From: Irpex lacteus
Lineage: Eukaryota; Basidiomycota; Agaricomycetes; Polyporales; Irpicaceae
NCBI GenBank assembly: GCA_001986395.2
Contig: MQVO02000024.1
Location: forward strand, 310,001 to 374,000
Reading direction: 5' to 3'
Length of the DNA stretch: 64,000 nt
Within the stretch, counting starts at the first letter, position 1. Each line of letters opens with the position of its first letter. The translations under genes and the position numbers were made by a program. Below the pieces are notes generated by a model. It saw nothing but the letters and a program-made list of their open reading frames with translations. It had not been told where the DNA came from and made no database searches. This document shows, in pieces, positions 1 to 64,000 of the stretch.

Positions 1-310
1 GATAAGCGGAGTATGAGGCTTGTAAGCTTCGTTATAGGAGCAACTACTTTGGATCATAACGAACGATGGCGGAACTCTAGCTAAGACAAAGTAGTAGTGA
101 TCAAATGAAAGGCGAACATGACATTAAACCACTGATGAACGCAAAACTGCTTTCGAATAAACAACTATGTATAGTATTACGCCGATGTTGTTCGACTCAG
201 ATATGGTATACATAAATACAGAACGACTGTAGCGCAGGAACGCTCCCTGGCCCGCAGGCAACTATATGACACCCCCTGCTGAGGTTAAGTTAAGTTATGC
301 ACCGATTCAA
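1..310. other. 3' flank of the first MFS gene
   Basis: AT-rich sequence downstream of the leftward transporter gene. I see no coding potential in it; it probably holds the 3' UTR and spacer. Confidence 0.4.
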
Positions 311-2751
311 TTACGCAGAACCCGCAGCAGCCTTGACAGTCTGAGTAGTAGCCCTAGCACGCTTACTCATCCCCCTAATCCTCTCTCCATACAACCAGAA
401 AAGAATCAACCTACACCTCCACATCAGACGACACCGAACGGAGATAAATAAGTAAGTAGATCACTCACGCAGGTGTCCCAACGCCCAAACAGAACGCCGC
501 CAGTATAGTATCGCCCTTACCGTACCCAAGGGCTTTATACATGTAAGGTGCAAAGAGGGGAAACCCGAAGCCTGCGAAGGAGCGGAAACATGACACTGCC
601 GCAAGTGCTATCATATGTTGGGGAGCAGAAGTCAGTGTTTAGCCACCCTGCTTGAGCTAGACGAATAAAGGATTGTTCGAACACGCACCGGAAGCTGCGA
701 AACGGGAGAAGGAGTCGATGATATACGCCTGTAGCCCCTGGAACACAGAAGCCGATCCATATCCAATCAGGAAGAACCCCTACAACCCATTCATATCAGC
801 GCTATGAGTAACTTCTCAAATGATTCATGAGCGTGCGACGTACGACATCAGGCCCAATCCAGTGCGTACGGTTCGCTGCTGTCCATCCGCCTATCAGAAG
901 GCCAAGGGGTAGGGCTAGGGTTCCTGGGATGATAGGGACTACATAGATAAAGATGTCAATGTTGTAGTGAGTTTCTGAGGTGTAGGAGGTGCTTTGATAG
1001 GGAGGGATGAGATGGACAAGACTGACCGAGACGGAACTCGGGGGTACCGATGCCGTTGTTCTTTTTTGTTAGTTTGCTGTAGGAACGGTCGATTAGGATT
1101 GAGTTGGTTTGGGCGGCGGCGATTAGGCCTAGTCCCTATGTACGCCAGTGCACCGATATCAACATAAATGATGATCAATGGCGAAGGCATACCAATATGA
1201 AGTAGAAAGCAAGTTACGACTTACGAGGGATATATAGTGCAACCCAACGATCCCAATCTTTTCCCCATACACGTTAGTATATATATCCGGCAACGTTGTC
1301 AAAACAACTATCCGACGTTAACGTCTCAGCATCCAAAACGTGGAACCCAGCCAGACAGGACTTACTATATATAACACCATAAACAAACGCCATATACACC
1401 CCAAACAGCTGTATGATCGGCTCCTCCACAAAAAGCACAAACGGCCGGACGAGCGAGCGTGCTAGGAACTCCTGCCATGACTCTTCAGGTTGGCCTTCTT
1501 CGAAGATGGTTTGAATCTTTTTATCTTCGGACCCCTGTTCGATATTTAAGAGATTTTGGATCTTCCTCGCTTTGCGCTTTAGGAGTACAGGCGCATACGC
1601 TAAGCAAAAAATCATCATTTCGTTAGCTACCATAAACAATTCTAGACCGTCATGGACGACTCACTCTCCCTCATAAACACAAACCCCAAAACCTGCACCA
1701 CCCCATTCGCAACCGTAATACTCCAAAACACCCACTGCCACTTCGAATACTCCGCGATGAAGCCTCCAGCGATAGGTCCCACTGCTGGCCCGAGGAGTGG
1801 GGCGAGGGAGTACACGCTGATGGCTTTGCCGCGTTTGTCGGCGTTCCAGAGGTCTGAGAGCATCCCGCCGCCGACCTATCATGTGAGAGATGTGAGTGAG
1901 TTGATGGAGGGGAGGATAAGATGGGAGGGGAGAGGAGGGGAGAGGACGTACGGAGAGAGGGGCGCTGCCGCCTAGACCGGAGAGGAACCGGAAGGCCATG
2001 AACTGGCCTTTGTTTGTTGCGAACCCGCACGCGAGGTTGAACGCTATAAAGTAGAGTATTACGACAAGCGTGATCGATTATAATTATCGCACAGTTGAGG
2101 TACTTGAGCGCTCGTACATACCTAGGAACGTCATGTTCGCGATCTGGAGCACGATCACCCGTCCGTACACCTCACTTAGCGGGCCTAGGAAGAGCGGTCC
2201 CACAGCTACCGTGACACCAACCTGTACTTGAGCACCACCGACTCAAAGCGAGCATGCATAGGAAGTGTACTCACCATAAGCCAACACATAGATAGACAAC
2301 GTCATAGAAACCTCCACCGTCGCAGTGATACCCAAGTCTTCGGCGATCTGCAACGCGGCAGGAGCCACCATTGACGATGCTAACGCCGACATGAGGGTGA
2401 AGAGTGACATCGTCATTGCGATCGTCCATTTTTTGCTCTCGGGGAAGCTAACATAGGACTAAATTAGCACTTGCTGGCGGAGATGGAGATGGTTTGGATG
2501 AGTACGCACTTTTTGGGATTTTGTGGATCGGAAGGGCCGTCCCAGTCGACGACGACGTGGCCATTACCTTCGACTTCTTTCAACGTCAAATCCTTCTTCG
2601 AGTTCAAGCCGGAGCCGTCCACGATCGTCTTGATTTCCGAAAAGTTATCAGACGACATCTGAGGCCGTAGCTGAGCACTGGCATGATCGACGTCGAGCAG
2701 AGTCTGACTCCGAGCCTGCGTGTTCTGCTCCAAGTCGGCGTGGTCAGCCAT
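311..2751 (-). CDS. MFS transporter, DHA1 drug:H+ antiporter-like, copy 1
   Basis: Probable plasma-membrane multidrug/proton antiporter. The start (ATG at 2751) gives a polar N-terminus ending in DWDGPSDPQNPKN, the usual entry to the first membrane helix of fungal DHA1 carriers. A split codon there joins NPK to NFPESKKW across an intron. Later segments carry the MFS motif-A-like PLSEVYGR and the motif-C-like LLGPAVGPIAGG (about 1780-1830), then a charged cytosolic loop and the C-terminal six helices ending in LILFWLYGERIRGMSKRA. There are about ten short introns, and the frame stays open across all those I checked. It is a paralogue of the gene at 4186-6483 with the same intron layout; the C-terminal tails differ. 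The substrate cannot be inferred. Confidence 0.85.
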
Positions 2752-2799
2752 GACAGCAAATAGAACGAGAATGAGAGCTTGGACTCACCACAATGTTTG

Positions 2800-2820
2800 C
2801 TTGCTGGGTATATATCCCGC
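2800..2820 (-). promoter_or_regulatory. TATA-like element of MFS copy 1
   Basis: A GGGATATATACCC-type box lies about 55-65 nt upstream of the ATG at 2751. The paralogue has a comparable box. Assigned from position and sequence only. Confidence 0.4.
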
Positions 2821-4185
2821 ATCAAGAGACGAGTAAACTCCAAGTCAAGCGAGCGAACTGCCATTCCCATATCAATATCCGCGGTCTTCTCTGTGTCAGG
2901 TTCGCGCCGTTGTGCATTTAGTCACTTCCTTTATAGTCAGCAGGTGCGAGTGGCATTGCGCGAAATGTATAGTGGACTGACTGGCAGGCGCTACGATGAC
3001 AGCTTCCCTTGCGAAAACGTATGCATCTATCGCGACATGCAACTCACCGTCATAGCCTGAGCCATGTCTAGACATATCTTTGCTCAGATTTATCCGAGAA
3101 CATGACAGTGTAAGAGCTTAACAACGCCATGTTTTTGGACAACCCTGAGGGAAGAAATAAAATGAGCCCACTCCATGTGCTGCGAACTCGTCACTCCAGG
3201 TTGTGATCGCCAGGAGATATCGACTAGCCGGCGGCTTTGCCACTGTCCCTGCACGGTCTGTGTCGAATGTATTGATTGTTCGGATGTGCGGCTTGAAATC
3301 TGTTCATATGTTAGAAAGGAATGTGACAGCGAAGTGCCCTGGCTATGCACGCACGATAACTTCGACAGGAAGGCCATGCCACGGTTCTTAGGCTAGGTGA
3401 TAAAGAAAGGTAGGCCCGGTGCAATCAACAAAAATACGGAGGAGGGAAATTGAATATTTTAAAGCACGCGTCTGTAGAAAGTCAATTTCAGCGCAGTTGA
3501 TAGTTACGGTGACGAGTCGCGTACTCACCATCCATATGCCTAGAAAGCCTCCATTGCAACATTGGAACTGCGTCACTGAAGTAGAATCTGCACCGATATA
3601 TATGCTATACGGGAGTCTGATGTGGTTCATGCTGCGTACATATGAGTTGAGACAGTCCTCCGGAGCGGATTGTACGAGGTAGGAAGCGCAGCTTCGACAT
3701 GATCTGCTTCGTTAGGGTCGCGGGTATCCCACTGGCAGGCATATGACAGATATACCACATGACACACCAGTGTCATATTGGAGGAAGAAATGTCTGAGCA
3801 GTCCGCCTTTAAGTATCAGGAGAGTTGGCTCATGGTGGTCATGATTCAAGTTCAAAGTTCAACATCGCCGCGTCGATCTGACTAACCTCTTGAGTTTGAT
3901 CGCCTGCATCTGAGATGCTCTCAAGTCACCCAGAAAGTCACCGGACTCTCGCACACCCACAAATCAAATTCAATCTCAAGAAATTCAAGTTCTACTACCC
4001 GATCTACCTACTACTACATATTATAATGCCATACAAAATACAAGTCATGTTCAAAAATAATGTGGTATACCAATGGTGAATCGAATTTTGTAATCTTTGA
4101 TGCAATCCTGTGACTCCTGTCCAAAGTGGGGTCCAAATCCGCCTGCGTAATACCACAAACACAAAGAATATAGCCTGAAACGTCC
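2821..4185. other. Spacer between the MFS paralogues
   Basis: Contains short ORFs on both strands (longest about 95 codons), none with recognisable domains or a convincing exon chain. It should hold the upstream region of copy 1 and the 3' end of copy 2. Confidence 0.4.
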
Positions 4186-6483
4186 TTATGCGGTCTTCGT
4201 TGTGCCACTAGGGGCCTCTGCAGGAGCTGGAGGGGCAGGATGAGCACCCTTTCTTGCACGTTTACTCATCCCCCTGATTCTCTCGCCATATATCCAGAAC
4301 AGTATCAGCCTGTGAATCTTCATAAGTATCCTCAGCATGACTAGTCAAAATGCAGAAAGGGACTCACGCGGGTGTGCCGATGCCCAGACAGAACGCAGCC
4401 AAGATGGTATCGCCCTTCCCGTACCCAAGTGCGTCGTACATGTACGGCGCAAAGAGCGGGAAGCCGAACCCTGCAAGTGACCGGAAGCATGATACTGCGG
4501 CTAGGGCTAAACAATAACAATGAACGTTAACGGTGAGATAGTGTAGTCAGCAGAAGAACAGATGCATACCTGAGGCAGCATACAAGGGGAACGAGTCAAT
4601 CACGTAGGCCTGTAAGCCTTGGAAAACTGAGGCGGAGCCGATACCCAGGAAGTAGAATCCCTATTCGGACGCATGAGCATTTATAATCAATAGACATGTG
4701 ACAGAGGCGTACAAAATCGGGGCCAATCCAGTGCGTGTGGTTCTGCGCCGTCCATCCTCCGATGAGCAGGCCGATAGGTAGGCACAACGTTCCAGGAAAT
4801 ATAGGCACTACGCCGAGCGTGAATTTTCATTATACGGAAAGTGATATAGAGGCACTTACGCAGTCGATATTCTGGCTTCCCTACGCCGTTTCTTTTTGTC
4901 ATGATTCTGTATGTTCGATCAATCATTATGGAGTTAACTTGGGCTGCTGTGATCAGGCCGAGTCCCTAGAAGACGTGTACGCGAATCAAAATGCTGTTCA
5001 TGACCGGCGTGGCCTAAGAGAGGTGCGTACCAATGGAATATAGTGCAGCCCAACGATACCGATCTTTTGGTGATACACCTCGGTATATATTCGCGGCAGA
5101 GTCGTTAGCACCACTATGAACATCTCTATCAGCCTGAATTATTGTTCATCGAAGAATATGAGAACTCACGATATAGAACTCCGTACACGAACGCGAGGTA
5201 GGCTCCAAATAGCTGGATAATCGGCTCCTGGATGAAGATCGCGAATGGCCGTACGAGAGAGTGGATGACCCATTCTTTCATTGATCTACCACCCTGTTTC
5301 TGTTCGTAAACCGTTTGGATTACTGTGTTCGCACCGCCCTTCTCCGCATCCATCTGAGCGCGCAGTCTGTTCGCTTTGCGTTTAAGGAGTACGGGTGCGT
5401 ATGCTATATGTAACGATGGGGTTAGTTAAGAAGTTTTCTGACGAGATGTGGTAAGAGGCGTACTTTCTCTCAGTAGAAGAAACCCTGTTGCTTGGACAAA
5501 CCCATTTGCGATTGTTATTGCCCGGAAAACCCATCTCCAAGTCGAATACTGCGCCACAAACCCTCCTGTTATCGGGCCGATGACTGGTCCAAGCAGAGGA
5601 GCAAGCGAATAAATTCCAACCGCTTTTCCTCGCTCCTTAGCATCCCACAAATCTGCTAGAACTCCTCCACCGACCTATAAAAGTAATCATGAATATGAAG
5701 TGGCCGATTAGACTGTGTATTTACGTACGGATAGGGGAGCACTACCTCCCAGACCTGCGAGGAATCGGAAGGCAATAAACTGCCCTTTGTTTTGCGCAAA
5801 GGCGCACGCAAGGGTGAATGCTGCAGGATCATTAGCGGCACTCGAATATCAGTATAGCAGTACTTACCGAGAAATGTCAGGTTTGCAAGCTGCAAAACGA
5901 TAACTCGGCCGTATATCTCACTTAATGGACCCAGAAATAGAGGCCCAACAGCTGTGATGGAGAATATATCAACAAACCTCCAAGTCAAGTACAATAGATC
6001 GACTTGCCGTATGCGAGGACGAACACCGAGATTGTCATGGATACCTCTACTGACGCAGTGATATGAAGATCAGCAGCTATTTGAAAGGCTGCAGGTGCAA
6101 CCATGGAAGAGGACAAGGCGGATATGAGAGCGAATAACGACATTGTCATTGCCACACTCCATTTCTTTCCCATTCGCCAACTTCCAGAATATCAGCATCA
6201 GGCACATAAGTGATAAGGCGCAGAGAGCGTACTTTTTCGGATTTCGAGGATCATCAGGACCATCCCAGTCGACAATTAATGGCTTCGCATCCGTTACAGT
6301 GGGTGCTTGTGATGCTGAGCTTGGTATAGGGGCGTCGACCGCTTTCTTGACCTCGGAATAGTTGTCAGTCAAGACTGGTTGTGCTGAAGGTGGTCTGTCG
6401 TCGTCGACTGACTGAACGACGAGGTGCAAATCATTAGTGTGACTTCGGACAGTGGTGTCCGGTTCAGTTTGTGGGCTAGCCAT
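4186..6483 (-). CDS. MFS transporter, DHA1 drug:H+ antiporter-like, copy 2
   Basis: Second copy of the same carrier type. It starts at ATG 6483, with an N-terminus rich in polar residues that ends in DWDGPDDPRNPK. The next exon restores NWRMGKKW, matching the NPxNW entry of DHA1 transporters. LLGPVIGPITGG at about 5560-5600 is the motif-C-like antiporter signature. The cytosolic loop (YAPVLLKRKANRL...) is followed by SLVRPFAIFIQEPIIQLFGAYLAFVYG, shared nearly word for word with copy 1. The last exon reads LILFWIYGERIRGMSKRARK and ends with a short Ala/Pro tail at 4186. Probably a plasma-membrane efflux pump from tandem duplication; substrate unknown. Confidence 0.87.
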
Positions 6484-6571
6484 GAGTGTGCTAGCGTCCA
6501 GAGTAGGGTATGATGTCCAAGGACAAGGAGAATGAGTATGAAGTGTGCTTCATACCTCAACCGTCAAACCC

Positions 6572-6586
6572 GTCCAATATATACCT
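6572..6586 (-). promoter_or_regulatory. TATA-like element of MFS copy 2
   Basis: GGTATATATTGG on the minus strand, about 90 nt upstream of the start at 6483. Assigned from sequence and position. Confidence 0.35.
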
Positions 6587-6998
6587 GTCCATAGGATCTC
6601 AGTTACCCAATCGTACTGACTGTCTGGCGACGTTTCCAGAACGGGGCATCGAGACTGTATGTACTGCGCGCCGTAACAGTCAGCCGGCTAGTGTAAGCGT
6701 CTCTTCCGCGCAAAGACTGACAGACGCCCATATACGGTCAGGTTTGCCCTCGGCCCGCTCACGCAAGACAGTGAGTCGGGGCCCGATACATAAGTAACGG
6801 ATCCTACAAAGTGTAGGATCGTTCACCACCGAACCGCATGTATAAAGCAGATTGGCATAGCAAATAACCTATTTTTACACAGATCAGCCTAGACAGGTAC
6901 TAGCAGTGCAGAAAGCCAAACACGACGTCCGTCACGATGGTATGGTCCACTTTCGATTGAGGCTCGAGACCAATCTCGGTACTTTTGATCCGCGCATT
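6587..6998. other. Spacer upstream of MFS copy 2 and downstream of the carboxypeptidase
   Basis: About 400 nt with no supported gene. It carries the distal promoter of the transporter and the 3' end of the leftward peptidase gene. A short GGATCCTACA...TGTAGGATC inverted repeat at about 6799-6822 could form a hairpin. Confidence 0.35.
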
Positions 6999-9540
6999 TT
7001 AGGCCGACGGTGAGTCGCGCTTTCCAAGCAGGTATGAGATCGTCTGAAATGCGGCCCACGGTACGAACTCTGCGATGACGAACATCGTCAGTCATGTTGG
7101 CACGTCCGAACAATCGACGACTTACGAGGTGTCATGTGGCCACTAAACGAGAACTCAACATCTACACAAGTTGGTGAGTAAATACGATCGATAGACAACA
7201 AAACATGGACAGGAACATACATGTCAGATTGCGCTCTTGGTGAAAATTCCCGAAGGAGCCCATGTTTTCCACGACGAAGGAGTCTGGCTCAATAGGCGTT
7301 TGGAAACCTTGCAAGCCGTTCCACGTCATGTTTCTGCGAGGCAAGGTGCATATCAGGAGATCCGCGGAGACTCAGCCGTGCTAATAACATACTGAATTGC
7401 GATTCGTGTTCCTTCGGCCACCAAGATGAAATCCTAAACGCCAGATTGCTCAGTTGAAGGTGAGTGCACAGCTGCCGATGAAAGTTGAAACGTACCGCCA
7501 GTCCATGAACGACTACGGTCCTGAGACTTTTCTCGATGACGTTCGGTAACACGCTCAGCGTCGATGCTACGCTCTGATCACGACCAGGCTGTCCTTGCGC
7601 GTTGACATAGACAGAACCTGAGCTGCAGGTCTCCCAGTTGATGTGAGGAGCATGGATTGCACGTTGCACCTGCCAACAGAAGTCAAATAACGGTTACTTT
7701 CGAACCTTGGAGTGTGCGTACGTCAGTCCTGAGAATATAAATTAATTAGTAATCCTTGTAAATAGGCCACGAGTCAGTACATACCTGTTGAAGTAGACAA
7801 ACTGCTGCGTGGACTGCGGGAACCCGATGACGCTCCCTGAAAAATTAGCAATGGTTAGTGGACGAGACAAGATTCATTTGGTAGAAACACGAACATAGCT
7901 TGGGCCAAGTATCGGACACACGATACACATCAAACGCCGGGTTAATCCTATAAAAGACCCAATTCAGCGACATAAGTACTTCCTTTTATCGACTTGCATG
8001 AACCGGGGTACTGACACAGTAACTTGCTGCTGAATCGGACTGTGAAGGCGACAGCTGGGTTGCACACCAACAGCCTTCGTGACGTTGTCAAACGTCGCCC
8101 CAGCAGGAAGGGGAAGCTGTCCAGCCGGAGGGTATGTAACAAATTTGTCGAGGTAGTCCGTGTACCCGCACGTGTCAGAGATATTCTGGAGATGGGCATA
8201 GAAAGACGCGTTGAAGGGGAAGAGGTCTCTGTGTGCTTGAGCGAACCGAAGAGCAGGGATTTCTTGTTGGACCAAGCCCCAAGAGAGGGAAGGGTCTGCA
8301 ATCCAGATTCCTTTGAGGTTCAGGTCAACCTCTTTGGGATGTTCGTAAAGCCAGTTGGCGATATAAGGAACGTCTGAGATAGAGTTATTAGCGACACTAC
8401 ACGTTTGCGAATCTGTAGAACATACAAAAGCCAGCATACTGTGAAGGTCATTGCTGTAGTCAGCAATATTGTGCGGAGGGACAGTTGAAGGGAGAGAGAC
8501 GTACGCTTTCACCGCTCACGAAGAAGTTACTTCCTTTTAATTCATTGAATACCTCGAGGAACTGACCCAAGAAACCAGCGACTTGCTCTGCCAACTGATC
8601 GTCGTTGGTAATGTTCGGTGTTCCTTGAGAGAACCCGGTCTATCGAACGTCATGAGTCGTGCATCACCTTGGCGGTTGACTCCGAGGCCACTTACTCCAA
8701 CGGGTTGCTCAACCCAAACTACGTTCGCCAGGCTGGTCCAGCTCCATGGGTTACTGGACGTACCGCGTAAGCAGGCGATAATATGGTACTCATGTTCAGT
8801 GGTTACACTCACGGAGTAGGCTCTGACTGTCCCCAGGACCAGGCTGAATGGAAACGTTAGTAAGCAAAGTTAATCTGTTGCCTTGTCACATGTGTACTTA
8901 CAGATCGGACCGTTCTCTTGTAAGAACCCCTCGAGAGAAGAACAACCGGGCCCACCTTAACCCTCTAATTAGCCATAGTAAATGCGAGCAGGCTTCTCGT
9001 TACGTACCATTGGTCCAGAAGAGAAGATCATTTGCGTTAGAAGCGTTCGTAGTGGGCCAGAACCTAGCATAACGTCAGTGCCGTGCATCGTCAGGTCTAT
9101 GAAGAACAGCGAAAATACCAGAAGAACAGTTTGCGAGTCTCGTGAGGGTCAGCAGAGATGGGCATGAGACCAGACCAAGAAGGCCCAGCATCGAAGTTCA
9201 CTGTTGGCGGATTCGTGTAATTATAAGTCATGAATTACAGCCTTTGACACATATGTTCCTTACCCAAAGGTAACTTGGATCCATCGACGAAAAATTGCTT
9301 CGCACGAGGATTCTTGAAAGTAGGCGGTTCTGCTCTCTTCGTCAGAGCTGGAGGTACAGGAGGGCCAAACGAAGGGAAGCTCTTGAGCATTTCCTCTCGC
9401 TGCTCGGTCTGAAAGTTGACGGCGTCCGCCATGCCTTCCATGCCAGTGGCACTTCCAGAGAAAATGCGAGCATATGTGCCAGAGATGAAAAGACCGCTCA
9501 ACGCAGTGAGACGGACAAGGTTGCTGAACAGGGACCTCAT
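6999..9540 (-). CDS. Secreted serine carboxypeptidase (peptidase S10)
   Basis: Removes C-terminal residues from peptides; predicted secreted or vacuolar. ATG 9540 begins a hydrophobic signal peptide followed by a propeptide-like stretch. Family landmarks in order: FWTNG-GPGCSS split by an intron near 8940-9020 (oxyanion region); SGES-YAG with the nucleophile Ser at an exon boundary near 8500; HGLADF near 7430-7510 carrying the catalytic Asp after an intron; SGHM near 7115 carrying the catalytic His. The intron at about 8385-8440 splices YAGF to YVPYIANWL exactly. The last exon reads FVPWAAFQTISYLLGKRDSPSA and stops at 6999. All three catalytic residues are present and the frame is intact, so it is probably functional. 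Confidence 0.9.
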
Positions 9541-9605
9541 GGCGCAAAAGCGAAGGAAGACAAGCGAGATTCCTGCGCTGGTACATCATGAGGTCAAGAA
9601 AGCTG

Positions 9606-9614
9606 CCTTTATAT
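9606..9614 (-). promoter_or_regulatory. TATA box of the carboxypeptidase gene
   Basis: ATATAAAGG on the minus strand, about 66 nt upstream of the ATG at 9540. Confidence 0.45.
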
Positions 9615-10638
9615 GCGTCGTCGTGGGCGGCCAATAATGCTGAGTCTCAAGCTGCTTCAGCTGGAGGGGCCACCGCTCCAGTCAGATGCACATGGCTTTC
9701 TAATGGTAGATCAGCTTCTGCGAGACTTCTTGGATGGTTCTGGGTGAGTACCTGTATCGAAAAAGCAAGTGCGCGTGGTGAAGATAAGCAAACGAAGATC
9801 ACGAGGGATCGAAAACGTTCTTGTGAGAGGTTCCAGCGGTAGAAGCGGAGGTAGTTGGAGTGATCTGAGTTGCTTGATACGGAAAGAATGTGAGTAGCCA
9901 AAATACAACACACATACGCTTGTTTTTTTTTCGGCGTTGCCTGCGTGGCCTAAGTAGACATGACATGTCAGACACCTCACCTTGCATACACGCGTTCACT
10001 ACTCGCGGGGCGATGAAACACGAGTGAAAGCAGTCTAGAGGAGAAAATATCAACGCGGTCCGCTGGTAATCAATACGTACCACGCGCCATAGAAGCATAA
10101 AACAGTAGAGATTCCGCTACGCATCATAAGCAGCTCTGGTACTCATCTTGGATTGTTTCTCTCACAATACGTGAAACGGCGCCAGTATGAGGGGGTATAT
10201 CTACTTTGAATCGCGATATGACGTTTCTATGCTGCATCTGTGCACATGATGGCCATGGGAATGCGGCGAAATCCTATCGTCAGTGGTCACCATGTTCGCA
10301 GCAGAAGCATCGAGCACTGAAGATCAGCATGTTAGTCACTGGCCACAGCTACATGAGCTTGGACATCGAACGGAAGTAAAAAAAGAAAAATGCTTCGACT
10401 CACTACACTTTGCTCAGGCAAGACCGTAGACCTACAAACGCTATGATGAAGGTCATGGTTCGAGTTGAACAATCCACAGAAACCATAAGCGAGCCTGAGT
10501 GACTCGGTCGCCTAAGTAGTAGAATGGAGTTGCGATCAATTGATGCGCCCCTCTGCTTAGTCATACATCAGCAGATTTGCCTCGATCGTTTGGCAATGAG
10601 CTCTAAACGTCCCGCCCACCACACTTCACGTCCTCAAG
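9615..10638. other. Divergent intergenic region, carboxypeptidase / G-patch gene
   Basis: About 1 kb between two divergently transcribed genes. No domain-bearing ORF is seen. It presumably holds both promoters. Confidence 0.4.
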
Positions 10639-12369
10639 ATGGGTCTCGCAGGCAGGAAAGAAAAACAGCGGATTGGCCACGACCCCAGGAATCTGTCATG
10701 GGCAGACGGTACGCGTTACTCTCTATCATGTCTCAAGACGACTAACAAGGACACCCTTACCGGTATTAGATGCAAGTAAATTTGGTGCTGCATACCTTCA
10801 GAAGATGGGATGGTCTGTCGGTACAGGTCTAGGTGCTGCAGGTGATGGCCGTACTACGCACATAAAGGTGCAGCAAAAGCTCGACATGATGGGCATTGGT
10901 GCGGCGCACCAGAAAGACCCGAACGGATTGGCGTGGAAGCAAAATAAGGATTTCGAGAATTTATTGAGGAGGTTGAATGCTGGAGGGGATGGAAATGTTG
11001 AGGTTGAGATGTCGAAGATTGATGGCTTTGCGAAGGCTAGTGAGAGTAAGGAGATGGATGGGGAGGAAGACGGACAAGAGAAAGAGCAGGAGAAGAAGCG
11101 TAAACGAGAAGGGGATGAGGATGGTACTGAAGTACGGAAGAAGAAGTCGAAGAAGAGTAAAGGGGGAGACGATGAAGACGGCAAGAAAAAGAAGAAAAAA
11201 TCAAAGGACAAGTCCGAGCAGTCGGAGGACGAACAATCCATCAAGGCCCGCTCACCATCCCCAGAGTCCATTAAACCTGCCGTAGTCCATGCTCGACCGT
11301 AAGTGTTATCCCACCGCCCTGTATATCAAACTAACATTTTTGTAGTCACCGAGCCCACCGAGCCCGCTTCCTAGCTTCTAAACACCTGGCCTCCAAATCC
11401 TCCACCGCCATCGACGAAATCCTGGGTATCTCGCGCTCAGCATCCGCCACTCCCTATCCCTCCACCTCACTCGACTCTACCTCATCACCAACCCCGACTG
11501 CCACAGAACAAACGGAGAGTCTGAGCCTAGAAAAGTTGACGACCTCGACGAAGAGCGTCATGGACTACTTCAAAGAAAAGCTTCTGGCCAAGTCGAGTGG
11601 GACGTCCACGCCCGTCGCTTCTACTTCTACACCGCGCAATGAGCCCGCCGATGAAGAGGATGATGATTACGGTGACAGGCCTCGTGGTGGTATGGGACTT
11701 GGCTTTAGCAGAGCAGGTCTCGGCGCCGGTTCTTCTACTGCACCGTCCTTTGGGCTTGGGAGTAACGGCGGTATTGGGAGCTCGAAGTTACGCTCAGAGG
11801 TTCAATTCGCAGCTACGGAGCGCGTCGAGGCTGAGAGCAGTACATCGATTGGGCTGGGAATGTTCTCGCGACTGTCTTCGATGTTCGCGTCTGCGTCGTC
11901 TACTTCGGTGGTACAGGCTGAGGAGAGCGTGACGGTCGAGACTACGGAAAGTAAGAATGTCGAGGACGCGGAGGAAAAGGCGAAGGTGAAGAAGGAGAAG
12001 AAAGAGAAGAAGAGTAAGAAGGGGAAGGAAAAGGCCGTAGGCGGAGACGTTGAGGTGGAAGAGACTGCTGAGAAGAAGTCGAAGAAAAGCAAGAAGAGAA
12101 AGGACGTTGAGGATGAGCCGTCAAGTGGAGAGCCTGTTGGGGAGAAGAGGTCGAAGAAGAAGCGCAAGGAGAATGATGCAGTGGAAGAGCCAGCCGTACC
12201 AGACGATGCTGAGGTAGAGAAGTCCAGCAAGAAGGAGAAGAAAGAGAAAAGGTCGAAGTCGAAGGCCAAGGTAGAGGAGGATGTCGCTGAGGAGGTAGAT
12301 TCTAAGGAGGAGAGGAAGAAAAAGAAAAAGGACAAGTCGTCGAAACGGAAGAGTGGCGAGGAGTCCTAG
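10639..12369 (+). CDS. PXR1: G-patch protein, PXR1/PINX1-like
   Basis: Probable nucleolar rRNA/snoRNA-processing factor that would stimulate a DEAH helicase through its G-patch; PINX1 relatives also bind telomerase. Three exons (10639-10708, 10770-11298, 11346-12369) give 540 residues. The N-terminus MGLAGRKEKQRIGHDPRNLSW is the typical PXR1 opening. The G-patch follows (FGAAYLQKMGWSVGTGLG, residues about 25-70) with GIGA at its end. The rest is low-complexity with long KKE/KKSK runs, an ARFLASKHLASKS segment after the second intron and a Gly/Ser stretch (GLGFSRAGLGAGS). It is longer than yeast Pxr1, mainly through the basic/acidic repeats. It converges on the PDAT gene with 276 bp between stops. 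Confidence 0.85.
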
Positions 12370-12645
12370 TCTATGAAGTATTGACCATGTGCGCTGTACC
12401 ATCTCCCTTTTCACCTCATGATTTTCAATGCACGACTTGCATGCCTCTTTCGCGTCTGCATCCAAGAAGAAGGAACAACACACCATAAGTATTACTATAA
12501 GATCGAGTGTACACTCTAAGTACCGTCTACATAGTCTGCGTGCAACAACAACAAAGTTCTATAACTATCCATATACCCGCTTGTCCACCAATACGCCAAT
12601 TTTCCCCTCTACCCACCAGCCCTCCCATCCAGTTCCAACCACCAA

Positions 12646-15564
12646 CTAATCCCACTGCACCCGCTTCGCATACTCTCTAATATCCGACACAAACGAGTCC
12701 CCCACCTCATCCCCCGCGCCCGTCGCCACCTTCAAAATGAGCTCGTTGAGCGCGCTGTTACCGAGCACGTCGACGTGATCCCCCGTCGTCCCGCCTCCTC
12801 GGGGGATTGTCGCTACGGGTTCGTGTGGGAGCTGTGAGACGAGCACAGCACAGCACATAAGTTTAGTCAGAAGGAAAAAGAAAAGAAAGCCAAAGGGGAA
12901 ACCCATAGACGGTACGCACCTCAACAGTAACAACCTCCATCCCCGCCGGGTTCCACCTCCTCCTCTTCCACCCCTCCACACACATCGCCCCAAGACTCAA
13001 AAGACTAACCGTCCCATCCCCCTCACCCATCTTCACCCCATTCGTGATTTTAGGATTCACACCAGCATCCGTATACTCCGAATCAATAAATATGCGTCGC
13101 GAGAGCGGCATATTCAAAGGCGTGCAATCTGTAGTGTTGGAGGGCACGCAGGAGGGGTCGTGCGCGTCGGGTTGGACGTCGTCGTATTCGTAGGTTCCGC
13201 GTGTGTACCAATACGACCTCTCGGTATCCTTCCCCACCCCATACGCACAAACCACCTTCGTACTAGGCGCGTTCGGCAACTGCACCTCCAACGGATTACT
13301 CCACGTCCTCGGGTCCCTCACTCCATTCCACCGCAACTTCTCCTCATCTCTCTCGATGCCGAAGGAATAGTTTGAGGCGACCATGCGTTGGAAATGTGCG
13401 GGCGTGCGCTCGAGGATCCAGGAGGAGGCGGTGGAGGCTGTCATGTTTAGGGGGAGGTCGTGGGTTTGTGTGACGGGGTGGTGATGCTCTTCTGCGTTTG
13501 CGTTTGTTTCTGCGTTGGACGACGTGACGCGGAAGGCGATGAGGGAGCCGTGCGTGTGGTCTGCGTTGGAGGGGTCGTCGGGGGCGAAGGTTTCGTTGCC
13601 CCATATTGCGTCTCCTCCCTAGTCAGTATATAATTACGCGTGAGTTCGTCACTGTGTCGGTTCATGGAGATTGGGAAGATGGAAGGTGGGAGTTATGCGA
13701 GCGTACCTTGATCCACATACTCGCGCTCCCTGCCCAACTATGGAACAGCTTCCTTCGCTCCTTCCTTGAGAAGAAACGTTCCAAGACTACCTCACAGTCG
13801 TATCGTATTACAAGGAAGTAAAGTGTGCGTGTGACGTACCGTAAGCACCGGCAGGGTTCATCTGCACCGTGTCCTTCATCTCTCCCGAGAGGAACGCGGA
13901 CATCGCTTTGGCCTACATATCAACCGCCAATAAGATTCCCTTCACACATTGGAGGACGAGGGGGAAGAGGTGACGTACGACTCCCTATAAGATGAGACCG
14001 GTGTGAGTATGTTACATGTAGTGTGTGAGGATAATGAGGAGAGATAGAAGGAGGGACGTACGAGATGTGTACCAGCGATAGTAATCAACGACTCCACATG
14101 TTTCTAAATCCAAACGGACCATCCTGTCCATTAGCCCTTATTTATGTGCCGTTGAATTACAATGACACGCACCTCGACCCAATCAGACCCGCCGTTCCCG
14201 TGTTCAGGGCTTTCGACCCACTTGAAGCTGCCCGTTCCAAGTGAGCTTGCTTAACATAAAGAGTATCAGGAGGTAGGGATAGGACGTACAAATACTGTCA
14301 CTCAACGAGAGGAGGTGTCAGTTAGACTGCCAGTAGGGGTGGGATAGAGGGACGGAGCTTACGAGCATGACGGTGCTTCCCATCGAGTGTGCGACGAGTA
14401 CGACTCGTTCGTTATGTCTTGCTCTATGGGTTTGCTCTCATGTCAGCAACCCCAGCGCAAGTCTCCGCTCACGACAAACCAGCCACTCACTTAAACCCCT
14501 CAATCATCCCCTTCAACCTCGAGAAATACCCATCCCGAACCTCCAAATTCCCAAAGCTAAGCCTCCAATCATAACTCGCCATGCCCAAATTATTCGTACT
14601 ATCATACCCCACCACCGCCAGATTCTCCACAATCTTCTGCCACAGCCAGTACCCCTGTATGAACATGCTCGCCGCGTCTATGCCTTCTGCTGCTCTAACT
14701 TTGGCGTGCGGAGGGTCGAGCCCGGTGAGGGGATCGAGCATGATGGCGGAGATCCACCGGTCGCGGTTGAAGGTTACTTGGGAGAGCATGGAGAAGCCGC
14801 CCCACATTTTTTGGCGGAAGAAGGGGCGGAAGTCGGGGGAGGTGGACCAGGATTCGAGGCCCTAGCAGTGTGTGTTATTTTATGTTGATGGTTGTGAGTA
14901 AGGGAAAGGACGACTTACAGTAGAAATAATCCCCGGCACAAGAATAACAGGATGCTTTGCACTCAACCCACGCTCCGCAATCGCCTCACCAACGGTAAAC
15001 TCCAACCCATTATTGTTCAGTTTCCACGGTTCGGGTATGTTGCTCTTGAGACGGCGCCATTCGTTCTCAACGAGGGAGAGATCGAATTGGGGGAGTTGGG
15101 GGAGGGAGAGGCCGGTGCCGAGTTCGAATTCGTCGAGGAGGAGAGCGAGGTGCGTTTGGAAGTCGGTGAAGTCGTTGGGTTGGATTAGGATGAAGCCGAG
15201 GAGGACTCCGACTGTTTTGTTAAGAGGTGCACGTGAGAGAGTGTGAGTATTGGAGGTGGAGGAGATGGAAGGTAGACGTACGTATGATGCCGAGAGGGAA
15301 GAGGAACTTCGCTTTCCCATAGAACCTCTGCTCTTGCTTCGCACACCATCAGTCTTCCTCCACACTCAAACCACCATTTCAACACACCTGCTGGACCTTA
15401 TCCCTCCAAGCCTCGACCTTGTCCGCCAACTCCTCCTTCAAACTATCCACCTCGCCATCATTACGCACGTGTTTATCCTGCTGTACGACCGCTGTATCCG
15501 AGTCGTGTCGCTTTTTGAGGCTTGTGGACCGTTTTCGTAGGGCTGTGGATTGGGAGGCGGACAT
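12646..15564 (-). CDS. LRO1: Phospholipid:diacylglycerol acyltransferase (LCAT family)
   Basis: Makes triacylglycerol by moving an acyl group from a phospholipid to diacylglycerol, normally in the ER membrane. ATG 15564 opens a basic cytosolic N-terminus (RKRSTSLKKRH). The hydrophobic segment VGVLLGFILI near 15180-15210 is probably the single membrane anchor. KHPVILVPGI (near 14950) is the PDAT entry motif. AHSMGS near 14380 carries the nucleophile Ser of the lipase elbow. GDGTVSLLSLGAMC (about 13010) carries the Asp, and GDHVDVLGN near 12770 the His. The exon ending in EYAKRVQWD stops at 12646. Many short introns are present; all landmarks are in order, so the gene looks intact. Confidence 0.88.
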
Positions 15565-16201
15565 CGTCGCGAGCCTCTGTGCGGTGAGTGTTGTGAGGCA
15601 GGCGGTGGTTTGAACGTGTTTCTATCGAAAACATATCCAAGTCGAAACACGTCAATGGCACTCGGCCCGGCCCGGCGAACGCACGTCATGATGCATGATT
15701 GACGTTCGCCGTGATCGAAAACCTTCAACTTGAAGTCAACTCGTACACTATGGATTCTGGAAAGTGATTCTGACACCCTCAGTAACTACACACGAACATT
15801 AGCATCAGTAATGTCTGGAGGAAGCCATTCAAGAGAAATGTTCAAGTGGGAACGAAGCGTACAGTCGAGGCACAAGCTTAAGCTCGAGGGCCTGATTTTA
15901 ACGAGTAAGCTGGTAGTGACTATTCATTGATATTCATCTTCAATTCACGGTATTACTTTCACGAACACTGGCGTACGAACGGTCATGACAGATAATTATT
16001 GTGATAGCCTACTATGCTGTAACTATGAGCTGCTATCATCCAGATAAGCTTATCTCAAGACTGGACCCATATCGTCGGTAGCAATACACTCAGCTCCTTC
16101 GGGAACACTCATCAAGTGCGAAGTCTCCTGGTAAGTGGAATACTTACCTAAACATTGATTTCTGAGAGAGTTCTCATATGTCGACTCCTAGCTTATAGAA
16201 G
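15565..16201. other. Divergent intergenic region, PDAT / cupin gene
   Basis: About 640 nt without a supported gene. It should carry the promoters of the leftward PDAT gene and the rightward (now disrupted) cupin gene. Confidence 0.4.
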
Positions 16202-16729
16202 ATGGAAGTATCGTTAGGGACATCACCAGCGACCGCGGTTCCTACTGCTGCTGCCGATGTTATCAAACTCTTGAATCTAGAGAAACACCCTGAAGGAGGT
16301 GAGTAAGCTCTTCCGATAGTCTATGCAAACCGAGTGCGGGCTGAATATGAACATCGTGCATTGTGCAGGTTATTTTAGACGGACGCACCAAGAGCCTGCC
16401 GAGAACCCATCGCCCTATGCCGGTATGAGTCTATCTTCCAAAGAGAACACTTTCTCACTCACCTACTGATATCATGCCACCTGCTTATCATGGCATCTCA
16501 TTGAGACAGATGGCCAACTACGTCCACTAGCGACGTCCATCTACTATTTCCTCGCCGCAGACAGCCCCTCGAGCCTCTTTCACATGAACAAATCTGCGGT
16601 AAGTGACAAATGTCTCGCCATTGCCCTTACCCACCACAACGTAATGTTGACGCTGTATTTACTGTCATGGATAGACCATGCACGCCGTTCACCAAGGTCG
16701 CGCCGAATACACCTTGATCCACCCTGGGA
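16202..16729 (+). pseudogene. DUF985-type cupin gene, 5' part, disrupted by a LINE
   Basis: The 5' half of a small cupin-fold protein gene of unknown biochemical role. Exons 16202-16298, 16369-16422, 16510-16598 and 16675-16729 read through HPEGGYFRRTHQEP, RPLATSIYYFLAADSPSSLFH and GRAEYTLIHPG, which are hallmarks of the DUF985/cupin-5 family (HPEGG, RPLATSIYY). Coding is interrupted after the codons for HPG, inside a 14-bp target duplication at 16716-16729, where the LINE begins. The continuation lies 19.7 kb downstream (36411-36863). The two parts total 663 nt (220 codons plus stop) with all splice sites kept, so the break is recent. The truncated frame runs about 40 codons into LINE sequence. 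Confidence 0.85.
16716..16729. repeat. LINE target-site duplication, left copy
   Basis: GATCCACCCTGGGA, identical to 36411-36424. It flanks the LINE 5' end and belongs to the cupin exon. Confidence 0.9.
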
Positions 16730-16932
16730 CATCACCATCCGGAAATTTCCCACGGTCTATTCACTGCTTCCCTCGACACCACCCCACTTCCTTTCCCCCC
16801 TGCGAGTTCTTCAGCTTCACAGAAATCCCATTCTACTACTCCAACACCGCGTGAATAACCCCCTTCAAAGAATCTAACTTACCAGGCTTCTCAATTCAAC
16901 CCGGACCCTTTTGTCAATCAACCTTCGCTCAC

Positions 16933-18825
16933 ATGTCAGATTCGCCCCCGGGAGCAGATGTGCCTCCTGGCATATCTCGCGCCTCTAGCATCAGCCTCGA
17001 ATATACCCCTCCTCGTGACGACTTCAGAACCCTCCCACGTCTCCCCTCTCCTGGTAGCCTTGAAGGCCAGCCTTCACAAGCACCCCCCTTCGTCCCGCCT
17101 CAAGTTCCACAAGTTTCCATCGGTCCCGACACTCTTGGTCCCGGAGCGCCCGGATCCGAGGAACCCCACGATATCGATCTCTTTGGTCCAGAAACCGAGG
17201 ATCAACCTCTGGACGACGACTACTCTCCCCCTTTTGGCGCATACGTCGCATACGCAAACGATGAGCAAGTGACCGAATCGCTCCCCGTCTTTGCCACCAC
17301 CCTGTCCACTCTTGCTGCGTTCATCACTGAACCCCGTGTCATTGGCCGCATTCGCAACCTCGCGGGCGACGCTACCTCGTTCGATAACACCATCACTCCC
17401 ATCTACAACAACATTCGCACGCTCGTAAATCAATGGAACTCCATTGTAGACATTGATATATGTGTGCGTACCAACGTCTCAGAGCCAGTTCGCCCTCAAC
17501 CATCCCCATCAGCTGCTTTCCCTCGTCCCGCTGCACAACCTAGCGCACCAGCACCCGCTCCCATTCCCACTCGCCAAGTCCCGCCGGCCACGGCTGCAAG
17601 GCGCGCCATGCGCATTGGCGGCGTCCCAACTCACCACACTGTCCAGACCACCCTTCCATTCGCCCCGGCGCATAATACACCACCCCCAATTCCGATCGCC
17701 ACTCGCCCTCCTCCCACTTTCGCTCAAGTAGTCAAGAACCCCAACGCATCAAACGTTGTCCTCGACACAGCCAGAATGCTCACTGCGGCGATGCCTGATG
17801 CGCCCGCCGCAACCATATTCGATATGGCCTCACGCATGGCCCCAACTCGCCCCGCCAATCGCGCCACTCCCAAGCACGCCCCTCGCGGCGCCTCGAAAGT
17901 CATAACGGTAAAACCTGCGGAAGGTACTCATGTAAATGTTTCTCAGATCCCCAACGACCAAACTCTATTGAGCGAGTTCGCCCTGCTGTACGAGAACGCC
18001 AAGATGGACGAACGCCTACCGGAGGATGCTCCTGACGTACTCTTCGTACGATGGATGAGCAACACCCTACATATCCAATTCCGTACCTCTCCTATCGACG
18101 GCACCGAAATGCTCGTCGAGAACTTCTGGAATCAGTGCCCTGGGCTCAACGCTGCGCAGCCTGTGGTATCAAAATTCCGATTCCGTAACGGAGTCTTATA
18201 CAGGCGTGTCCCTTTCCCTGACCCATCTGCTGCTAACTCCCCCGCTTCTGTTGAACAGATCCGCCAATCTCTCCTCTCTCAGCCAGCCTACGATGGCATC
18301 ACTCTCATTGGCAACCCGCGTGTTCAGATCGCGGAAGGCTCTACCTACGGTAACGTTTTTGTTGACTTCCACGATAGCTCCACCTCCCGCTGCATGCGCC
18401 AGATCATGCGGCAAGTAGTATACATCAACGGCTCTGTGTGTCGAGCTGTCCAAGCTCACAACTTCCGCCCTGCGGTCCCTCGCTGCGCCATCTGCCAGCG
18501 CTGGGGCCACTCCTCCCAAATCTGCCGCTCACCCGTCGTCCGATGCCCCATCTGCGCCCAGGCGCATGACGAGCGCGAGCACGACCGAGTAGCAGCCAAC
18601 GCTCCCGCTAAGTGTTTTAACTGCAATGAAGCACACCGCGCTGACTCTCCTGCTTGCACCTACTTCCAGCACCGTCGTGATCGCGAATGGATTGAAGCCC
18701 ATCCTCCCGCAGCTGCAACCCAAGCAGCTCGCAACATCCCTCACATCGACCTCCGCCAACAGGCCGCCCGGCTCGCCAAAGCCAAACGCGGCCAACGCAT
18801 TGGCATGGGCCGGATCACTAACTGA
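16933..18825 (+). CDS. LINE ORF1, gag-like RNA-binding protein
   Basis: 630-residue gag-like protein that would coat the element's RNA. The N-terminal 320 residues are Pro/Ala-rich and low in complexity. A folded region follows from about residue 330 (ITVKPAEGTHVNVSQIP...). Near residues 515-580 there is a cluster of zinc knuckles: CAICQRWGHSSQIC (CCHC), CPICAQAHDEREH and CFNCNEAHRADSPAC. The basic C-terminus ends 6 nt before the ORF2 start, so ORF2 may be translated by reinitiation. The single open frame shows no lesions. Confidence 0.88.
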   Translation: MSDSPPGADVPPGISRASSISLEYTPPRDDFRTLPRLPSPGSLEGQPSQAPPFVPPQVPQVSIGPDTLGPGAPGSEEPHDIDLFGPETEDQPLDDDYSPPFGAYVAYANDEQVTESLPVFATTLSTLAAFITEPRVIGRIRNLAGDATSFDNTITPIYNNIRTLVNQWNSIVDIDICVRTNVSEPVRPQPSPSAAFPRPAAQPSAPAPAPIPTRQVPPATAARRAMRIGGVPTHHTVQTTLPFAPAHNTPPPIPIATRPPPTFAQVVKNPNASNVVLDTARMLTAAMPDAPAATIFDMASRMAPTRPANRATPKHAPRGASKVITVKPAEGTHVNVSQIPNDQTLLSEFALLYENAKMDERLPEDAPDVLFVRWMSNTLHIQFRTSPIDGTEMLVENFWNQCPGLNAAQPVVSKFRFRNGVLYRRVPFPDPSAANSPASVEQIRQSLLSQPAYDGITLIGNPRVQIAEGSTYGNVFVDFHDSSTSRCMRQIMRQVVYINGSVCRAVQAHNFRPAVPRCAICQRWGHSSQICRSPVVRCPICAQAHDEREHDRVAANAPAKCFNCNEAHRADSPACTYFQHRRDREWIEAHPPAAATQAARNIPHIDLRQQAARLAKAKRGQRIGMGRITN

Positions 18826-18831
18826 GTACCC

Positions 18832-21129
18832 ATGGCCAACGTTACTCAGTATAACCCGCAAGTATTTCGCGTTATTTCATTTAATGCTAATCATACCGCA
18901 AATAACACTGCAGCAGCGCTGCAGCACTTTCTGTTTGCTGACGCTATTTTCATTCAGGAACCATCTTACTCCGTGCTCAAGCACGTACCGTCACCAACAA
19001 ACCCAGATGGTGATGAGTTCTTCGGAACTCAAGCACAGCCCGCCGACTGGCTTCTACTTGAAGTACGTGATATCCACAACGCCCGAGTGGCATGTTACGT
19101 CAACCACCGCTGGAGAGGAGCTAACCCTCGCACAAGGCATGACATCATTTCCCACCCGCACCTTCTTTGCTTCTCTCTCATGTTTGGAGACACTGAACGT
19201 TTCTTCCTTAACGTCTACAGCCATCCAGACACCCATGAAGGGACTAAAGCACTCATCCAGTCCCACCACCTCCCTCCCTTCACCCTCATCGCTGGTGACT
19301 TCAACTCTCATCACATGCTGTGGGAGTCTGCGCGCCGCAACGACGTGCACGCCCAAGACATCATCGACTTCATGCCGGATGTGCAGGTGTCCCTTCTTAA
19401 CATACCTGATGTCTTCACCCACTTCCCACATCGTCGCTCCTTCCAACCTTCGGTCATCGACCTGGCTTGGCTTAGCTCTGAGCTAGTAGACCATCCCCTT
19501 ACTTCTCTTACTATTGATCCCAATTCCCGCATGGGCTCCGACCATGCTGTACTTATCATTGATATTCCTACTGTTCCGGCATACGTTGCCACTCCACGAA
19601 TAAAGCCGGGTTCAGAAGAAGAAGCTGACTTCATCAGCGACGTGCTTGAAGCTTTTACACAACACACCAACAATTCTTTATCTTCTCTCGCTGAAATCGA
19701 AACATCACTAACATCACTCTTCACGTCCATCCAGGAGGCCTTTGACCGACACGCGCAAATGCCTAAAATCTCAAGTCACTCCAAGCCTTGGTGGAACGAG
19801 GAGTGCCGTCGTGCACTTGCTAAGTTCCGTGCATCAAACCTTCTCGAAGACCGGTGGGCGTTCTTCGCCGCAGTACGCACTGCAAAGCGGCAGTACTTCG
19901 ACGCTGTCATCGCCGAAATGGTCGCCAAGAAACGCACATGGGACCTCACCGCTTGGTCCAAACCCCGTCCCATCTCCACGGTCTCGCATATTCAAGACCG
20001 TAACGGCAACATCATCCACTCCTTCAACCACTTCGTCCATAGCTGCGCGGATCAATTCTACTCTGCGCAGGATCGGCAAGTGGACCTATCAGCTGTCAAC
20101 TGCTTCCCGCAAAGAGAAGAACGCGCCTTCCCCCCCTTCTCAACCAAGGAACTGCGTGACGCCCTTGCAGGCACCTCATCACGCTCAGCCCCTGGCCCCG
20201 ACCACCTTACCTGGCCAATCATCAAATTCCTATGCCAAGACCACTCCATCGAGGACTACCTACTACGTGTATTCAATGCATGCGTCCAGCACTCCTTTTG
20301 GCCATCCCAATTCAAGTCCTCGGTCACCATCATCATCCCGAAACCCAAGAAACCCGACTATTCCATCCTCAAAGCCTATCGCCCCATCGTCTTACTCAGC
20401 TGCGTCGGCAAGCTCTGCGAGAAGATGATTGCGAATCGCATGCAATACGACTGCATCCGCCACCAACTCCTGCACCCTTCACAATGTGGAGGCGTACGCT
20501 TGCACTCCACGGACGACGCAGGCCTCCTCCTGACACACCATCTCCGAGCTGCCCGTGACGCTGGACTACACTCTACGTGTCTAGCCATGGACATCGCACA
20601 ATTCTACCCCTCTGTCAACCACCTTCTCCTAGTCACCATTCTCAGGCGGCTAGGATTCTCGTCCTCGCTTTGCAAGCTGGTTGAGTCATACTTAGCCGGC
20701 CGCAGCACCCGATTCAGATGGTCTGACAAACTGTCTGAACCCATCGATTGCACCGTTGGCGTTGGCCAAGGCTCCTGCCTCTCATCACTCTTTGCGGCTC
20801 TCTCAATTCTTCCGGCCCTGTTCCTCATCTCACGCCTCCTTCCCGCTCCCACTAGTATCCTCCGCACCTCACTCCTCTTCTTCGTTGATGATGGAACACT
20901 CGTAATATCCACCGATTCACTGGGAACCAACATCTTCCTACTCGGCTTCCTCTACCCACGCATCGTCTCTGCGTTTAAGCAGATCGGCATCGTCTTAGAA
21001 CTTGACAAACTCGAACTCTGCCATTTCCCTCGCCCGCGCTTCTCAGGCCCCCTCCCCTCCCTTTCTATTACCCTCGACGGCGCAACAGTCACTCTTCAAC
21101 CACAGCGAGTGTGGCGCTACCTCGGATTC
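18832..21129 (+). CDS. LINE ORF2, 5' part: APE endonuclease and reverse transcriptase
   Basis: First 766 codons of the polyprotein that nicks target DNA and reverse-transcribes the element. APE-type endonuclease, residues about 1-240: FNANHTANN, IFIQEPSYS, GDFNSHHMLW and SDHAVLI. Reverse transcriptase, residues about 430-760: SAPGPDHLTWPIIKFL, YRPIVLLSCVGKLCEKM and the catalytic FVDD box at about residue 683 (20881-20895; Val replaces the usual Ala of YADD). Coding stops making sense after VWRYLGF at 21129, exactly where the KDZ transposon begins; 5 foreign codons follow before a stop. The continuation is at 34697. Confidence 0.9.
21123..21129. repeat. KDZ transposon target-site duplication, left copy
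   Basis: CGGATTC, repeated at 34690-34696. It lies within LINE ORF2. Confidence 0.85.
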
Positions 21130-21156
21130 CAGGCGTCCATGTAGGGATTTCTGAAA
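21130..21156 (+). repeat. KDZ terminal inverted repeat, left
   Basis: 27 nt starting CAGGCGTC, then the CATGTAGG and TTTCTGAAA cores. It pairs with 34663-34689 at 20 of 27 positions. Confidence 0.85.
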
Positions 21157-21384
21157 AACTGCTCATAGACCAGTAGAGCGGATTTAATCTAAGCCTGCTA
21201 CAGCAGCATTTTTGTTTCAGAAACATTGCTGCTAGCGCGTTTCTGAAACACTGCTCCTAGCATAACTTACCAAAAGCGGCAGTTTACCGCGCCTCAGAAT
21301 AATGATTACTAATAAAAATAATTGGCCCAGATCAATCTTATGGCGGTTGCGAGATCTACAGATATTACAACACTACTAAAATAG
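21157..21384. repeat. KDZ left subterminal region with TTTCWGAAA motifs
   Basis: Two further copies of the terminal core, TTTCAGAAA at 21215-21223 and TTTCTGAAA at 21240-21248, each followed by an ACTGCT/ATTGCT word. The first lies in a CAGCA...TGCTG inverted repeat (about 21200-21234). Arrayed subterminal motifs are typical transposase-binding sites; that role is inferred. Confidence 0.6.
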
Positions 21385-21895
21385 GGAGCGGGAGTAGGAG
21401 CGGGTGGGCGGGCATATGCAGCGGGGCGGATATTGTGTCAGGGCGGGAAATAGGGCGGGGCGGGAATTGCGCCAGGGCGGGATATGCAGCGGGACGGATA
21501 TTGTGTCAGGGCGGGAAATAGGGCGGGGCGGGAATTGCGCCAGGGCGGGATATGCAGCGGGACAGAAACTGGGACAGGGCGGGAAATAGGGCGGGCGGGA
21601 ATTGCGCCAGGGCGGGATATGCAGCGGGACAGAAACTGGGACAGGGCGGGAAATAGGGCGGGGCGGGAATTGCACCAGGGCGGGATATGCAGCGGGACAG
21701 AAACTGGGACAGGGCGGGAAATAGGGCGGGGCGGGAATTGCACCAGGGCGGGATATGCAGCGGGACAGAAACTGGGACAGGGCGGGAAATAGGGCGGGGC
21801 GGGAATTGCACCAGGGCGGGATATGCAGCGGGACAGAAACTGGGACAGGGCGGGGAATGGGCCGGGGCGGGAATTGCACCAGGGCCAGAAATAGA
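21385..21895. repeat. 68-bp G-rich minisatellite inside the KDZ element
   Basis: About seven tandem units with GATATGCAGCGGG-type starts at 21413 (variant), 21481, 21549, 21616, 21684, 21752 and 21820, i.e. spacing 68 with one 67. The unit contains GGGCGGGAAATAGGGCGGGG, with at least four runs of three or more G on the plus strand: a G-quadruplex-type motif repeated in each unit. Long ORFs through it on both strands are artefacts of a repeat lacking stops. Confidence 0.9.
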
Positions 21896-22091
21896 GCGGG
21901 AGGGAGAAAAGGAATCGGGAGGGAAAGCGTCGGGATGGCAAAAGTATCACAGGGGGGTTAGCATAGGAACGAGATGGCGGCAGAGCGGGAATTGGGCATA
22001 CAGGAGAGGCGGGAGCAGGGTTATAAAGAGAAGCTGATGACGTGCGATGAGGGCCACATTTGCAGCGCCGCGAATGCCTCTTGCTCGCCCA

Positions 22092-25000
22092 CTAGTTGAA
22101 TTCGTCCGCGTACATATCGTAGTCGTCCGCATAGCCTTCCTCTTCTTCCAGCTCGAGGTCGATAACGGGATGGTTAGGTGGCGGTAACGGTGCTTCTTCA
22201 TCGGCATTGTCTCCGGCGTTTGCATCACGGTCGGCGTTCGCTTCGTTGTCTACCTGAGCTCCTCCATCCTTGTCGATATTTACCTCCACAAGAATAGGAT
22301 TCTCGCGCATGAATTTCTCGGCGGATGTTCGAAGCGGGAGCCACTGTTGTGACCAATGGTTTGCGAGCTTCATCTCGTGGTCTGCGTGCGAGAGCGCGTA
22401 GGCCCTTCTGCCCTCGTAGACTTCGTCAGATTCCCCAGGATCCCGATATTGAGCTCGTTCGTGCCACCACTGGCTGCGTGCATGACAAAAGGCGACGGCG
22501 CGACGCATTTCTTCATGCAGGAGGGCGACTTCTTCCCACCATCGCAGTGCACGTGCTCTGCACCTCGCCCACTCAATTCGAAGACCTCAAGAAACCAGTC
22601 AGCGAGATTAAAAAAACAACAGTCACAATAATTACTCACTTTCTTGCACATACGGGTCATTATCGTCCTCCCCGGCATTCTCAGCAAGCCATATCCACGA
22701 CAACGTCCGGCGGCCTTCGCGAATGGGAAGATCGTCTTGAAAGTCAAGGCCGTACACTCCCTCGACAGACATCCCCGCAGCTTGTCGAATGGCTGCACGC
22801 TCGGCCTTCTCCTGCTCAGTGAGTGCTCGCTCATTGAAAGACCGGACGTCTTCGTCGCGAAGAACTTTCAATATCTTTTCCCAGTCGCCTGGACCTCGAA
22901 CTTGCAACAGGGCGCCGCGGGCGCGGCGATACTTCTTTGCGGCCGACAAGGCCCTCCGATCGATAATTGCAAGCCACGAGCGACCTCGCGTGTTTGCCCG
23001 TTGGCCGACCATGTTCTTGATCTTGTACCTATTTGCGAATGTCCGTGTGCGTAGTTGGCGTCGTAGATCGTCCAACGCCTCCTTGGCCTGAGCTTCCCGC
23101 AATTGATCCTCCAGCCGAAGAAGGTTCGCGTCACAGACGTTGCGTCTGTGATGCTCGAGACGAGAATCGGAGGGTAGGTACAGGGGGATATCCTCGACCT
23201 CTTGAGCTGCTTCACCTTCAACAGAGCCATCAGCGGCGAACTGTACGACACGTACAAGACCAGGCATGTGGATAAGTTGCTGCCGCCGGAACTCTTGCAA
23301 TTTACGCCGCAACGCCCGTCTTCGCTCGTTTCGCGCGAGCTCCGTGAGAACATTGCCGAAAGGAATATCAGCAATCTCCGCTTGGAGGTGCATCCTGTCG
23401 TATGGTAGTCAGTGCGGAGGCTAGCTGTGCCAGTTGATATGTATGAAAACTCACTGTGCGTTCTCGAGATCGAGCCCCAAACATATAAACGACGCCGGTG
23501 TATTGTCCTGCACGACACCGTGCTGTCTCATCTCCTCCTGCTCGTCACGAAGGGCAGCCAGGCGAGCCATGTTGAAAGTTTCCTCTAGGATACATTACGT
23601 GTGAGTGAAGTCTATCTGGATCGAAATGTGAAACCTACGTGGACGACTCGACGTGTAAGGACATGGCGCAGTGGGATCTCGCGTCCAAGTGTCGAGCATG
23701 GTCTCCCACTCTGCTACTCTTGCAGGGTTGCTCTCGCGAAGTTGCGCGTTGAACGCCAGGTACTCTTCTTGATGGACCTTCGCCTGGTTGATAGCCTCGA
23801 GCATACGGCGCGCGAGAGAACTACCCAGACCATTGTTCTTCCTCCAGTTCAGAAACGCGCAGAGATCATCCAGGAGTTCTTGACGTGCCGCCGGTGTCAT
23901 CTCCTTGATACTTGGGGCCACCTTATTCAACCACGACCAAAGCCGCTCGATGCCCTCGCCATCGGTCTCTCCGGCACCCTCAGTGTAGTTGAGCGACATG
24001 GGGCCATGGCACGACTCTTCGTGAGCCCGGAGATGGCCTTTGGGAACCTTCGTAACCACTCGACCAGCGGAAACGTTCAAACGTAGCCATTCAGGAAGAC
24101 TACGCATTCGCGTCCAGAAGTTCTTGAAGTACTGGCATGCGATGTCGTACGTGATGAGGAGATGCGACCGAACGCCTACGAGAGAGGCAAGGAGCACGTA
24201 GTCGACATTGCACTGCCTAACGCACGTTAGCACAGCTAATTAATAAACAGATGCAATGATATACTCACCTTTCCCCCCGCTGCAGATCCCCCATCCCATT
24301 TGGCCTCCACATGTCGTGTCTGCTACATGCGACCCCGACAACACCGGTGGCGTTCAAGCCTTTCGCCTTCTTGAGGTTCGCGAGGATCATTGCGGTAAAG
24401 CCTGAGCATGTACTAAGCTATGCGAGTCGATGTCAACAACGAAGATAGAAGTAAATAAACTGCGTACCTCGGTTTCAGATGCATGTTTCCTGACATGCTC
24501 CATATATCCTTGTGGCTCGACAAAGTAAGATAAGCCAGGTGCTAGAGCGACGTGCACATTGTTGGTTGCACGATGCCGGTTCTTGAGACGAAAGTTGCAA
24601 TCTACGGCAACCGTCTGACGGTACAAGTATCTGAGATGGGGCGGCGTCGTAGCATAATCCTCGGGCAAGTTGACTCCGGGGTGTGGGCATGCACGGCAAG
24701 GAACCGACAGCTCGCCGGGCTTTGTGGTTGATATCCCGTTGGGGAAGTGCCCTCGACCAGCACGCATGAAAGCCTTCAGATTACGCCACTCCCGTATCAT
24801 GTTCGTCAACGATTGATGACGATCCTAGGTAATTATTGAGCTCAGTCGTTGAGGGTTCGAGAAAAGACTACGTACAGGTAATTTCTGCAAAGGCGAGCCG
24901 CCGGTTTTCAACTCCAGTACCTTCCAGAAATCATAGACCGTAAGATTTCCTTGCAGGTTCAGCAGATGAAAGAACTCGAGAACTTCTGTGGTTGCGCATG

Positions 25001-25836
25001 TTTCAGGAGAGAGAGGTGTCGCGGGGAACCATGAGGTGCGAAGGAGCTGCTGATAAGGCAAGGAATGATCGACGCGACACGCGCAAAAGTTGACATTAAC
25101 TTCATGGATTCCGTTGACGTGGAGGACAACCATGTGTTTGTGCTGCGGTGATGGGCATGGAGTCGATGAACCGTGGTCCCCTAGATGTACGACCAAACCG
25201 AGCTCGCATAGCGAGACCCTCTGAAAGTGACTGTCCTTCCAGACCTAAGTCATATCAGCAAAAGCGACGCCTATCGCGAGGAAGCACGCACCTTAATTCG
25301 ATGCAACGGCAGCTTTCGATGTTCATGAACACAGCATTCTTGGCACAACAACGATTGATCGATACAGTCTTCGCAACGATACATCGGGTTCCACGTTGTA
25401 CAATTTGAACATACAGATGTTGGTACTGAGCCCCGCCCGTTTCCACGTAATAGTTCTCGCAAATATTCCTCTCGAAACTCGAGCCACGTATTCAGTGGCG
25501 CATCCTGTTCCCAGAGTTAGCGTATGCAAAGAAGTCTGCTCATCGACTTACAGAATTAAGATAGCGCTTTGCGCGCGTTGTGGCCCTCACAACGACTCCG
25601 ACTCCGTCGTCACGAATTTCTTGCGCTTGGTTTGCTTCTTCAACATAAGCAGGGTCAGAAGTTGTGGGAGAGAAGGTATCAACCTTAGGAGCAATCTCCA
25701 CAACTCTCTCAGTGAGTTTGAGGCGTCGGGTGGAGAAGTCGAAGTCGAAGGTGCTGGCGGTAGCACGATTCCTGACGGTTGAGTGGTCGTAAAGCACAGC
25801 TTTCTCTCGTTTGCGTTTCTTGCTGCTCCCGCTCAT
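22092..25836 (-). CDS. KDZ transposase with CxC2 cysteine cluster
   Basis: DDE-type transposase that would excise and insert the element; roughly 1,100 residues in about nine exons. The start at 25836 (MSGSSKKRKREK) gives a basic, NLS-like N-terminus. Exon 2 (about 25290-25504) carries the CxC2 cluster: CSNC, CEDC and CQECC. The KDZ core follows: VDCNFRLKN near 24590 (first Asp), YDIACQYFKNFW near 24130 (second Asp) and DGEGIERLWSWL near 23945 (Glu), each matching family motifs. The C-terminal part has EGRRTLSWIW near 22710 and a helical tail ending in an acidic stretch at 22092. No frameshift or stop was found across the exons. An ATG at 25920 is an alternative start but gives an atypical N-terminus. 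Confidence 0.87.
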
Positions 25837-26010
25837 GGCGACGACGATGGCAAAGGAGGTAGTGGTGGTGAGGTAGTGAGTCGGATGGGCGTTTGCTGAA
25901 CACGCGCGGACCACGCACAATCAACCAGTCAACGAGGTCACGTGAACCAGGGATTATTGTCAAATTGACGCCCTCCGCTACACTCTGAGATATATCAACA
26001 TATGGTTTGT

Positions 26011-27566
26011 CTAGCCGTATAGAGTCATACGATCCGCGTGTAATGAAGAAGTCGTGGAGAACTGTGCTACAGCTTGCTCCCAACGGGTCTCCCGAGATCT
26101 CATCTCTTTAGCTAGCAGTAAAGGGTCGGCGGCGAGAGAGTTCCATGACTGACACCCGTATTCAACCCAGCGGAATAGCCCACCCGCGGCGTACTGCGTA
26201 AACGATTCCCGTTGCTCGCCAGGCTGGATGGAAACATTACCATGCATCAATGTCGCCGACGGTATGAGGGCTAAACAACCCGGCGGGAATTCCACTAAGA
26301 GCTTGAGCTGCCGGAGGATAAGGTGGCCGCCTTTCCGTGGGTCGAAGTTACCGCTGCAGAAGATCGGGCAAAGGCCGTTGGCTTTGTTCCCAGAATCCGT
26401 GTGCTCGTAGGTTACGACATCTGGCCCGAAATTGAACGAGGCGGCGGCAAAGACTGTGTCCTGCATCGGACGGATAAACTCGGGGTGATTTGCGAGCAAT
26501 TTCTCCATGTTATCTTCGTATTCTTTGTATATCTTAGGGAAATAAAACTTGAACACAGCTATAGGTGTGATGTTAGTGCGGGACGAGGCTAACTCGCTAA
26601 ACACGTACCGTTTCCGTGGCCTAGCACTCGCCCAATGGAGGGGTTCGACATGAGCTGCTCCAAAACCTTGACGTTTCGCTTGCTATGCCTGAGGATACCG
26701 GGTTTCTATAAACTGTATAAATAGAGCCTCTTGATACATGGCGCATGACTCACCATCTGTCCTCCACCGTAAGATAGTCCCGTCGCGACAGTCTTAAACG
26801 TTCCACGTCGGTCCTGCTTCGAAGAGAAGCGGATTGACTTCTTCGCAGCATACATAGCAGCACGGGCACCTTCTACAACAGTCGGCCAGCTGTTTTCCCC
26901 GGTAGGAGGGCCAACGAACAGGCCAAAAAGTCTGCCCTCGTCATCCACCAGCCCAAGGGGTCGGCTAAGGCTGCATCAGGCATGTAGAGACGCAAGCGTA
27001 TGAACAGCGTACCTGCCGTCCCATTCCACCACCTTAAAGCCCTCTTCCAGGTAACTTTGCAGCGAATTATGCTCGGCGGCGACATTGAAGCGTTTCCCGA
27101 TAAATCCTGCGCGTGTCACGGTCAGCTTATGGACTTTGAAGGTGGTTTTCACCGTGTCGAGCTTCTGATAGCGCTTGGATTGGCTCTTGCGGATCTTGCG
27201 TGTCACTGGATCCCTGGCTTCGGCTCTCTTTCTTTGGCGACGCTTCTTTGCACCTTCTTGCTTGTGTGTACGCGGTTTGCGAGGGCTTACGTCTGTGTTC
27301 GTGGTTGGGCTTGGGGGGTAAGGCTCCTTCGGCTTGGACATCGCTTCCTCTGCAACGCATGGGGAGGGGGATCGAGAGGATAATGGCGATGAAAAAGGCG
27401 AGGCGTACGGCGATGAAAAAGGAGAGGTGGATGGTGATGTGAGCGGAGAGGCAAACGGTACATACGTGAGGGGCCAGCCTTCCGCGTCGTCGCATATATC
27501 CTCCTCTCGCTCATTCTCCGCCGATACTGCCTCCTTAACCAAAGTTTCCAATGAGCAATCCACCAT
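26011..27566 (-). CDS. TET/JBP-family 2-oxoglutarate/Fe(II) dioxygenase
   Basis: Putative nuclear enzyme oxidising 5-methylcytosine (or a related base) in DNA. Four exons (27013-27566, 26754-26970, 26609-26705, 26011-26558) give 471 residues with consistent phases. The first 130 residues are Ser/Pro-rich then basic (KKRRQRKR), NLS-like. A fungal TET/JBP N-terminal module follows (VVEWDG...LVDDEGRLFGLFVGPP). In the double-stranded beta-helix, EHTD supplies H342 and D344, LMHGN supplies H395 as the second iron His, and R406 in GEQRESFTQY is the likely 2-oxoglutarate-binding Arg. FDPRKGGHLIL, EFPPG and GGLFRWVEYG are characteristic of basidiomycete TET/JBP proteins. It is the second gene of the KDZ element, 174 bp upstream of the transposase and co-oriented. 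Activity is untested, but all expected ligands are present. Confidence 0.85.
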
Positions 27567-29370
27567 GCATACCTCGAACGGGGAGAATACGGCTCCAGAG
27601 CGTGTCTAGTAAGCCACGTCAGTATACGATGCAGCCCAATGCATGGTATCACATACTGTTCTTTCCTGAGTCATGAGGGAGACGGAAGGGGCTGTCAACT
27701 GCGTATTAGCGTGTTTTAAACGATGAATAGGCACTTATTTGAGAAAGTAATGTGGACGGGCTGCCGGATTCAGCTAACCAGGCGTATTGGTCGCGCCACG
27801 TAGAACCCGGATGGATTCAGCGTCGACGCGTACCGCAAGCCGTAGTCTTCGTTTCCGTGCCTTTTCTATGTAAGAAGAGCAGAAGATAAAGAAAAACGCG
27901 TAAATGACACACAAAACGCGTCGAGGAACTCAACGTTGCCGTAGTACCTAGTTAGATTCAGCGGCGACGAGAGTTGGAAGCATTGCAAAATGTAGCAAGA
28001 GAAGGCACAAAAAAACTCTATCAAGCCTCATAGCAGACACTTACAATGTATTTCAGAGGTAATATGAAAGACACCGTGCAGCAGATAGCCAGAGGGGGCA
28101 GGCGTATGGGAGTTCTGGTGAAGGTTGGAAACTGGCGCCTGTACCAATCCTCCTCGACAGCCGATCATACTATCATTGCTCGCGCGCATGAAGCCTCAGG
28201 CCTCAGGCTTAGTACTGTTTCTCATTGCGAAGCTTTGGGGATTTGACGAGTCTGTACAGGCTGGTGAACCAGGTGAGGTAGAAAATCAGTGATTAACGGT
28301 TGAGTTTAACGTAGATGACATTCGTTGTTATTGGGGAAGCCATGCACAAGTGGCCAGTGTTCGAACGAGTTGCAAGGCGTCCGATGTGAAGTATTATCTT
28401 AGTAGGCTTAGTGATAGTAAGGACAAATGAAGGGTTACTGAGTACGACATGCATTGACATACTTGAGTTAATCGCATCGAGTGAGGTTGATAGATACCAA
28501 GTGTAGGTTGAGTTTCCCTTGCAGAGTGTTACAGTGAGCCGAATGTACGACTTGCAAGTATCGGGCTCATATCACAGCACGCTACAGTGAGTGCTCATAC
28601 TCCTATAGCTCCTAGATTGCTATGTGCACCCTGTGGGCAATTTCATACGCCATGCCCCGCAGCCTGTCTGACTCCCATCTCTGGGGCTTTATGGTGGTTA
28701 TCGGCGCATCTATTTACTTGTGTAATTACGGAGTTCGTTGGCAATAGTATGACAGCATGAGTGCAGGCGGATTTAGCCCACAGTTAACGTGCTCGAGAGA
28801 TTCATTTGATATGCCTTGGCCGTGAGCAATACTCGGTGATCTGGTAGAAGGCGGACGGACGGCCACACAGGCATATGCAGCGCTGTGTGAAGCCTGAGTC
28901 TTTGTGTCCCTCAGTATTATTTTTTGGATTCCCAAGCGTGCTCGCCGTCGATGGCACCTGATACAGACGAGTGCGCTACTCTCATGCAACTGCAAGGTAT
29001 GGGCCATCCGCGAATAATTATTGAATCTAACTACTCTACCGCGTGTCTATTATAAACAATCAACTTGAATTAATGCAAGCTAAACCAATACTAATATAAC
29101 ACGAGCGCAGAACTTCCATATGCTGTTAGTTTTCAGTTCGTGCATCATGAGTTCTCATAGGTGCTGAACGAGCCTCAACTACGGCTGCCAATTGGCTCAT
29201 ATTCGCATGACAAGAATAACTTAGGTTAGACAAGACATCCGGCGTAGCAGCATTATAACTTCCTCTTTAAGCAGTCGTTAGGGTTAGGGTTAGCGAATCA
29301 CACCAACATAAAAAAGCGAACATAACATCCATTGCATAGTCCAAAAAACAAATGACAGCAAATTATCTAA
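27567..29370. other. Internal KDZ spacer
   Basis: 1.8 kb between the TET/JBP gene and the next cargo gene. There is no convincing coding sequence; ORFs are at most about 95 codons. It probably contains the TET/JBP promoter. It includes a short telomere-like tract at 29278-29293. Confidence 0.4.
29278..29293 (+). repeat. Short telomere-like TTAGGG tract
   Basis: TTAGGGTTAGGGTTAG: two full copies of the canonical fungal telomere repeat plus part of a third, inside the KDZ spacer. Confidence 0.6.
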
Positions 29371-31400
29371 CTAATCTAACTCCAAGCAGCGAGCAGGCAT
29401 AGGGTAGCGCAACGTCAACGTCATCACCAAATCGTCCTTAACCGCATTGTGCCAAATCTGCTCAGCGTGGGCATGGGATTTGCAATGCCGATACAAGGCT
29501 TCGCGAATACCGACAACATGGGGACCGGCAAGAAGCCTGCAACGCACGTCAATAACTACCAATTAAATAGACAAAAAATCAACGTACCAAGAAGCATATA
29601 CACCGGGTCTGAGTCCACGGACAACAACACAGTAACTAGAGTGAGCGGGAGCAGCATAATCGACACGAAGATACCGATGAAAGCGATCGTTGACAGGAAT
29701 GACATCCTCACAGATGTCACGATTAGGGAAATAACGATCAGAAGCAAAACGACAATACAAACGCTCATGAAACACTTTCGCCCAACGAGCAAGAGCGACG
29801 TGAGGATTGGTGAAGGATTCCCATACAATATGCTGACTAGGACCTGCATTCGCCAATGCGACTGCCCTATAACAACAATCAGAAATGAAAAGACATATAA
29901 CAAAATAACTTACATCGTATGATATAGACCTGGAGATTTACCCCAAGCCACTACCCAATACTCGCGTTCCGTCGATGGCTTCACATCCTCCGGGCAAAGA
30001 AGACGTCGGCCAACACCCGTGAAGAAATTATTGGGGACGGCTACACATAGGAAGATTAATTCAGAACATAAGAAACAAATGTTAATTACTTACGCGAAGG
30101 CGTGCGAAAACGTGTAGGAATAATCTGCTCGGAGTTGGCAGCATAGCGAGAAGGCTTCACAGGGGAAGGCGGAGGCGTAGCGGGGACAGGACCGAAGTGA
30201 GTAGGACGCGGGATCCAGGACGAGGACGATGAAGGCGGCGACGATCGAATGGACGTTGGGGGGAAGGGAGATGGTGCACGCCGTGATAACCCACTGGGAG
30301 GGACTGGAAGGGAATGGGGAGGAACAAACGACGACGGCGACGAGGCTCGTGGTGGCACGAACGCGGATGGCGATGGAGCTAAGGGAAACGAAGACGAGAA
30401 CGAAAACGACGGCGGACGAGGAGACGACGAGGTGGGAATGACGATTGACAACGCACTCCGCTTAGAACGCGAGGTTACATGTCCAACAGCGCTCAACGCA
30501 GGAGACACGACGTCGCGAGCAGAGGGAGAGGTGGGAGGCGCGGCGGGAGAGTTTGAGAGTGACGAGTCGAACGAAGGCTTATTTATATGCCTCCGTCGGA
30601 TGATTTCGGAGATAGCTCGTGGGGGTGACTCATCAGAATCAGAATGCGGGGGCGCTGCGGAGGATGACTTTGATTGGCGAGGCGGCGTTTGCAGGTTTGG
30701 GGGTCGCCGATGAATGCTTGGCGCGACAGTTGGCACAGGAATGGAAGAGACGTCGTGAGGGACGGCGACGGCAGATCGCGGTGACGGCACAGGCAAGCGA
30801 GAGGTCGTACGAGAACGGGAATATTCACCAATAACATTTGGGGCATCTTGCTGCGGCGTGAGAGTCGCTGTTGCTGCCGAGGAATATCGAAGCTTTTTGG
30901 GGTGAGAGCTGCCCGAGGTCGGAGAGGATGACGGCACCGTGCTGACCCACGCCTTCACCGACGCTGCCCGGATGGACATCTCGTCGAAGGCGCAACCGAG
31001 TAAATCGGTGGTTGTGCGTCTCTTGCTGGATTGGGTCGAGGCGTCCTGCAGATCAGCAGTTTGCACACCGCGCGTAACCCATGAGCGGCCAGTTGATGGA
31101 TGACGCGATGGGGAGGAGGGTGGCGACGGTGAACGAGGTGTTGGCTGTGACGACACAGACGGTAATACACATGCTACGTTTCATTACACGTGGTTAGAGA
31201 TGCTCGTCGATACTATCGTAGAGGCACGTACCTGGGGAAACTAATGACTCTCTGACGGGTCCAAGTATGGGCACACGGAACGAGTCGTCGTCGGATATGT
31301 CGGAGAGGGACAGCGACTCAAACGAGGAGGTATCTGAATGATCCGAATGCGGTAGGAACGAAGGAGTGTGGTTGGGCGACGAGAATAAAACTTCAGACAT
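29371..31400 (-). CDS. Ser/Pro-rich protein with two viroplasmin/RNase H1-N-like repeats
   Basis: Cargo gene of the KDZ element. ATG 31400 starts MSEVLFSSPNHTPSF. The first two thirds (to about 30086) are disordered and Ser/Pro-rich with basic patches, without domains I recognise. The C-terminal exons hold two copies of a short motif: YWVVAWGKSPGLYHT followed by VWESFTNPHVALARWAKVFHE, and YCVVVRGLRPGVYASW followed by an EALYRHCKSH segment. This YxVxxGxxPGxY pattern is that of the viroplasmin/RNase H1 N-terminal nucleic-acid-binding fold. If correct, the protein would bind RNA-DNA hybrid or dsRNA. No RNase H catalytic domain follows. The repeat call is moderate; the role is unknown. Confidence 0.55.
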
Positions 31401-31991
31401 AGCGATAAAGCAAGACAGAGCGATTAAGAGATTCGAACGAAAGACAACAGTCCAGAGAGATGGGGTATCGTGAAAAAGAGAGGCGTAGGAGGGTGATGGC
31501 GCGGCCACATCATATAAAGAAACCCTACCCGACGTCGTCGAGCGGAGTTGGCTGGGTTTCAATACGAAGTTCGCCTGAGAGACATAACTGAACTGCCATC
31601 AGGCGATATTGATCCATAATTGCGATTTGAGATGAACCACGCAATTTATTAAGGGTAGCTAATGTAATGAAGTAATAGAAAGAAAACTATATAACAAATC
31701 AGTACATGATTATTAAGTATATGACAGATATAAGAATTATAAAGACAGGCTCCATGATACAAACGAGGGCGTGCTGACGAGAATTAAATGGAATGTATAA
31801 CAAGTCGGGAACTGATAATGATGCGTATGCGGAGAGGGGGTGCGACAGCAAAGACGAGAAGGATGACAGGGGGGCATGTACGACAACGAAGACGAGGGCG
31901 AGAGAAAATGACGAAGCGACAGACACGACAGAGCCGACGAGGGGGGATAGCGGTGCGAGATAGCGGTAGGAAGGACGTTGGGCTGAGCGGG
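31401..31991. other. KDZ spacer between cargo genes
   Basis: AT-rich, 590 nt. It presumably holds the promoter of the viroplasmin-like gene and the 3' end of the next gene. I see no gene. Confidence 0.35.
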
Positions 31992-34142
31992 CTACTTCCT
32001 TGTCCGTTTTCTAGGCTTAACTGGACCGTGATTCGCGGGCCGCTTTGTTATGGAATTTTTGTCAGCTTTCTTGAACAAGCTGACGTCGACGTCGTGTTCC
32101 AGAACCCAGGCGAAGTCGTCCACGAGAGCCGACCACTGGGGCAACAAAGCGTCTTCGCCGTGCACGAAGATTGCATCACCAACCCACAGCAGGCCACATA
32201 GCACCAAGAACACGCCGTTCGTGCCTGCGCTCAGGACCACAGCCCAGTCGGCATCAACAGGGGACGTTGGTCGCTCCTGCTTGTTGGCACCACGAACGGC
32301 GGGTTGCATGGAGCGCCACCATCTCTCGATGCTAGTCAGGAAACCAGAGTGGGACGCAATTCTTGGCCCCTCGCTCGGACGAGCGTACCTGAACCAGTCC
32401 TTGAATTCCTCTGGGCGAAGATCAAGGGGCAGGTTGCCGCGCGATGGATTGTCGAAGGCGTGCTTAATCTGCAGGCGTGCAAATGCTGACACACACCGTG
32501 TCCACCCTAGATCAAACTCGGCCTGAGCAGGCACCTTGTAGGCGTCCAGCAAACGCTGCGGACAGCCAGCGTCGATGAGGATTCGAAGCGGAAGCGGGTC
32601 AGACGGATGCGAAGCATTCGTGGTATTGTCGTCCGTGGAATTGGAGGACGAGCTGGTCGTAGGCCTGCTAATCGAGGGGTCCGCTTGTGATTGAGACGTT
32701 GTTGGTGTGCGAAGAGATGACGACGAGGGGGACAGAGGCTTTGGAAGCGACGATGGAGGAGACGGAGACGGCGGCGACTGCGACGATGGAGGAGACGGAG
32801 ACGGCGGCGACTGCGACGATGCAGGAGATGGAGACGGCGGCGACATTGCTGACTGAGCGGGATGACTCGAGGCGCTTGGCGAAGGAGCTGAAGGCGTGGG
32901 AGAGCGCTCAGGAGGATTCGCGCCAGTGGATTCTGGCGCTTGCTGGGGAACTGCTGGGGGAGTGGGCCTGTCGGCCGTGGTAGGCGTGTTGCTCGGTGTT
33001 GCTGGGTCGGCGTCGAAGAGGGACCGCCTGTCACGTTCTTCAGGAGGGAACATACGTGAGGCGAAGTTGATCATAGAGGACTCCGCTTGCTCGAATCCAC
33101 GCCGGTCGAGCTCTGGCCAATTGCGTGGCGAAATGTCGTTGGTAGTGCCTGCGTGATAGCTGGATACACTATGAATACGGTGTGCCGCCCAGTACAATTA
33201 TACCACGTACCTACGAAGCCCTATCTCACCGCCTTTAGCCGGGATAGGGCCAGCTAGCAGTATTGAGACCGCTAGGCCCGTGCGAAGCCGCAATCCTTCA
33301 GCAATCGCCTTCACAAACGGAGCGCAGTTATCGAGACGACTACATGACATTAGATATGACCGCTCAAGCATAATAAGCTAAATACATACTCTTGGAATTC
33401 ATCCGGCGTGGTCGGAGGGCCCAATCCGGTACTCATCTCAGCTTTGCGGGCCTCGAGATCATCATCTGCGGCCTGGCTGACCGCCTTCTTGACCTCCGCG
33501 GTCTCCTTCTCCCAGCATTCCTGCACAGCTGCCTGTCGTACTGCAAGGGGATGGGGCGGCGGTTTGCTTTGCGCGGCTGCTTCTGCGACGGCCTCCTCCC
33601 ACCGGGTGTTGAAGGTCGGGAGCACCCGCTCCTTGTAGTAGAGTCTCTGGTATATCTGGTAGTCTGGAGTCTTGCGGAGACGTTCATTCTCCACCTGGGC
33701 TATCTGGCGAAACAGCTTGTTCGTTTCTTCGGTGAAACACTTGTCGTTGACCTTGCGAAAGTGGTGGTTGCACCATAGGGTGAGTTTCTGCCGTAGATTG
33801 TCAGAAAGAAAGAAAAGGCTTTTCGTGATGTGAACGCACCCTTCGCAAGCTCTTGTAATATCCCACTTTCTCCTTCATTTCCTCTGCGCTCAAGCCCGCA
33901 GTCCCTGGGTACTTGCTCCCCTGGACGGTTTCGAGGACGTCCTTCACCGGTTCCACCTCGGGGTCCACTTCCAAGGGGAGATCGTAGCCATACCGAGCGA
34001 TGAAAGCGGTGGTCATGTTGTCGTAATAGGTGGTCGTCGTTTTATCGCGCTTCGCGGTTTCCCACCGCTCTTGATACGTTTCAAGCCATTCGAGCTTCTT
34101 CGGTGGCCAGCTCTTTCGTCCAGGTGGTGCCTTGGGTGGCAT
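31992..34142 (-). CDS. Protein of unknown function, family expanded in agaricomycetes
   Basis: Cargo gene nearest the right end of the KDZ element. ATG 34142 (MPPKAPPGRKSWPPKKLEWLETYQ) opens a helical N-terminus; splicing joins SLRR to KLTLWCNHHFRK, then a charged helical stretch. A compact exon (about 33213-33345) reads FVKAIAEGLRLRTGLAVSIL then AGPIPAKGGE, a GGP-type core I recognise from a large lineage-expanded basidiomycete family of unknown function. The Pro/Ser-rich middle has a 10-residue repeat (SQSPPSPSPPS, about 32730-32850). The C-terminal domain includes WFRYARPSEGPRIASHSGFLTSIERWWRSMQP. It could be a DNA-handling accessory, but I see no catalytic motif. An in-frame upstream ATG at 34370 lies in a repeat-rich segment and is less likely. 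Confidence 0.6.
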
Positions 34143-34662
34143 ACGAGCAAGCAAACGAAGGACGAGGGAGGGGGGGACGCAGGTGCGGTGGAGGAAGGAG
34201 GAAAAGGTGGTGAGTAAGCGCTGATGTTCGAATTCGGGACAGGTCGGCAGCGGGGTAGAAGGAGCGCCCATGTTGCATTTGGGAACTGGGCGCCCCGCCC
34301 CCCAGTGCCCGACGTATCCACAACGCCCGACGCCGTGGGTGCGTATTAGCCGAAGCGACGGAACACCCACTATTCAGGGTTACGGGGCGGGCAGCCTGCC
34401 CCTAGTATCCACAACGCCCGACGCCGTAGCTGGTAAGCGACGTTGATGGGGGAATATGCCAAAAAAGGTCCGGGAATGGTCAGATTATGGGGACGGCATC
34501 TGTTCACCGCTCATATATGATCGGGAGAATGCTTTTGATGGCAAAATGCCCATGCCGAGCGCATTTGCCGGTAGGAGGGTGGTTTCAGAAACCTACACAT
34601 ATTGGCAGGGGCCTCCTATAGGAGGGATATATTATATACAAGGTACTGGTACAGCAAGGATA
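34143..34662. other. KDZ right subterminal region
   Basis: Contains a 23-bp direct repeat (34313-34335 and 34407-34429) in GC-rich sequence, then AT-richer sequence with a TTTCAGAAA core at 34583-34591 in the palindrome GGTTTCAGAAACC followed by CTACA, as in the terminal repeat. A TATATTATATA tract is at about 34627-34637. No gene. Confidence 0.55.
34313..34429. repeat. Pair of 23-bp direct repeats
   Basis: GTATCCACAACGCCCGACGC plus CGT, exact at 34313-34335 and 34407-34429, 94 bp apart, near the KDZ right end. Role unknown. Confidence 0.75.
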
Positions 34663-34689
34663 TTTCAGAAAGGCCTACATGGTGTGGTG
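34663..34689 (-). repeat. KDZ terminal inverted repeat, right
   Basis: Reads TTTCAGAAA...CCTACATGG...GTG on the plus strand; inverse of 21130-21156 with 20 of 27 matches. Confidence 0.85.
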
Positions 34690-34696
34690 CGGATTC
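34690..34696. repeat. KDZ transposon target-site duplication, right copy
   Basis: CGGATTC, the second copy of 21123-21129. Dropping one copy rejoins LINE ORF2 in frame. Confidence 0.85.
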
Positions 34697-36250
34697 TTCT
34701 TCGACTCATCACTCAACTTTCGGTACCACGTTCGCTACTACTCCACCAAAGCCCTCAGCACAGTACGGGGATACCCGTTACTGGGGAACTCAAACCGTGG
34801 CTTGGCTCCAGATCAAAAACGCCGCCTCTACATCTCCTGCGTTCTTCCTATCCTCACCTACGGCTTCCGTCTCTGGTACAATCCTCGCAAGCCGCAGAAG
34901 TCGCTCATTGCTATGCTCTCACGCGCTCAATCTGCCGCAGCTCGGTGGATTCTCGGTGCCTTCAAAACTTCTCCCATTGGTGGTATGGAGATCCTTGCAG
35001 GCCTCCTCCCCATGCACCTCCATGTCCGACGACTCTTTGACCGCTCAATCCTCCGGTTCCAACGCCTCCCCAATAGTCACATCGTCTCCGTAGCTGCAAA
35101 CCCCACCGCTGCCCGAGACATTTCCCACACTATCGGATTCCCAATACGTAACATCCTTCCCCATTCCCCACTTCCTCTGCAGATCGCACATCAGTTCAAA
35201 CACCCCTCCCTTGAGCCCACTGCCTACGCCCACCCAGAACTCCAACCTGGAGCTCGTCTTCTTGATATCTTCTCTTCCCGCATTTCGTTTGACCCTCCAC
35301 ACCCCAAGAAGTCTTCAGACGAGTTTTCCCCATGGCTAGACAACCTTCGCACATTTATTTCACATCTTTCGAATTCACCGTTGATGGTTTTTGGCTTCAC
35401 CGACGGATCCGCCCGACCAGGAACTCCAGATGTCGCCGCCGCCGCCTATCGCCTCTACATAGGAAGCACGCTCACAGCCTCTTCTGCCTTCGTCTTTACA
35501 GAGGCCACTGCCTACGACGCCGAAATATTAGCTCTTGCCGCCTGCATTAGCAGAGGCATTGAGAGCACGACCACCGACCTCCACATATTCGCTGACAGCC
35601 AGTCTGCTGTTCAATCCATATTTGACGTCGGCACCCATTCCGCACAGTTTGCTTCTATATCCCTATCCTCCAAACTCCGCCGCTGGTTCACTATCAACCC
35701 AGCAGCGCACCTGCACGTACACTGGTGCCCGGGACACGTCGGCATTGTGCAAAACGAGCTCGTCGATCAAGACGCGCGAAACGCCCTCAGACGACCCAAC
35801 CCCACTCAATACACATCTGTGGCTTGGGTGCGACAACACACCAAGAAGAAAGCACTCGCGGCATGGGCCAAAATGTGCACATTCCGCTCCTACACAGGCC
35901 ATCATTTTCTCCGTGGCCGTGCCCCCCTTAAACCCAACACTCACAAGGGAGGACCTTTTCTCTCCCGGTTCACATCAAACGACCTCGTAGCGCGTGCAGC
36001 CCGCGCGATCCTTTGCCATGCTCCAATAGGAGAATTTCGACAACGCTTCTTCCCCGGCACCCCGACGAGATGCAACACTTGTGGCGTCTACCAAACTCGA
36101 GCACACATCCTAAATGAGTGCACACGATATCGGCGACCGCGACCAAACTTTCTGGAGTTCCTCAAAAATTCGGCCCATCCTGACTCCCTTATCCTTGCTT
36201 TTCTCAAAGATAATCCTTCCGCATTCACTTTTGACGACGCACCTGTATAG
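34697..36250 (+). CDS. LINE ORF2, 3' part: RT thumb and RNase H
   Basis: Last 517 codons of ORF2, in frame with the 5' part (766 codons) once the KDZ element is discounted; total 1,283 residues. It begins FFDSSLNFRYH, completing the RYLGF-FFD motif of fungal LINE reverse transcriptases, then KALSTV and GLAPDQKRRLYISCVLPILTYG. The RNase H domain has GFTDGSARPG (first Asp, near 35401), ATAYDAEILALA (Glu), IFADSQSAV (Asp) and WCPGHVGI...NELVDQDAR (His, Asp). A Cys-rich knuckle-like CNTCGVYQTRAHILNEC lies near the end. An ATG at 34679 belongs to the KDZ terminus and should not be taken as a gene start. Confidence 0.9.
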   Translation, partial: FFDSSLNFRYHVRYYSTKALSTVRGYPLLGNSNRGLAPDQKRRLYISCVLPILTYGFRLWYNPRKPQKSLIAMLSRAQSAAARWILGAFKTSPIGGMEILAGLLPMHLHVRRLFDRSILRFQRLPNSHIVSVAANPTAARDISHTIGFPIRNILPHSPLPLQIAHQFKHPSLEPTAYAHPELQPGARLLDIFSSRISFDPPHPKKSSDEFSPWLDNLRTFISHLSNSPLMVFGFTDGSARPGTPDVAAAAYRLYIGSTLTASSAFVFTEATAYDAEILALAACISRGIESTTTDLHIFADSQSAVQSIFDVGTHSAQFASISLSSKLRRWFTINPAAHLHVHWCPGHVGIVQNELVDQDARNALRRPNPTQYTSVAWVRQHTKKKALAAWAKMCTFRSYTGHHFLRGRAPLKPNTHKGGPFLSRFTSNDLVARAARAILCHAPIGEFRQRFFPGTPTRCNTCGVYQTRAHILNECTRYRRPRPNFLEFLKNSAHPDSLILAFLKDNPSAFTFDDAPV

Positions 36251-36395
36251 CTTTACTTCTTTGTAGTAGCACTCTCATTAGCGCGGTCCTCCGCGCGTCG
36301 CGACTTCAAGTCATCCTCGTAGCGGTAGTTAGTTCGTTCTGCCGTTTCTTCTTGTATCTTCGTCCCTAGCTTAGCTGACGATATTCAATTGATTT

Positions 36396-36410
36396 AAAAA
36401 AAAAAAAAAA
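36396..36410 (+). other. LINE poly(A) tail
   Basis: 15 A residues directly before the right target duplication, marking the LINE 3' end. Confidence 0.9.
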
Positions 36411-36424
36411 GATCCACCCTGGGA
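36411..36424. repeat. LINE target-site duplication, right copy
   Basis: GATCCACCCTGGGA, identical to 16716-16729. Confidence 0.9.
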
Positions 36425-36863
36425 GGCCGCCTCGCGTTGAGAAAGTCGTAAGTACTAGGTTGCCTGCATTCAAGTTTGACTGTAACTCACTGTAGCTTCT
36501 TGTCATTTGATGCCGCAGATTCTAGGTCACGATGTCGAACACGGAGAGAAACTTCAACTGTACGTAGGCTCCAACGTATGGAAGAAGTCGAAGCTGCTCG
36601 ACGAAGATATACAACTCGCCGGTGCGCTAGCCTGCTACACTCACCAGCACTACCTCAATTTCCACCGATTATCATTTGTCGCGTGCGTAGAATCCGACCC
36701 ATCCCTCCGCACCCACCTCGGATGCCTCATCACAGAAGTCGTATTCCCGGGGTTCGTCTGGGAAGACCACGCGTATCTTCATAAAGCGGAGCTGGAGAGT
36801 ATGTGGAGAGATTCGGGGGATGAGGATGGGTGGATGGAGTGGGTTGAGTATACGAAGGATTAG
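36411..36863 (+). pseudogene. DUF985-type cupin gene, 3' part
   Basis: Resumes the cupin gene cut at 16729. After the duplicated 14 bp, the rest of exon 4 (36425-36447, RPPRVEKV) reaches a normal GTAAGT donor; exon 5 (36519-36863) reads ILGHDVEHGEKLQLYVGSNVWKKSKL and ends in the conserved TEVVFPGFVWEDHAYL block before the stop at 36863. These are typical second-half motifs of DUF985 cupins (GE-x-x-Q/L-x-V-x-x-x-x-W, PGF-x-W-x-D). Coding and splice signals are intact. Without its 5' half it has no start and is presumably not expressed. Confidence 0.87.
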
Positions 36864-37270
36864 GTTAGTAAGTAAGGCGTTGTTGCAAGGTAAGAACAAT
36901 GTTCGATCATGTTTGCACGCGCTGTTTGTTTGCGTCGGTTTGTCCACAAGAGCATAATCCGGATTAGGCAGGTGTATACGTTCAAGATGCGTCCAACATT
37001 ATTCACATCGGCCGAAGAATCAAGAGTGTATAAGATCAATTAAAAGAGTGACAACAGAGCAGCTACAGATGCTCGTACGAGCCGAGGGAACGAGTATAGT
37101 GATAGCAAGTACTGCAGTCCATTCAAGTCCGAATTACAAACAAAACGTAACATCCAACTTCTTAACTCAACACGTCCAATGACAGCACTCTAATAAAGAT
37201 ATCAGTATACGGCGCCCACTACCGTAGACTGGATATAGGTACTCACGAGAAAGATGGTTTATTAGTCCAC
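36864..37270. other. Intergenic, cupin remnant / mucin-like gene
   Basis: About 400 nt between convergent genes; no coding signal seen. Confidence 0.4.
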
Positions 37271-38335
37271 CTAGACAGAAGACGTGGCAACAGCAGATGC
37301 AGACGCAGAAGAGGGATCAGCGCTCTCGATCGCAGTTGCACTGGCCCCTGAGGAGCTAACGACGACGGTAGGGTCTGCGCTAACACTGCTGGCGACCGAA
37401 GTAGGATCTGCGCTGGCGCTGCTTACGATGGTGGGGTCTGCGCTGGCGCTGCTTGCGCTAACGCTGCTAGCTACAATGGTAGGGTCTGCGCTGACGGCGC
37501 TGCTGACAATGGTAGGGTCTGCGCTCACGCTGCTGGCGACGGCGGTAGGATCTGCGCTGACGGCGCTGCTGGCGACGACGGTAGGATCTGCGCTGACGGC
37601 GCTGCTGGCGACGACGGTAGGATCTGCGCTGACGGCGCTGCTGGCGACGACGGTAGGCACCACACTAGGGTCAGCTCCGCCAACAGCCGAGGCACCGCGA
37701 GTGTGGCTCCTAAAGCCAGAGGGCGCAAAGCCGCCACTACGTGGTCCACCACTGGGGAACGCGCTCCGATGACCATGGGGTCCATGAGGTCCAGGATATC
37801 CGCCTCCGACAAAGGCACCGCTGCCAGTAGGAACTGACATGGGGGTGAACGTCCTGGAGCCGGATTGGGGGCGAGCGGAAAGTCCGCTGGGACGGTGGTG
37901 GAAGGAAGGACGGGCACCCGAGGGGTCGGCAGCGGGGATACCGCTGGCGGTAGGAGGCGCTTGAGGGTCGAGAAGCGAAGAAGGCGCATCAGTGGCAGTG
38001 GGAACGACGAGGATGGAGGTGACGTTCGCGGTGGAAGGGTCTGAGATCGCGCTGGTGGGGTCTACCGCCGGAGCGGAAGAGGAGACGTCGATGGTTGGAA
38101 TGACGAGGTTCGAGGAGGAAGTGTCGGTTGTGAGTACGACAGCGGATGAAGAGACCTCTACCACACTGGTGGGGACAGAGCTACTGATGGCATCCTAATG
38201 TATGCGATGGATCAGAGACGTGTCGGTCGGAGTATACATGCGAAGTGGACTTACAGCCTGAGCAATGGGGCTTGTGAGTGCGACTTGGTTGAGGGTCGCG
38301 ATGACGACGCAGAAGGTAGCAAGGCGAGCGAACAT
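37271..38335 (-). CDS. Secreted Ser/Ala-rich mucin-like repeat protein
   Basis: Two exons (38255-38335, 37271-38194) encode 334 residues. Exon 1 is essentially a signal peptide (MFARLATFCVVIATLNQVALTS). The mature part is Ser/Thr/Pro/Ala-rich, then Gly/His/Pro-rich (about 37700-37900). The C-terminal third (about 37300-37660) consists of roughly 11-12-residue tandem repeats of the type SADPTVVASSAV, over ten units and near-identical at the DNA level. Probably a heavily O-glycosylated wall or secreted protein. There is no hydrophobic C-terminus, so a GPI anchor is not supported. A TATAAAAG box lies about 80 nt upstream (38414-38421). Repeat number is likely variable between strains. Confidence 0.75.
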
Positions 38336-38413
38336 TGTGAAGAGTAAGTTGAGGTGTTTGTTTTGGTGAAGTAAGAAGTGGAGACTGGGTGAGGAAAGCC
38401 TCACAAGGTGATA

Positions 38414-38421
38414 CTTTTATA
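38414..38421 (-). promoter_or_regulatory. TATA box of the mucin-like gene
   Basis: TATAAAAG on the minus strand, about 80 nt upstream of the ATG at 38335. Confidence 0.5.
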
Positions 38422-41257
38422 CCGAGCAGAGCGTCCTCATGTCGGGGCAATACAGCGGTTCGCGGCACCGAAGAAGGCTGGTCGCAGCAGCATTGCAGTG
38501 TCGGCTAACTCCAACTGGCTATTCGAAGTTTAAAGAAGATAATTTCGACGTCGAATAAGATGCGTTGGAGCGGTGCGCAGCCTGTGTGAGGTAACGTCGA
38601 GCGGGCGGATCGTGGGAAGCAGTCTAGTGACATACCTGTTATTATCGTTATTATCACCAGATTCGAAGGCATTTCCCTATCACCGAAGCCTGAAGTGAGC
38701 AAGTGATTATTTCGTGGCATGGTACATAGCTGACCTTCGTGTGCCCGGGTGGCTAGCATTCAACGTGTGGCACGCGTACGTACACATGCGCTTATTCGTT
38801 GGAAAACCGCTCCTCTCATCGAGCGACTGGAAACAGACTCAAGTCAACCACCTGTGCAGCGCATCAAACCAACGCAGCACGTAAGGCGTCACCGAAACCG
38901 GCTCGCACGAGAGCTCGCTCGTCCACGGATTTACCGCGTACACTGAGGTTGGAAAGTTAAGATGTCGCCTCCGAGTTGTGTGTAAGGAAAATTACCGACT
39001 TTTCGACATACGCTATATCCGAAAGACCAGCCACGTACCTTCGCTTGCGCAGTTTAGACTCTGAAGGCCCAACCGGTAAGCAACAGCTGCACTGGCAGTA
39101 TCTGCCGGTGTTTCAGTTGAAAGGACGGACGGTGCGTACCAAGGCCACTGGCAGCTTACCAACACTGTAAAGTCGGTGACTGCCAGTCATTTTATTCACC
39201 GTCCTCGCCAGTTCGTCGCCGAATGGATATATTTCCGGAAATTCCAACCTCAACCACTGACCCGAGCACGAAGCTGTCGACTGACAGGGAAGGCATACTC
39301 ATTCCGCGCTGGACCTGGAACGTGAGGACGCGATGTAACAGCAGTGATAGCACAGGAGTAAGTAGAATTTTTGGATTAGTCAGTCACATTTTGGTCATGG
39401 TGGTTGTTGCTCTCGCAGTGCTGGCCACCGTAACAATAAGCCTGAGGTAACGCCGGAGCGGCAACTGCCGACACCTTCCCAAAACGGCAATGGCGGCGCT
39501 CCTCCTTTCCTCGAACTTTTTTCTTCCTTTCTGTCATCCATTCCCGCCAAAAAGAATTATCCAGCACACTGTGTGCATGGGCCTGTCCCGAACACTTACC
39601 GGTCTATTTGTACAGATCTTAACCGAACACAAAACACCCACTGGCTTTGGCTTGGCCTACTCATGATGCATGAGCCCGGGCCTTGGCCACGGATGAGCAC
39701 ATGTGCCTATCATTTTCACGGTATTTTTGGAGGTGTTGCAAATCGTTTGCCATGATGCAGCATGTCCATGAGATTTATCATTGGTAGCCACATGTTTGCG
39801 TGCCTGATGATGGAGCGAGTGGTATCTGCAATACCAGTTGTGAGTGCAGGATCATCTCATTGGCTACAAAGATTGACCGTCCTGCAAGGTTGTATCTAGA
39901 TCTATGCGTTTACAACGCATTGCTGGCGTAAGTAGTATATTCATGAATGTCTAGAGTCATACAGGGTCGCGCTCTGTCGACAAAATCTGCCCCCTCACAC
40001 ACGTCCGAAGTCCAGTCTTTCAAAAGGCGAACCTCTCAATAGTGTACGGAAACTCGCCGGTACTGGTGACATCAACCCTTGGGCGATTGGAGAGACGGTA
40101 CCGGTCTAGATTTATGGCCTAACGAAAGGCAAAGTACCCCAATTCCTAAGGAAGGCGCTCATGGTGCGATTCTGACATGTCAAGTGCAAATTTGTTGAGC
40201 AGAGTCCCTTGGCGCGTTCATGAGCTTCCTGGTTGTAGTTAACTATGCGAAGTGGAAGACGAGCAACGTTGAGAGATCTGCTACGAGGGCGATTAGCTAT
40301 AAGGTGTGTATGTTGCTATGGTAGAGTGATTGCAGCGGTGATAGACTTCGCGGGAGGCACAGCTGGCAAGCCCGGGGAATGTGGTGGTGCCTTGATGTCT
40401 TAGAGCTTAGCCGTGATAACATCGAGGGAGGGGAGTCCCCACTGTTGGCCGAATACGGCTGGCATGTTTGTGCCTTGTCAGTTCCAGGTACACGTCTACA
40501 ATCAAAATTATGAGGGTGAGAGATAATTTGCATTCTCTGTCTACACGAACGCTGATGGTGAAATATCGCAGCTGGGTAGCACACGCACCACACAATAGCA
40601 TCAATTAGTGTGCACAAATTCTCACTCTTGAGACGATCCAGTCGTGCAGCATTTGCCTCCATTGACTTCTACTTCCACAACCGACGACTCAACGTTTTGC
40701 CCTCTAGAACCATTCAAGTGTTTCCCGCCAAGACTCAAAGTATTTTTATTGCAGTTTCAACATTTTCGACGAGACGACGCGATGTGTAAGTGAACGCCAC
40801 ACTGTGGGTGCCTGCATGGAAACGATCTCGGTACCGCAGAATACTGCCAAGCGATATGTGTCCAACATGTGCTTCACAACGGCATGTTTCATTATCCCGA
40901 AAATGATTTTCGCCAGGATTCTCCGAGGGTACATGCCCCTTTTCCAGCAATCTACCTCCGTCGCTCGATCATGCCCCCGATCATACCATCATCTTGCACA
41001 CACTGGCGCAAACGTCCACTCAAACTCCAGCCTCGCCATGAAAAATAGTTGACGCGCCGCACACATATAAAGGCCACGAGAGATACGTGGTTCAATTCCT
41101 TACGTTCTTGCAGCGTTCACTCGAGTACCCTTTCCCTCACATACAGGCCTTCGTTCCGCCTAGCCGTTCACTTCCTCGACCCACCCGTCGTTACTCGCAC
41201 TCTTTCGAAGCTACTCGTCTTCTTCCCAACGCTCCCAAGAACTTCCATTCATTCAGC
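38422..41257. other. Gene-poor interval
   Basis: 2.8 kb with only short ORFs. One at 39223-39450 (+) ends in a hydrophobic membrane-like segment but has no family signature. The right end holds the promoter of the expansin-like gene. Confidence 0.35.
41063..41072 (+). promoter_or_regulatory. TATA box of expansin-like gene 1
   Basis: CATATAAAGG about 190 nt upstream of the start codon; implies a 5' UTR of about 160 nt. Confidence 0.45.
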
Positions 41258-41779
41258 ATGTTCTTCTCCAAGGCTCTCCTCGTCGCCTCCATGGCCGCTT
41301 CCGCTTTCGCCCTTGCTGTTCCCGGCAAGCACACCGGTGAAGGTACCTACTACGCCACCGGTCTGACTGCCTGTGGTGTCACCAACAACGACTCCGAGTA
41401 CATCGCCGCCGTCTCCCACTTGTTGTACGACAGCTTCCCGTAAGCCCGCTTCCCTCCCATCCTTCATGAAACCACTCGCTCACTCTACCTAATTATTATA
41501 TAGTGGCTACTCCGGTGGTAACCCCAACCACAACCCCATCTGTGGCAAGAGCGTCACCGCCCACTGTACGTCTTCCATCTCTTCCCTTACCACCTAACGC
41601 ACCCCGCTTACATCCTCTCCCCTCCTCTAGACAAGGGCAAGTCCGTCACCGTCAAGATCACCGACCGCTGCGTGGGCTGCGCCAAGTGGGACTTGGACTT
41701 CTCCCCTGCCGCCTTCTCCAAGCTCGCCGCTTTCGAGATCGGCCGTCTTGAGGGTGTCACTTGGTCGTTCAACAACTAA
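41258..41779 (+). CDS. Expansin/RlpA-like double-psi beta-barrel secreted protein 1
   Basis: Three exons (41258-41439, 41504-41565, 41631-41779) give 130 residues. Signal peptide MFFSKALLVASMAASAFA, then a single DPBB domain: GEGTYYATGLTACGVTNND at the start, CGKSVTAHYKGKSVTVKITDRC in the middle, and DLDFSPAAFSKLA then GRLEGVTWSF at the end. These match the small secreted barwin/RlpA-like proteins common in basidiomycetes; some loosen plant or fungal wall polysaccharides, but enzymatic activity is doubtful. The paralogue at 51301-51943 has the same intron phases. Confidence 0.87.
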
Positions 41780-42513
41780 GCGACCTTGACCCTCCTCCTA
41801 CTCTCCCTCCATCCCGTCACCCTCACCCCTCTCCTTCTACTCCGAACCACCCTCATACAATGACCATCCGTCCTACTCTGTATCCCTAACCTCCGACACC
41901 GTCAACTGTATCGACTACCTCCCATATTTATTCCACCGCCCCCACCACCACCACACCACCATAGACAACGCCTCTCGGCGTTAAAGCTCGAACGCCTAGT
42001 CGTTCTCCTCAGGCCCACACATCCCCGCGGGATCGTCGTTCGGCCAAGGGACCAGGAGCTTCGCCGAGGCTCGCACTTATGCACCATCCCCTATGGGCAT
42101 GGTGTGTTCATCCCAGTGCATAACTTATTCGCTCATCGTCACAGTCTCTGTGAGACTAGACCACGAGCGTCGGTGTATTGGTGGCTTCACTGTGTTATAT
42201 GTTGTATCGAGTGGACGCCGTGCTTTGGGTCATGGCGTCCACAAGTGTTGTGTTATATCGTGCTGTATCTAGAATGTACATGTCGACCCAACCTAGAGGG
42301 GTAGTCAATGTGAACAAGTTAAAGAACCATCGAACTAAGTACGTGTGATGTCGATGAGCGGTTGGCTTACTGGTGTTCAGAAGATTTGGCAAGCTCTCAG
42401 AGAGTATGAAGAATCAATTGATGGTGTACAATCCATCGATGGTTTGTTATATAATACAGTGTACATTGGATTCTAGAGTCCGCGTCCAAACTCTCTTACT
42501 CTTACTCAGAACA
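41780..42513. other. Intergenic, expansin-like gene 1 / PSD
   Basis: About 730 nt. The first part is the pyrimidine-rich 3' UTR of the secreted-protein gene. The sequence at 42160-42300 is AT-richer. No gene supported. Confidence 0.4.
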
Positions 42514-44002
42514 TTAGTTAATCTTGCCCAGCGAATATCCAACCTACGCACATACAAACACATCCGTCAGCTCATCTCATTCTACGCATCATACCAAAAA
42601 AAATCACACACCTTCATCAACGTCTCAATCGGCTTCTTCGAATTCTCCAACAAGTCCTCATCCAAGCTAACAAACCCCTTCGGGAACAGCACGACCACCG
42701 TACTCCCACCATACTTAAAGTACCCCAGCTCCTCGCCTCTCTTCACCTGCTCTCCCTCCTTCTTCGTCCACTCAATGCTCCCAACAAGCATCGCACCGAT
42801 GGCAACGTACGCGATAGGCGTACCGGTGGGTGTATGTGTGGCGTAGAGGATGGAGCGTTTGTTAGATGTAAAGACGTCGAAGCCGGATTCGTTCACTGCT
42901 TGGGGGTTGACGGTGTAGTATTGGCCGGGGATGTCGGTCGTGGAGGTGATGGTTAGGTCCAGGGGGGTGTGGAAGCGGTGGTAGTCCGCTGGGGCGAGTC
43001 TGTGAGTGGGTGTATGTGAGTGAATTTTCTGTTGTACGTGGGGGATGGAGGGATGGAGGACGTACCGGAATACTGCGAGACTTGCTTCGGAGAACTGTTT
43101 AGCTGTCTCGGACTCGGAGGCAACACCTAGTAGGGAGGGAATGTCGAAGTTGTTTCCCTTTATCCTGTGTTCTCTCTATCAGCCTCGTATCGTCTTCTAG
43201 TTTAGCTTTACAACTCACCAGAACTGCTTTGCTAATGATACACTCTCGAATACCGTCAACCTGCTATCCGCAGCTGAGCACACCTGCTTCGGGTCTTCTT
43301 CGTTCTGTATCGGCCGTGCGCCGTCCTTGAGCTTGCGGAAGAAGAACTCATTGAAGGAGTTGTACTTTGTGATATCGGGTTCGAGGAGTTCATCGGTTTG
43401 AATTGCATATGTATCGATGAAGGAGGGGATGTTCTTGACTGATTCGGGAGCATCGTAGTTCTTTCCTTGCTGTGAATGGTGTCGATAAGAAGGGTTTAGG
43501 TTGAGACAAATGGTGGAGGGAAAAGAGACATACGCGTATGGACAAATTTCTAAGGACGCTTTCCACGGACTGGTTGTGCAGCAACTTGATCTGCGCGCCG
43601 CCGTAGAACAACAAATGCATGCCCAGCCTGCAGGCCACATCATCATCAGTATACTCGACATTGCTTGAACGCGTAAGACACGTACCTAGGATAGATCGGC
43701 ATGCTCTCAAAGAACCTCTCCTTACTCCCCCTCATCTGCACGTAGTTTCCTACATGATAACTACTCGCAAAATCTTCGATGCCCGGTATGAGCTTCTGCA
43801 CCACAGGCAAGCTCATCAGCTTGTGTATGGGCGCATGTATACCATGCTGAACATTCTCATGCTCCGCACTATGATCTACGAGTTTCTCAAGAACGAGTGC
43901 AGCTTTCTCGGGGTCCTTAGCGGAGTCGGGGAGGTTGTCGGGGTGGGGGACCTCGACGGGCTTCGTGGCTTCAGAGACGGTTTCGCCGTGGAGGGAGGAC
44001 AT
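42514..44002 (-). CDS. PSD2: Phosphatidylserine decarboxylase proenzyme
   Basis: Converts phosphatidylserine to phosphatidylethanolamine. Starts at ATG 44002 with a polar N-terminus and no obvious mitochondrial presequence or C2 domain. Family landmarks in order: SFNEFFFRKLKDGARPI (near 43330), ADSRLTVFESV (near 43250), RLAPADYHRFHTPLD (near 42990), GQYYTVNPQAVNESG (near 42905), and YFKYGGSTVVVLFPKG near 42690, where GGST is the self-cleavage site that creates the pyruvoyl group on Ser. The last exon (VGYSLGKIN) stops at 42514. It resembles the soluble fungal PSD-like class common in basidiomycetes, sometimes present in several copies; the symbol is a family-level guess. Confidence 0.85.
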
Positions 44003-44048
44003 GGTGGTCGTGTTGAACGTTGGGGTGTAACTGTGAAGTACTCATGAC

Positions 44049-44078
44049 GATGGTATATATATGTGCTATATATAGTGG
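44049..44078 (-). promoter_or_regulatory. Double TATA-like region of the PSD gene
   Basis: Two TATATATA tracts lie 50-75 nt upstream of the ATG at 44002. Either could be the TATA box. Confidence 0.35.
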
Positions 44079-44617
44079 GAGTGAAAGAGGATCATTGGCT
44101 ACTGTAGCCACTGTTAGGTACGGGCAGGATTGTTATCGATGACGTTGTATCTGTTCAACAGGCTTACGCCGGCATCGCCCGGCTGGCCGCGAGTGGCTCA
44201 GGCTCTACTTCAAACAAACATGAGAACGTAGAAACCAGAATAATGTGTTAGCAGCCCCTCTAAGTGCAACAAAGAGCTGTACAACATGCTATGATTAGAG
44301 CAAATACCACGGGATTATATTTGAACAGGAAGACCTCCAATTATTTTCCCGTTCAGGCAACTTTCGTGCTAGAACGCCTTCCCACGCTTCTTTCCTACCG
44401 AGGCTCGTCACTCTCTGAGTAGCTTGATGCACAACATGCCAAATAAGCACGAAGCAATCGTATATCGCAACGACCTGATGGAGAGATGGTCATTTAGCGT
44501 CGCACCCTGAATATGGCCATGGCCACAGCATACCGCGACGGGCCAAGGCCTTTGTGCCAATGCGAGTAATAACATAAAAGAAGCTCTTTCACCTACCATA
44601 TCCTCCACCCTCAATCC
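44079..44617. other. Divergent intergenic region
   Basis: About 540 nt between the PSD gene and a rightward small gene. No gene is recognised. Confidence 0.35.
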
Positions 44618-45338
44618 ATGCCCTCTTCCAGAGTTTGCTCTAGAATTCGATGCAAACGCGTCCTCCCGTCCTCCTCTTATCCGTTCAAGACTTGCGAACA
44701 ATGCCGCGAGCAAGGTCGGCGCAGCATGGCCAAGCACAAGATCGCACGCCTCAGTCAGGAAGACTCGGAGGCTGCCGAACTTGTCGTGTACGAAGACCGA
44801 GACGCACTAATGGCCGCTGTGCGAGAGGAGATGAAGGGAGAGGTCTCTTTGTTCAATGGAGGATATTTGGAAGCACCAGCAGAGTCAGACTTAAAACAGT
44901 CGGATCGCGAGCTGGTGCAGGTGGTTGCAACGGAGATATGGAAGGTGTCTGGATACAGGTTCAAGTGAGTGACCATTGACACTTTGGCCAGTGTAGAGAC
45001 TCAGAGAGCGATGCTTACCTTACTGCTGTAGGGTGAAGGATCACGAGATTCTTCATACCGGCCACAAGACTCGCTTTTGGTGCTCACAAGACGAAGAACG
45101 GAAAGCGAAGATGCGGAAACCGAGAGACCAGTCTGGTACTAGGGCGAGGCATCACGGCGACATGCTTCGCTTCCCTTGCAAGAGCAGCTTAGTCATCGTG
45201 TGCAAGAGCGCAAGTCGCAAGCAACGTGTGACACAGCAAGTTGGGCGTTTGGTCACTGTCCGTCTGAAGCATGCGTGTGCGCACGCCCGTTATTTGGATG
45301 TCGATTCACCGCTATTGGAAGACTCAGCCGATTCGTGA
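44618..45338 (+). CDS. Small Cys-containing protein, HTGHKTRFWC motif
   Basis: Two exons (44618-44964, 45032-45338) give 217 residues. The N-terminus has a possible zinc-binding segment (C-SRIRC ... TCEQCREQGRRSMAKHK) like other basidiomycete proteins with a CxxCR basic start. The second exon begins with HEILHTGHKTRFWCSQDEERKAK followed by two Cys in FPCKSSLVIVC, resembling a compact zinc finger of FLYWCH/WRKY-GCM type. I recognise the layout as a recurrent agaricomycete protein but not a named family. It may bind nucleic acid; function unknown. Confidence 0.6.
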
Positions 45339-46309
45339 AGGGGTTCACTGTTGGGTCTAAAGTTCCAATGTGGCCTTGGGAAGAATAGCACGCTTGTTCC
45401 AGATGACTGGGGGGTTTTGGAGCAAACCTCAGAGTGCAAAGTTCGTCTGTCGAGAACTCATTTGGGTCCTGAGCGCGAGGACTCAAATGCCAACATCCGA
45501 TCTGGAGCAACCCTGTCGATGTTCATCATGCCAATGTATGAAAGAGTAATAAATATACGATAAGTTGTTTGTATAGGTACGAACTCACCTAAAAACTTTG
45601 ATCGTATCTTGCAAACCCGTGCATGGACACCACCGGGGTGGCAACACTCCGGAGGCTCGCTTGCAATAAAGAACGATATCATCAATTGGCTTAGCCTCGT
45701 GGTTAAGCAATATAGATGTTAATTGGGATGGTTTGGGAGCACTGACGCATGTGTGTTACTGCGGTTGAACAATTTGGAAGCGCATTCTAGACAGTGGCGA
45801 GTAGTCAGCATGGCTTGTGCGCTGTGAAAGAGCTAAACACCTGATTTTAACACAAGGGTACACCTTGGTATAGCTAAAGCAGCGCAGGAGTTAACCCAGT
45901 TAGTTGAGGAGGCTTAGACAGTGTTCGTGACGCGCTTGAGCATATCGGAGAGTCTGAACAGCGGCGAGATGTTAGTATGGCTAGTACTTAAGCGATATGG
46001 AGTGCTTTGTAACGAGCTACGACGCCTCACCTCCACAGAAATGTGCACCCAGTAATTTACGTTGATACAGCTAGATTTGTAGCACTATATCACTTTCAGC
46101 AATTCTTCTTCGGAAGCTATTAGAAGTTTCAGTACTCCTGGTATTGATCAGACACCTACAGAGTCGTCTGAACCGCATAACATCCGAGATACCGTGAGAT
46201 TACAGCAACCGTAGTTCAGGACATCTTGCTCAGCATGATGTAGAAGTTGAACGTGAAAGACACTTTGGCAAGCGCGCAAGTTATTTGGTCTGATGACTAA
46301 GCAAACCCA
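45339..46309. other. Intergenic
   Basis: About 1 kb without a supported gene. Two loosely similar segments (about 45790-45850 and 45955-46010, sharing CAG-GGCGAG ... ATGGCT words) may be an old local duplication. Confidence 0.3.
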
Positions 46310-47051
46310 TTGTGGCGTTCGACCAATTGCAGGCGGCGTATGCACCGGCGCCGCTGGACTTGGTCACATACCACCGCCGTGACAGCCCAGCTTCTTGGAA
46401 CTGGTCAGTCTTCTCTCGGGATGTTTTGGGGCCATCTTCATAAACTAACTCCACGTCAAGTGCTGGCGAACCAGTGGCTCGATTCTGCCCTGTTTAGAGT
46501 TCCGACCTTCCCGGAGAGTGAGTTTTCCGAGACGTCAAATCGAGACGCGTTCGTTGGGACTGTTCCTCCAGATTGTGCTGACATTTCCTAGATGTATGCA
46601 CGGTATTCTGCAGATCCGTTCAGGACGGTGGAGGGGGAAACGATTAAAAGGCCTCCCATCTTATGGCCGTGTCGTTCTCCCATGGCCAGCAGGTTCCTGG
46701 CGAATTTCTGCACCTTGGATCTGGAGGCAGCGATTGGCAGTGACGTCGGCCGACACAGGAAGTAAGATGAAAATGCTGTCGATCTGACGCAGAATGCGAA
46801 CTAGAAGAGGGGCGGGAGAAGCAGCTCGATCTAGATTATTATGTCCACGAACCGAACCTGGCAGGTGAGTAGAAACGCCTTAAACTTTCTATTGACTTTG
46901 GCTGAGGCCTGCCGTTTAGCTGGACAGACTTTGCAAACCAGAAACTTCTGATGTTGGAGTACTGTCAAGCCGAGCTGATACTGAACGTTATTGAACCGTC
47001 GCTGAGTCGAGGGTCCGATTTCGACCCGAATGTCACGCCGCAGCTAATATA
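46310..47051 (+). pseudogene. Possible gene remnant or unresolved multi-exon gene
   Basis: Protein-like stretches lie in order on the plus strand: LANQWLDSALFRVPTFPE (about 46460-46520), MYARYSADPFRTVEGETIK... (from 46592), DLDYYVHEPNLAG (about 46828-46864) and WTDFANQKLLMLEYCQAEL...RGSDFDPNVTPQLI (about 46920-47051). GTAAGA and GTGAGT donors follow some of them. Phases at two junctions do not match under simple splicing, so I cannot assemble a full frame. No family is recognised. It is either a decayed gene or one with unusual introns, upstream of the halogenase on the same strand. Confidence 0.3.
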
Positions 47052-47254
47052 AACATCGCTCCTCGAGAGTGTGACTAGCTCAGTCACCTCGAGCTCCCTC
47101 ATTTCTCTTATCTCTTTCTCATCTGAACCACCATCGTCATCATCGTCCTTCACGTCCACCTCTCAACACGCCGTTGTCGACGACGACGACGTCGTTCTCA
47201 CCCTCTGAATTTTCTGTCGGAGGCATCCCGCCGCCAACGTCAACCAGCTATCAA

Positions 47255-50246
<2,992 letters not shown>

Positions 50247-51300
50247 GGCCGGTGAAAAGCGCTGAGTGGGAGGCTGGTGCCACTGGTGGTCTTCAGTGGC
50301 CCGTTCAGCTGGTACGATGTTATGTTGTGGCCGCATCTATTGCTCTGGTTGGTTTTCCTTCTCGTTCTATCATTATAATCTTGGTGTTGCTCTCGTTCAC
50401 TGTCATCCCGCTCTGCATCCCGTTATCGTCTTGTATTCTGTTCTTTCTGTCACACCATGCGTTCGTAGCTTCTGTTGTTGTGCTGCTGTTATTGGCTCTT
50501 AGTTGTGTAATGTGCAATCATCGTAGTATCTATGTATTCTACTGTATACCCAATTGAACACTAAGTTATTTCGTCATGAGCTTTGCATAGCGTCTCATCA
50601 AGTGTGTCGAGTACGCTAATTTGCCTGCAGCTTCGATGTCGAGATTGAATATTGAGCACTAAATCCGTCTGGTCTTATGTGGAATGTGAGGTTACTTCGT
50701 TTCATTCATGCACTGTATACGCCCTAAAGGCAGATAATACACGAGTACAAGAAGCCAGAGGTACAGTAGTAGTACTACGTATGTATACAAGAAAACCCTG
50801 GAGAATACGAACGCGATCGAGCGTCGTAGAGGGGAAGTAGAAGGTTCACAACACGCTTTCTTTTCGTCTATCTATCTATGGGTAGGTTGGCGTGGTGAGT
50901 ACAATAGTATGACACGAGGGTGGAGGTAAGGATAAGGATACATAATACGAGATCTTTTCGTGAGGGAAGCGCTATTCGATCCTCTGAGCGCGGCTTAGAG
51001 GTCCGGAACCGGATAGAGTAGGCTTCCTTCGTCTATGGATGGGTGTCGTCGTCGCCTTGGCTGGATACATGGATGGTGGTGGCTCCTCTGATGGTCCTGC
51101 AGAGGGAAGACGTGACGTGATAGTGTGTCGTGGAGAAAGCGAAAGCGAAGAGCGGAATACAAAACGGATATAAGCGAGGAGGGAGGGGAGGACAGAAAGG
51201 GCGTCAAGCCCGCCAGTGTGTCGATCCCGAACCAAGTCCCGAGATCCAATAAATATGCGGATAATCCTCGAAGAGCGTCTTGTATCTCGAGGTGAGACGT
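50247..51300. other. Intergenic between convergent genes
   Basis: About 1 kb. The left part is T-rich and looks like the halogenase 3' UTR (about 50300-50570). No gene supported. Confidence 0.4.
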
Positions 51301-51943
51301 TTACTGGAACGTCCACTTGACGTTGTGCAGACGGCCGACAGACTTGCTTGCAAGTTTGGAGAAGGCAGTGGGCGAGAGGTCAAGCGAGCCGGTGGCACAG
51401 CCAGGGCAGCGGTCGACGACTTTGACTGTTACGGATTTGCCTTGGTCTGGAGAACACGATATGAGCGCTCGGGTGTCAAAGTAAGAAATACAATAAAGAC
51501 ATACAATTGATCTTGATGTGCTTGCCGCAGACAGGGTTGTTGTTCGGGTTGCCGCCCTTGTAACCACTGACAATAAAGAAACAGAGTGTTATGAGGATCA
51601 TGTACTTCGATATCGGTAACTTTAAGTACGTACGGGAATTGGTCGAACATTGTGTGAGAAACCGCGGCGACGAGCTCGCTATCGTGGTTGGTATGACCAC
51701 ATGCGCCAAGACCAACGTCGTAGAAGGTCACTATGATCGGGACATGTTGTTAGTCAAAGTACTCGCTCGAACAAAGGGTAGAGTATACTGACTGTCTCCA
51801 GAGTGGGTGCCCGAAACTTGAAGGCGCTTCTCGAGAACTTCAGAGTCTGCTTCGATCTCATCTTCTTCACGAGGCACTGCTGCACCCAGGACGGAGATGA
51901 CGAGGGCGAAGATGAAGAAGAGGTGGAAGAGAGAGCGGAACAT
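51301..51943 (-). CDS. Expansin/RlpA-like double-psi beta-barrel secreted protein 2
   Basis: Paralogue of the gene at 41258, on the opposite strand. ATG 51943 starts the signal peptide MFRSLFHLFFIFALVISVLGA, followed by an acidic propeptide-like stretch ending in LEKR, a Kex2-type site. The DPBB domain has TFYDVGLGACGHTNHDSELVAAVSH, then CGKHIKIN (intron) QGKSVTVKVVDRCPGCATGSLDLSPTAFSKLA and ends GRLHNVKWTFQ at 51301. It has one extra intron after the propeptide; the two other introns sit at the same codons as in copy 1. A TATAAAA box lies at 52106-52112, about 165 nt upstream. Secreted, probably wall-associated. Confidence 0.87.
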
Positions 51944-52105
51944 CGTGAAAGAAGTCGAAGTGTTGTGATGTGTGAAGGGGTAGTGGAGAGTGGTACGACT
52001 ACGCGTATGTACGACGAGGGGCGCTGGCGGGGCGGGTGAGGAGAAAGTCTGCACAAAGGATGGCGGGTGGAGACACGGATCGAGTTTAGAAAGAGACGAA
52101 CTCCA

Positions 52106-52112
52106 TTTTATA
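52106..52112 (-). promoter_or_regulatory. TATA box of expansin-like gene 2
   Basis: TATAAAA on the minus strand, about 165 nt before the ATG at 51943. The spacing is similar to the paralogue's box. Confidence 0.45.
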
Positions 52113-54546
52113 CCGCAGAGAAATGCCTGTGCCTCATGGTCATCCTACGTAACACCGCTGAGGACGCGGCATTCAAGTAACGATGCGACTAACGAGATGA
52201 AAGAAAAAAGTGAATTTGACACGTCGCCGTCTTGGCTCGCGGTCCCGCCGATTGGCTAGAACGCGTAACATGAGATGCGCCAAAGGATTGCTCCGTCGAG
52301 ACGATGGGAACGTGAGGTTCAGACGCGTGCAGGCGAGGCTTTTTCATCGTAAGCACCCCGAAAATCTGATAATTAGGGCCGTTAGGGTTGAGGTCTGTAT
52401 TGGGGAAGCCTAGGCTGTCAATACTCCGCGGACAAATGACATGGCACAACTCACCCAATCACGTCAATACTCATGCATATGCTTCAACTGGCGACCCCAG
52501 CGCTTGCAGCTTGACTAATGACCGGCGTATGAGCGTGAGTGGCGGCGCCTGCCGCGGGAGTAGCCACCATCTGGGCTTCCAGGATGGGCAAGGCAGGCAC
52601 ACCGCCGGCGTGGTGATGTGCATAATACGTACCCCCAACTTTAATGCGCTTATGCTTAACGGGATAAAAACATTCGGGATTGGCGGTCGCGCATCGCCCC
52701 GCCGAGCGATGTTGTACCCTGGAACGTGGCGATTGCACGACGGTGAGGGATGAGCGATGTCGATGAGAATGCAAACATGGCGTGGCACATAGCATGGAGA
52801 TGACGACGAGGAAATGAGCTCGCAACCATTGATTGTGAGGACAAAGAAAAGCAGCGAGATTGCATATGTCAGGCACGAGGTGGCGGCAAGCCCCGTTGAT
52901 GGGCTCCTCACCTCCAGCGCCTGGCAGTGGATCAACAACGTGTTTTTGAACCTGCGCACCGAGCCGGACCTGTATTCCTGCGGACGCCACCCAGCCGCCG
53001 TCGCACAAAAACAATGAAATTTCTCTGACATGGGTATGAGTGCCAAGAAGTCGAGGCAAAAAAAACATCGATGGACTTACCAGTATATGTTCAGCATGGG
53101 ATAGTGTATCAGGCATCCATCTATCTTACTTGCTTTAGCTAAAGTCGTTAAATGACATCGAATGACGGTCAGCTCACTATTAACCTTCCCATGTAGGCTA
53201 TCATCGACAACGTGACCTCATCACCGCGTTAGCAGCGAACATGGCCAATAGATTGACCCACTTCGTGGTCGTAAGGGCGGAGAGCCGCTGATGAACGCGT
53301 ATACTCATAAATTGTTGTTAGAGGGTTTCCCTCCGATGCGAGAGTTGCCCCCGTGGTCGTCGTTTCAACTGCCAACAAACAGTCAGTGGCACGACGCAAC
53401 TCCGATATCTGTGAGAAAGCGGAGGATGAATGTAACGCGCATCATAGAGGGTTGTAAAGTGCACTTACCCTGTTGAGCTCGTCCTGTGCAAGAACAAAGC
53501 CTGCGACGACAACACATGAGTCAAAACGGACGGAGCTACTTGGCGGTGTGCACACATTGTCGCCGCAATGCATCGAACATGGGACTTGTGTTGTACGACC
53601 CTAAAAACGTTCAGTGAAGTGAAAGTCGAGCTTCTAGAGTCTAGACCGGCTATGGACGGCGCACCGCAACACAAAGTACGCGCCTAGAAGAACCGCTGGT
53701 TGTGGATAAATGAGTAGAGTCGGCATCGAGTACGACAGAAACCCTGGCCTTCAAAAAAACCGCGTGGCAAGTGTGCGAAGGTTGGCCTATGCTCGGACGA
53801 GTGTATATGGCCTCAACGATAGCCATGCTGTAACAACAAATCGCAGCCAAGCCTCATATTGCTGACAATCCTCTTGTTAGCACCCTCGTACCTGAAATAA
53901 CTCCAAATCCGAACGAACACGGTGATTCCCTGGACCGTGGAGGGCGGACAAACCTCAAATTTTGCGCGGGGCAACCTCAGTCAGGGCCAACCGTTGATTT
54001 TAACGTTTTGATAAGTATTGATCTTCAAATTGGAGTAAGCGCGATAATCGATTCTCCCAATGGGAGCCCATAGGCCCATCGTACTTGGAAGTGGTCTGGG
54101 CCTATCATCGATAAAATAATCTTACCACGACCGATAATTTTGATCAGTAGGCGCTTAGCTCGAAATCTGCCACTTACGAGTTTGTGCACGCGAACTTGGG
54201 GTCGTTGTGGACTGAGAGTTCTGTGGGGATGGTTGACTTGAATGAAGTGAGAAGCCGAGACACATGCGTTGGAGTGGTCGCTTCCAGACTGCTGTCCACA
54301 TACGGGTAGGCATAATCATGAGCGATGCGCTTGAGGAATTCGCTCCGTTTTTGGCAAAGAGCGATGGGGTGGCCAGCCGCAAACAAGCAGATATCGCATT
54401 GGTGGAATATGGGGCGCCGTGTGCATTGCGTCCAACGTTGTGTCATCTGCATCCGACTCAATTTACCAACTCAACTGTACATAAACCCGCGTCAGTGGTG
54501 AAATCATCGTCTTACTCACCATCCACGAACTTACCGCTGAAGGACG
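52113..54546. other. Gene-poor interval
   Basis: 2.4 kb with overlapping open frames (for example 52471-53116 on the minus strand in two frames) but no domain or convincing intron chain. Protein-like text at 54174-54400 (minus) might be further exons of the fragment at 54547-55065. Confidence 0.3.
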
Positions 54547-55065
54547 TTATTTGACAAACGCCCGACATTTTCGCCTCCGAGCAGTGAGCGTGATGCCCGA
54601 AGAAGGGGTACCGAGTTTATTGGGGCTGGAAGACAGAAGCGTGAAGGCAAGCAGTGCCGTCAGGCGTGACCGGAATGCATACGTAGTGTTAACGGGAGGT
54701 ATAACAGCCGCTGTCTGCGACGTCGTTGAAATTATGAGACGCTATCAGAGATCTGACGGAGATGTACAAGAATACTTCTTACCATTGAGACCATGAGCAC
54801 GAGCATGGTATTCATTAATGATATGACTGTCAAAAGCAGTACGCACAGACGCGATAGACACTTGAGGGATACTAGTAACTGGTCGCGCGTGAAGCAAGCA
54901 ACTGGGGAACACGTTGTAATCTGCCGGTAGCGGTAATTGGGCTCGTGTTAGTCATATATACTGGATGAGCATAAGAAACGCACCTGATACCAACGTGTAC
55001 AGCCAAGGATCCCGAATACGTCTTGTAGCTTTGCAGTCACGGAACCTAAAAAACGAATATGTGCT
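54547..55065 (-). CDS. Unrecognised gene fragment, three linked exons
   Basis: Three minus-strand exons join with compatible phases. Exon about 55065-54988 reads STYSFFRFRDCKATRRIRDPWLYTL; the next (about 54940-54795) LPLPADYNVFPSCLLHARPVTSI then ASVRTAFDSHIINEYHARAHGLN; the last AVIPPVNTTYAFRSRLTALLAF then LSSSPNKLGTPSSGITL, stopping at 54547. GTGCGT and GTAAGA donors and a CTAAC branch site fit. I found neither a start codon nor convincing upstream exons, so this may be the 3' end of a longer gene or a remnant. No family recognised. Confidence 0.4.
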
Positions 55066-56483
55066 CTGTCTCTCACAACATGTTAGCATGAATAGGTCCG
55101 CCATTAGTAGACTGTATGCAGAAGCAGAATACATGAGAGATCTTACGATCACAAAGCCTGAGTTTCACATATTGTTAGACAGACGCATGAAGAACTTCAT
55201 GGCGGTGTCTGCACCTGCGCGTCTCACGCATGTCGCTGCTTCCATCGGCGAGAGATTGCAATAAAGTACCACCGGAGTTGATGACGGGTATGGACTTGGA
55301 GAAGAGACCCATTTACGAACCGGAGAGATCGATTCTCAAGTACGACGTAGGGTCAAACACCGTGAACCGAAGGTTTTGCCAGGGGTTCTCGATGGTGGAA
55401 CCTACGCCGCGTTGAAGCTGTGAGTCGTTGGACACAATCTAGAAGACATTCAATGAGATAAAATCTCTGGCATGTAGCAAAGGTGGGGTCTATAGAAGAG
55501 TGAGATGAACTTCTCGAAAGGAGAAAAATGATAACTCACCGGTGACCAGCACCATCCTTCATCACGAGTTTGCACTTCCAGACAGACTGGCCCTGTGTCA
55601 TTCATGAGTAAAGGCAACCTGATGCCATTCGAGCCCTATGTTGGTGGTGGAGCGGAGAACATCGCCAGCTCACTGCGACGTTCTCTGGTAAAGGCAAGTT
55701 GGCAATCTCCGTCAGGTACTACATCGCGGGTATTCGTGTGACAACGATTTTGGATGATGTAGCACTACGTATACGTGAAGTTGATGAAGAGGCAATACTT
55801 GTCGACACGAGTGCGCATGTAAGTGGTTGTTCTGGTTCAAGACCGAAGTCGGGCGAAGATCGGGAACTTCAGGGCGCTATCCCGCCACCTGTCCAAATGT
55901 GGCGGTGAATCGGCCATCAAGATGCCGGCGTTGGTTCGAACTTCGCGCCTCGAGATCTTGGCCACCGACCGTCATGTCGCGACGTCTGCTACCGTGAACT
56001 GCACTATTTGTGTGATGATACTGTGTTGAACTAAACTCAGTGGCAAGTGTAGCCATGAACTTCAACTCACGGCGGCTTGGGCACGGCATTACCGTTATGC
56101 CAGCTGCCTGTCGCTCACTCCATTGGTTTCGGCCGTGCACGAAAGGTATGTAGCGATAAACGAGCTTGGATCCTACAGTACCTTGAATGCCAATAAAGAC
56201 CACCTTTTAGGCATGTATATCATGATAATTCAATCAACCCTGAAGGCATCATCAGAGGTGCGTGGATTCCTTGTATTTCGCAAATGTCTCCGTCGCTCAA
56301 GCACCCATGTACAGCATCCCGTCTATAACATGCTCGTTGTGAACCAGTTATTGTCTCGGATACGGAGTATAATGACTCGCGTATCGATGCTGCTAACTTG
56401 AAGGCACAGCCAGTCACTGAGCCGTCTTGCAATGTGGCGCATACACCGCTGCTCCCCTTTAGTCCATACATCCACGTTCTACT
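55066..56483. other. Interval without a supported gene
   Basis: Scattered open stretches on both strands, e.g. 55823-56029 (+) and 55877-56203 (-), none with recognisable motifs. It may contain 5' exons of either neighbour. Confidence 0.3.
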
Positions 56484-57570
56484 ATGCGTACTTCCCCTTC
56501 AACGACGCTGATATCTCTGGATAGCCCATCTATGAGCTTCAGATCTTCAGATCGAGCATTATGGCCAGCGCGCCACTTTGACGAATATCCGTCCTTGGAA
56601 GTACTGGGGGAACGCCACACTCCCATTCAATCTCATGTCGAATTTCAGCAATCCAGGTCTGCGAAACACTCCCCTTTTCAAGACTCACCTAGTGTAAAGG
56701 TGGATATATCTGTGGCGGCAACTCGACTACAACCCGATCATATCCTGATATTGTTCACGCCTGGAATAAGCCTTTTCGTAACTGCAGGTTCTGGTGCACA
56801 AGATGCTGTAGAGGGGCTAGTGAAAGATGACACGCTATTGCAACAGGAGCAAGGGCCGGCAAGTTTTGCTTGCTCTTACGTGGTACGTGATATGTTCTCT
56901 ACTATTCTCTGTAGTATTCTGATGACGATCCTCGGTGACACAAGTGTGAAGGGGTTCCGAGAGCCGAACATACGACGAATATAGATTGGAGCAAGCTTCC
57001 GAAATTTTATAAAATTGCGGACCTAGTAACAGCCATCAGTGGTGGTGCGAGGTCATGGATAAAGACAACGTATCAGCAGCATTTGAGACGAGTAAGTCCC
57101 TGGTGCTGAGCAAGCTAATGCGTATCATGTCTTAATAACGTTGCACTAAGGGTACTATATCACCACTTAGCCCGATGGGCTTATTCTCGTCGTTTAGGAT
57201 CGCCAAGATACAATACTACAACACAACGTATACTCGGGTAACTCTTGCTCAAGACACCCTGTTACCGGGCTTTTCAACTCCACAGCAATTCTTTCGCTTT
57301 GACAACCTCTGTACGATGAGGTATCCGCCAAGGCCAGATTGCTCGATCTCAATAAAGGCAGACCGTTGTGCCTCGATCGCTCCCTCGCCTGTATACAAAA
57401 CCTCTACTTGTTCAGATGGGCGGCCTTGTGCACAACGTCGAGAGGATATGGAAAAAACACAGCTCCAGCCTTCTGATCCGTGCTTCCTCAGAATGCGTCT
57501 CCATCCAGCTCATTTGGAGGATCCAGAAGTGGAGAGACGCGTGCTGAAGCTGTGGGAGGTGTTGAGCTGA
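56484..57570 (+). CDS. Unknown protein, local family member A
   Basis: Exons 56484-56882, 56945-57091, 57151-57237 and 57286-57570 all join in phase 0 and give 305 residues; the 48-nt third intron is a multiple of three and also open, so it may be retained. Exon 2 reads IDWSKLPKFYKIADLVTAISGGARSWIKTTYQQ; exon 3 contains GLFSSFRIAKIQ. The spacing of A, GA and W in ADLVTAISGGARSWI matches AHVLYNVAMGAQQWL of the gene at 58177, and GLFSSFRI matches GVLSKDFRI there, suggesting a divergent paralogue. No known domain; no signal peptide or membrane segment. Confidence 0.5.
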
Positions 57571-58176
57571 TGACTTCAATCTGCGTACGTGGTGAAATTG
57601 ACCTGGTTCAAACTTTGCCCCTAATATGTCTTCAGTATCATATTCAATAACTTTATGTCAATTCTCTGACTCATTGACAATAGATCTTGAGGTGCGTATG
57701 ACTGTTCACACCTTTACGATCGGTCACAGCACGTACTCACGTATATTCAAGAAGATAGCATACATAACCGCATCACTATGCTGGATCTCCAAGCTTATTG
57801 AACACTATTGAACAGTGCGTCGATCGCTCAAATATCCTGCGCAGCATTGTCCAGTGGTTGTGAGTAGCATCTTTGTTCGGAAGTATATACCTCTGGAATT
57901 CCACCGATTACTCATATATCCTTAGGCGCCTATAACCGCCCTTTTGTCCCTTCTACGATCATCCATTTTGCATTGCGGCACAAGCGCTGCCACATCGCAG
58001 AACACACAGGCGGTTCTTGCATATGCCATCTCGGAGGCGGTGGCCAGTGGCCAATCCACATTCCATCCAATCGTGGCTGTGGCCTTCATAGCCCAGTATA
58101 AAACCCTCACCGCGACTTTGAGAGTTGGCCATCTCATTCTACTGGCCCTCCCTCGCCGATTTACCACCATACTGAA
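57571..58176. other. Intergenic
   Basis: About 600 nt between same-strand genes; presumed promoter of the gene at 58177. Confidence 0.35.
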
Positions 58177-59085
58177 ATGTCGCAGTCTTCAAGGTCATAT
58201 GCGCCGTCGATATCTGACATCAGCTATCGCAGAGAGCCCCGTGAAAGCGGCGCCACAGCCCCCACGCCAACCTCAAGCTCCCTTACCCCTCCTTCCTCTC
58301 TCAAGCGCGCTCGCCGCCATCCCATGCAGTTCCCTGCCGGCACCACGGTCGAGACGATCACAATGACCACGAAAGAATATTCTCACCGCATGGACGAGAG
58401 AATCGTCTATCACGATAATGTTGGCGTACCGATTGAAGACATGATCTTGCAGGCTCAGGATCCCAGATCTCATCTCCACGTGCGTGGTTTGTCCCAGAGA
58501 ATTTCGGACGAGCATTTCTGCGAGAAAGGTTACGTTTGCAGTTATACGGTCAGTGTCCCGGTGTTGTGTCGTCCGTGTTTGACTGCTAATGATACAGTGC
58601 ATCTAGCTCTTTGATGGTAGTTGCGAATATCCCAATATACACTCGTACCCGTTTGCGATAACATACAAACATTGGAGTAAGGCACATGTCCTGTATAACG
58701 TGGCAATGGGTGCTCAACAATGGCTGGAAAATGAGAAACGACGGCAAGTAAGTTTACGATAAATATTCTGTAACTTATGTGGAAGAGTGTCGCTGATCCT
58801 AACTGTAACCCGTAGCCCAAAGATCGCAAGCACATGACAGGCGTGCTGTCGAAAGATTTCAGAATTGTAGTTGTCGCCATCACATCCATCGGCCCTCGTG
58901 GAACGATACATGCGGAGATTCAACGCGCTTCAGGACTCATGAGGAAGGATACCCGAGCCTTTGAAAGGAAGTTAGCCACCACTGGCGGTTTTAATGACGC
59001 TGCGTCCGAGGCTAGCGCGAGTCCCACCACCTACACAATGACACCGACTTGGGAGGCATTGTTGAACCGGCTTGGCTCTTCGTGA
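58177..59085 (+). CDS. Unknown protein, local family member B
   Basis: Exons 58177-58548, 58607-58747 and 58816-59085 (phase 0) give 260 residues. The Ser-rich N-terminus (MSQSSRSYAPSISDISYR) is followed by TVETITMTTKEYSHRMDE, VPIEDMILQAQDPRSHLH and ISDEHFCEKGYVCSYT; exon 2 has SKAHVLYNVAMGAQQWLENE; exon 3 has HMTGVLSKDFRIVVVAITSIGP and a C-terminus ending in WEALLNRLGSS. Clear tandem paralogue of the next gene. No family that I recognise; it looks globular and cytosolic. Confidence 0.7.
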
Positions 59086-59177
59086 CCTCCGTTTATGTGT
59101 TATATGTCTGGGATCGTACCGATTTTGTATGATAGTGCTTGTATTACCATTGAAAACGTAGAACGTTTATAGACTAC

Positions 59178-60249
59178 TTGACCAATGTTGTGGTTCATCC
59201 TAGATGCTGGCGGATACTCATGCAAGCGCTGCGCTGTCTTCAAGACCCTTGGAAGGGATGGCTTCTTCGGGACCTAACAAGTCCAAATACTCAATATCCG
59301 ATATTATCCTCGACTACCGTGACCGTGAAGAGCTGCGCAACGCCACTGGCAATGTCAAGCTCCTCCACCAACCCTTGCACTCTCAAGAGAACTGGGGCCC
59401 GTCGTCATTCCACTACAGTCGAGACGATTGAGATGGCCGCACATGAATATACTGACCGCATGGAAGGACCAAGAAGGGTCTATCAAGACGACCATGGTAT
59501 GTTGGTGGAGGAGATAATCCTGCAGGCTCAGGATCCCGCATCCTACCTTCATGCGCGGTACGGTTTGTCGGAGAGGATTCCAGACGAACACCTCTGCGAG
59601 CAAGGTTACGTTTGCAATTATACGGTCTGTATTCGGATGTTGGTGGCGTCCATGGTCGACCACTGATGATTCTGTACATCTAGCTCTTGGATGGCGTGTC
59701 GGAGTTTCGGAATATACACTCATACCCGTTTGTGATAGCAGACGGTCAGCAGAGTAAGGCGCACCTTTTGCTCAATGTGGCGCAGGGTGCTCAACAATGG
59801 TTGGAACGTGAACAACGATGGCAAGTCAGTCTACACTAAGCATTCTCATATGGAAGATTGTCACTGATCATGACTGTTACCTGGCGCAGTTCAGAGCTCG
59901 TAAACATGCGACAGGAGTGTTATCGAAGGATTTCAGAATTTTAGCGGTCGCCATTACATCCATCGGACCTTGTGGAGCAATACATGCAGAGATTGGACGA
60001 GCTCCGGTCCCTATGAGTAGGGACATTCGATCCGAGTCTGCCAGTGAAATGCAGACTCTAGCGACCACTGGTAGATTTAACGATGCTGCTTCCCAGGCTA
60101 GTACAAGTCCCGCTACCTACACGCTGGCACCAACTTGGAAGGCGTTGATAAGCCGACTTGGGGGTCCGTCACTAGCCTCCTTGAGGAAGAGTAGCCACGT
60201 ACAGCCTTCCCGAGCCCGTGAACACCATCCGTCACCTCCGCGTATGTAA
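59178..60249 (+). CDS. Unknown protein, local family member C
   Basis: Tandem paralogue of the gene at 58177. The conservative model starts at 59352 (MSSSSTNPCTLKRTG): exons 59352-59624, 59684-59824 and 59890-60249, 257 residues. The frame stays open back to an ATG at 59178. Exon 2 is 141 nt, as in the paralogue. Shared blocks: STTVETIEMAAHEYTDRMEG, EEIILQAQDPASYLHARYGLS, NVAQGAQQWLERE, HATGVLSKDFRILAVAITSIGP. The sequence matching the paralogue's N-terminus (SKYSISDIILDYRDRE, about 59276-59325) lies in a different frame, so a 1-nt insertion near 59330 seems to have cut off the original start. The C-terminus is longer and basic. Confidence 0.65.
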
Positions 60250-61713
60250 GATAACTTTGAGGCTGTACCGATTTTGTACGATAGTGCTTGTAGTATCCTC
60301 TAGGAGAACCGCATGTTGTTGTACGCTGGGGCTCTGCAATCACCAACGCGGCGACTCAGAATCTTGACTTTGCTAAGCGTTGGCCAAGCTTGTATGGTAG
60401 TAAGTACTTCACTACTACGAGCGCCGCTGCCAGTGTGCTGGCCTTCGGCGACTCTAGATCTTCGAGCGCTGTGCAGGCCTTCAGAGCGTCTTCAAATTCC
60501 TAGAAAGGAAGACTTCTCCTTTGGAACCTAACAGGTCCAAATAGTCGACACGTGGCAGAGCTACATACCACAGGGCGGTCGAGCTGAGAGGCAACCAGCC
60601 TCCGCCTTCGTAGCTTTACTTAGTCATAGAGCCCGGACTTCCGCTGTGCTAGCGACGGGGCAGTGTTCTAGGATATCAGAAGCAGTGGTAATACTACCTC
60701 ATAAGTAACGCCACACGATGTGCGGCGTGCGCACAGGCGCCGGCAAAGCTTGAATCGGGCTGCGGTTGCTGTTCAAGTTGTATATCGACCTTCGAGTTAG
60801 GTCGAAGGTCAAGTGGCGAATCTGAGGTAAGTACTGCAACTGTCACCGGAGCTGAAGTTGAACCGTAGAGACACGTTAGTAGCGGCAAGCTCAGGTGCTC
60901 GCAGACATCCGTCGACGAAGTTCTCAGGAAGATGATTGAATACGGGCCTTACCCAAACTCGATTTAGGCTCGCGTTCAGCAAGAGCTATATCATCCACTC
61001 GACTCTCGGGGAACTGCATGTTTTCGAACTCCAGTACCAGCATCCGTTCAGGGCCAAGCTTAACGATAGTTCTGCAGTACTAAGCACGAGGAAAACAACA
61101 TTAATATTTCGGGCCCATGGGTAAGTCATACTTCTTGTTCAATAGCCCTTGACAGAAGAAAAACGTCAATCCTACCCATGCACAGCTTCGTTCATATGAC
61201 AGCCCTACTTGACTCTTGTATCACAACGTTCAGAAAGTGAGTCGCGCAAGTATTTTACAACAGAATATGAGAGAGAATAACACGCGCCACTTCACTCCCT
61301 TTCGAACATAGGTATTGCGCATTTTCAAGGAATCCTTAGGTAGTGGCGGCACAGCAATAGCAGCTAACAAGATATCTCCACGCAACTAATACGATGCCTC
61401 CCAACGTTTTGTGTGGAATGTGGCGTGTACTAGGTACAGGACATATAAAAGTGCTGCACATCTAGCGTATTTTCTCAGCATGTCCCCTTCCACTCTAACT
61501 GGTATCATACTTTCCACTTCCAGAAGTACGTCATTGGTTATCTGTACTTTGTCTTGTGAGCGCACTGATTCGAAATACAGTCACAATATTTCCAGCCCCA
61601 TACTCTCCAGGATACCGCATCTTCTCCTTAAAGCACAATTACCTCCGCACGTTACTTGGTCCATGAGTGGCACAATGTACGTACATGTACCAGGATTATG
61701 AGTTTAGAAGTAG
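60250..61713. other. Interval with a degenerate copy of the family promoter/5' region
   Basis: No intact gene. Positions about 60440-60550 resemble 59205-59290, the 5' region of family member C (shared AGCGCTG, GTCTTCAA, GGAACCTAACAGGTCCAAAT), so this is probably a decayed partial duplicate. Beyond 60600 I see nothing supported. Confidence 0.4.
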
Positions 61714-62602
61714 ATGTCACATTTCGCACGCAGATCTAACGAGGTCGACGGCGACGAACTTTGCCGACTGATAATCTCCCACCTCTGCGTCCCAGAAACT
61801 CGCTTTGGGATAGCGTCGAGTCAAGGCAGTTCATCTTTTTTAGAGAAGACCGCTGATGGCAACGACGAACGAAAGACTCGCTGGAGGAAAGAGGGTGCGA
61901 CCATACAGGAGATTGTTCGAACAACTCCAAATCCATACCATTCCGGAAGCTCCACGACAAAGCCGCCCTGTAAATCCAATGCAGAGTCAATTTGGTATCG
62001 TTATTGGGTAAGAACTCTGACCTTGTGTTCGGAAGGTTACTGATTCGCGGGACGCCATAGTGGAGCAATAAGAAGATAATTCGACTAGAGTCACTAGACC
62101 AGCCGATTGAACAACCCGCCGCGCTTCATGATATAATTGATCTATACTGGCATGCTGCAGAAGGTTTCTGTCAATGCATATGTGACGAGATATGGAAAAA
62201 GGTGTTTTATCCACGCTTCATAAGCCTGAGCGTACCCTTATACCTTTGTCTTAGTTGCCGCAAAACCCTCAAGGTCGTTCGGTCTGGACACGGGATCTCA
62301 ATGGCATGTCGTGCAGCGAAGAACAAATTAAACACTATCTGTACGAAACCATAGGCCCCTTTGTGCGCATCATGCTCAAGCTACCCGAAACCGAAAATCC
62401 AGGATACGTGGCATTGGGCTACCGAAACTATCCCACATCATATGGCGTCCATGTGTCGTTGGCAAACAAGGACGGCGCATTCTCATCTTCCATTGCACAA
62501 ATCATTCCGGGTGATCTTGATTGGGATCCTGGTCTTGAGGATAACCAACCGTTGGAAGAGAGATTGTATGTGATCACTGATGAATCGGAATTCGCACTCT
62601 AG
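61714..62602 (+). CDS. Unknown protein, possible distant family member D
   Basis: Exons 61714-62007, 62061-62201 and 62255-62602 join in phase 0, giving 260 residues. Exon 1 is polar (GDELCRLIISHL ... ATIQEIVRTTPNPYH). Exon 2 (141 nt, the length seen in members B and C) reads LDQPIEQPAALHDIIDLYWHAAEGF. Exon 3 reads WTRDLNGMSCSEEQIKHYL, GPFVRIMLKLPE and YGVHVSLANKDGAFSSSIAQIIPGD, ending acidic. Total length and middle-exon length equal those of member B, but residue identity is slight, so kinship is a suggestion. Not a family I recognise. Confidence 0.5.
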
Positions 62603-62735
62603 CCGTACGGTTGCAGGGAATTCTTAGGTTTCTTATATACTAATTAATAATCGCTGGATGTTATGTACACACCAGATCACGCGGAAATCGTATTTGCTAA
62701 GGCACGAGTGTCGTGATATCCATCCAATGTCCAAA

Positions 62736-64000
62736 TTATTGCTTCTGGCCGTTGTTCCAAAACTTGGGAGGAACTAAGACCTATGTAAACAGTAGTTGAT
62801 ATTTGTTAGTATCAGCGTTCACCAGGCGGCAGGCATAGACACTTACGGCACGAGAAAGGATGCGATTGGCACGAAGGTCATCGTATGCCTGGTTAGCTTC
62901 GTGCAAAGGGCGTCTGTTAATTACAGGCTTGACATGACCCTGCATGGAATATGAATACGCAGCCCGGCTACATCGAAAGGAAAAGACGTGCCTTCGAAAT
63001 GAGGTCGAGCACTTCGACTAGGTCGCCAGGCAAACCATACAGCGAGAATCGGACTATGCAAATATGGATTCATAAGTTAAGCTCCATTTCTGAGGTTTGA
63101 GGCGTACCTTCAATACCGGTGAAAAGTCCCTGTAAGGCGTTCACGTTTAGGTTCTGGTCGCTCAACCCGACCTGAGTGAAGAATATCTAATTAGATGGGT
63201 CTCAAACGCACATACAAGAGAGCAGTCACTCACAACAATGATGCGTCCGCTGCTCTTGAGCTCCGTGTTGATTTCGACCGAGCTGACAGCCTCAAACTCC
63301 CTCTGGAAGGCTATCGATGGCCAATCACGTCATTAGCAGCTTCTTCTGAGAGAGGGAAACATACTTGTGCTAGTGGACACAAAATCGACGGCACAATCGA
63401 CCGTGAAGCCCTTCTTGAGTGCTGCATCGAGATCAACCAGGCTAAACGCCTCCTTCGCACCGAACTTGAGGGCGAGCTCGCGACTCGTAGGGCGCATATC
63501 GAGGACGTAAACCTCAGCGCCGAGGTACACGCAGAACTGTACAGCGAGAAGACCGAGACCACCAATACCAGTGATCAGGACCTTCTCACCCTTCTTGATC
63601 TAATGGCACCATTTAATTATGTGCGTGCTGGACTGTGAAAGTTTACACGTACGGCAGCGGTGTGCTTGACGGCATGCCAGGCAGTAATACCGGCATCTGC
63701 AGCGACAGCGGCAGACTCGGAGGAAACGTTGTCGGGAACCGGGATCAGCATACTCGCATCAACGACCGTGTACTCGGCATGACCGCCGTTCTGGCCGAGG
63801 CCAAAGAACGGCGTGGTCAAGAATTGCGTGGTAGGGTCCTCAGTACTGTCGTGCGGCTGAGTGGGCTGAGTGGGCACAGAGGTTTTATTACCCATCTTCG
63901 CCTGTTTGACGCAGTTCACGCATCCACCAATAGCGAGGACGGCGTAGCGCTTGTTCTTCTCGATGCCTTGGACTTTGGGACCGAGCCTGGAGTAAAATCG
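62736..64000 (-). CDS. Zinc-type medium-chain alcohol dehydrogenase, 5' end outside the window
   Basis: NAD(P)-dependent oxidoreductase of the MDR/zinc ADH superfamily. Visible part, from the right edge: LGPKVQGIEKNKRYAVLAIGGCVNC (end of the GroES-like catalytic domain; a C-VNC pair where the structural-zinc cysteines normally are, with the others apparently missing), QNGGHAEYTVVD, ADAGITAWHAVKHTAA, then KGEKVLITGIGGLGLLAVQFC, the GxGGxG of the Rossmann fold. VDCAVDFVSTS and GRIIVVGLSDQNLNVNA follow; the last exon ends KFWNNGQKQ at 62736. The first catalytic-zinc ligands lie beyond the window. Substrate unknown. Confidence 0.85.

What the first reader, a model, noticed from the sequence alone, without database searches (positions are those of the whole stretch)
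21130..34689. Apparently autonomous KDZ transposon carrying its own TET/JBP dioxygenase
The element pairs a transposase with all three acidic motifs and the CxC2 cluster with a complete TET/JBP enzyme (H342, D344, H395, R406). The family association is known from basidiomycetes, but here both exact ends, the target duplication and all cargo genes are defined in one uninterrupted copy. A transposon that encodes a 5mC-oxidising enzyme could counter its own methylation-based silencing.
Basis: partly seen in the sequence, partly recalled or inferred. Interest (0 to 1): 0.9.

Follow-up and report, generated by a model that had tools for sequence, protein, structure and literature searches.

The report
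Fungal transposon carrying TET-like dioxygenase
This is an apparently intact 13.6-kb fungal DNA transposon, caught inside another mobile element, that carries a gene for a predicted TET-like enzyme, which likely alters DNA methylation marks to help the transposon avoid being silenced; such transposons are already known, but this enzyme differs from the described mushroom type at key residues.

The parts
21130..34689 (.). whole Kyakuja-type transposon, 13,560 bp, CA..TG termini
   Evidence: tips shared with C173 element; empty site in C40
21123..21129 (.). left target-site duplication CGGATTC
34690..34696 (.). right target-site duplication CGGATTC
21137..21156 (+). left inverted motif CCATGTAGGNNTTTCTGAAA
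   Evidence: 2 matches in window, 0 in shuffles
34663..34682 (-). right copy of the inverted motif
21148..21260 (+). sub-terminal repeats TTTCTGAAANNCTGCT at 21148 and 21240, weaker copy at 21215
21406..21885 (.). GC-rich 68-bp tandem array, 7.1 copies, 96% matches
22092..25836 (-). KDZ transposase, 1109-aa model, 9 exons; CxC2 cluster; D364, D443, E548
26013..27566 (-). TET/JBP-fold dioxygenase, 471-aa model, 4 exons; H342, D344, N347, C353, H395, R406, Y412, A414
29371..31400 (-). 606-aa Ser/Pro-rich protein model, 5 exons, C-terminal Cauli_VI (RNase H1 N-terminal-like) domain
31992..34142 (-). 668-aa accessory protein model, 4 exons, no Pfam match over its cut-off; relatives (one of them weak) at four other loci: three within 10 kb of KDZ, one inside the C173 element
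18832..21129 (+). interrupted host LINE, 5' part of the reading frame
   Evidence: ORF list; copies in C40 and C28
34697..36250 (+). interrupted host LINE, 3' part

Best explanation
This is a structurally complete Kyakuja-type (KDZ) transposon whose transposase gene is directly preceded by a gene for a predicted TET/JBP-fold dioxygenase that likely oxidises methylated cytosine on the element and so would weaken its silencing by the host. Shown by sequence: both ends, the 7-bp duplication, the empty site, four genes that can each be read in one frame (splice models predicted), retained iron and 2-oxoglutarate residues, dioxygenase-then-transposase order at three KDZ loci, and strong purifying selection on the catalytic domain. 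Inferred: that the proteins are expressed, that the element is autonomous and moves by cut and paste, that the substrate is 5mC, and that oxidation favours the element. The enzyme fits neither the AG nor the PE type described for mushrooms.
Against: No activity or expression data. The position that contacts the 5mC O2 atom in characterised TETs (His or Arg) is Ala in 57 of 64 members, and H+11 is Cys in 63 of 64. CpG ratio is 1.08 in the element and 0.96-1.03 in the LINE. KDZ loci without a dioxygenase (19 of 21 had DNA to measure) give 0.93-1.28, three with the window's family 1.12-1.17, and the one with a CcTet-like gene 0.68 (pairing). 21 of 25 KDZ loci lack a detectable gene. The N-terminal part is less constrained (pN 0.29-0.34). 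In Laccaria and Coprinopsis oxidised 5mC goes with repression (PMC8889193, passages).
Confidence: 0.6

Rival explanations
1. The dioxygenase does oxidise 5mC, but the oxidised bases act as a repressive or self-limiting mark, so that the gene tames the transposon (lower host cost) instead of freeing it.
For: Oxidised 5mC correlates with silenced genes and TEs in two mushrooms (PMC8889193, passages). The CcTet-like KDZ locus on C18 is CpG-depleted despite its enzyme.
Against: A self-limiting gene would be expected to be lost by selection within the element; the catalytic domain is instead kept with pN 0.17-0.24 against saturated pS.
Confidence: 0.18
2. The enzyme acts on another substrate (6mA, thymine, RNA, or a glyceryl-type hypermodification), for example to mark transposon ends for the transposase.
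For: H+11 is Cys and R+8 is mostly Ala in the family, unlike CcTet, NgTet1 and TET2; CMD1, a modifier and not an eraser, is among the fold matches.
Against: CcTet's 6mA activity is tied to Gly331, and that position is Asn in 64 of 64 members.
Confidence: 0.15
3. Passenger: the gene was captured by chance and has no role in the transposon life cycle.
For: 21 of 25 KDZ loci lack it; the related end-to-end element C173-A has none of its own, though its transposase is truncated on that side, so the gene may have been lost; one intact copy at C308:1755870 has no KDZ in the 20 kb fetched.
Against: Strong amino-acid constraint at saturated synonymous divergence and conserved order at three loci; linkage in another species.
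Confidence: 0.05

Closest known systems
TET-positive Kyakuja transposons of Agaricomycetes (Kojima 2025, PMC12730594; main text parts 1-5 of 7 read)
   Same: KDZ transposase, CA..TG termini, 7-bp TSD, TET/JBP gene inside the element; Polyporales are among the host orders named
   Different: Dioxygenase is not the AG type reported for Kyakuja (Asn/Cys instead of Gly-or-Ser/Asp); ends here carry a conserved 20-nt inverted motif 7 nt from the tips, whereas the two Laccaria families are described as without TIRs
CcTet of Coprinopsis cinerea (PDB 7vpn, 7w5p, 8jkk)
   Different: not found by phmmer or profile search; lacks the Gly331 and Asp337 equivalents
Second KDZ locus in the same genome, C18:924361-927222
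   Same: KDZ transposase with a dioxygenase upstream on the same strand
   Different: its enzyme is CcTet-like (phmmer 5e-7, Ser/Asp pocket) and the locus is CpG-depleted; its ends were not examined
Integrase-like (D-D-E) ORF next to the same dioxygenase family at C37:802k and C140:29k
   Same: dioxygenase upstream on the same strand
   Different: ORF without a meaningful Pfam match, motif reading recalled; dioxygenase 47-48% identical to the window's

Membership tests
KDZ transposon, Kyakuja lineage | KDZ transposase domain with cysteine cluster | tested here: met
   PF18758 2.4e-57, PF18803 2.7e-34
KDZ transposon, Kyakuja lineage | 5'-CA..TG-3' termini and 7-bp TSD (PMC12730594) | tested here: met
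   second insertion with CGGGCAA
KDZ transposon, Kyakuja lineage | no terminal inverted repeats (stated for two Laccaria families) | tested here: inconclusive
   outer 7 nt inverted only at CA, then 18 of 20 nt inverted
KDZ transposon, Kyakuja lineage | position in transposase phylogeny with Laccaria Kyakuja | not tested
Zisupton / Dileera | 8-bp TSD (PMC12730594) | tested here: not met
   7 bp at both insertions
TET/JBP dioxygenase superfamily | double-stranded beta-helix fold closest to TET/JBP | tested here: met
   relative P0009: CcTet, NgTET1, TET2, CMD1 are the top matches; the window's own protein was not folded
TET/JBP dioxygenase superfamily | HxD...H...R | tested here: met
   H342, D344, H395, R406
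TET/JBP dioxygenase superfamily | oxidation of 5mC in DNA | not testable with these tools
   needs an assay
AG-type transposon TET | Gly/Ser and Asp at CcTet 331 and 337 | tested here: not met
   Asn 64 of 64, Cys 63 of 64, by spacing from HxD
AG-type transposon TET | close sequence relative of CcTet | tested here: not met
   CcTet not hit; a 98-aa positive control from C18 hits it at 5e-7
PE-type transposon TET | HxE in place of HxD | tested here: not met
   HxD in 64 of 64
PU-type transposon TET | sequence grouping with Pucciniomycete enzymes | not tested
   no PU reference sequence was available

The most novel reading that the evidence does not exclude
A fourth, unrecognised branch of transposon-borne TET/JBP enzymes ('N/C type': Asn and Cys in the base pocket) lives in Agaricomycete DNA transposons and has moved between unrelated transposase families in one genome, each time landing immediately upstream of the transposase, the very slot that the CcTet-like branch occupies in another element: repeated, convergent arming of transposons with 5mC erasers.
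Probability: 0.45. Interest if true: 0.65.

Novelty: new variant of a known kind. Interest (0 to 1): 0.5.

Why it matters
Why mushrooms carry so many TET-like genes beside transposons is open. This element gives a defined test object: exact ends, an empty site in the same genome, apparently intact transposase and dioxygenase genes, and a different dioxygenase branch in the same slot of another KDZ locus. If the enzyme erases 5mC, it is a transposon-encoded counter to methylation with a pocket unlike the one solved for CcTet. None of the 120 listed relatives carries a precomputed Pfam domain, so the branch is likely undercounted.

Tried and rejected
First thought that the ends were TAGG..CCTA with a 4-bp CATG duplication, since the inverted motif is symmetric there; rejected when the C173 copy shared further nucleotides on each side with its own 7-bp duplication and the empty LINE copy placed the breakpoint outside them.

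Considered that KDZ is nested inside another transposon; disfavoured because the core end motif occurs only five times in the genome, two here and others near KDZ genes at C173 and C267. The fifth, on C58 about 15 kb from a KDZ locus, does not have CA at the expected place and was set aside.

Looked for a CpG-protection signal: none. PF20515 found nothing anywhere, so that search is uninformative. NCBIfam gave nothing for five proteins. Most dN/dS ratios could not be computed because synonymous sites are saturated; pN and pS are given instead. Ends of the C173-B and C141 elements were not found with the motif. The 668-aa protein found two relatives, both Mycena. My first two splice models of the transposase failed or were off by one base; searches give the model used. 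The tblastn used a provisional splice for the first part of the 668-aa protein.

KDZ loci were merged by hand from 49 matches and typed into.

Full report
WHAT IS THERE. The element runs from 21130 to 34689 and is flanked by CGGATTC on both sides. It sits in a LINE whose reading frame starts at 18832 and resumes after the element to 36250. A probe of the flanks joined without the element matches C40:325175-325250 at 76 of 76 nt, and C28 at 89% over 75 nt. The occupied LINE is 96.9% (1,537 nt, left) and 99.6% (1,546 nt, right) identical to the C40 copy; against C28 it is 97.8% and 84.9%. The insertion is younger than the LINE copy that it interrupts. An independent insertion on C173 (194214-252548, 58 kb with nested elements) has the same tips with the duplication CGGGCAA. 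Inside the tips both ends carry CCATGTAGGNNTTTCTGAAA inverted (2 matches in the window, none in 100 shuffles); its core occurs five times in the genome.

GENES. All four models are on the minus strand and rest on predicted splice sites. The transposase (25836-22092) has 8 GT-AG introns and 1109 aa, KDZ and CxC2 domains and D364, D443, E548; the three motifs recur in the C173 and C141 relatives, the second as E there. The dioxygenase (27566-26013) ends 176 bp upstream of the transposase start. A 606-aa gene (31400-29371) ends in a Cauli_VI domain, 4.2e-8. A 668-aa gene (34142-31992) has no Pfam match over its cut-off; relatives exist at four other loci, three within 10 kb of a KDZ gene (the C141 one weak, E 4e-4) and one inside the C173 element next to its right end. 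It is a recurrent accessory gene of these transposons, seen at 5 loci against 25 KDZ loci.

WHICH TET? PMC12730594 (parts 1-5 of 7 read, with passages) sorts transposon enzymes into PU, AG and PE. AG, the Kyakuja type, keeps Asp at CcTet 337 and Gly or Ser at 331; PE has HxE. Here HxD is kept in 64 of 64 sequences, Asn stands five residues after His in 64 of 64, Cys eleven after in 63 of 64. It fits neither. The Asn matches human TET2 Asn1387 by spacing (PMC11040006, passages); this is counted from the HxD motif and not read from a superposition. R+8, His or Arg in the characterised TETs, is Ala in 57 of 64. In the same genome a KDZ locus on C18 carries a CcTet-like enzyme (phmmer 5e-7 to 8jkk and 7vpn with a 98-aa piece; Ser and Asp at the two positions), again upstream on the same strand. 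Two dioxygenase branches thus occupy the same slot. I could not test the PU type, nor see Iyer 2014 or the supplements of PMC12730594, so the branch may be listed there; my paper searches were (listings).

PASSENGER OR PART? The genome has 12 loci of the window's dioxygenase family (13 matches, two merged); 3 lie within 2 kb of a KDZ match and 9 are not within 10 kb of one. 25 KDZ loci (49 matches merged by hand; a lower bound) include 4 with a dioxygenase within 5 kb, one of them CcTet-like. C37 and C140 copies precede a D-D-E integrase-like ORF without a meaningful Pfam match (the motif reading is from recall). Over four copies (C32, C173, C308, C141) the catalytic domain has pS 0.77-0.90 and pN 0.17-0.24; its N-terminal part, three copies, pN 0.29-0.34; the transposase, four copies, pS 0.72-0.81 and pN 0.18-0.28; the 668-aa gene, one pair, pN 0.38. 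The catalytic domain has been held about as firmly as the transposase. In another species (labelled Pleurotus ostreatoroseus) a dioxygenase and a KDZ protein have consecutive locus tags on a 9,078-bp contig.

DOES IT FIGHT SILENCING? The host has cytosine-5 methylase genes (8 matches over the cut-off), so the substrate is plausible. CpG content gives no support: element 1.08, LINE 0.96-1.03; 19 KDZ loci without a dioxygenase 0.93-1.28, three with the window's family 1.12-1.17, the CcTet-like one 0.68 (two KDZ loci had no DNA cut out). Age is not controlled in that comparison. PMC8889193 (passages) links oxidised 5mC to repression, which opens the opposite reading.

HOST. The nearest named relatives of dioxygenase and transposase are from Cytidiella, Phlebia, Phanerochaete, Phlebiopsis and Irpex, so the host is likely a polypore-group basidiomycete; it was not identified.

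VERDICT. A well-defined Kyakuja-type transposon with a TET-fold enzyme that fits neither mushroom type described in the paper read. The kind is known; the branch, the shared slot and the selection evidence are the new parts.

Noticed in passing
L055 / L032 (C18:924361-927222): KDZ locus with a CcTet-like dioxygenase, CpG ratio 0.63-0.68 and TpG/CpA 1.27-1.31: looks like an old, methylation-decayed element despite carrying a TET gene.
   Followed up: partly
L056+L061 (C37:801.7-804.6 kb), L057 (C140): Same dioxygenase family upstream of an integrase-like D-D-E ORF without a meaningful Pfam match.
   Followed up: partly
C308:1755870-1757418 (L050): Orphan dioxygenase with an open catalytic exon, 73% identical, without a KDZ gene in the 20 kb fetched; possibly a host-kept gene.
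   Followed up: partly
window 21406-21885: GC-rich 68-bp tandem array between the left end and the transposase gene.
   Followed up: no
C173:194214-252548: A relative of the element swollen to 58 kb by nested insertions, including a second KDZ+dioxygenase pair at 210.8-215.7 kb.
   Followed up: partly
window 29371-31400: Cargo gene with a Cauli_VI domain; a KDZ protein of Hygrophoropsis (P0189) carries the same Pfam domain (PF01693) together with KDZ and CxC2.
   Followed up: no
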